Assembly (NCBI GenBank): GCA_001714685.2
Contig: MDTP02000068.1
Location: forward strand, 1-34,133
DNA length: 34,133 nt
Direction of reading: 5' to 3'
DNA from: Methanosarcina sp. Ant1
GTDB taxonomy: Archaea > Halobacteriota > Methanosarcinia > Methanosarcinales > Methanosarcinaceae
The notes below the pieces were generated by a model, which made no database searches, was not told the DNA's origin, and saw only the letters and a program-made list of their open reading frames with translations. Position numbers and translations under genes: made by a program. This document shows positions 1 to 34,133 of this stretch, in pieces. Each line of letters starts with the position of its first letter. The stretch's first letter is position 1.

Positions 1-21
1 AATTTTTCACGAAAATATAGA

Positions 22-154
22 ATTAAGTGCTTTTATTTGGAATTTAAAGCATTTTAAATGATTTTGGCATAAGCTCAAATAATAAAATAAAAATTCGGCT
101 AAAGAACTTAAACTAAAAATTCGGTAAAAATATTTAAACTAAAAAATTCAGAGG
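22..154. repeat. AT-rich imperfect repeat downstream of the IorA-like gene
   Basis: The stretch holds several near copies of AAAAATTCGG alternating with TTAAACTAAAA, clearest between about 87 and 150. No reading frame or stable hairpin is seen. It lies just past the 3' end of the minus-strand IorA-like gene, so it is most likely a non-coding spacer with a short degenerate repeat. Confidence 0.4.
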
Positions 155-180
155 GTAAAATTAAAAAATAGGCTCGGGAA

Positions 181-1860
181 TCAATATTTTCTGCATTTCC
201 CTTTTATGAATATTACAGAAATCCCAGGCAGGGCAATTTTTTTCCGAATTAATTCCAAAAGCTCGGAGTTAAGGATCTGTTTTCCGACTTTACACCTTAT
301 TTCCTTTTCAGTCTCGGTTCCGTCTGTAATCTTTCCTTTATTGGCATCCACATCGAAGACTGAAACGTCGGGCGTTATAGCCTCCACCACTTTTCGGAGG
401 TCAGGAGCTTTCTGCCCGCCGGTCATAGCTGCAACCTCATTCTGCAGTACAAGTACAAGCACGTTGCAGCCTTCAGTCGCGGCACTGATGAGTCCCAGGA
501 TGCCTGAGTGTGCCAGGGCGAAATCTCCTATTACTGCTATGCCCTTTTTCTCAAAACCACAGGCAACTGAGATTGCAGAGCCCAGGGCAAAGCTGACATC
601 AACTGCCGCAAGTGGCTCAGGTGCGCTCCGGACGGAACAGCCCATATCGCCTGCAACCCGTACGTCAAGCGTGCTGAGAAAATGATAAAGGGGCAGATAG
701 GGGCAGTTATCACAGATTGTGGCTCTACTCTTCTTCCCTGTTTTTAGAAAGGCAGTATCTGCAGGGTTTGAAACCTTCTCTTCCTCTATGTGCTCAAGGG
801 CAAATTCTAGATCTTCAGGCATAACCTGCCCGTATGGAAGGTGCCCTGTTTTTTTCCCATATACTCGACCTGCGATTCGGATCTGTTCTTCTATAAAAGG
901 TTCGGACTCTTCGGCCACGAGTACCTTTTGATTATTTCTCAGAAATATCCCAATTTTTCCAAGGGGAAGTGGGTTAACAAGGTTAAGGGTCAGGTGAGGA
1001 ACTTCACGATCTAGGTCTCGTTTTTTTAGTATTTTTTCCACTATTGAAGATACAAAACCTGAGGAAATAATCCCTATCCGTGCATATCCTGAGCCGGATT
1101 CTGTTCCATTTCCTTCTCTAAATATTATTTTATTCAGGTCAGTATTCTCGGCTTCCGCTTCCAATAGTGGATAGACTCTGGAGTGATAGATCTGGTGCTT
1201 TTCCATCATCCTATTTTTCCAAATAGAACGGTCGAATTCAGGGTGAGGAGCTAAAGATCTCGGAAGGCGCTTTATTTTTCCTTCATTTTTTCCCAGACCT
1301 GCAGTGACCCTCAGGACAACTGGGGTCCTCGTCTCTTCCGAAAGTTCATACGCGCGTCTAAGAGCCCTGTATGCAGCATCTGCATCAGCCGGGTCAAACA
1401 CTGCGATTTCGGCTATCCGGCCGTACCAGCGTGAGTCCTGTTCATTCTGTGAGCCTTTCACTCCAGGGTCATCCCCTGCAATCACAACAAGGCCGGCTCC
1501 TATGGTGTGCGTAACCGAAGTTATAAGGGGATCTGAAAGCAGGTTCATTCCAACATGCTTTACAAGAACAAGGGCCCTTCTGCCCGAAACAGACGCTCCG
1601 AGAGCGGTTTCCATGGCGACTTTTTCGTTTGTGAACCATCTGGCACTGTAAGTTGGAATGTGCACTTTTTCGGAATTACCTGCTTCGAAAATCTTTGTTT
1701 TTGCTTCTGAAAGCTCTGTCACACCTGCTTTTTCTAAAAAAAGTTCCATCAGGGAGGTAATAGGATACCCGGGGACGCCTATAATCAAGCTGACGTTACT
1801 GTCAAGCGCTGCAAGGTAAAGGGCTTTGAACCCGGTGTATTCTTCTGCTTCTTCTTTCAA
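181..1860 (-). CDS. IorA-like thiamine-diphosphate-dependent protein lacking the ferredoxin domain
   Basis: This 559-residue protein resembles the alpha subunit of indolepyruvate:ferredoxin oxidoreductase, which oxidatively decarboxylates aryl-pyruvates from amino-acid breakdown. The N-terminal half reads as the pyrimidine-binding domain. The C-terminal half has a diphosphate-binding motif of the GD...N type at about residues 445-474, with GDFALAHSG at its start. Full-length IorA continues with a ferredoxin module holding two 4Fe-4S clusters, but this protein stops shortly after the thiamine-diphosphate domain (last residues KCRKY). No iorB partner is visible nearby. It could therefore be a paralogue with another partner or another 2-oxoacid substrate. 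The start is a TTG codon preceded by a weak GTGGGG site. It lies on the same strand as marker 11, about 135 bases downstream of it. Confidence 0.8.
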   Translation of the reverse strand: MKEEAEEYTGFKALYLAALDSNVSLIIGVPGYPITSLMELFLEKAGVTELSEAKTKIFEAGNSEKVHIPTYSARWFTNEKVAMETALGASVSGRRALVLVKHVGMNLLSDPLITSVTHTIGAGLVVIAGDDPGVKGSQNEQDSRWYGRIAEIAVFDPADADAAYRALRRAYELSEETRTPVVLRVTAGLGKNEGKIKRLPRSLAPHPEFDRSIWKNRMMEKHQIYHSRVYPLLEAEAENTDLNKIIFREGNGTESGSGYARIGIISSGFVSSIVEKILKKRDLDREVPHLTLNLVNPLPLGKIGIFLRNNQKVLVAEESEPFIEEQIRIAGRVYGKKTGHLPYGQVMPEDLEFALEHIEEEKVSNPADTAFLKTGKKSRATICDNCPYLPLYHFLSTLDVRVAGDMGCSVRSAPEPLAAVDVSFALGSAISVACGFEKKGIAVIGDFALAHSGILGLISAATEGCNVLVLVLQNEVAAMTGGQKAPDLRKVVEAITPDVSVFDVDANKGKITDGTETEKEIRCKVGKQILNSELLELIRKKIALPGISVIFIKGKCRKY

Positions 1861-1995
1861 GCTTACCCCACTTTATTATAATTAAGGAATTCTGATTCAA
1901 AATTCTGTATGAGATTCCTATTTTGATGTATCTGTTTTGAGGTTTCGATTTTGAGGTATCTGTTTCAAGGTCCTTACCTATTGGTTTTTACATCA

Positions 1996-2955
1996 TTAAA
2001 TGTCATTTTTGACTTTTTGCATGCTCAGCGGTTTGATGTCAGTACCTGGAATTATGGATTCTTCAGGCCTCCCGAACCAGGGCAGAGCGGCAATCGCACC
2101 TATTACCCCGTTACCGTCAAGCAGTACTTCCACGCCGTTTTCTTCGGCACAGTGCAAAGCATCAGTTTTCGAAACTCTCTCAGTCCTACAGCGGTTGCTG
2201 TATCCGTATATCCCTTTTGCATAGAAATCTGAAAGAACAACCAGTCCGGTTTGGCCAGAGGCACTGTATTTAAGAAGGGCCCTTTTGAAGGTTTCTATCA
2301 ACCTTGATTTCGCGTTTTTATCCACACAGCCGAATTCAAGTACCGTAGACATGCAGTTCTGGGTCTTTTCCGGAACAGGGAAGAGCTGGACAAGAGAATG
2401 AGAGAGATAAACGGCTTCCTGGCAGTCCAGTTTCTTTGCGATATTATGAGTAAGGGTCCAGGTGGCCCCTATGTCCTTGGAGTCCGTGTCATCTACACCT
2501 ATGAGGATACGGTCTCTACGGGGAACCACAATCGTCCCTCTTGCACATTTTCCTCCCCCAGATTCGGAAATTGTATAACGAAGAACTCCATCTGCAAAAG
2601 CCCTGCAACGCGTTGCACCCACGCCTCCGCCTCCTAGCCCGGCATAAGTGATTTCTACTTCATCTCCCTGCACAACCACAGATTCAATGCCTGCGGCTGC
2701 TACCGAAGCTTTGAGTTCAAGCTTTGAGGTTCCGGTTTTCATGAGGTAACGGATCATATTCCCGGTTGAACGGGATTTCAGGACAAGGGGCGCTTTTGCG
2801 TAGTGATAAAGAGACCAGGCTGCCCCGCTATAGCAATTGGAGTGTTCAATTATCTCCGCATATTCGTTTTTAGCGTCACAGACTGCGTAAATGCCCCTGT
2901 AAGGTACAGTATAAGGGTCATCTAGAGTAATTTCCTGAATATATTTGTTGTCCAT
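1996..2955 (-). CDS. mmp11: Methanogenesis marker protein 11
   Basis: This 319-residue protein belongs to the methanogenesis marker 11 family, found in methanogens and of unknown biochemical role. The central motif GVDDTDSKDIGATW (about residue 150) is the family signature. It resembles the DDT motif of TiaS-type proteins, which suggests nucleotide or nucleic-acid chemistry, but this is inference. A glycine-rich stretch (GLGGGGVGATRCRAF) lies before it. The drawn start is the ATG at 2953-2955, but the only strong ribosome binding site (AGGAGGT) is more than 30 bases upstream. That site sits seven bases before an in-frame ATT codon, so the true start may be nine codons earlier. It is transcribed in the same direction as the IorA-like gene. 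Confidence 0.88.
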   Translation of the reverse strand: MDNKYIQEITLDDPYTVPYRGIYAVCDAKNEYAEIIEHSNCYSGAAWSLYHYAKAPLVLKSRSTGNMIRYLMKTGTSKLELKASVAAAGIESVVVQGDEVEITYAGLGGGGVGATRCRAFADGVLRYTISESGGGKCARGTIVVPRRDRILIGVDDTDSKDIGATWTLTHNIAKKLDCQEAVYLSHSLVQLFPVPEKTQNCMSTVLEFGCVDKNAKSRLIETFKRALLKYSASGQTGLVVLSDFYAKGIYGYSNRCRTERVSKTDALHCAEENGVEVLLDGNGVIGAIAALPWFGRPEESIIPGTDIKPLSMQKVKNDI

Positions 2956-3339
2956 TGTACAGGCATGTATATGTTTTGTAATTCGGAAGACCTCCTTTTT
3001 AAGAGGGATAGGAAGTGAGAGGGAAAAATTCGTTTGATCGAAAGCCCATTTCTTGTAGATATATATAGATATCGTAAATTTAGTGGATATCGTAAGTTTA
3101 GTGATTTATACAAGGTAAATTTTACCGTATAAATAAGCTGCATACAAACTATCTAATATTGATATTTGACCATAATCCCTAGAAGCAAATGCTCAGCTTA
3201 GGTGTTAACTAAATAAAGCCATTTTTAACTGAATAAAGTAATGTATAATAAGAGAAACTATTATAATTTTACTAACAAGTGATCTAGCCGTGTTTGGCTG
3301 GAAAATTCCAAAAAGATCTTTTAAATTCCTTGAATAATC
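2956..3339. other. Intergenic region upstream of marker 11
   Basis: AT-rich spacer that must hold the promoter of the marker 11 gene. A run of ATATATAGATATCG near 3059-3072 and the repeated GATATCGTAA(A/G)TTTAGTG at about 3068-3102 are the only visible structure. The short frame here has no coding character. Confidence 0.4.
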
Positions 3340-3790
3340 TCAGATGCTGTGGATTATATTCAATATCCAATCCATAGTTTGTCCAAGATTTTTCATATTT
3401 TCAATGCCTTCTCGATCATGTTCAACTTCTCCGATAGCATTCCCGTAAACCATATTCCAGTAATTGAGCCTACTAGAAACATTTCTTTACTATGAAAAAA
3501 AATGATTTAGGGTATCAAAGGCACTAATAGCCCCTCGCGACGAGCAACTACAACTGATGCTCCTACTTTATATTTAAAAAGCTCTATATTTCCTGCCATC
3601 ACCATACCTGCTCGGTAGATTAATGTTTTCATTTGAGAGGTCACACATGCAAATAAACTGGAGAACCAAGAATTATTCCATCTGAATCTACCTTTTTTGC
3701 AAAACACTCTTTAAAAAATTTATATCTAATAACGCATTGTTTATTTTTTTTATGGAAAGCCCAACAAGCTTTACAACCTTCGATGTGTTT
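3340..3790 (-). pseudogene. Decayed NADPH-dependent FMN reductase / flavodoxin-fold protein
   Basis: Several frames on the minus strand together spell a flavodoxin-like FMN reductase of the iron-sulfur flavoprotein type. In order they give an N-terminal strand-helix (KVVKLVGLS...), DSDGIILGSPVY, VTSQMKTLIYRAG with KVGASVVVARREG, GAISAFDTLNHFF, NYWNMVYGNAIGEVEHD and NMKNLGQTMDWIL. The pieces lie in different frames with stops between them, and the segment that would carry the CxxCxxC cluster after helix 1 is missing. It is therefore deleted and frameshifted, not a working gene. The last frame ends with a stop at 3340-3342. The neighbours are marker 11 and radC. The family assignment is firm from the fold motifs; the ancestral substrate is unknown. 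Confidence 0.75.
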
Positions 3791-4006
3791 TCCAGACAGT
3801 TGGATAAGTTCTGTTTCGATTTCTGTTTTATCAGTTCATTAACACAGTTTGGATAGGATTGCGGTATTACCGTTTTTTCGCGGACTTCCGTTAATGTCAA
3901 TAAATTTCGTAACTTTCAACAACTATTATTCAACGACTATCTTATATTTCCGTTTTTCAATCCGCAGAAAGTGATTATATGCACAGTTTCGGTACTGTAG
4001 GTTACT
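3791..4006. other. Spacer between flavoprotein remnant and radC
   Basis: An open frame on the minus strand (3791-3900) runs into the flavoprotein remnant, but I recognise no family in it. It may be extraneous sequence joined to the decayed gene. The remainder is AT-rich and shows no RNA gene or repeat. Confidence 0.3.
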
Positions 4007-4696
4007 TCACCTTACAAAGCCTTCGTCTTTAAGGCTCACATACCTGCCGTCTCCAATGATAATGTGATCAAGCACATCGATTCCCAGAAGCTTGCCTCCT
4101 TCTACAAGTTTCTCGGTAACCATTATATCCTCCCTGCTCGGACTCGGATCTCCGGATGGATGGTTATGAATCATAATTACCGATGCAGAGGACTCCATAA
4201 GTGCAGACTTGAAAACCTCACGCGGATGAACAATGCTCGCATTCAGGCTGCCTATGGATACGACTTCTTCTTTCAGGATCTGATTTTTGGTATCAAGGTA
4301 AAGTGTTATAAATTTTTCTTTTTTTTGTTCGCGCATTTTAGGATACATCAGGGCATATACATCCTTTGGGGAACAGATTTTTCGTTTTGGCTCCTCTACA
4401 AAAGTCTCAAGCCTGCGGGCAAGTTCGAAAACCGCAGCTATCTGAGCAGCCTTTGCCTTTCCAACCCCATGGACCTGCATAAGCCTTGAGACATTTGCAA
4501 GACTAAGCTGCTTGATGCTGTATTCTGATAATATCCGGCTGCACAGACTAACAACATTCTCTTCCCTTGACCCTGTTCTCAGAATTATCCCTAGCAGTTC
4601 TGCGTTTGAGAGAGATTCTGGCCCACTTCGAATAAGCCTTTCCCTTGGACGCTCTTCTTCAGGAATATCCTGAATCCTAACTTTATTTATTTCCAT
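4007..4696 (-). CDS. radC: RadC family JAB-domain protein
   Basis: This 229-residue protein has the standard RadC layout: an N-terminal UPF0758 segment (PRERLIRSGPESLSNAELL), a helix-hairpin-helix region (VHGVGKAKAAQIAA, about residues 74-87), and a C-terminal JAB/MPN metalloprotease-like domain. The JAMM motif is intact: HNHPSGDPSPSRED at 177-190 supplies two His and one Asp as metal ligands. The molecular function of RadC is unresolved; a role in DNA repair was proposed and later questioned, and the fold suggests a metal-dependent hydrolase. The length is normal for the family. The gene stands alone and is divergent from the MobB-MoaE gene, with a 270-base AT-rich region between them. Confidence 0.93.
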   Translation of the reverse strand: MEINKVRIQDIPEEERPRERLIRSGPESLSNAELLGIILRTGSREENVVSLCSRILSEYSIKQLSLANVSRLMQVHGVGKAKAAQIAAVFELARRLETFVEEPKRKICSPKDVYALMYPKMREQKKEKFITLYLDTKNQILKEEVVSIGSLNASIVHPREVFKSALMESSASVIMIHNHPSGDPSPSREDIMVTEKLVEGGKLLGIDVLDHIIIGDGRYVSLKDEGFVR

Positions 4697-4925
4697 ATTT
4701 TACCCCCTCTTTTTTGATTGACGGACAAAAATGTCACACTGGAAATTTACCCATAAACTGGTCCAATCATATACTGAGTAAATTTCTATTAGATGTATTG
4801 GGTTTTTAATATTTGAAACTTCACAAAAATAGTTGCTTATTTTGTTTTCACTGCAATCTCACTATAAATAAAAATTAATTTGCCGGGAAAATTGAACGTG
4901 CAAGAGAATTAAAATAGAGGTAAAA

Positions 4926-4997
4926 ATGCCGGCCCTTACTTATACCGGAAAGTCCATAACGCTCTTTGATGAAAGTCATTTCAGTTGTCGGGTATAA
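4926..4997 (+). other. Short overlapping upstream ORF at the mobB-moaE start
   Basis: A 23-codon frame begins at an ATG preceded by GAGGTAAAA, a better ribosome binding site than the one in front of the MobB start. It ends inside the MobB gene, overlapping it in another frame by about 29 bases. It could couple translation of MobB to itself, or be chance. There are no homologues I recognise. Confidence 0.25.
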
Positions 4998-5847
4998 AAA
5001 ATCGGGCAAGACGGCCCTTGTTTCAGCCCTTGTCCAGAAACTTTCAGGATTCGGGACAGTAGGCACTGTAAAACACATGGGGGAACAGCGCCTCAATCCC
5101 GTGGAAACGGATACGGGAAGACACTTTGACGCAGGCGCTGACATGGTTATAGGAATAACAGGCACGGGAACAGTAGGTATGGGAACAACAGGCACCGAAC
5201 TTGTCAGCTTCTCCAGGGGCTCTGATCTCGAAGACGCTCTTGATATGCTTTGTGACCAGGGATTTGATTTTGCTGTGGTAGAAGGGTTTAAGGAAAGCAA
5301 TCTTCCAAAAATTGTGCTTGGAGATCTTCAGGGAGTCTCAAACGTTTTCTTCAGGATGCCGGAGAACCTTGAGATGCATGAGGAGTTTACAGCTTCTCTA
5401 GTTGGAATGATTCTAGCCCAGCCGGACCGCTACACTCTGGAGGCTCTTATAAAAAAAGCCCGAAATAGTCCTGCCATCAGGAAAGCGGGAGCTATAGGCA
5501 CTTTTACAGGTATTGTCCGTGAACTGGCTGGAGACGAGAAGACCTCCAGGCTCGAGTTTGAGAAATACGAACCCGAAGCCTCAAAAGCTCTGGATAGAAT
5601 CAGGAAAGAGATCAAGCAAAAAGAAGGAATCCTGGAAGTCCTGATCCACCACAAAACAGGCATCATCGAAGCCGGAGAAGACATAGTATACATAGTTATC
5701 GCAGCTGCTCACAGAACCGAACTTTTCCCGGCCCTCAGCGAGGCCATAGAGCGGATAAAAGCCGAAGCTCCAATCTGGAAAAAGGAATTTACGGAAAAAG
5801 AAGAGTTCTGGGTCCAAGACAAAGAACAAGATCGTAAGCAGGCCTGA
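4969..5847 (+). CDS. mobB-moaE: MobB-MoaE fusion, molybdopterin cofactor biosynthesis
   Basis: This 292-residue protein joins two steps of molybdenum/tungsten cofactor assembly. Residues 1 to about 150 are a MobB-type P-loop GTPase (GYKKSGKT at 8-15; VKHMG; FAVVEGFKES), the adapter that works with MobA in making the guanine dinucleotide form. Residues from about 155 are MoaE, the large subunit of molybdopterin synthase (GAIGTFTGIVRE; LEFEKYEPEA; AAAHRTELFPA). The PIWKKEF segment near 268-274 carries the catalytic lysines expected from E. coli MoaE. The ATG at 4969 is preferred over the TTG one codon earlier, because MKVISVVG is the usual MobB beginning. mobA follows 74 bases downstream on the same strand. 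The products would serve formylmethanofuran dehydrogenases. Confidence 0.92.
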   Translation: MKVISVVGYKKSGKTALVSALVQKLSGFGTVGTVKHMGEQRLNPVETDTGRHFDAGADMVIGITGTGTVGMGTTGTELVSFSRGSDLEDALDMLCDQGFDFAVVEGFKESNLPKIVLGDLQGVSNVFFRMPENLEMHEEFTASLVGMILAQPDRYTLEALIKKARNSPAIRKAGAIGTFTGIVRELAGDEKTSRLEFEKYEPEASKALDRIRKEIKQKEGILEVLIHHKTGIIEAGEDIVYIVIAAAHRTELFPALSEAIERIKAEAPIWKKEFTEKEEFWVQDKEQDRKQA

Positions 5848-5921
5848 AAACTAAAAGAAAGAAGAAAAGAAAGACGAAATTTCACAGGCAAACAGAAATC
5901 ACAAAAACCCGGGATGATTAA

Positions 5922-6578
5922 ATGGGTGAAAAAACAGAACCCGAAAAAGGAAAAACAAAGCCAAGAAGTGCTGTCGTCCTGGCAGGAGGAAGAGGCAGGC
6001 GGATGGGCATGGTCGAAAAAGCCCTTCTCGAATTTGAAGGTAAAACAATCATTGAACGCCTGCTTGAAAGTCTTTTCCGGGTTGTGGACGAGGTAATTCT
6101 CTCTGTCCGGGACAAAATGCAGGAGCAAAATATCAGGCAGGTGCTTGAAAAATTCCCTTCCCGTGAAATCCGTTTTTGCTTTGACACTTTAGAAGACGCC
6201 GGCCCCCTTGAAGGCATCCGGGCAGGACTGCTCGAATCGAGGTCAGAATATTCTTTCGTCTGTGCAGGAGACATGCCCTTCGTAAACTTCGGGGTTGTAG
6301 ACATGCTGTTTGAGAAAGCCGACGGGCACGATGCTGCTCTCCCGAGGTGGGAGGATAGAAAGTTTGAGCCTCTGCATGCAGTCTATTCCAGAAAATTGAT
6401 CCCTGAAATCGAAAAAGCCTTTGAGAAAGGAAAACGCTCAGTACTTACGCCGGTTTTCGAAATGCAGGATGTGGTATTTGTTGAAGTTTCGGAAATCCGG
6501 GAACTTGACCCTGAATTGAGGACTTTTGCGAATATTAATACCATTGAAGATATGGAACTTGCTGGCAGACAGAAATAA
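5922..6578 (+). CDS. mobA: MobA, molybdenum cofactor guanylyltransferase
   Basis: MobA transfers GMP from GTP to molybdopterin to give the guanine dinucleotide cofactor. The 218-residue protein shows the family motifs: LAGGRGRRMG at 20-29, the nucleotide-binding loop; a following lysine at 33; GPLEGI at 94-99; and the metal-binding GDMP at 116-119. A 15-residue charged N-terminal extension precedes the first strand. The gene follows the MobB-MoaE fusion on the same strand, so three cofactor activities are probably made from one transcript. Sequence between the two genes is purine-rich and gives no terminator. Confidence 0.93.
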   Translation: MGEKTEPEKGKTKPRSAVVLAGGRGRRMGMVEKALLEFEGKTIIERLLESLFRVVDEVILSVRDKMQEQNIRQVLEKFPSREIRFCFDTLEDAGPLEGIRAGLLESRSEYSFVCAGDMPFVNFGVVDMLFEKADGHDAALPRWEDRKFEPLHAVYSRKLIPEIEKAFEKGKRSVLTPVFEMQDVVFVEVSEIRELDPELRTFANINTIEDMELAGRQK

Positions 6579-7206
6579 GCAGAAAGTTAAAAGAAAAACG
6601 TATCCTCTTCAAATTAAGTGGAATTGCGGCAGGAAAGGCAAGTAAGCTATGTTGATCAATGAAAATTAATCGATTCTTGTCGAAATGAAAGAAATATTGA
6701 AATGGGATATTACCCAATTGTAAAACTCAAAATGGTTTTAAGACAGCCTGAGAGAACAGATTTTAGTTTAATCAGGACAGGAGAACCTCTTGACAAAACC
6801 GGGGCTTTTGCTGTTCAGGGGAAATGGGCAGCGCTCGTGAAAAGATCGAAGGAGACTTCTTTAACTTGATTGGACTTCTTCTTTTTCGGCTGGGAAAAAT
6901 TATGGAAAGGTTTGGAATACCTGTTTTTGAGGGAGGGTTTTCCTGATTTTTCTTCCTTACACTTGAGTCTTCAGGTGCTGTTCTCCATGAAGGATGCTGA
7001 GAGCTACAAAAGCAATAAGGCAATTAGGGGCAATAAGATAATTAGGGTAATTAGGGGCAATAAGACAATTAGGGTAATTAGGGGCAATAAAACAATTTTG
7101 CTGATTAATAGCGGACAAAATTTTTTATTGATTAACAGAAGCAATTGTGTTCAACTGTACTTTCTGTGGATGTTTTCAGACATTTTAATAATAAGAGGCG
7201 TTTCAG
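6579..7206 (+). other. Long intergenic region between mobA and cysS
   Basis: About 630 bases without a credible gene. Frames present in this stretch have no recognisable domain. The notable content is the GGGGCAATAA-type repeat at 7012-7096. The cysS promoter must lie here; an AGGCG element 10 bases before the cysS ATG is its probable ribosome binding site. Confidence 0.5.
7012..7096 (+). repeat. Tandem repeat upstream of cysS
   Basis: AATTAGGGGCAATAAGA and AATTAGGGTAATTAGGGG-type units alternate with a period near 30 bases for about three copies, with smaller internal repeats of AATTAGGG. It lies in the probable cysS leader, so copy number could affect expression, but nothing in the sequence shows that it does. 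Confidence 0.7.
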
Positions 7207-8628
7207 ATGCTGCAAATCTACAATACCCTGACAAGAAAAAAAGAGGTTTTCAAACCTTTAAAGGAAGGTGAAGTTTCAATTTATGCCTGTGGGCCTACGG
7301 TTTACAATATGCCTCATATAGGTAATTATCGCACCTTTTTTATGACAGACAATATAGTAAGAACCCTCGAATACATTGGGTACAGGGTAAAACTTGTCAT
7401 GAACATTACTGACATTGACGATAAGACAATCAGGGACTCAAAAGCCGGGGGTATGTCTCTTAAGGACTTTACTGATAAATATACAGTTGAATTCTTTAAA
7501 GGCCTCGATATGCTGAATATTAAGAGAGCTTCAGCGTACCCTAAGGCTACTGAAAACGTTGACGGCATGATCGAACTTGCACAGAAGCTAATGGAAAAGG
7601 GGCTGGCCTACGAAAAAGGCGGCTCGGTTTATTATAGAATTTCAGGATTTCCGGATTATGGCAAGCTCTCAAAGATCAACTTTGATAACATTATTATTGG
7701 CGCGTCAGTGGATGTGGACGAATATGATAAAGACAACCCTCGCGACTTTGCCCTTTTGAAAGCCTCTACCCTTGAGGAAATCGAAAGGGGAATTTACTAT
7801 GAGAGCCCATGGGGTAAAATCCGTCCGGGCTGGCACACAGAATGCTCGGTCATGGCTATGAACAGCTTCGGGCCTACACTGGACATACATACAGGAGGCG
7901 TAGACCTTATTTTTCCTCACCACGAAAACGAGATAGCCCAGTCCGAAGGTGCAACCGGAAAACCCTTTGTATGCAATTGGGTTCACGGGGAGCATCTGAT
8001 AGTTGAAGGGGAAAAAATGAGCAAGTCCAAGGGAAATATCTTCACACTGCCCGAAATTGTTGGAGAATACGGTGGAGAAGTTGTACGTTTTATGTTTCTC
8101 TCAGTTTACTATCGGAAAAAACTGGATTATTCCGATGCTTTTGCAGAAAATGCAAAAAATAACTATTTGCGACTTAAAGAAACACTCGACAACCTGGAGT
8201 TTTCCCTGGGGGGTGCAGAAAACAGCTCCTATCCTGGAGACGAGGAAATCCTTAAAGCTCTTCCTGAGCTTGAAACTCAGTTCAGAGAAGCTCTTGAAAG
8301 TGATTTCAATACTCCAAAAGCCATAACTGTTCTCAGGGATCTTTCGCACACAGCTAATAGGTACCTTGAAGCAGGGAAAAATAAACAGGTTTTGATAAAA
8401 ATCCACTCCCTTTACCGGCAATTTTCAGATGTTCTGAGTCTTTTTGCAGAAGCCGGAAAAGATGAGATCCCGGAAGAGGTAATGAGACTTGTCGAAGAAC
8501 GTGAATCCGCCCGGAAAATGAAGGAATGGGCAATTTCAGATACTCTAAGGGAGAAAATAAAATCCCTCGGCTATATCGTACAGGATACAAAAGAAGGACC
8601 GAATGTAAAAAAGGCCGAAGAGAGTTAA
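7207..8628 (+). CDS. cysS: Cysteinyl-tRNA synthetase
   Basis: This class I synthetase charges tRNA-Cys with cysteine. The 473-residue length is normal. The HIGH motif is HIGN at 37-40 and KMSKS is exact at 270-274. The zinc site that selects cysteine is complete: C28, C213, H238 and E242, in the same spacing as the E. coli enzyme. Methanosarcina species can also make Cys-tRNA by the SepRS/SepCysS route, so this enzyme may be one of two routes; the other genes are not in this window. The gene stands alone and converges on the regulator, with only four bases between the two stop codons. Confidence 0.97.
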
Positions 8629-8632
8629 TAGG

Positions 8633-9493
8633 TCAAAAAGTCAAATCTGGCTTTTCTTTTCTCTTCTGGATAGGATCCTCTAAGGAGTTATGCAGTGGGG
8701 AATATTGGAGTGATAAATACATTTCGTTCAAACCCTGCAGGATTTTGAACCCTTTTTCAGTAATCATATAGTCTCCTCTTTCGTGTTGCTGCAGGATCAG
8801 CCCGCTTTCCGTGAGTTTCTGGAGATGAAATAGCAAGTTTCCTCCTCTAAGGCCAGTAAGTTCGGAAAAAGCAGAAAAACTTTTCGTTTCGAAGGCGACT
8901 GCTCTTAGAATTTCGAGACGCTGGTTATTTGAGACCGGCTCAAGGATTTCGCTCATAACCACGCCGGTTTCAAGGGCTGAAATTTCGGGTTTTCGTTCCT
9001 GATTATCTGCGTAAATCCTCATAGAACGCATGAGTTTGACTTGTTTTATGAAGAGGTTCGAAACTTCGGAAAAGCACTTCTCGCATTTACTGTAAGGGGC
9101 TCCGCATCTCAGTTCATCCAGTTTTTTTCTGTTGTCAAAAATTGGGGTATCATCTACTTTGCTTTGTTTTATAAGCCCTGCATTTTGCTGTAGGAGGGCT
9201 GTAAATGCAGAAGTGCAATTTTTCTTTTCAGGACATTTTTTCACCATGTTTCGTTCAAGTCCGGTCTCAATATCTTCAAAAAGATGATTGAGAAGAGCGT
9301 TTGAATATTCCTGCCTTGAGCTTTCAAGAACAGTTTCGAAACGCAGCCTGTTGGAATATTCCATCATTTTTTTGATATCACTGTGCATTTCGGAAAGTTT
9401 TTCCCTTATAGCTTTTATTTCGGCCATTTCCCGATCTTCAGACTTTTCAGGGCTTTCAGGATTGTTCTCCTTCTCCTTGCTGACCTCGTTCAT
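8633..9493 (-). CDS. Winged-helix transcriptional regulator with Cys-rich central region
   Basis: A 286-residue protein with three visible parts. Residues 1-60 are charged and probably coiled-coil. The middle holds five cysteines (C87, C93, C130, C137, C140) in the patterns KKCPEKKNC and RCGAPYSKCEKC. Residues about 185-255 form an ArsR-like winged helix (NQRLEILRAV; GLRGGNLLFHLQKLTESGLI; ITEKGF). The DNA-binding role is well supported. The cysteine group suggests metal, Fe-S or redox sensing, which is inference. It may belong to the group of Methanosarcina wHTH regulators that includes methyltransferase regulators, but I cannot place it further. The ATG follows GGATGAT at a good distance. 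It is convergent with cysS. Confidence 0.82.
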   Translation of the reverse strand: MNEVSKEKENNPESPEKSEDREMAEIKAIREKLSEMHSDIKKMMEYSNRLRFETVLESSRQEYSNALLNHLFEDIETGLERNMVKKCPEKKNCTSAFTALLQQNAGLIKQSKVDDTPIFDNRKKLDELRCGAPYSKCEKCFSEVSNLFIKQVKLMRSMRIYADNQERKPEISALETGVVMSEILEPVSNNQRLEILRAVAFETKSFSAFSELTGLRGGNLLFHLQKLTESGLILQQHERGDYMITEKGFKILQGLNEMYLSLQYSPLHNSLEDPIQKRKEKPDLTF

Positions 9494-9609
9494 ATTTTTG
9501 TATCATCCTGCTTTGTTTTTAAAGTTTCTGCCACAACTTTACAGGTTATTCAAATGTATATTTATTGAGGGGACAGAAATGCATTTTGTATATTTTGATG
9601 CCGATTAAG

Positions 9610-9652
9610 TATAAATCAATTACCCATCGAATATAATGGGCGAGAGGCGCCC
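9610..9652 (+). promoter_or_regulatory. Promoter with palindrome and hairpin before the small CxxC gene
   Basis: A TATAAAT box at 9610-9616 would place transcription start near 9639. Between them lies the inverted repeat CCCAT (9623-9627) / ATGGG (9636-9640), a position typical of an archaeal repressor operator. A second stem, GGGCG (9638-9642) with CGCCC (9648-9652), follows directly and would form at the mRNA 5' end. Regulation is inferred from position only. Confidence 0.5.
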
Positions 9653-9680
9653 TAAATTGGAATAAAGGAGGTGGGATGAA

Positions 9681-9800
9681 ATGGTAAAGTGTGGAATTTG
9701 TGGAGGAGAGGCTCCCAAGCAGCCCTGTATTACTGAAGAAGGGAAATGTGACATTTGCGGGAAGAAGGTAGTGCTTGCTGAAGAAAAAGAGAAGAAGTGA
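9681..9800 (+). CDS. Small double-CxxC (zinc-ribbon-like) protein, 39 residues
   Basis: A 40-codon frame begins right after an almost ideal ribosome binding site (AAAGGAGGTGGGATGAA). The product has C4-x2-C7, C16 and C23-x2-C26, with CGICGG and CDICGKK around the two pairs, then a lysine/glutamate-rich tail. Two CxxC knuckles 15 residues apart are the layout of a mini zinc ribbon or rubredoxin-like site. The exact partner or function is unknown. The ribosome binding site, a TATA box and the operator-like palindrome upstream argue that it is a real and probably well-expressed gene. It is divergent from the winged-helix regulator, whose start is 187 bases away, so the regulator might control it. 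Confidence 0.72.
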   Translation: MVKCGICGGEAPKQPCITEEGKCDICGKKVVLAEEKEKK

Positions 9801-10313
9801 TGAATAAGTAAGGGAATACTATCTTGTAATAAACACATCACCGTGAAAAGTAAATTGCAGCAATCCTTACCTTTGCAAAGGCTAGTGGCTCGAAAAATTA
9901 ATTATGGAACATAATTTGGATAATTTCTATCAAAATAAATGGATTCGTAGTTGTTTTGGTGATTCATATCATTCTAACGATTCACAATTAAATTTTCACG
10001 ATACTAGGTAAAGGTTGCTTTCTTTTTTCATAAATGTAAATAAGAGACTTTTTATTATTTCCTGGTCTTCCGATTTTTTTCTCTAAATCATACAAAACAA
10101 TAAAATTTTAATTTCATTGAAATATTTCTAAGCACATGAACGGCAGGCTCGAATTTCAAAATCATAATCATCTGACATATCATACTTGTGGAATTCGGCT
10201 TATGTGCTTAAAATTTGGGAACCCATTTTAGAAAGTGACTCTAAATTACCCCCACAAATAGCGAAGAGCCAGGTATTTCCAGCATAGATATTAGAGAAAT
10301 CCAGGGATAGTTC
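9801..10313. other. Intergenic region between the small CxxC gene and tnpB
   Basis: About 510 AT-rich bases with no coding signal. It contains an 82-base stem-loop: TAAGCACAT at 10129-10137 pairs perfectly with ATGTGCTTA at 10202-10210, with an inner CGAATT/AATTCG pairing. On the minus strand this lies downstream of tnpB, where the right end of an IS200/IS605 element and a guide (omega) RNA would be expected. I cannot define the element end. Confidence 0.4.
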
Positions 10314-11762
10314 TTAGACTAAAAACTGACATACTTCCCACGCAAACTGTGGAGAAGTTTCTTCTCTGGTTGTACGTTTACTGAAAAGGGTACGGTCCAG
10401 GACAAGTCGAGGGGTATCAGTGCTCCCTTTCCCTGCATCTCTTTCTGCAGAGAATTGACCGCTGCCTTTAGGCGTCAACGCAATATTAAAGGCGGCGTTG
10501 ACATCGGCATGGTCAACGTGCCCGCAATGAGGGCACTCAAATTGCTTACAGTGTCGGTTGCCTCTATGTCCGCAGCGACTGCACTTTTTGCTAGTCGCAT
10601 GGGGATCAATATAAGCTACCTCTACCCCCCGCAACCTGGCCTTGTATTCAATAAATTGCTGGAGTTGATGAAAAGACCAGTTGTTCAGGGAGTATTCACA
10701 TGACCATAATTGTTTTTCGGCTTTGCTTTTAGTTTTGATGGAGTTTTTGTTAATTTCTTTATTTCTGCTTTTGTCTCCTTTTTGTTCCCTTTTTTTGTCT
10801 TCGCTTTTATTTTTCTCGTTTTCTCCTGCACCTCCAATCTTGCTGTTGAGTTTTCGGATGCCTTTAAGGTTTTCGAGTTTGATCCCGCACCCATTATACA
10901 GGGCTACATCCACAATCTTTCGGCTGATTTTATGGTTCAAGTCCTTTACAATATTCTTTTCCCTAATTTCTACAGCTTTTAGTTGTTTACGTTTGCCCAT
11001 ATTATAGAGCCGTTTTTTTATGTTCTCGTATTTTTTATGCGTATGGTAGCGCATTTTTCCTAACTTCCAAATTTTACCGGACTCGGGGTTTGCTACAACT
11101 GCAATATGTCCCCTGGTATTGCGGTCAACTCCTATATAGCGCCCGGAAATTTCGGGTTCTTCTTCAGGGAAGACAACTGCTACATAAACATAGAAGCTAT
11201 CGATTTCTATCTGGGAGATTTTTTTAAAGTTATTGGAAAAATGATAGTTAAGCAGAAGTTTCAGGCAAGGGATCATAAGGGTTCTCTCCTTCCTGTCGAC
11301 ACTGACCGCCCGAGAAGGTATGATCAATTTTACATTCTTTGCGGCTCTGAGGTCCTGGTTTCTAGAATATTTCCTGAGAATCTGGCCGGAAATAGTTGAC
11401 TTCAAGCCTATATGCTTGACATCCCCTGGAGAAAGAGGTCCAGACATTGGAAACGAATCAGGTACGGAAAGAGCATCTGGAGACTGAGGGACAGAAGAAG
11501 TAGTTGGAAGCTCGTGAGAAAACCCAGAAAAAGAAGCCGAGAACGAGGATGAAAACGAAGAAGGGGGAGAAGGAAGAGAAGGAAGAGAAGGAAGAGGAAA
11601 AACAGGGAAATGAGGGTCAGAAGAGATAGGTTTTTGTATGGGAGGCGGGTTAAGGCCTCGGTTTTGAGTCTGATGTTTGATACAAAACTCAACAACCTTT
11701 CGAGCCTTTCGAAGTTCCTCCGAAAAATCCCGATTGTGTTTGATTTTATAGGTAAGTAGCAT
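10314..11762 (-). CDS. tnpB: TnpB (IS200/IS605-type RNA-guided nuclease) with low-complexity insertions
   Basis: TnpB proteins are RNA-guided DNA nucleases carried by IS200/IS605 elements and are related to Cas12. The RuvC-like active site appears complete: D213 in GVDRNTRG, E297 in IKLENLKGIR and D420 in DHADVNAA. The zinc finger has C394-x2-C397 and C410-x2-C413. At 482 residues it is longer than usual, because of two insertions. Residues about 40-112 are Pro/Ser/Phe-rich with PSLPSLPSPP-type repeats, and residues about 310-348 are Lys/Glu/Asn-rich. Both are encoded by purine- or pyrimidine-rich microrepeats, so they probably arose by slippage. No TnpA transposase is nearby, so the element could move only if helped. 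The ATG at 11760-11762 follows GGAG. Confidence 0.9.
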   Translation of the reverse strand: MLLTYKIKHNRDFSEELRKARKVVEFCIKHQTQNRGLNPPPIQKPISSDPHFPVFPLPSLPSLPSPPSSFSSSFSASFSGFSHELPTTSSVPQSPDALSVPDSFPMSGPLSPGDVKHIGLKSTISGQILRKYSRNQDLRAAKNVKLIIPSRAVSVDRKERTLMIPCLKLLLNYHFSNNFKKISQIEIDSFYVYVAVVFPEEEPEISGRYIGVDRNTRGHIAVVANPESGKIWKLGKMRYHTHKKYENIKKRLYNMGKRKQLKAVEIREKNIVKDLNHKISRKIVDVALYNGCGIKLENLKGIRKLNSKIGGAGENEKNKSEDKKREQKGDKSRNKEINKNSIKTKSKAEKQLWSCEYSLNNWSFHQLQQFIEYKARLRGVEVAYIDPHATSKKCSRCGHRGNRHCKQFECPHCGHVDHADVNAAFNIALTPKGSGQFSAERDAGKGSTDTPRLVLDRTLFSKRTTREETSPQFAWEVCQFLV

Positions 11763-12410
11763 CCGGGTTATTGCTCCACGGTCAATCTTCGTTATATTTT
11801 TTTAAAATATAAATATTCAGGAGAAAACCTATGGATTAAATTCAATTTCTATATACATAATTGCCATAAAGATATTTAAGCATTTTGTCAAAGTATGTAA
11901 ATAGGGATTTTTACGACAAAAAAGTACCCCAAGAATTAACTTTAAAGACAATACTAAATCGGTGAATAAATAATATTCAATGAGGGCCTCTGCTGCTTGT
12001 ATTAATTTTGGAACTTTCCTGAAATAAAAAAGCCCTGGGTTTTACCATCCATTTTTTATGCAAGAAGAACCTTAAGGTTTTAAACTGATCTTAAACTGAT
12101 CTTAAACTGATCTTAAACTGATCTTAAACTGACCTTAAACTGATCTTAAACTGATCTTAACTGACCTTAAACTGACCTTAAACTGATCTTAACTGACCTT
12201 AAACTGATCTTAACTGACCTTAAACTGATCTTAAACTGACCTTAAACTGACCTTAAACTGACCTTAAACTGACCTTAAACTGATCTTAACTGACCTTAAC
12301 AGTTACTTATAATCCGTTGCTAAACCCTTTACGTAATCCTTTTGCATAACCTTTTTTCATTACAGTTACCAAAACTTTCCCAGCTACCGGAAGAGAACAC
12401 ATGATCTAAT
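11763..12410. other. Intergenic region between tnpB and the U32 gene
   Basis: No gene is supported. A TATA-like AT run at about 11792-11814 probably serves tnpB on the minus strand. The right half is filled by the 11-bp tandem array at 12080-12295. The promoter of the U32 gene should lie in the last 100 bases, but no strong TATA box or ribosome binding site stands out. Confidence 0.45.
12080..12295 (+). repeat. 20-copy tandem array of TTAAACTGAYC
   Basis: Sixteen 11-base units (TTAAACTGATC or TTAAACTGACC) and four 10-base units (TTAACTGACC) follow one another without a break for 216 bases. The TC/CC variants and the 10-base units are interspersed, which fits repeated slippage and unequal exchange. 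There are no spacers, so it is not a CRISPR array. It ends 115 bases before the U32 start. Confidence 0.95.
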
Positions 12411-14993
12411 ATGTCTAACACAAGTATGTCTAACACAAGTTTCACCTGTAATCCGCCAGAAATCCTGGCTCCTGTAGGCGACCAGGAAGCTCTCCTTGGT
12501 GCAATAAAAGGGGGGACAGATGCCGTATACCTCGGGATAAGCGAATTCAATGCCCGCCAGGGTGCTCAGAATTTTACTCTCGATGAATTGGAAGCTGCAG
12601 TTGACCTTGCCCACTCGCATGGCGTTTCTGTTTATCTGGCACTGAACATCCCGATCAAACAAAAAGAACTCCAGCACGCTCTTGAAATAGTAGACCGAGC
12701 TTATGCAGTCGGAGTAGATGCAATTATCCTTCAAGACCTGGGACTCCTCAGGCTTCTAATCGAAATATATCCTGATCTTGAGCTGCACTCAAGTACGCAA
12801 ATGACAATCCATAATAGTAAGGGAGTTGATTTCGCAGCAAATCTTGGAGCAACGAGAGTCATAGTCTCAAGGGAACTTAATGTAGACGAGGTAAAGGACA
12901 TTGTTGACCACTCAAAAGTTGGCATCGAGATTTTCGTCCATGGTGCTCTTTGTTACTCATATTCAGGCAAATGTCTTTTCAGCAGTTTCCTGCACGACAG
13001 AAGCGCAAACAGAGGGGCATGTGCCCAGCCTTGCAGAAGGCGCTACAGATTCGTGGTAAACGGCAGGGAAATTGATGAAAGGCATATCGGAGGCAGCTAC
13101 CCCATAAGTTGTGCCGAGCTTTCCACGCTTACAGGGCTTGAAGATATAGTAAAAACAGGGGTTGTAAGCCTTAAAATCGAAGGGCGGATGAAAAAGCCCG
13201 AATATGTAACAGCAAGTGCCGCTGCCTACAAAGATGCAGTTGAAAGTATTTGCAAGCCAGGGGACAATCCGACTCCGACAAAAGAGAAGCTTGAATCAAA
13301 GGAAGCCGAGCTTGCAAAACTCTTTTACAGAGGCTTCACGAGGGGTTTCATACTTGGGGAAAAAGGCGTATCGCATCCTAAATACAGCTCAAACTATGGG
13401 GCTTTCCTGGGAAAAGTCCTGGACATTTCCCGTTCAAAAGGAAACACAAAACTTACAGTCAGGCTGGATGAAGATCTCCAGGTAAAAGACGGTATAAGCA
13501 TTTTCACTCGAGAGCGGATGCTTGGCTCTGCAGTTGCAGGAATAATCACAATTGCAGGCGAGCATGTAAAGAGTGCAAAAAAAGGCGAAAAAGTAGGGCT
13601 TGAGATCAGCTCGAAAACAGGAAGGGCAGTTCAGAGAGGAGATGAACTCTACCTTACAACAGACACACAGCTCCTAGATACCCTTCAAAAAACGAAACTG
13701 AAAACGTTCCCAGTGAGCCTGAAAGTAAAAGCCAGGGTAGGAGAGCAGTTTACGGTTGAGATTAGAGAAGAAGGCAGAAAAAGCAGCAGAAGGGAAGAAA
13801 CCGTCAGTGCGGAATTTGCGGATGAATATACTGTTCAGGTAGCCGAGAAAGCTCCAACTACCTCAGAGCAGATAAGAAAAGCAATGGAGAGCCTTGGAGA
13901 TACTCCATTTGAAGCCGCCTCAATTGAAATCGAAGCTGACGAAAACATCTTTATCCCGGTCGGCGTGCTGAAGAATACAAGGCGAAAAGCTGCAGACCTC
14001 CTGCTTGAAAAAGTCCTTAGAGGATATAAAAAAGAGCAAAAAAACCCGCTTCTAAGTAATTTCAACGAGCTGTGTACTTCAGAAAATAGCAGGAATGAAT
14101 CCAGCGGTAAGAAAGAAAGCAATACCGAAGCTAGCAGGAGAAGGAGTATAACTTCAAAGAAACTCCTACTTAGCGTTGAATTGGATGAGATTTCCTCGCT
14201 CTTTGAGGCTGCAGACGCAGGTGCGGATATTATCTACATCCCAATTTCAAGGTTTGAAGAGCTGACAGCTCCCGAAAACGCGGAGAGACTTGATGATTTG
14301 AAAGCAGAAAGAAATGAACTCATCTTCAAACTTCCTCTGATAACCCATGACAACGAACTGGATAAGCTTAAACCCCTTATGGAAAAAGTAAGAGATGCAG
14401 GCTTCAGCATAGCATGTTCAGATCTCGGAGCTTCACAGCTTGCAAAAGACCTTTCTGTACCTTTTGTTGCTCAGAAAGAATTCAATATTTTCAACGCTTT
14501 TACGGCCAGCACTTTTTACCAGGCAGGGGCGTACAGAGTAACCCTTTCAAGCGAACTGAACCTGAGCGAAATAAAGAACATTTGCGAAACACTTCAAGCC
14601 TGTGGGGATGAAGGCCAGGCTGAAATTCTAGTTTATGGCAGAGAACTGATGCTCGTTACGGAGAATGATCTTTTAAAGCCTCTTATTGACAGAAAAATCG
14701 TAAGAAAAGACAGCGAAGTTCTACTTCTTGACCAGGGCGGCTCCGAATTTCCAGTAAAACGCCTGGGCACCAGGACTCTTATCTATAACTCTAAAGTACT
14801 TGACATGCTGAAATATGTTAAGAATCTGAAAGGATATGGGGTGGACGTAATTCGGCTCGATCTGTCTCTAAGCAATGATGCTGAGATAGTGGAAATCGTC
14901 AGCGAGTATAAAGAAGCCATTGCAGGAAAAGAAGGAAAGCTAAGTGCAAAAGGGGTTGAATATACAACCGGACATTACTTTAAAGGAGTTTAA
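12411..14993 (+). CDS. U32 family protein with internal duplication (RlhA-like)
   Basis: The N-terminal 330 residues are a U32 'peptidase' TIM-barrel domain (PPEILAPVGD; DAVYLG; HSSTQMTIHNSKG; LKIEGRMKKPEYV). Four cysteines, C181, C188, C204 and C208, match the Fe-S ligands of U32 proteins such as RlhA and TrhP, which hydroxylate rRNA or tRNA. By that analogy this is probably an RNA-modifying enzyme rather than a protease. A middle domain resembles DUF3656. The last 280 residues look like a second U32 barrel without cysteines: VAQKEFNIFNAFTA and VTLSSELNLSEIKNI mirror the N-terminal HSSTQMTIHNSKG and VIVSRELNVDEVKDI. At 860 residues it is longer than E. coli RlhA. The first ten codons are a 15-base duplication, giving two possible ATG starts. 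Confidence 0.85.
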   Translation: MSNTSMSNTSFTCNPPEILAPVGDQEALLGAIKGGTDAVYLGISEFNARQGAQNFTLDELEAAVDLAHSHGVSVYLALNIPIKQKELQHALEIVDRAYAVGVDAIILQDLGLLRLLIEIYPDLELHSSTQMTIHNSKGVDFAANLGATRVIVSRELNVDEVKDIVDHSKVGIEIFVHGALCYSYSGKCLFSSFLHDRSANRGACAQPCRRRYRFVVNGREIDERHIGGSYPISCAELSTLTGLEDIVKTGVVSLKIEGRMKKPEYVTASAAAYKDAVESICKPGDNPTPTKEKLESKEAELAKLFYRGFTRGFILGEKGVSHPKYSSNYGAFLGKVLDISRSKGNTKLTVRLDEDLQVKDGISIFTRERMLGSAVAGIITIAGEHVKSAKKGEKVGLEISSKTGRAVQRGDELYLTTDTQLLDTLQKTKLKTFPVSLKVKARVGEQFTVEIREEGRKSSRREETVSAEFADEYTVQVAEKAPTTSEQIRKAMESLGDTPFEAASIEIEADENIFIPVGVLKNTRRKAADLLLEKVLRGYKKEQKNPLLSNFNELCTSENSRNESSGKKESNTEASRRRSITSKKLLLSVELDEISSLFEAADAGADIIYIPISRFEELTAPENAERLDDLKAERNELIFKLPLITHDNELDKLKPLMEKVRDAGFSIACSDLGASQLAKDLSVPFVAQKEFNIFNAFTASTFYQAGAYRVTLSSELNLSEIKNICETLQACGDEGQAEILVYGRELMLVTENDLLKPLIDRKIVRKDSEVLLLDQGGSEFPVKRLGTRTLIYNSKVLDMLKYVKNLKGYGVDVIRLDLSLSNDAEIVEIVSEYKEAIAGKEGKLSAKGVEYTTGHYFKGV

Positions 14994-15002
14994 TAGAGTA
15001 AA

Positions 15003-15110
15003 TAAGGACAAGGACTTTTCAGAGTAAGGGATAAGGACTCTTCAGAGTAAGGGATAAGGACTCTTCAGAGTAAGGGATAAGGACTCTTCAGAGTAAGGGA
15101 TAGGACTTTT
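15003..15110 (+). repeat. 23-bp tandem repeat after the U32 gene
   Basis: Three exact 23-base units with the core AGAGTAAGGGATAAGGACTC start at 15020, 15043 and 15066. A fourth, shortened unit ends at 15110, and a partial unit precedes the first. The array begins about 10 bases after the U32 stop codon and would be in its 3' untranslated region. Confidence 0.9.
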
Positions 15111-15238
15111 CATAGAAAAAAGGTAGTGTAATTCTACAAAACCTCATTTTAGGTTCAAACGCTGCCTCGGCATCTTCGTTAAGATCCTAAACGTAACTCT
15201 CCAGATAATTATATATTCTCTGAGAAAAGTTATAGGTT

Positions 15239-16327
15239 ATGAGTTGGAATGGGATAGATGCAGTAGATAAGGCTGTTTCAAGGACAAAAAGAGCTCTTTT
15301 TGAACCATTTGATTTCTGGAAATGGATAAAACTCGCAATCATTATTTTACTCTTAGGCGGAATCACCTCGAATTACGGAGGTTCGGGTACCAATTATCGA
15401 ATGGGTTCCGAAGATTTAAAAAATACTTTTCCGAACACTGGTTTGATTCCGGGGTATATTCCACATGATATATCTATTGAGAAGATTTATTCTTCAGGCA
15501 CTTCTTTTGCCCAGTACGGGCTTTTGATTGCTGCGATTGCAGGGCTTATCCTTCTAGTCTTTTTCTTTTACTATATTTCCAATGTTATGGAATTTGTTTT
15601 TGTTGAGTCCCTGGTGAGAAATGAGGTGAAGTTCTGGAGTTCTTCCCAAAGATTCCTGGGAAAGGGATTCTACCTGATGCTGGTACGTTTAGCTCTGGGG
15701 ATAGTTTTTCTTGTGCTCCTTGGAATAGCTGCACTGCCTCTTATTCCCAGCATCCTTGAAAGGCCCTCAGATTTTGCCTGGCCTGCCTTGCTGGGAGGAG
15801 TTTTCTGGATAATTGGTGTAATCGTTGTGTTGATCCTGCTCAGAGCTATAATAAACTCACTTTTAAGCCTTGCAATTCCCCTTTCCATCTATAGAAAAGT
15901 CGGAATTCTTTCGGCTTTCAGGCTAATCTTTGCGAATTTCAGGAAAAGCTGGCAGGAAGTTCTGGTTTACTGGTTTATCAGGTTTCTTCTCGGAATAGGG
16001 ATAGCTATACTTTCAGTGATTCTTTTCTTGGTGGTGTTACTGGTCTTAGGGATCGTTTTCCTAGTTATTGATGGAATTCTATACTTCCTCTTTTCGTCGG
16101 TTATATCGGATCCCCTGAACTGGGTTCTTCTGATTCCCTTTATCGTTATGGAATTGTTTCTGCTCTTCGGAATCATGTTACTGCTGAGTGTGCCGTTTGC
16201 GGTTTTCCTGAAGTATTATCTGTTGAGTTTTCTTGAAGCCTGGCTTGTCGGTGCAGATATTCCCTTTTTTGATACGCCTGCCCCAGGGCCTGAAACGGAT
16301 TTAAGCGGATCCGAGCTTAATGTTTGA
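15239..16327 (+). CDS. Multi-pass membrane protein, archaeal DUF7544-like
   Basis: A 362-residue integral membrane protein of unknown function. The N-terminus (MSWNGIDAVDKAVSRTKRALFEPFDFWKWIKLA is split here by its Trp residues) fits archaeal DUF7544 proteins, which begin with a similar amphipathic stretch. Hydrophobic segments lie near residues 31-43, 98-121, 142-166, 184-206, 250-286 and 300-335, giving six or more membrane passes. The tail is short and acidic. A TATA-like ATTATATATT about 25 bases before the ATG suggests a very short or absent leader. The neighbours give no functional hint. Confidence 0.75.
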   Translation: MSWNGIDAVDKAVSRTKRALFEPFDFWKWIKLAIIILLLGGITSNYGGSGTNYRMGSEDLKNTFPNTGLIPGYIPHDISIEKIYSSGTSFAQYGLLIAAIAGLILLVFFFYYISNVMEFVFVESLVRNEVKFWSSSQRFLGKGFYLMLVRLALGIVFLVLLGIAALPLIPSILERPSDFAWPALLGGVFWIIGVIVVLILLRAIINSLLSLAIPLSIYRKVGILSAFRLIFANFRKSWQEVLVYWFIRFLLGIGIAILSVILFLVVLLVLGIVFLVIDGILYFLFSSVISDPLNWVLLIPFIVMELFLLFGIMLLLSVPFAVFLKYYLLSFLEAWLVGADIPFFDTPAPGPETDLSGSELNV

Positions 16328-16354
16328 GTGAAAATAAGAATATTCGGGGTTTTG

Positions 16355-16374
16355 AACCGGCTTTTGAGCCGGTT
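16355..16374 (+). terminator. Perfect hairpin after the membrane protein gene
   Basis: AACCGGCT pairs with AGCCGGTT around a TTTG loop, 28 bases after the stop codon. It is not followed by a T-run, so it may stabilise the 3' end or act together with the next hairpin. Confidence 0.45.
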
Positions 16375-16386
16375 TCCCTGAGATTC

Positions 16387-16428
16387 ATGTCAGCTTGAAA
16401 GTAAACTTTAAAAGCTGACATCTTTTTT
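16387..16428 (+). terminator. Hairpin with T-run
   Basis: ATGTCAGCTT (16387-16396) pairs with AAGCTGACAT (16412-16421), a 10-bp stem, and a T-rich run TCTTTTTT follows. Archaeal termination needs mainly the T-run; the stem is unusually regular. It probably ends the membrane protein transcript. Confidence 0.5.
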
Positions 16429-16459
16429 GTAGGTATTGTGTCGAAATAAATAAACCACG

Positions 16460-16520
16460 TTCAGAACCTATATTCAGAACCCATATTCAGAACCCATATT
16501 CAGAACCCATATTCAGAAAC
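16460..16520 (+). repeat. 13-bp tandem repeat
   Basis: Units of TTCAGAACCCATA begin at 16460 (variant), 16473, 16486 and 16499, and a partial fifth follows. It lies in the spacer before the small Sm-like gene. Confidence 0.85.
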
Positions 16521-16619
16521 ACTGTTTTTTTAAATATAATATACTGCGTGAAACTAACTATGTCATAGTAATTGTCTCGCCGGATCTCATCCGGGAATTA
16601 AAGTTGGGAGTTGAAAATA

Positions 16620-16820
16620 ATGAAACAGGAATTCATAGAAAAGTATTACCTCGGTAAAGAAGTAGAAATTGATATTGGAGGAAGCACCACATACAGAGGA
16701 GTTGCTGCCGAATGCAAAGATGGAATCCTTAGTCTTAAGTGGACTATAAAAGAAGAAGGCTATACCCATATCGATATAGAGAAAATCGCTGCAATGTGGA
16801 GAACCCTGGGTAAAAGATAA
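16620..16820 (+). CDS. Small beta-rich protein, possibly Sm-like
   Basis: A 66-residue protein when started at the ATG at 16620, which has GGGAG nine bases upstream; a TTG nine bases earlier is the alternative. The pattern YLGKEVEIDIGGSTTYRG, then a second beta hairpin (KDGILSLKW), then YTHIDIEKIAAMW, alternates like the five-stranded Sm fold, and small Methanosarcina proteins of this kind are known. RNA binding would follow from that fold but is not shown here. A hairpin with a T-run 73 bases downstream closes the unit, so the gene is probably transcribed alone. Confidence 0.7.
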   Translation: MKQEFIEKYYLGKEVEIDIGGSTTYRGVAAECKDGILSLKWTIKEEGYTHIDIEKIAAMWRTLGKR

Positions 16821-16892
16821 AAAGTACACTTGTTTAGAGCTGCTGACACAATATCGCTTTGTATCTATCATTTTTTCAACTAAAATTTAAAT

Positions 16893-16917
16893 GAGGAAAA
16901 AATCTTCTCCTCTTTTT
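16893..16917 (+). terminator. Hairpin with T-run after the small Sm-like gene
   Basis: GAGGA (16893-16897) pairs with TCCTC (16908-16912), and TTTTT follows at once. It is well placed to end transcription of the 66-residue protein gene. Confidence 0.5.
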
Positions 16918-17471
16918 ATTTGAGTAAGCTTTTCCTGTCATTCAATCAAACTCTTTCTACCCAAAATTGCAGGTATCTGCCGCAGCTTTGAGATTTTTAT
17001 TATAGCCCAATTTTGACAGATCCTACTAATTAATGCAGTAATTTATTACAATTTTGGTCTCACAACTTTTTTATTTCTGCAAACGGATAAACTTGTAAAA
17101 CAAACTTAAAAATCCCTTGATTAAAAAAAGTAATGTTTTTCTATAAAAAACGTAAAACCCCTGGTTCTTTAGCCCCGTGATAGTTTACGTTACAACAAAG
17201 CTTAAATTAAGTACAGTAGTTACTGAATAAATTAATTGGCGTGCGGAAGATCCGTAATCTTTCAGACAGGAAAATGTCTGCTTTACAGGATACGGATATA
17301 TTGATTGTCAAAAATTTGTTTGAGATTTCGCATATAAACGGCCGAGAGCAGAGTTTGCCAGAAATCTACCGATTAGCAGTTTATTACCAGCAATGACCGG
17401 GCAGCCGCAGGATAGGGCTTACACTGGCCGTATTTTCATTTTAGCTAATATTTCATCAGGGAGACTCCCAT
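16918..17471 (+). other. Long leader/intergenic region of ileS with nested stem-loop
   Basis: No gene is seen. At 17250-17297 a nested structure stands out: ATCCGT (17250-17255) pairs with ACGGAT (17292-17297), and inside it CAGACA (17263-17268) pairs with TGTCTG (17275-17280) around GGAAAA. Just before the ileS ATG, the palindrome GGGAGACTCCC (17459-17469) contains the ribosome binding site. These could be leader control elements of ileS; there is no bacterial T-box signature. Confidence 0.45.
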
Positions 17472-20400
17472 ATGATAAAAGAAATCACTGCCAAGTACGA
17501 TGCAGAAAAAATCGAAAAAAAAGTAACGCAGTTCTGGGAAGACAGCGATGCGTATCTGAGGACACGGGAGCGCCGCAAAACCGGGAAAAAGTTTTTTTTT
17601 GTTGACGGCCCCCCATACACTACCGGACACATTCATCTGGGGACAGCCTGGAACAAGATCATCAAAGATTCCATTCTTCGCTATTACTCCATGAACAACC
17701 GCAACATCCTTGAGCGTCCTGGCTGGGATATGCACGGCCTGCCAATTGAGGTAAAGGTCGAAGGCTTGCTCGGCTTCAAGTCCAAGAAGGATATCGAGAG
17801 CTTCGGGGTAGAAAATTTCATTGAGAAATGCAAGGAGTTTGCCATTACCCAGAAACAGGCAATGACCACGCAATTCCAGAGGCTTGGAGTCTGGATGCAA
17901 TGGGAAGATCCTTACATGACCTTAAAGGACGATTACATCGAAGCTGCCTGGTGGACCCTCAAAAAAGCCCATGAGAAGGACTTACTGGATGTTGGCAAGC
18001 GTTCGGTCAACTGGTGCCCCCGCTGTGAGACTGCAATTGCAGACTCAGAGGTTGAGTATTCAGAGAGGACAGACCCTTCAATCTATGTAAAATTCAAGAT
18101 CAAAGGTGAGGAAAACACCTTCATTGTCATCTGGACAACAACTCCCTGGACAATTCCTGCAAACGTAGCCGTAGCTGTGCACTCTGATTTAGAATACTCG
18201 AAATTCAGGGCGATCAGGCAGGACGGTTCGGAAGAGATACTCATTGCAGCCACAGACCTTATTAAAAATGTCCTCAAGCAGGGCAGGTATGTTGACTACA
18301 AAGTCCTTGAGACAATGACCGGGGAGGATCTAACAAAACTCGAGTACGAAAGCCCTGTTGGAGATTTGGTGCCTATTCAGAACAGGATAAAGCACGGGGT
18401 TTACCTTGCAGATTTCGTAACCGTCGAAAATACAGGCTGTGTGCACATTGCACCAGGGCATGGTATGGACGACTTTAACCTGGGTGTGAAATACAACCTT
18501 CCGATCCTCTGCCCTGTGGGTCCAAATGGTACCTATACAGACGAAGCCGGGGAATACGAGGGCAAAAACGTCAGGGAAGCAAATCCCATTGTCATTGAAG
18601 ACTTAAAGGAACGCAATAGACTCCTTTCGGAAGGGATAGTTACACACAGGTACGGGCACTGCTGGCGCTGCAAGACCCCTATCATTTATCTCGCAACCGA
18701 ACAGTGGTTCCTCAAAATCACCGAGATAAAGGACAAAATGCTCGAGGAAATAGATGCCGTGGACTGGTATCCTGACTGGGCAGGCTCAGCTCGTTTCAGA
18801 ACCTGGGTCGAAGGCGCTCGGGACTGGTGCATTTCCAGGCAGCGCTACTGGGGAATCCCGATCCCTGTTTGGAAGTGCAAGAAATGCGGAAAACTTGAGA
18901 TAATAGGAACCAAAGCCGAACTGCTGGAAAAGGCAAATTCAGGTAGTGATATCGAACTTCATCGTCCTTACGTTGATAGAGTCACAATTCCGTGTGAGTG
19001 CGGCGGAGAGAAAAAACGCGTTGAAGACGTCTTTGATGTCTGGTTTGACTCGGCTGTTGCTTCCTGGGCAACCCTAAAGTTTCCGCAGACACAGGAGCAG
19101 TTTGATGAATGGTGGCCTGCTGATTTCATAACCGAAGGGCACGACCAGACTAGAGGATGGTTCTATTCCCAGCTTGGAGCGAGCATGGTGGGCTTTGGAA
19201 GGGCTCCGTACAAGAGTGTACTCATGCACGGATTTACTCTGGACGCAGGCGGAAAGAAGATGTCCAAAAGCTATGGGAACGTAATTGCTCCCCTGGACAT
19301 TATCGAGAAGTTCGGGGCCGATACCCTGCGTGCATATGTGCTTTCTTCAAGCGCTCCCTGGGAAGACTTGAAGTTCAATCTTGAAGAGATTGAGACAGTT
19401 CACCGTTCAATCAATATCTTCTGGAATGTCTTCAGGTTCCCGCTGCCTTATATGGCGCTTGACAACTTTGATCCCCTGAAGGTCGACCTCGATTCCGTGA
19501 AAGATTCCCTCCGTGAGGAAGACAGGTGGATCCTTTCAAGAGCCCAATCCGTTGTCAAAGCAGTAGATGAAGCTATGAGCGGGTATCTGCTGCATAAAGC
19601 AGTTCGCGAGATCCTGGAATTTACTCTGGAAGACCTTTCCCGCTGGTATATCCAGCTTATCCGCCCGAGAACCTGGACAGAAGCTGACGATCCTGATAAG
19701 CTTGCAGCTTATTGTGTGCTTTACGAAGTTTATGTAACCCTCACAAAACTGATCTCCCCCTTCATGCCCTACCTGGCTGAAGAGATGTACCAGAACCTCA
19801 TCAGGAACGTGGACCCGAATGCTCCTGACTCTGTTCATATGTGCGATTGGCCGAAGGTAAACGAAGCCTACCTTGACCCAGAGCTTGAAGCAGCCATGGA
19901 TACTGTCCGCTCTATAGTGGAAGCCGCCTCAAACGCCCGCCAGAAGGCAGGAAGGAAACTCAGATGGCCTATATCCAGAATAGTCGTGTCTCCCAACAGT
20001 GATGATGCAGGAAAGGCTGTCAAGAGACTGGGCTCAGTCCTTATGGGCCAGACAAATTCCAAGGCAATTGTCCTGACAGGTGTGGGTGAGAGCTGGGATG
20101 AACTCGGGCTTGAAGTTATTCCTGATCCGGGCAAGATAGGTCCTGTCTTCAAGAAAGACGCGGGAAAAGTTATCCCTGCACTGCAGAAAGTCGACGGCGT
20201 TGCTCTGAAGAAAGCCTTTGCCGAAAACGGCGAATTCGAGCTTTCGCTTGCAGATGGGACAACTGTCACAGTCACTCCTGGCATGGCGAACTTCAAGGAA
20301 ACCCTGCCCTCAGGCACAGCCAGTGCCGAATCTGATGCCGGCCTTGTCTATGTGGACGCAAATCTCACTCCTGAACTGGAAGCTGAAGGATATTCAAGGG

Positions 20401-20648
20401 AAGTCGTTCGCAGGCTCCAGGATATGCGAAAGGAACTTGACCTTGTGGTGGATGAAAACATCCGCGCTTCTGTAAGGATCGAGGACGAACGGGTCTCAAA
20501 GCTAGTTGAAACCCTGAAAAGCCTGATTGCAGAAGAGGTAAGAGCTGATTTCCTTGACTTTGGCAGTGACATCGACGTTTCAGGAGCCCTTGTAAAGGAC
20601 TGGGATGTCGAAGGCATTGCCATGAAGATGGGAATTGCAAAGAAATAA
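17472..20648 (+). CDS. ileS: Isoleucyl-tRNA synthetase
   Basis: A class I synthetase that attaches isoleucine to tRNA-Ile and edits mischarged valine. The 1058-residue length is normal for the archaeal/eukaryal-like type. The HIGH motif is HIHLG at 53-57 and KMSKS is exact at 596-600. The editing domain ([23 protein letters not shown]) is present. Zinc-type pairs CWRC and CKKC, with a later CEC, fit the known metal sites. The ribosome binding site GGGAG lies within a short palindrome directly before the ATG. mptE follows 63 bases later on the same strand, so the two may be co-transcribed. Confidence 0.97.
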
Positions 20649-20711
20649 CTCTAAAAAAGGGTTGAAAATCAAAGAAATGTAAAACTCAAAATGTAAAACT
20701 CAAATTACAAA

Positions 20712-21374
20712 GTGGGAAAGGAAGTGATTCATACGGATTTTGCTGCCTGGGAACCTATTTACGAAAGAATTCTTGAAGATTTCGGGTTCGACCGTGCAGG
20801 TGATGAAGAAGCAGCCCGATTCCTCTCCCGCATGCTGACAGAGAAAAACACTGTCAGCCTCTCTGAACTTAAAATTGCAATTTCCGGAAAGCCTGCCCTG
20901 GTCTGCGGAAACGCCCCAAATCTCAGGAAAGAGCTTTCGGAAATCGATCTTTCTGCTTTTGTGATAATTGCAGCCGATGGAGCAGCCGCTGTACTGATGG
21001 ATATTGGCTGCGTGCCTGAAGTCATCTGTACCGACCTTGACGGCAATTCAGAAGCTGACATTGAAAAAGAGATCCTCGCCTGCGAACGGGACTCTATAGT
21101 CCTGATCCATGCCCACGGGGACAATATCGATAAGCTTGAAAAATACGTGCCCCGTTTCAAGTGCTTTATTGCAACTACTCAGGCAAGGCCTTTTGACAAA
21201 GTGTACAATTTCGGCGGATTTAGCGATGGAGACAGGTGTGTTTTTGTAGCCAGGGAATTTGGAGCTAAAAAAATCAGGCTTGCTGGATTTGATTTTGAAG
21301 ATCCCCATGTGAACCCGATCAAGAAAAAGAAATTGAAGTGGGCGAAGGAATTAATCGGGATATTGGGCATTTGA
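20712..21374 (+). CDS. mptE: 6-hydroxymethyl-7,8-dihydropterin pyrophosphokinase MptE
   Basis: This DUF115-family enzyme activates the pterin alcohol with ATP-derived pyrophosphate in tetrahydromethanopterin synthesis (the archaeal route, unrelated to bacterial FolK). The 220-residue protein has the family motifs VCGNAPNL (64-71), AADGAAAVLMDIGCVP, TDLDG (107-111), HAHGDN and NFGGFSDGDRCVF. The ending DPIKKKKLKW-type segment is also typical. The first in-frame start is a GTG at 20712; a second GTG at 20724 has GGGA about six bases upstream and may be the true start. A broken copy of the second half of this gene lies at 22609-23016. Confidence 0.93.
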   Translation: MGKEVIHTDFAAWEPIYERILEDFGFDRAGDEEAARFLSRMLTEKNTVSLSELKIAISGKPALVCGNAPNLRKELSEIDLSAFVIIAADGAAAVLMDIGCVPEVICTDLDGNSEADIEKEILACERDSIVLIHAHGDNIDKLEKYVPRFKCFIATTQARPFDKVYNFGGFSDGDRCVFVAREFGAKKIRLAGFDFEDPHVNPIKKKKLKWAKELIGILGI

Positions 21375-22037
21375 AGGCTAAAGACCCCTATTCATGGTAA
21401 TTCATGTTTAATGAGTTGATAATTCCTCTAATTTTTTCTCCATGTAATTAATATAGAACTTGCTTACCGAGTAATCGCCTTCAGATTAAATAAACTAATT
21501 TAGATAAAAATTGATTAAGTTATGTAGTATATATATAAAGAGAGTTATAAATGTTTTTCAACAAAATAAGTGGCTTTTAAGGCTTTTAATTGACTTTAAT
21601 TGAAAATTAGACCTTATTTATGTTGAAAGAATCTTATTTTTTCCTAATTAGTGAATTGCAGATTAAAGTTCCTGATCTTATTGAGATGTATAAAAAAGTA
21701 GGATATGTAAATTAAGTATAGAAGTCAGCGTGTTTTATTGACAGGGGATTACCCAGTTTTTCAAGATCTATTAATAGTAAGGAATAAACATTCTAGTCAT
21801 TTTATATAATGTAGAATTATATATTTGTTTGTACTTTCTGGCAATTAAAATTAAATCTGTTCCTCTCCAAAAGGAAACAAGTAACCAGAATAGCTTTTAA
21901 AATAATTGCCATGAGTAAAATACAGACTTGCGGAGTTGATGAAGAGTTTGATTAGAGAATTACACACTCTAATCTCATCTCCTCCAATATGCAAAATGAG
22001 TGTGGGAAGAATACAGTAAATCATGGAGGTAAATATA
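21375..22037 (+). promoter_or_regulatory. Unit 1 leader of the Gly/Cys-rich peptide array
   Basis: Homologous to the leaders of units 2 and 3 from about 21452 onward. It has a TATA box (TTTATATAAT, 21801-21810), a conserved TCTGTTCCTCTCCAAA block, and a stem-loop in which GATGA (21938-21942) pairs with TCATC (21975-21979) and GATTAGAG (21950-21957) pairs with CTCTAATC (21967-21974). TCATGGAGGT is the ribosome binding site. A degenerate relic of the 65-codon frame seen in unit 2 lies near 21555-21713 and ends in SELQIKVPDL...GYVN. Confidence 0.6.
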
Positions 22038-22196
22038 ATGAGTGGAAATTTTTTTAATTTCGGACGTAGACATGACTTCGGCGGATTCTATGGCGGTAGA
22101 TGTGGCGGTTTTGACGGTGGCTGTGGCTGTGGCGGACGCAGGTGGGACAGATGCCGTAGCTGGTTGGGCCGTTGTGGCCGCGGCTGGTGTGATTAA
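22038..22196 (+). CDS. Gly/Cys/Trp-rich micropeptide 1 (52 residues)
   Basis: The first of three related tiny genes. The 52-residue product is about one-third glycine, has six cysteines (C22, C29, C31, C39, C46, C51), three tryptophans and ten arginines, and no lysine. It shares the core G-C-G-C-G with the two other peptides. There is no signal peptide or membrane segment. GGAGGT lies nine bases before the ATG, in a context (CATGGAGG...ATG) that is almost the same in all three. The cysteines suggest metal or redox binding, but the function is unknown. It might also be a precursor that is modified, although no modifying enzyme is encoded nearby. Confidence 0.7.
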   Translation: MSGNFFNFGRRHDFGGFYGGRCGGFDGGCGCGGRRWDRCRSWLGRCGRGWCD

Positions 22197-22608
22197 TAAC
22201 TACTGAGCCTGAAAGAATTTTATTAAGTATTAAATGAAATAGCATCATAGCCATCTTTTCAAGGTAGGACGGACAAATTTCTGATAAATCTTCTTATCTT
22301 GAATTGGTGACTATTTATTTTTATTTTCCTATGAGTTACCAACTATATTTCTCGTGTTTTATAATGACTAATTGCTATGATAAAGATCTTATCATAAAAT
22401 CATATGAGAAAGAGAGAAAACTTCTCTGATTAAACTTGCACCTGAAGAGTATCAGCAGCTAGTACATCGATTCCAATGTATGTCACAAACGAAATCTTTG
22501 AATTTAGATAAAGAAGGATTAGTTATACATACTTGATAACTTCTTTTTTGATAACTTCTTTTTTGATAACTTCTTTTTTGATAACTTCTTTTTTGATAAC
22601 TTCTTTTT
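22197..22608 (+). other. Spacer after micropeptide 1
   Basis: It contains the 3' stem-loop of unit 1: ATAGCCATC (22247-22255) pairs with GGTGACTAT (22306-22314), with CAAG/CTTG inside. A frame at about 22423-22533 reads LIKLAPEEYQQLVHRF and ends in a stop; it looks like a protein fragment but I recognise no family. The end is filled by a 15-bp repeat. Confidence 0.4.
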
Positions 22609-22611
22609 TGA
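22536..22611 (+). repeat. 15-bp tandem repeat at the edge of the mptE copy
   Basis: ATAACTTCTTTTTTG is repeated five times without interruption and then runs into ATAATTGCAG. In intact mptE the matching place reads TTTTGTGATAATTGCAG, so the array appears to have grown by slippage from the break point of the duplicated gene. Confidence 0.85.
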
Positions 22612-23016
22612 TAATTGCAGACGACGGAACAGCCGCTGCCCTGATGGATACTGGTCGCGAGCCTGAAGTCATCTGTACCGACCCTGAAGGCAATTCATAA
22701 GCTGTTATTGAAAAAGAGATCCTGGCCTGCGAACTGGGCTCTATGTCCTGATCCATGCCCACGGGGACAATATCGATAAGCTGAAAAATACGTGCCCCAT
22801 TCAAACGCTTTATTGCAACTACTCAGGCAAGGTCTTTTGAAAAATGTACAATTTCGGCAGATTCAGTGATGGAGACAGATGTGTTTTTGTAGCCAGGAAG
22901 CTTGGAGCTTACAGTATCAAGCTGGCATGATTTTATTTTGAAGATCCCGATGTGAACCCGATCAAGAAAAAGAAGTTGAAGTGGGCAAAGAAATTGATGG
23001 GGATTCTAGAGTTTTA
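22609..23016 (+). pseudogene. Broken tandem copy of the mptE 3' half
   Basis: This stretch is closely similar in DNA to mptE from about 20965 to its stop codon. It reads IIADDGTAAALMDTG, then EPEVICTDPEGNS followed by a stop. Several single-base deletions and another stop occur before the KKKKLKWAKKLMGIL-type end. The first half of the gene is missing. It cannot make MptE. It shows that the neighbouring peptide unit was duplicated together with the end of mptE. Confidence 0.92.
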
Positions 23017-23095
23017 AAGGCAATATATGCATATTAAAAGAAATATAAGTATAATTTATAGACATTTATTCGTATTTTTATTCGTTGGCTGAATC

Positions 23096-23692
23096 GAGAA
23101 ACTTGATTGTTGAATACTCGTCCTTTATAAGGACATTTTGCCTTGAAAGAAAAAGACTTAAGTGATGATGTTTAGAAATAGAAAAAGTTATATAACTTTT
23201 TCAACTAAATGCGTGTTTTTAGAGGCCTTAAATTGGATTTTGTTAGAAAATAGAGCTTATAAATGCTATAGGGGTTATATTTTTTGCTTAAATAGTGAGT
23301 TGCAGACTTTTATTCCGGATTTATTGAGAGATTTAAAAGAATTAGGATTTGTAGATTAAATGTAAAAGTAAGTTTGTTTTACTGACAGACAGTTTACTCA
23401 CTTTTTCAAAGACTATTAATATTAAGGAAAAGTTATTCTAGGTCTTTTATATAATTTGCAATTATATATTTAATTGTATTTTCATGGAAATCAAATCTGT
23501 TCCTCTCCAAACGAAAATAAGTAGCCGGAATAATTTCTAAAAATAGCTGCCATGAGAGTACAGGGTGAACGAAGAGTTTGGAGATTACAAACTCAGTTCA
23601 CCTTCTTCATGCATAAAAAATAATAAGAGTATAAAAAATAATAAACCAATAATAAGAGTATAAAAAAATAATAAACCATGGAGGAAAATATT
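23096..23692 (+). promoter_or_regulatory. Unit 2 leader of the Gly/Cys-rich peptide array
   Basis: Homologous to the unit 1 and 3 leaders. The TATA box is TTATATA at 23447-23453, and the CTGTTCCTCTCCAAA block follows. The stem-loop is kept but with different bases: GGTGAAC (23564-23570) pairs with GTTCACC (23596-23602), and AGTTTG (23575-23580) pairs with CAAACT (23588-23593). A short ATAATAAGAGTATAAAAA repeat (about 23620-23680) and CATGGAGG precede the start. Confidence 0.6.
23162..23359 (+). CDS. Possible 65-residue protein inside the unit 2 leader
   Basis: An uninterrupted frame in unit 2 whose counterparts in units 1 and 3 are broken by stops. Its end (SELQTFIPDLLRDLKELGFVD) matches the unit 1 relic SELQIKVPDL...GYVN in length and at several residues, and some of those residues are kept through different codons, which suggests a coding past. 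No ribosome binding site or family is recognised. It is upstream of the proposed TATA box of the micropeptide. It is as likely to be a relic as a working gene. Confidence 0.3.
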   Translation: MMMFRNRKSYITFSTKCVFLEALNWILLENRAYKCYRGYIFCLNSELQTFIPDLLRDLKELGFVD

Positions 23693-23779
23693 ATGTGGGG
23701 ATGTAATCGGTGTAACTGGGGCTGTGGCAGAGACCGCTGGTGGGGTCGTGGCTGTGGCTGCGGATGGGGCAGGTGGTAA
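23693..23779 (+). CDS. Gly/Cys/Trp-rich micropeptide 2 (28 residues)
   Basis: The smallest of the three related genes. The 28-residue product has six tryptophans (2, 9, 16, 17, 25, 28), five cysteines (4, 7, 11, 21, 23), eight glycines, and arginine as its only basic residue. It shares G-C-G-C-G (20-24) with the other two. GGAGG lies ten bases before the ATG. So many Trp and Cys codons in so short a frame are improbable by chance, and the surrounding leader is conserved. The function is unknown. A conserved hairpin follows the stop codon. Confidence 0.65.
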   Translation: MWGCNRCNWGCGRDRWWGRGCGCGWGRW

Positions 23780-24035
23780 GAAAATAACCGAGCCTCAGGA
23801 CTACTCAGTATGAAATGAAACAGAATAATAGTCATCTTTTCAAGGCTAGGAAGACAATTTCGGATGGATTGTCTCGTCTTGAATTGATGGCTATATATTT
23901 TATTTCATAGGAGTTTGCAACTATACCCCTCATGTGTTTTAAGGCGAAAGATTTCTATTCAGGGTATTTCGGTGCAGCGCATTGGCAAGTCTCAAATTTG
24001 ATTCATAGGCGGTTTAATTCATAGGCAGAATAGAA
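23780..24035 (+). other. 3' region of unit 2 with conserved stem-loop
   Basis: ATAGTCATC (23828-23836) pairs with GATGGCTAT (23886-23894), TTCAAG (23839-23844) with CTTGAA (23878-23883), and GACAAT (23853-23858) with ATTGTC (23868-23873). The same architecture is found after micropeptide 1. It may be a terminator-like 3' end or a separate small RNA. The rest is spacer with a short TTCATAGGCGG/TTCATAGGCAG repeat near 24000-24023. Confidence 0.45.
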
Positions 24036-24672
24036 AACTTGCTTATCGAATATAGCCTTTTATAGGAATAATTTACTTGCGAAGAAAAAGGCGTAAGTAA
24101 CGATATTTAGAAATAGAAAGAGTAGTACAATTTTTTCAGCTAAATGCATGTATTTTGAGTCTCCAAATCGGCTCTAATTAGAAAAGAGAGCATATATCTA
24201 CTTTAGAAGCCTTATTTTTGCCTAAATATTAAATTGCAGACTAAAACTCCTGATTATAGCGAGCGATTTAAAAAAATGGAATTTTTACATTAAATATAAA
24301 AGTAAGCTTGTTTTTTTTAGCGTAGGATTATTCAGTTTTTCAATGACTATTAATATCAGGAGCCGTTATTCTAGTGATCTTATATATTTTAAAATTATAT
24401 ATTTAATTGTACATTCGGGCAATTAAAATCAAATTAGAATTAAATCTGATCCTCTCCAAACAAAAAGAGGTAAACAAAATAATTTTTAAAAATAATTGCT
24501 AGAATATAATACAGAATAGGGAGGGTTGATGAAGAATTTGATTAGAGAATTTTGTACACTCTAATCTTAAAAAGTTCATCTTCTCATATGTAAAAAGAGT
24601 GTGAAAAAATACATAAAAAAACGAATATGAAAAGATATTAGAAGAATAAAGTAAACCATGGAGGTAATTATA
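24036..24672 (+). promoter_or_regulatory. Unit 3 leader of the Gly/Cys-rich peptide array
   Basis: The third copy of the leader. The TATA box is TTATATAT at 24380-24387. The CTGATCCTCTCCAAA block is kept. The stem-loop is GATGAA (24528-24533) with TTCATC (24575-24580) and GATTAGAG (24540-24547) with CTCTAATC (24559-24566). CATGGAGGT is the ribosome binding site. The relic of the 65-codon frame (about 24106-24291) has internal stops. Confidence 0.6.
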
Positions 24673-24879
24673 ATGGGTGGTAGAGGACTTTTAGGTATTG
24701 GTGACTTCGGCGGAATATTTGGTGGAGCATGTGGCGGAGGCTGTGGCGGAGGCTGTGGCGGCTGGGACTGGGGACGTCGCAAAGGATGCGGCTGTGGTGA
24801 TGAGAAAAAAGGTTGCATCATAACTGCCGTTCGTGCCGGTTGCTTCAAAGGAGACAGCGATTGGGAAGGCTTCTGGTAA
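24673..24879 (+). CDS. Gly/Cys-rich micropeptide 3 (68 residues)
   Basis: The longest of the three. Residues 1-19 are glycine-rich with few charges. Residues 20-31 are a regular C-G-G-G-C-G-G-G-C-G-G-W repeat, and K-G-C-G-C-G at 37-42 is the family core. The C-terminal third (CIITAVRAGC; DWEGFW) is unique to this member. It has seven cysteines in all: 20, 24, 28, 39, 41, 48 and 57. GGAGGT lies nine bases before the ATG. A role in metal or thiol chemistry is possible but unproven. An 11-bp inverted repeat spans its stop codon. Confidence 0.7.
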   Translation: MGGRGLLGIGDFGGIFGGACGGGCGGGCGGWDWGRRKGCGCGDEKKGCIITAVRAGCFKGDSDWEGFW

Positions 24880-24912
24880 AGAGCGGTTACTTCGGTAACG
24901 ATTCCAATCGCT
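24856..24912 (+). terminator. Inverted repeat across the stop codon of micropeptide 3
   Basis: AGCGATTGGGAA (24856-24867) pairs with TTCCAATCGCT (24902-24912) with one bulged base. Inside it GTTAC and GTAAC enclose a TTCG tetraloop closed by C-G. The structure could end or protect the transcript. Confidence 0.45.
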
Positions 24913-24998
24913 ACTACTGACTAGTCGAGCCACGGACTAAACTGTTTAGATGGATTGCTAACTATCTAGATAGTGGAGAATGAAAAACAAACTATCCA

Positions 24999-25175
24999 TA
25001 TAAAAACGGTCCATGAAAAGTAAAACCGATGAAGACTCATTCGTCCAGTCCTGCGCCGGACTACAGAAGCATGAGAACCTCGATCTCATCAGAACTAATA
25101 ATATAATGTAGGGTTCTTTCTGAAATTGCCCGGCACCCATTAAAAAGGGCCGATGAATGAGTCTCATCTTATTTT
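24999..25175 (+). ncRNA. Candidate multi-branched small RNA with TATA box
   Basis: A TATAAAAA box at 24999-25006 predicts a start near 25028. Exactly there begins the 5' arm (25028-25045) of a long stem that pairs with 25152-25168: 17 base pairs with one bulge and one G-T pair. Four hairpins lie inside: AGTCC/GGACT (25047-25062), ATGAGA/TCTCAT (25071-25089), AGAAC/GTTCT (25091-25117) and GCCC/GGGC (25128-25150). A T-rich stretch follows. No Rfam family is recognised. It is less AT-rich than its surroundings and has no convincing frame. It could also be the folded end of a mobile element. Confidence 0.45.
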
Positions 25176-25719
25176 ATTATGATCCATCACTAACTCACTC
25201 GAACTGAGAAATCAGTAGCATAAGAATTCAAAAGATTTAAATCTGAATATTTATGACAGTTTTGCATTTACTTTTATTACTTCGGGAGTGCGGAGGGTCA
25301 CGAATATTCCGATCTTCAATCAGGGATGCTGTGAAACCTCACCGATTTTTTCTTATTCCTTTAAATCGATGACGTATCGCTTCTTTTTAAAATGAGGTTG
25401 TTTTTGGCCCATGGCCACGGATGGTAACACCCACCTAAAGTGGTAGAGGATCATGTGAACTTGTTCCTGGAATTTCACCCAAGTAACTCTCTATCAGAGG
25501 TGGTTCATACTTGAAAGGAGGCAGTTCTTACAGAATTTTCAAACTTCACCCTGAACTGAAAAAGCGGTATTAGGGGGTGAAAGTCTATTGTCAGGCGGAA
25601 AGTTATATCGATCCGCTGGAAATGTCCGTACTACGTTTTCTTTCATGATGGAAAAGGAACAATCTTGTGTCACTTTTAATTGCTGTGAGTATATGTCACC
25701 ATATTCTTCAGAGTCTTCT
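25176..25719. other. Non-coding stretch, possible group II intron 5' remnant
   Basis: No gene is supported. A GTGCG at 25288 and a GGGGGTGAAAGTC at about 25574-25586 resemble the 5' end and a domain I segment of group II introns. GCGGA/TCCGC (25599-25619) forms a hairpin. No reverse transcriptase or domain V is found in the window. The assignment is weak. Confidence 0.25.
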
Positions 25720-26178
25720 TCAGTTACATTTTTTTGCTTTTTTTGCTTTTTTTATATATGCCCAGATCTCATCAATCTCTACGCTCTTAAGGTCAAGGTT
25801 TCTGATGAAATAATTTGTAACTTCTTTTGAATTAGTTCCTGCAATCTCTACCCATTTGCAAATTGTGTTTTTACTATGTCCAGTAGCTCTTGCAACTCCA
25901 CGAATACTTCCTTTTTCAGGGATCATAGCCAATGTCCTTAGAACTTCTTCATCAGAAGTATTGAGTCCAAAAAAAACTGTATCCTTTGTTTCACTAAAAC
26001 AAGATTTGCAGGTTTTACATTTAAGAAGCGCATGATTATTTTTACCATATCTTTCTTTAAGGACTACATTCTCGTGATTTTTAATTCCATAATCAGGACA
26101 ATCTTTATTCCAGCAACAAAACTGTGAGAAATCTATTTCAGAAGTAATTTCAAGCCCCCCAAATAATAATAGGATCCG
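25720..26178 (-). pseudogene. IS1-family transposase fragment
   Basis: The minus-strand frame is open over 152 codons. It reads DFSQFCCWNKDCPDYGIKNHENVVL as the zinc region (given here only by its C-C...C and CKTCKSC cysteines), then GLNTSDEEVLRTLAMIPEKG, RGVARATGHSKNTICKWV as the helix-turn-helix, and VEIDEIWAYIKK with the first catalytic Asp. That is the N-terminal half of an archaeal IS1-type transposase. After it the frame runs into an AAAAAAAGC microrepeat and stops, so the remaining catalytic residues are missing. No clear initiator codon or terminal repeats are seen. It is a dead remnant. Confidence 0.82.
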
Positions 26179-26739
26179 CTATATATAAAAATAAGTCAAT
26201 AACTTGGGGACACGACTCGTTTTTTATTTTGAGAAATTTACGGTTCCTAGTAATGTTTGATACCATCTCGAAGCAGCTTGAATGTCATCTCCTGCATTTC
26301 GGATACGAAAAACTTTTTAAGGCAACTATAGATTAAACTGTGAGTTTCTCTGTGGTACTTATTTCGAACTTAATAGCTTAAGGCCGAACCCTAATTTTTC
26401 TTCAGGAAAATGGCCTTTAAGGTACTATTAAGTCCTAAAGGAAAGCTTCTCGGAAGAGTGCTACAACCATCACTTATCAAGACATAAACGTAACCTGAGT
26501 TTAACCAGATAGTCCCAATAGTATAACTATATATACATGAAACTTATTAACCAGAACATCCCTATGTAAAAGTCTTAAACTAGCTCCTGCAGTTTGAGCT
26601 GATTTATGAATATTTTAAGTTTATCAAGATTAATTCATTGTCAAAACTTATCCATTGTCAAGATTATATCTATTTACCTATTACGATTCTTCCGTATTTG
26701 AATGAATAATTATTATTGAACCTGAATGGTGAGGACAAC
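26179..26739. other. Intergenic region before the DUF106 gene
   Basis: About 560 bases without a gene, AT-rich, with weak repeats such as AAACTTATCCATTGTCAAGATTA-type near 26620-26670 (TTGTCAA and ATCCATTGTCAA recur). The promoter of the DUF106-cmk pair should lie near its end. Nothing else is recognised. Confidence 0.4.
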
Positions 26740-27360
26740 TTGGTTTCAGAGACATTAAAAAAGCAGATAGATCGATTTCTGCTGGTTTTCGGTTTTTCCC
26801 TTATGTTCGGAATAATGATCCTCGGAGAGGGCTTCAGGGATTCTGTCGGAAAAGCGGTCGGGATTTTAATGAATCCCATACTTGCTGTGGTTGGACAGGG
26901 GAATTTCCATCTGATCCTTCTAGTAATGGCGGCTATTACCGCTGGTTACGCATCCCTTATCCAGAAGTACACAATCGACTGGGATCTCATGAGGAATACC
27001 CAGGAGCGCATGAAGGTTTTCCAGAAAGAGTTCAGGGAGGCGCAGCTTTCCCAGAACACCTATATGCTGAAAAAGCTTGAGGACCAGCGCAAGGATATGA
27101 TGGAAGATCAGATGAAGATGTCCAAACAGCAGTTCAAGCCCATGGCCTATATCAGTATCATTTCCATTCCTATCTTCATGTGGGCTTACTACTACATTAG
27201 CGGTCACGGGTCTGCCGCCATGGTTTTCCCCTTCTGGGGCGAACAGCTGCTTACCACTACGGCTTTTGGTCCTTTTCAGCACTGGATCTACTGGTACTTT
27301 ATCTCCTCTCTCGGAATCAGCCAGCTTATTAGAAAGGCATTGAATATCGGTGGGGTCTGA
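26740..27360 (+). CDS. DUF106 / EMC3-TMCO1-type membrane protein insertase
   Basis: Archaeal DUF106 proteins belong to the Oxa1/YidC superfamily with EMC3 and TMCO1, and help insert proteins into the membrane. The protein has an N-terminal membrane segment, a second one (about LILLVMAAITAGYASLI), a charged coiled-coil (MRNTQERMKVFQKEFREAQ; MMEDQMKMSKQQ) typical of the family, and two C-terminal segments (PMAYISIISIPIFMWAYYYI; WIYWYFISSLGISQLI). The TTG at 26740 is preferred over the TTG at 26716, because GGTGAGG lies six bases before it. Its stop overlaps the cmk start (TGATG), showing translational coupling. In many archaea it follows secY and adk; here the upstream side is the accessory stretch. 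Confidence 0.88.
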   Translation: MVSETLKKQIDRFLLVFGFSLMFGIMILGEGFRDSVGKAVGILMNPILAVVGQGNFHLILLVMAAITAGYASLIQKYTIDWDLMRNTQERMKVFQKEFREAQLSQNTYMLKKLEDQRKDMMEDQMKMSKQQFKPMAYISIISIPIFMWAYYYISGHGSAAMVFPFWGEQLLTTTAFGPFQHWIYWYFISSLGISQLIRKALNIGGV

Positions 27361-27902
27361 TGCAAATAACAGTAAGCGGGCTTCCCGGGAGTGGGACGAC
27401 AACCATCTCAAGGCTTCTGGCCGAATACTACGAACTTGAATTAATCTCATCGGGCGAAATTTTTAGGAGAATGGCTAAAGAGAAAAGAATGAACCTTGCG
27501 GAATTCGGTGCTATGGCTGAGAAAGACCCTTCAATTGACCTAGCTATCGATAAAAATCAGAGAGCTATCATCCGCAGTCAGGATAATCTCGTTCTTGAAA
27601 GCCGGCTTGCAGGCCATATGGCTGCAGGAGTCCCGAATGTGCTAAAAATCTGGATAAAGGCCCCATTACCGGTTCGTGTGAAACGCATTCAGAGACGGGA
27701 GAAATCAGCGTCTTTTGATGAAGAGTTCAAAAAAACGGTTCTAAGGGAAAAATCCGAGGCACTTCGTTATATTAACTATTACAATATTGACATTGGGGAC
27801 CTCTCCATTTACGACATTGTTATTGATTCTGAAAAGTGGAGCCAATATCAAACTCTGGATATCCTTAGAGTTGCTATCGATTCCCTTATCGGGCCACAGT
27901 GA
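27360..27902 (+). CDS. cmk: Cytidylate kinase
   Basis: It phosphorylates CMP and dCMP with ATP in pyrimidine salvage. The 180-residue archaeal short form has the P-loop GLPGSGTTT at 7-15, the NMP-binding part ISSGEIFRRMAKE, LESRLAGHMA and the lid region RVKRIQRREK. The ATG overlaps the stop codon of the DUF106 gene by one base. The pairing with the insertase gene and cbf5 downstream is usual in archaea. Confidence 0.94.
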   Translation: MQITVSGLPGSGTTTISRLLAEYYELELISSGEIFRRMAKEKRMNLAEFGAMAEKDPSIDLAIDKNQRAIIRSQDNLVLESRLAGHMAAGVPNVLKIWIKAPLPVRVKRIQRREKSASFDEEFKKTVLREKSEALRYINYYNIDIGDLSIYDIVIDSEKWSQYQTLDILRVAIDSLIGPQ

Positions 27903-28286
27903 TTTCCAGTCCTATGCCTATTAAAACTGGAGTACCTATTATACAAAGCGTAGAGTTTTATCTGCCTGAACCTGATATATGATGTACTTACTGGATATCC
28001 GAGTCCTTCACGATCAATTTCTGTATTAGAAATATCGATGTCCGTATTAGAAATATCGATGTCCGTATTAGAAATGTCGATGTCCATATTAGAAATAGTA
28101 ATCATAGGGGTCTCCAGTAATCTTTGCTACATCAGGTACAGGGCACCATGAAGATATTCAGAATTGTGTTGTCCTTTTACTAAACATTGCCGTGATTTCC
28201 CGGTTGTTTCAAACTATCACTAACGTTTCATTTTATTACAATCTTCTATCTGAATTTATAAACTAACTCAGGAGTCTTGAAAAACC
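27903..28286 (+). other. Intergenic region between cmk and cbf5 with 21-bp repeat
   Basis: The region holds a tandem repeat at 28023-28103: three 21-base units of GTATTAGAAATATCGATGTCC and a partial fourth. Elsewhere there is no gene. AGGAG lies 13 bases before the cbf5 ATG. No terminator is obvious, so cbf5 may be co-transcribed with cmk or have its own promoter. Confidence 0.6.
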
Positions 28287-29303
28287 ATGTCATCCGCCGG
28301 CAAGTTGCCCTCAGAAATTGAAAGAACTCTGGTCCGGAAGTCCGGCGCCTGGACAAACCCTTCTTACGGTTGTTATCCGGAAAAGCGCCCTATCCTTGAC
28401 TATATCGAAAAAGGAGTGGTGAATATTGATAAACCCAAAGGGCCCACAAGTCACGAGGTTGCAGCCTGGATCAAAAATATCCTTGGAGTGAATACGGCAG
28501 GGCATGCAGGTTCTCTTGATCCCAAGGTTACAGGGCTTTTACCTACTCTTCTAGGAAAGGCTACAAAGGCTGTCCCGGCTCTGCGCCTTTCAGGAAAAGA
28601 ATACGTCTGCCTTATGAAGCTTCACAGGGAAATGCCTCCAAAACTTGTTCGGAAGGTCTGTGAGGAATTTTCAGGCCCTATCTACCAGGTGCCTCCTATC
28701 AAATCCGCTGTAAAGCGCGTCCTCAGGATAAGGACAATCTATTATCTTGAAGTGCTTGAAATCGCGGGCAGCTCGGTTCTCTTTCGCGTAGGATGCGAGG
28801 CAGGAACTTACATCAGGAAACTCTGCCACGATATCGGGCTAGCTTTAGGCTGCGGTGGGCACATGCAAGAACTCAGGAGGACGAAAGCAGGCCCTTTTAC
28901 CGAGAGAACCCTTGTGACCTTACAGGATCTGAAAGATGCATATGTATTCTGGAAGGAAGATGGGGATGAATCAGAACTCAGGAGGGTGATAAGGCCTATG
29001 GAATCAGCTGTCTCTCACCTACCCAGGATTCTCCTGCGGGACAGTGCGGTAGATGCCGTCTGTTCTGGAGCTTATCTTGCTGTTCCGGGTATTACAAGCG
29101 TGGATTCAAATCTTACGAAAGGTGATATTGTCGCGCTATTTACCCTTAAAGGTGAGCTCGTAGCCCTCGCAAAAGCTGAGATGAACACGGAGGAGATTCT
29201 CAAAGCCTCTACGGGTCTTGCAGCTACTCCTGTTAGAATTATGATAAAGATAGGAACTTATCCTAAAGGTTGGACTAAAAAAGAAGATGAGGTTAAGCTC
29301 TAA
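28287..29303 (+). CDS. cbf5: tRNA/rRNA pseudouridine synthase Cbf5
   Basis: Cbf5 is the catalytic subunit of the H/ACA ribonucleoprotein that converts uridine to pseudouridine in rRNA, and it also modifies U55 of tRNA. The 338-residue protein has the TruB-family motif HAGSLDPKVTG with catalytic D78, the basic segment GTYIRKLCHDIG, and a C-terminal PUA domain (LLRDSAVDAVCSGAYLAVPG to the end). An N-terminal extension of about 40 residues (Pro/Arg-rich, ending DYIEKGVVNIDKP) is usual in archaea. It lies upstream of tRNA-Ser and the ribosomal protein genes. Confidence 0.97.
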   Translation: MSSAGKLPSEIERTLVRKSGAWTNPSYGCYPEKRPILDYIEKGVVNIDKPKGPTSHEVAAWIKNILGVNTAGHAGSLDPKVTGLLPTLLGKATKAVPALRLSGKEYVCLMKLHREMPPKLVRKVCEEFSGPIYQVPPIKSAVKRVLRIRTIYYLEVLEIAGSSVLFRVGCEAGTYIRKLCHDIGLALGCGGHMQELRRTKAGPFTERTLVTLQDLKDAYVFWKEDGDESELRRVIRPMESAVSHLPRILLRDSAVDAVCSGAYLAVPGITSVDSNLTKGDIVALFTLKGELVALAKAEMNTEEILKASTGLAATPVRIMIKIGTYPKGWTKKEDEVKL

Positions 29304-29343
29304 CCTTTAAAATTCTTTTTATGCCAACGGTCTTAGAATAAGG

Positions 29344-29351
29344 TTTATATA
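29344..29351 (+). promoter_or_regulatory. TATA box of tRNA-Ser
   Basis: TTTATATA, preceded by a purine run (AAGG) that could be the BRE, lies about 45 bases before the tRNA. Transcription would start near 29375, giving a short 5' leader removed by RNase P. Confidence 0.6.
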
Positions 29352-29392
29352 TCACTATTCCTTTATGGTATAGGTCGTGCCATACGCTTTGT

Positions 29393-29475
29393 GCCGAGGT
29401 AGTCTAGTGGTAGGGCGCAAGCCTGGAAAGCTTGTGGGGCTTAGCCCCTCGGGAGTTCGAATCTCCCCCTCGGCG
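29393..29475 (+). tRNA. tRNA-Ser(GGA)
   Basis: The acceptor stem GCCGAGG pairs with CCTCGGC, followed by discriminator G. The anticodon arm is CAAGC-CTGGAAA-GCTTG with anticodon GGA. The long variable arm (GGGGCTTAGCCCC) marks a class II tRNA, and the T arm is GGGAGTTCGAATCTCCC. The CCA end is not encoded. Confidence 0.97.
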
Positions 29476-29767
29476 TCAGACTTTTCTTAATTCAAAATGC
29501 AAGTTTCTCAGTATTTTTATTTATATACTTCAGTGTTTTTCTCAATATATCTTCAATAATTTTTCCTTTCCATCTTGCTGGAAATCCATATGAATAGGAA
29601 CGCGAGTGCAGATAACCTTATATATCGGCAGCTTCATGTAAAAGAACTCATCAGTATATGCTGTAAAGAAGCTCCTTTAGAGAGCTGCTCCTGGTTTTTC
29701 GCGTATTCTTTAAGGGTATTCGATCAGGGGCTACAGGATGCTGTATGCACTCCATTGGAGGAAGTAT
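29476..29767 (+). promoter_or_regulatory. Leader and promoter of the rps13 operon
   Basis: CTTATATA at 29617-29624 is a TATA box that would start transcription near 29648, leaving a leader of about 120 bases. The stretch past the tRNA is T-rich and may end the tRNA transcript. The short frame in this region is not considered real. Confidence 0.5.
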
Positions 29768-30226
29768 ATGGTAGAAGAAAAAAATAACGAAGAATTAAGG
29801 CATCTTGTTCGGATTATGAATACCGACTTACAGGGGGCAAAGCCAGTACAGTACGCTCTTACAGGTCTCCCTGGTATAGGGAGGCGCACTGCAATATTAC
29901 TTGCAAGGGGCGCAGGGGTAAGCCCGACTGCTATACTTGGATATCTGCCAGATGAAGACGTGGCAAAACTCGACGATGCAATCGGAACGTTTGAGGACAT
30001 TGTCCCTAGCTGGATGTTGAACCGACAGAAAGACATGACAACTGGACAGGACAAGCACCTTCTCGGAACGGATATCGTACTTACTTTCAGGGAAGACATT
30101 AACACCCTGAAGAAGATACGTGCTTACAGAGGTCTCAGGCACGAAAGAGGCCTTAAGGTAAGGGGTCAGAGAACAAAGTCCACAGGCCGCCGCGGATCAA
30201 CTGTCGGTGTCAGCAGGAAGAAGTGA
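29768..30226 (+). CDS. rps13: Small ribosomal subunit protein uS13
   Basis: uS13 sits in the head of the small subunit and contacts the P-site tRNA and the large subunit. The ATG at 29768 follows GGAGG at normal spacing; an upstream in-frame ATG at 29738 would place that site within the gene. The 152-residue product has the helix-hairpin-helix-like [15 protein letters not shown], the archaeal extension, and the basic end [20 protein letters not shown]. It starts the rps13-rps4-rps11 set. Confidence 0.97.
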
Positions 30227-30247
30227 TTTTCCGGTTAGGTGATTTAA

Positions 30248-31284
<1,037 letters not shown>

Positions 31285-31295
31285 GAGAATTGTTC

Positions 31296-31324
31296 AGAGA
31301 ATTCTTCAAAAATTCTCTTTTTTT
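31296..31324 (+). terminator. Terminator-like hairpin between rps11 and rpoD
   Basis: AGAGAATT pairs with AATTCTCT around CTTCAAA, and seven T follow. TTATAAAAT at 31332-31340 just downstream could be a separate promoter for rpoD, placing its start very close to the ATG. Confidence 0.5.
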
Positions 31325-31359
31325 GAATGCATTATAAAATATAAGGGAAATTAAGGCAT

Positions 31360-32160
31360 ATGACGATGGAAGTAGACATTCTGGAGTTATCGGACAGATC
31401 TGCAAAATTCGTGCTTTCCAAGATTAGCACGTCTTTTGCTAACGGCATTCGCCGTGCCATGATCGCGGATGTACCAACTCTTGCGATTGAATACGTGAAC
31501 CTCTACGACAATACCTCGGTACTCTATGATGAGCAGCTGGCTCTCCGTATGTCCTTAATCCCGCTCGTAACGGATTTAGAGACGTATGTGCCACAGGCAG
31601 AGTGCGATGTATGCAACGGAGAGGGCTGTCCTGCCTGCGAGGTCTCTCTGACTCTGAGTGCGGAAGGTCCAGGGATTGTCCATTCAAGCGACCTTGTCTC
31701 TTCTGACCCGAAGATCCAGCCAGCAGATCCTAATATACCTATTGTTGAGCTGAAAAAAGGGCAAAAACTCGTACTTGAGGCTATTGCCCATATGGGCTAC
31801 GGTAGAGATAGCGTTAAGTGGCAAGCAGGTATAGCCTGCGGTTACAAGAATGTGCCTATCATAAACATTGAAAAATGTGATGCATGCGGACACTGTGCAG
31901 CAGAATGCCCAAAAAGTATCATACGGCTCGAAGGAACAGGGGCAAGAGTTGCTGAGGACGATGTCCTTAAATGTTCTATCTGCAGGCTCTGTGAGAAGGT
32001 CTGTGATATTAACGCAATAAAAATCGACTTCGATGAAAATGCTTTTGTGTTTACCATGGAGTCCGATGGTTCTTATACAGCTAAAGACCTTGCCCTGAAC
32101 GCGGCAGACGTGATTAAAGGTAAAGCTGAAGAAATATTATACATACTGGACCAGCTCTGA
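31360..32160 (+). CDS. rpoD: DNA-directed RNA polymerase subunit D with two 4Fe-4S motifs
   Basis: Subunit D (Rpo3) pairs with L to form the assembly platform of archaeal RNA polymerase, as alpha does in bacteria. The 266-residue protein has SFANGIRRAMIADVPTLAIE and the C-terminal dimerisation helix. A ferredoxin-like insert holds two complete clusters: C173-C176-C179-C183 and C205-C208-C211-C215. A further CxxC pair of pairs lies at C82, C85, C90 and C93. Methanosarcina D subunits are known to bind two clusters, linked to assembly with L. The second ATG (31366) has AAGG at better spacing than the first and may be the real start. Confidence 0.96.
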   Translation: MTMEVDILELSDRSAKFVLSKISTSFANGIRRAMIADVPTLAIEYVNLYDNTSVLYDEQLALRMSLIPLVTDLETYVPQAECDVCNGEGCPACEVSLTLSAEGPGIVHSSDLVSSDPKIQPADPNIPIVELKKGQKLVLEAIAHMGYGRDSVKWQAGIACGYKNVPIINIEKCDACGHCAAECPKSIIRLEGTGARVAEDDVLKCSICRLCEKVCDINAIKIDFDENAFVFTMESDGSYTAKDLALNAADVIKGKAEEILYILDQL

Positions 32161-32416
32161 TCACCTACACTCAGATGCAGGCCCAAATCTACTTTTTTTG
32201 AAATCAAGTCTTCTCAATTTGAAAAGCTTCAATATACTAATATTTTCCTGAAACTTCTTTATGCCTGAATACCTCAGGAATCTTTTTGCTTTATCGGGAA
32301 TCTTCTAAAAATTATTATCAGTGACCTTCCTGACTCGAAATGTTTATATATTATCCATGATATTGTGAGGGAGTGCAAGGCGCAAAGCGCGCACAGATAT
32401 CACAGTAAAACAAGAT
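32161..32416 (+). promoter_or_regulatory. Promoter and leader of tRNA-Leu copy 1
   Basis: TTTATATATTA at 32343-32352 is a TATA box predicting a start near 32370. The leader then forms GTGC/GCAC and GCGC/GCGC stacked stems at 32373-32394 within a TGTGA/TCACA pair, before the tRNA at 32417. The earlier part is T-rich and probably ends the rpoD transcript. Confidence 0.55.
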
Positions 32417-32504
32417 GCGAGGGTTGCCCAGCCAGGTCAAAGGCGATAGGTTGAGGGCCTATTCTTGTAGGAGTTCGTGGGTTCGAATCCCATCCCTCGC
32501 ACCA
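32417..32504 (+). tRNA. tRNA-Leu(GAG), copy 1, CCA encoded
   Basis: The acceptor stem GCGAGGG pairs with CCCTCGC, followed by discriminator A and an encoded CCA. The anticodon arm is ATAGG-TTGAGGG-CCTAT with anticodon GAG. A long variable arm and GGGTTCGAATCCC T arm are present. It differs from copy 2 only by a compensated base pair in the anticodon stem and by the CCA. Confidence 0.97.
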
Positions 32505-32597
32505 AGTTTCTTAATCTTTTAACTTCAAGCTTTCACTCATCTCTATACCTTCTTTTTGCAAGGGTTTTCAAGGTTCTTTAATTTACTATATCGTTAT

Positions 32598-32682
32598 GCG
32601 AGGGTTGCCCAGCCAGGTCAAAGGCGCTAGGTTGAGGGCCTAGTCTTGTAGGAGTTCGTGGGTTCGAATCCCATCCCTCGCA
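32598..32682 (+). tRNA. tRNA-Leu(GAG), copy 2
   Basis: Identical to copy 1 except that the anticodon stem is CTAGG/CCTAG rather than ATAGG/CCTAT, and CCA is not encoded (the discriminator A is followed by CTC). It lies 93 bases after copy 1, with a weak TATA-like TTACTATAT before it; the two may also be read as one transcript. Confidence 0.97.
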
Positions 32683-32768
32683 CTCTTCTTTGGGGTAATA
32701 GGTATCTCGATTTTTTTGTACGCTAATGCAGATTTCATGCACAACCGTGTTTTTCCAAAAGTTATCTT

Positions 32769-32903
32769 AAGGAGCTGATCCCAAAACTCATAATTACTTC
32801 TCTGAATTCAGAATTTTTAATTATCTATCGAGCTTCCGCTTATGAAAATGGTTCCAAAATGTTACTAATGTAAAAATAAGGTTGGTTTTGGGATGAACTC
32901 CTT
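32769..32903. mobile_element. 135-bp element with 20-bp imperfect terminal inverted repeats
   Basis: AAGGAGCTGATCCCAAAACT at the left end matches the reverse complement of the right end (GTTTTGGGATGAACTCCTT) with few mismatches. The inside is AT-rich and has no gene. This is the form of a MITE or IS remnant, of a different family from the 160-bp elements nearby. Clear target duplications were not found. Confidence 0.55.
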
Positions 32904-33008
32904 ATATAAAAATAAACAGATCACATAATATATATAGAAGCTCTAAATCAATGCTACGAATAGTGCTCATGAATATCTAATCGTGTTACATTTTTCGCTT
33001 CATTAATC

Positions 33009-33168
33009 GAGAGCGTCGTAAAAGTCTATTTGATTCTACAAATAGGATAAATTGATCCTTAATAAGGTAGCAATTGCCTGAATTTAATGTAAAAATTTTA
33101 TATCCATATTTAAAGTCAACGTTCAGATTATCCAATTGTAGAATTGCTTTGACTTTTACGACGCTCTC
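33009..33168 (+). mobile_element. 160-bp MITE, copy 1
   Basis: It begins GAGAGCGTCGTAAAAGTC and ends with the exact reverse complement of these 18 bases; the similarity continues after a short mismatch into ATTCTACAA. TAATC is duplicated on both sides (33004-33008 and 33169-33173). There is no gene inside. The copy 2 sequence differs at about five positions. A transposase of the parent IS must lie elsewhere in the genome; 5-6-bp duplications would suit the IS1634 family, but this is only a possibility. Confidence 0.93.
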
Positions 33169-33873
33169 TAATCATGTCGACGCAAAATTTTTTAGTTTCT
33201 AATGCTACTCGAAGACTAAGGACTTCTGGGTTCAATATCATATCATTATTAACACTAATTATTTTATTAAAAACTGATAGCCACGGAATAGCATCTCTAA
33301 TTGTTGGAGCTTTCGGGTGTGAATTATGTATATGGCATCCTTTTATCGATTCGGCAGGTATCAGTTCAATATTATCGATAAAATGATTATTTACATTATT
33401 AAAATAATCATGAGATACTTGTGTATACATCGTCCTAAAATCTACAACGAAGCCGATATACTTCTGATATAATGGGTAATCTTTAATTAGATAATCCCAA
33501 AATTCTTTCATCTGTATGCCATTTGATATCACATGATCGGTTCTATTTTCAATGAGAATTATTGGCTTTACTTCAAATTCGTCTTTAAAGTTATTAAATA
33601 ATTTAATAGCAGATTCAGCAATATATTGGTATGTATTAGGCTTTTTTCCGGGATGGATTTCTATCATAGTAGGAGGTAATCCCATATGCCTAGAAATATC
33701 GATACTCATCTTTATAAATTGATTTACCCATTGTTCATTATACCATTTTAAATTGCATTTAGAGTCTAAAGCAGGCTCAGTATGAAAAATATATTTTATA
33801 TCTCTTGGAAGTTTATCTTCTTTCAAATACAATTTATTAATGGCTTCTTTATTTAGAAATTCACACTTACTTA

Positions 33874-34033
33874 GAGAGCGTCGCAAAAGTCAAAGAAATT
33901 CTACAATTGGATAATCTGAACGTTGACTTTAAATATGGATATAAAATTTTTACATAAAATTCAGGCAATTGCTACCTTATTAAGGATAAATTTATCCTTT
34001 TTGTAGAATCAAATAGACTTTTACGACGCTCTC
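33874..34033 (-). mobile_element. 160-bp MITE, copy 2 (inverted)
   Basis: The same 160-bp element as copy 1 in the opposite orientation, about 97 percent identical by eye. TACTTA is duplicated on both sides (33868-33873 and 34034-34039). One base in one terminal repeat differs (GCGTCGC instead of GCGTCGT). It interrupts the same TIM-barrel gene near its 5' side. Confidence 0.93.
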
Positions 34034-34133
34034 TACTTAATCCTAAAAACTCGGTTTCATTTTTTTTGACAAAATTAGCAGGTATCTCTACGAAGTCAAA
34101 ACTATATTGTTTTGCTTTTTCCCATCGATTAAG

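Follow-up and report, generated by a model that had tools for sequence, protein, structure and literature searches.

The three short genes that stand in tandem in a 34,133-nucleotide stretch of Methanosarcina DNA (the window; the source genome, G000, comprises 342 contigs totalling 4.29 Mb) were found by genome comparison to belong to a Methanosarcina-specific multigene family defined by its leader. An earlier note on this DNA had grouped the products as one family of Gly/Cys/Trp-rich peptides; the members are held together instead as a superfamily with a common promoter and leader.

All three ORFs were confirmed on the + strand (Table 1), and the layout described earlier was recovered in every unit: a TATA box, a leader of approximately 210-270 nt containing TCTCCAAA, a hairpin, (C)CATGGAGG and the ATG, which lies 8 nt after GGAGG in all three. 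A further in-frame ATG is present 15 nt 5' of the start, within CATGGAGG, in all three window units. In other species this upstream triplet is TTG, GTG, CTG or ACG, which makes the downstream ATG, at 8 nt from GGAGG, the conserved start. The 3' regions of other family copies show the same hairpin plan as unit 1. The repeated unit is approximately 0.85 kb long, as had been claimed, but it does not recur at that interval: start-to-start distances are 1.65 kb from unit 1 to unit 2 and 0.98 kb from unit 2 to unit 3, because a decayed copy of mptE and five 15-bp repeats separate units 1 and 2. The decayed copy points to growth of the array by segmental duplication carrying part of mptE, and decayed mptE pieces also lie beside copies in G003, G004, G005, G026 and G028.

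Table 1. Features of the three-unit array, in positions of the window
Feature	Position	Strand	Basis or remark
Promoter, unit 1: TTTTTCAAG.TCTATTAATAGTAAGGA......ATTCTA.....TTATATAA	21757..21812	+	shared by all classes and species; pattern search
P1 leader element, unit 1 (long hairpin, first ~95 nt of transcript)	21828..21922	+	R2 99.6 bits, E 4.5e-17; covariation
Second hairpin P3, unit 1	21931..21985	+	read from sequence and alignment
Shine-Dalgarno GGAGG, unit 1	22025..22029	+	read from sequence
Micropeptide 1	22038..22196	+	52 aa
3' hairpin ATAGCCATC..TTCAAG / CTTGAATTGGTGACTAT, then T-rich run, unit 1	22246..22316	+	read from sequence; plan recurs in other copies
Five 15-bp tandem repeats, duplication junction	22533..22614	+	between units 1 and 2
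Decayed duplicate of mptE 3' half	22600..23019	+	66% identity, with stops
Promoter, unit 2	23402..23455	+	zero-mismatch pattern match 23432-23455
P1 leader element, unit 2	23472..23563	+	R1 63 bits, E 2.7e-10; R2 E 7.4e-6
Second hairpin P3, unit 2 (GGTGAAC..GAGTTTG / CAAACTC..GTTCACC)	23563..23602	+	read from sequence
Shine-Dalgarno GGAGG, unit 2	23680..23684	+	read from sequence
Micropeptide 2	23693..23779	+	28 aa
3' hairpin, unit 2	23828..23896	+	read from sequence
Promoter, unit 3	24336..24389	+	pattern search and cross-class comparison
P1 leader element, unit 3 (5' arm with 11-nt insertion)	24406..24511	+	R2 E 4.7e-7
Second hairpin P3, unit 3	24519..24585	+	read from sequence
Shine-Dalgarno GGAGG, unit 3	24660..24664	+	read from sequence
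Micropeptide 3	24673..24879	+	68 aa, class B TAVRA motif

The promoter, TTTTCAA.GACTATT(T)AAT..TAAG......TTATTCTA.....TTATATAA, is common to all peptide classes, and exact matches to GTTATTCTNNNNNTTTTATATAAT were found by pattern search almost solely at family loci; its simplest reading would be a dedicated regulator. The helix P1, which encloses a variable inner hairpin and spans the first 95 nt or so, begins approximately 27-30 nt past the start of the TATA box, a distance that suggests the transcript probably starts with P1. In 11 closely related leaders, 96.5% of P1 cells were paired compared to 40-46% when slid, and in 30 leaders of all classes pairing was 90.7%, with compensatory change in 10 of the 14 pairs. 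The covariation score was 0.310, compared to 0.224 +/- 0.015 after shuffling (0 of 500 reached it) and no more than 0.121 when slid, in an alignment that leans on author-chosen anchors and among related species that inflate such scores, the slid control being a partial guard. Two covariance models, R1 and R2, were used; plain MAFFT misplaced the P1 gaps when both leader types were mixed, and the R2 seed genes were picked with a composition filter. Matches of R1 and R2 on the reverse strand were set aside as artefacts, the P1 stem being palindromic. No Rfam family exceeded its gathering threshold, the best being a spurious match to mir-6302 (E 0.23; 23 bits, where the threshold is 90). P1 is the covarying helix of a candidate new structured RNA family.

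In the alignment of the second hairpin, P3, the inner stem is nearly invariant, and P3 was left out of the covariation evidence. Leaders were predicted to fold more than shuffled ones (mean z -1.7, 36 units), and the mean predicted unpaired value of the Shine-Dalgarno (SD) sequence was 0.51 compared to 0.34 in shuffled leaders of the 36 units; in the three window units the predicted accessibility was slightly below that of shuffled leaders. Sequestration of the SD as a general mechanism, including pairing of TCTCCAAA with GGAGG, was rejected on this greater mean openness, and the TCTCCAAA block changes without a matching change in the SD. It is therefore unlikely that the leaders in general work by keeping the ribosome site constitutively sequestered, and the 5' structure more likely stabilises the message or binds a regulator. 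The same accessibility argues against the earlier proposal of a translation-controlled leader peptide, as do the multiplied SD-ORF pairs described below and the lack of a controlled downstream gene: downstream of the units lie 3' hairpins, more micropeptide genes or unrelated genes, unlike the arrangement in an attenuator.

When genes were defined by the leader only, 78 of 81 leaders were followed by an SD-preceded ORF at a median of 143 nt downstream, and 74 of the 77 unique ORFs were no longer than 95 aa (median 32). The family ORFs, of 17-81 residues after GGAGG, encode classes that by eye are mutually unalignable: W/G/C/R peptides (class A, MWFGNCGWGGCGGWGWRRWRRCGWGGCGWW), Gly/Cys peptides with a TAVRA motif (class B), Gly/aromatic/Lys peptides (class C, MFGFFGGFRDFDRFKCGCGGWGGGC...), Y-rich peptides (class D, MGYFTLYYSNYKVVYERTKLYMRARW) and F-rich peptides (class E, MFFFPFKFFSFKFFPFRFRHGFRGFGCC and MFDQFFINFLCQYFDQYFNFW). 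The types swapped behind the leader are W/G/C/R, Gly/Cys with TAVRA, F/K/R, Y-rich and F/N/Q. In the leader-defined set the aromatic content was 0.248 and the Cys content 0.111, compared to 0.125 and 0.032, respectively, in control SD-ORFs of the same loci (p ~1e-16 for each), a test partly confounded by the phylogenetic non-independence of the species and the composition-filtered R2 seeds. Short aromatic-rich peptides were also obtained from hits made by the model only (L136, L142, L147, L149, L151 and L154). The leader-defined set took the L079 ORF from the wrong ATG; read from the next ATG, it is a W-rich peptide (MWRYGNGWGHWGYWCRWGHCGG...). Some peptides are without Cys, some without Gly, a few are neutral or acidic, and the micropeptides carry no signal peptide.

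For 19 pairs, each made up of orthologues or of tandem copies, pN/pS was 0.34 when read in frame, compared to 1.04 and 0.96 when read in the two others. Third positions held an excess of the differences (81 of 167, p 5e-5), and indels preserved the reading frame. Both comparisons suggested in the earlier note, of synonymous with non-synonymous change and of frameshifts between relatives, thus indicate that the micropeptide ORFs are translated and under purifying selection. What persists among the peptides, as far as their sequences tell, is shortness, high aromatic content and usually Cys, while the leader is kept and whole classes are swapped behind it; with a covarying P1, this bears out the earlier impression of a constrained leader and a diversifying peptide. 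No Pfam family was found for the three window peptides, no NCBIfam family for nine peptides and no match in a PDB sequence search, which together with the Rfam result agrees with the earlier statement that no such family had been described. AlphaFold gave no confident fold for a class B peptide (pLDDT 45).

R2 matched 24 of the 31 Methanosarcina species genomes and not one of the 81 genomes that represent 13 further genera of the family, and a DNA search with unit 2 gave matches in 25 of the 31. By these searches, most Methanosarcina genomes carry related units of promoter, leader and ORF, which puts the array far beyond chance. A scan of named genomes returned just two Methanosarcina MAG contigs, low-complexity filtering having probably removed others. 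The source genome holds further copies at C102 (31 aa) and at C72, where a 69-aa class B gene is found together with a leader without an ORF (C72:514-604); at C61 a related promoter stands before MAFGLPAFKFNFNIGQVFALMSGINANFCLEF and a tandem set of three MVNIIWFK/MALNVIWFK peptides. In most species the micropeptide genes form an island directly 3' of ileS-mptE, and in many cases an AAA_14/DUF4143 ATPase gene marks its boundary. This gene was rejected as a functional partner: in G013 and G015, which have no micropeptides, AAA_14 adjoins mptE all the same, and the arrangement is therefore ancestral synteny. G007 likewise lacks micropeptides. Within single transcripts the SD and ORF have been multiplied with no new leader: L080 has class D in four copies and class C in three, and L071, L084 and L131 have pairs. 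The peptide is therefore a product, and its dose seems to be selected. Units grow in two ways, through segmental duplication and through multiplication of SD and ORF in one transcript.

The promoter and a P1-like leader also precede a secreted Gly/Tyr-repeat protein of approximately 110 aa in about nine species. The protein begins MGKQ..., carries GYxxGY repeats and has a signal peptide by eye; R2 matched its fetched loci with E values from 4e-8 to 0.3, the promoter motif is visible at its orthologues, and Pfam returned just one sub-threshold Yae1_N match. With this module in common, the micropeptides may have a structural or secreted-like role. As a separate observation in the source genome, the C102 micropeptide gene is followed 200 bp on by a gene for a secreted Cys-repeat protein with a similar N-terminus (L009:6926-7396).

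The reading preferred here, although tentatively, is that of a regulon delivering aromatic- and Cys-containing 'sticker' peptides that act by composition at the membrane or envelope. The many Methanosarcina genes with the module would share one regulated function. A dedicated promoter would yield an mRNA whose first 95 nt or so fold as P1, a family-specific regulator would turn the regulon on, and the 5' hairpin, with the 3' hairpin, might stabilise the message. The cell would then make large amounts of a small peptide, cationic in most cases and rich in aromatic residues and often in thiols, which would act through multivalent aromatic, Arg/Lys and Cys contacts instead of relying on a fold or an active site. 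The membrane or cell envelope would be the most likely site of action, because the same module drives the secreted Gly/Tyr-repeat protein. Composition kept without sequence, multiplication of dose, the lack of a confident fold and a regulon that includes an envelope protein would together suit a material-like or membrane-active role best, and it is plausible, if far from assured, that an enzyme, a specific ligand and a repressed toxin all fit these features less well. High-glycine-tyrosine keratin-associated proteins, an animal multigene family, are likewise short and rich in Gly, aromatic residues and Cys, with composition kept while sequence drifts; the resemblance is a lead only and does not imply homology. 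The class B sequence GCFITAVRAG recalls the C-F-I-x-T-A of the CFI-box-CTERM-like C-terminal motif, but no NCBIfam match was obtained even at E 10.

A type I toxin-like family, in which membrane-active toxins would be made from structured mRNAs silenced by an unseen antisense RNA, with the leader carrying the control, is an unlikely alternative to the composition-based regulon. Bacterial type I toxin-antitoxin loci encode tiny peptides behind mRNA leaders that are long and structured, occur as multicopy paralogues, and show divergent peptides behind a conserved RNA. The Methanosarcina family likewise has very short, aromatic and often cationic peptides, long structured 5' leaders, tandem and lineage-restricted paralogues and an RNA kept while the peptide diverges, and the flanking AAA_14/DUF4143 gene matches the PADLOC candidate defence family PDC-S01. 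In contrast, no antitoxin RNA was found, the scan for antisense TATA-like sites giving a weak excess in two bins (10 units out of 36 in each, 3.5-4.3 expected); the SD is predicted to be unsequestered; several ORFs share one transcript, and multiplication of SD and ORF without the leader would give a higher dose. Most of the peptides are not classical hydrophobic transmembrane helices, as type I toxins are, many being Gly/Cys/Trp-rich, and AAA_14 adjoins mptE even without micropeptides. Bacterial type I loci have been reviewed (PMC8309996).

Metal- or thiol-responsive peptides, acting in metal buffering or redox, are distinctly improbable. Methanogens have a high metal and thiol demand, and the raised Cys content and the CxC and GCGCG runs would suit such a function; however, several members behind the common leader have no Cys (e.g. 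MAFLNIYYSNVKFYYESTKLYIKAWW), CxxC spacing is not conserved across classes and no fold was predicted. Among the members are F-, Y- and W-rich forms without a Gly or Cys signature, and metal or thiol binding, a role proposed in the earlier note, is therefore not the general one. It is also quite doubtful that the RNA, regulatory or dual-function, is the main product with the ORF secondary: conservation is highest in the covarying P1 and the leader at C72 stands without an ORF, but purifying selection acts in frame, SD and ORF are multiplied without the leader, and an ordinary secreted protein is under the module's control as well. Modified-peptide precursors (RiPP or archaeocin) or an antimicrobial array, loci in which tandem precursors are common, are equally doubtful, since the likeness to Trp-rich antimicrobial peptides, which are short and cationic with a Trp/Arg composition, is limited to one class of short Trp/Arg/Cys-rich sequences, the others being Y-, F- or Gly/Cys-rich; a conserved N-terminal leader peptide is absent, the island between mptE and AAA_14 has no modification, export or immunity gene, and nothing was found in viral, phage or plasmid collections. 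Trp-rich antimicrobial peptides are reviewed in PMC6017362.

Ribo-seq of Methanosarcina mazei has revealed hundreds of translated small ORFs, some conserved in the genus (314 sORFs; PMC11456600). Both Ribo-seq and peptidomics detected small proteins there, and conserved cysteines are present in at least one of these. Like the present family, these sORFs and spRNAs give genus-restricted small proteins of at most 70 aa, often from stand-alone transcripts; main-text passages of that paper mention no promoter- or leader-defined family, covarying leader or aromatic/Gly/Cys class. A literature search beyond it, outside subscription papers, found no description of the family. Since known RNA and protein families are unmatched and the known kinds of system do not fit, the family would be of a new kind, which may yet join toxin-like or structural small proteins. 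That it pairs a conserved promoter and structured leader with exchangeable cargo chosen for composition (aromatic, Cys, small), possibly as envelope or condensate material or as a type I-like toxin family that would be the first in archaea, is a doubtful proposition as a whole.

These findings give important methane-producing archaea a candidate new RNA family together with dozens of genes, most of them unlisted and two of them in G009, and they offer a clear example, inside one genus, of regulation that is conserved while the peptide product is replaced. As promoter and leader define the set, a single hunt for the regulator and a few experiments with reporters and deletions could reveal the role of the whole family.

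The micropeptide promoter and P1 leader hairpin were also found to precede a secreted Gly/Tyr-repeat protein of approximately 110 amino acids (MGKQ...) in about nine Methanosarcina species. In addition, weak matches to R2, the covariance model of the leader RNA, together with partial promoter motifs, were found upstream of ordinary-looking genes at four loci (L146, L150, L153 and L155), which are possibly extra regulon members or chance matches. Directly 3' of the TATA box, many but not all type A leaders contained an inverted TATA-like dyad, TATATAAT-N5-ATTATATA, possibly serving as an operator or as a promoter for divergent transcription.

Loci L010 and L011 lie on other contigs of the genome that contains the window. 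In L010, alternating repeats built of GGTATGAATTCTCCAA(ATGCAAA) units enlarge the leader of a class B gene (Gly/Cys peptides with a TAVRA motif), and an orphan promoter and leader in the same locus is apparently truncated. The plan of locus L011 recurred in another Methanosarcina genome (G002, locus L149).

Coordinates of features inside and outside the window
Feature	Position	Strand	Remark
Inverted TATA-like dyad (example)	window 23448-23468
Class B gene leader	L010 (contig C72) about 1200-1430	minus	enlarged by repeats
Orphan promoter and leader	L010 514-604	plus	no Shine-Dalgarno-ORF
Related promoter, MAFGLPAFKFNFNIGQVFALMSGINANFCLEF, three tandem MVNIIWFK/MALNVIWFK... peptides	L011 (contig C61) 2840-3760
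Gly/Tyr-repeat protein loci, micropeptide-type module	L166-L176		example L169 1909-2002, ORF behind
AAA_14/DUF4143 ATPase gene	L119:3725-5089; L083:3439-4767		other loci too
Candidate TnpB/OrfB-type ORF	window 10314-11762	minus	zinc-finger CxxC motifs
Repeated stretch, ~470 bp	window 25746-26216
Five 15-bp tandem repeats TTGATAACTTCTTTT	window 22533-22614		exactly at duplication junction
Decayed mptE fragment	window 22600-23019

Several further contigs of the genome carry copies, 73-88% identical, of the ~470-bp window stretch that lacks long ORFs; this stretch is probably a degraded mobile element. One ORF of the window looks like a TnpB/OrfB-type transposon protein, as judged by its motifs.

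At its far end, the micropeptide island carries an AAA_14/DUF4143 ATPase that matched the PADLOC candidate defence family PDC-S01; the ATPase gene adjoined mptE even where micropeptides were absent. Duplicated units were accompanied by decayed mptE fragments in the window and in genomes G002, G003, G004, G005, G026 and G028, which suggests that segmental duplication or recombination is recurrent at the mptE/micropeptide site.

Follow-up and report, generated by a model that had tools for sequence, protein, structure and literature searches.

Two IS1182-associated MITE insertions in one gene of Methanosarcina sp. Ant1, and a possible change of ends in the MITE lineage

MITEs are commonly regarded as derived from a single autonomous transposon. 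A published MITE of Methanosarcina acetivorans, assigned to IS1182/ISMac2, is 160 bp long and occurs in 14 copies, with inverted repeats (IR) of 26 bp and direct repeats (DR) of 4 bp (PMC3852290, Table 4). Other Methanosarcina MITEs, of approximately 250 bp, are associated with IS1634 elements (i.e., ISMba11 and ISMac10), and the sharing of terminal bases alone with the partner IS is usual for archaeal MITEs (PMC3852290).

The window analyzed here is an entire contig (C68; 34,133 nucleotides) of the 4.29-Mb draft genome of Methanosarcina sp. Ant1, whose relatives are Methanosarcina. One of its genes is interrupted by two copies of a 160-bp element, which is a new IS1182-associated Methanosarcina MITE. 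The element resembles the ISMac2 MITE in its length, palindromic layout, homologous interior, IS1182-family partner, and genus but differs from it in its ends (GAGAGCGTCGTAAAAGT versus CAGGCTGTCTCAAAA), its target duplications (5 to 6 bp versus 4 bp), and its partner transposase (23% identical). Like the IS1634-associated MITEs, it is multicopy and produces a 6-bp duplication, as in ISMba11, whereas those MITEs are approximately 250 bp long and belong to another transposase family. We consider it very probable that the two copies entered the gene independently, with an IS1182-type transposase as the most probable mover and with ends that changed from those of an ancestor shared with the ISMac2-type MITE. 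As gene loss, the interrupted gene is unremarkable; the change of ends is the interesting part of the case.

Two insertions in one gene

The features of the locus are as follows.
32954-34133, minus strand: interrupted gene, approximately 298 codons when intact (orthologues L188, L189, and L190)
34040-34133, 33174-33873, and 32954-33008, minus strand: pieces of the interrupted gene
33004-33008: target duplication TAATC, left of copy 1, direct repeat
33009-33168, plus strand: MITE copy 1, 160 bp, identical to the copies at C58:15727 and C77:18241
33169-33173: target duplication TAATC, right of copy 1, direct repeat
33868-33873: target duplication TACTTA, left of copy 2, direct repeat
33874-34033, minus strand: MITE copy 2, 160 bp, identical to C58b, C52, C207a, C183, and C10
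34034-34039: target duplication TACTTA, right of copy 2, direct repeat

The earlier note on this DNA had described two near-identical inverted MITEs of 160 bp within one gene, each flanked by a target duplication (5-bp TAATC and 6-bp TACTTA), and both the elements and the exact duplications were found at these positions. The copies lie 699 bp apart in opposite orientations and are 97% identical. Two other copies in the genome have exactly the sequence of copy 1 and five others that of copy 2, so the pair represents separate insertions from two recently active subfamilies. Thus, two nonautonomous MITEs of the same family would have entered one nonessential gene independently, each insertion duplicating 5 to 6 AT-rich bases of its target.

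Excision of each element together with one duplication yields a single open frame of 282 codons, which runs from the contig edge to the stop codon at 32954-32956; the initial 22 codons or so lie beyond the contig end. The predicted restoration of the frame by removal of the elements thus holds at both joints. MITE-free orthologues were found in Methanosarcina sp. UBA289, UBA5, and MSH10X1. Comparison with uninterrupted orthologues, set beforehand as the test that could refute the reconstruction, showed the rebuilt joints to be collinear at both sites, and the original gene is recoverable, as had been claimed. The UBA289 and UBA5 proteins align with the rebuilt protein without gaps at either joint (TEFLGLS|KCEF in the rebuilt protein versus TEFLGLS|VGEF in an orthologue, and KKFCVDMI|NEAK versus KKFCIYMI|NEAK). 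At the nucleotide level, UBA289 and MSH10X1 share ATGATTAATGAAGCG with the rebuilt gene at the copy 1 joint, where UBA5 has ATGATAAATGAAGCG, and the target site is present once in these orthologues (GATTA in UBA289 and MSH10X1; GATAA in UBA5).

The two insertions differ in their effects. Copy 2 adds 166 bases (160 + 6) after approximately codon 54 of 298; this length is not a multiple of three, so the insertion shifts the frame and destroys the gene. Copy 1 adds 165 bases (160 + 5) in frame, and its only effect is that a short tail takes the place of the last 16 or so residues, a region that varies among the orthologues. No family was assigned to the gene by Pfam, NCBIfam, or PDB sequence searches. 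Its predicted structure, a low-confidence model with a mean pLDDT of 55, has alternating strands and helices, and the Foldseek matches listed (TM scores of 0.30 to 0.43) are xylose/rhamnose isomerases and endonuclease IV-like barrels. Of the earlier designation as an interrupted TIM-barrel gene, the interruption was found as described; a xylose isomerase-like TIM barrel is plausible as a tentative fold, weakly supported by this model and these matches, and our best guess at the function is a sugar isomerase-like or related metal enzyme.

We infer that the interrupted gene is dispensable. It may even have been useless before the first insertion, the MITEs having gathered in neutral DNA rather than having caused the loss. 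Of the 20 empty sites that could be reconstructed genome-wide, the majority lack a long frame spanning the site, and both clear interruptions of a coding frame with known orthologues fall in this same gene. In addition, the MSH10X1 orthologue carries its own frameshift close to the gene end, and 28 of the 31 Methanosarcina genomes searched gave no orthologue match. Prior decay nevertheless appears rather unlikely, because the rebuilt 282 codons are free of any other stop or frameshift, which indicates a gene whose structure was still intact not long ago and damage that looks recent. The spacing of the two copies is not significant on its own (for a pair less than 1 kb apart, chance expectation of 0.15; P = 0.14), whereas four MITE pairs lie within 4 kb of each other across the genome against 0.6 expected (P = 0.003), an excess that suggests regions tolerant of insertion.

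The MITE family and its candidate transposase

The genome-wide search with the 160 bp that the earlier note had proposed returned approximately 26 copies, comprising 24 near-complete copies (82 to 100% identity; E values down to 1e-80) and 2 interrupted ones. Exact target duplications were identified at 19 copies (5 bp at 8 and 6 bp at 11). Together with the sets of identical copies, these duplications bear out the recent activity that had been claimed for the element, and the copies that carry them confirm its exact boundaries. The MITE has terminal inverted repeats of 18 bp with the end sequence GAGAGCGTCGTAAAAGT, and over its full length it folds into a hairpin (z = -7.9). It is noncoding, with no transposase frame in its 160 bp. 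An Rfam search placed no RNA family on the MITE and yielded only two tRNA-Leu genes in the region, and a search of a plasmid collection gave no match. One copy, in C215 (L027 1500-1756), hosts a different MITE with CAGTACTTCACCAACTGGATC ends and a TTAATA duplication, i.e., a nested insertion.

The same note had called for a full-length IS with the same ends, and one such element was recovered. In addition to the MITEs, a pattern search for the MITE end picked up another set of sequences, GAGAGCGTCGTAAAAGTA, located mainly at contig ends. The GAGAGCGTCGTAAAAGTA ends belong to a multicopy element of 1,817 bp (reference copy, C32:2770-4586) encoding a transposase of 507 amino acids, which scores 323 bits against the NCBIfam IS1182 model NF033551 (cutoff, 270 bits). 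The first 17 bases of one IS end are identical to the MITE end, and the right IS end, GATAGAGTCGTAAAAGTA, differs from the MITE at two positions within these 17 shared bases; beyond them, the MITE and the IS have nothing recognizable in common. With regard to the IS1182 family, the partner transposase thus passes the family model, the ends are inverted, and the MITE ends match one IS end, but the MITE has no gene and only 17 bases in common with the IS.

The sole contiguous IS copy, in C32, has mismatched flanks and no duplication, possibly because of assembly collapse. The duplication of the IS was therefore read from pairs of broken ends. Among 16 left and 9 right ends collected, seven pairs match by duplications of 5 to 6 bp; a control with shifted flanks gave a mean of 0.41 and a maximum of 4. 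A homologue of the 1,817-bp IS in genome G014 has the ends GATAGCGTCG and GATAGAGTCG and a 5-bp duplication, ATAAT. Its transposase frame is split in two, and this genome (a single 5.75-Mb contig) contains no MITE with GAGAGCGTCGTAAAAGT ends. Genome G013 carries one full MITE of the GAGAGCGTCGTAAAAGT type and an IS remnant. No other genome was found to hold these MITEs together with an intact IS of the same type.

Based on these sequence comparisons, the MITE is probably mobilized by the 1,817-bp IS. The transposase of this IS1182-family element (C32:2770-4586) is most probably the mover and, supplied in trans, would recognize both 18-bp inverted ends of the MITE.

Kinship with the ISMac2 MITE

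Weaker matches in this genome and its relatives turned out to share the interior of the element but to have other ends. G014 carries 14 MITE copies of 161 to 162 bp with CAGGCTGTCTCAAAA ends, 12 of which are flanked by 4-bp duplications. It also contains a 1,707-bp IS that has these ends as well, is flanked by a 4-bp duplication, and encodes an IS1182 transposase. The G014 MITE appears to be the published ISMac2 MITE, matching it in length, copy number, duplication length, and family only. Its CAGGCTGTCTCAAAA ends and 4-bp duplications are absent from the new-type copies of the Ant1 family, which have GAGAGCGTCGTAAAAGT ends and duplications of 5 to 6 bp. The two types can nevertheless be aligned end to end, and their interiors are 66 to 75% identical (z = 13.6 and 8.4 against dinucleotide shuffles), with a conserved inner stem, ATTCTACAA/TTGTAGAAT. 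The outer 11 bases have CAGGCTGTCTC as their ISMac2-type counterpart, and at end pairs 1, 4, 5, 6, and 10 the two arms changed in concert. In an interior-only tree, which was midpoint rooted and has many weak inner forks, all new-ended copies are monophyletic (98/95), including the G013 copy with a TTATAT duplication.

The element would accordingly descend from an ancestral MITE common to the ISMac2-type MITE, with ends altered to suit a different IS1182-type transposase. A single change of ends, probably together with a change of transposase, seems the simplest reading. Its specific form is put forward tentatively: the MITE lineage may have swapped approximately 11 outer bases at each end and so passed to a distantly related IS1182-type transposase, while keeping its interior and inner stem. 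If so, a transposon parasite would have switched its host enzyme and passed from 4-bp to 5- to 6-bp duplications.

Both MITE types may instead have drifted along with slowly diverging transposases through intermediate ends and with no switch of partner. Intermediate-looking ends on other copies (e.g., GAGGCTGTCTTAAAATT and AGAGCATGTCTTAAAATT; a further intermediate type is AGAGCGTGTCTTAAAATT) agree with such gradual drift. However, duplication length differs between the two types, and the contrast between transposases that are 23% identical and interiors that are 66 to 75% identical suggests a more recent split of the interiors than of the enzymes. Since a noncoding element and a protein change at rates that cannot be compared directly, this contrast is an argument rather than a proof. 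Gradual drift is thus possible but the less likely course compared with a swap of ends. Within a single genus, and even within a single genome, one interior is combined with ends of two types, duplications of two lengths, and a pair of very different transposases. Whether a MITE can outlive its transposase by changing its ends thereby becomes a testable question.

A solitary right half of an ISMac2-type MITE (ACCCAATTGTA...GGTTTTAAGACAGCCTG) also lies in the window, at 6700-6752.

Other candidate movers and further features of the window

Mobilization by a different transposase, e.g., one of the IS1634 or IS5 type, which also make 5- to 6-bp duplications, would have a precedent in Methanosarcina in the ISMba11 MITE (IS1634; DR 6; PMC3852290). 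This seems improbable for the present element. Apart from the MITEs and the IS1182 element, a genome search for the MITE end allowing up to two mismatches returned nothing but a few singletons (C73, C74, and C137; C74 and C137 share approximately 500 bp at 86% identity, and C73 stands alone). Inspection of regions surrounding other DDE transposases in the genome revealed no matching end pair, and no IS1634-type element with the ends of the MITE was found in this genome.

The earlier note had suggested that the two inverted copies could mobilize the piece between them. This suggestion found no support: each copy has its own duplication, the copies come from different subfamilies, and the gene segment between them is present once in the genome. 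A related reading, in which the copies are the ends of a composite transposon that brought in the 700-bp gene segment as a unit, is ruled out at this locus by the two separate duplications, with outer flanks (TAATC and TACTTA) that differ. It is rendered most improbable also by the membership of the copies in different identity classes, by a frame that continues across the two joints and can be aligned with the orthologues to either side of them, and by the single-copy state of the segment.

Several further features of the window were recorded. Two tandem tRNA-Leu(GAG) genes (32417-32504 and 32598-32683; 181 bp apart and 98% identical) lie between an rpoD-like gene and the interrupted gene. 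The region of an mptE-like gene (20712-24491) is partly repeated (approximately 21198-21902, 22600-23542, and 24059-24491), and a 15-bp tandem repeat (22518-22629) adjoins one decayed mptE-like copy. A long tandem array with the 11-bp unit AACTGAYCTTA (12072-12310) is located upstream of a gene encoding 860 amino acids. Finally, a TnpB-like protein with a Cas12f1-like TNB domain (PF07282; 86 bits) is encoded at 10314-11762 and is possibly part of an IS200/IS605-type element.
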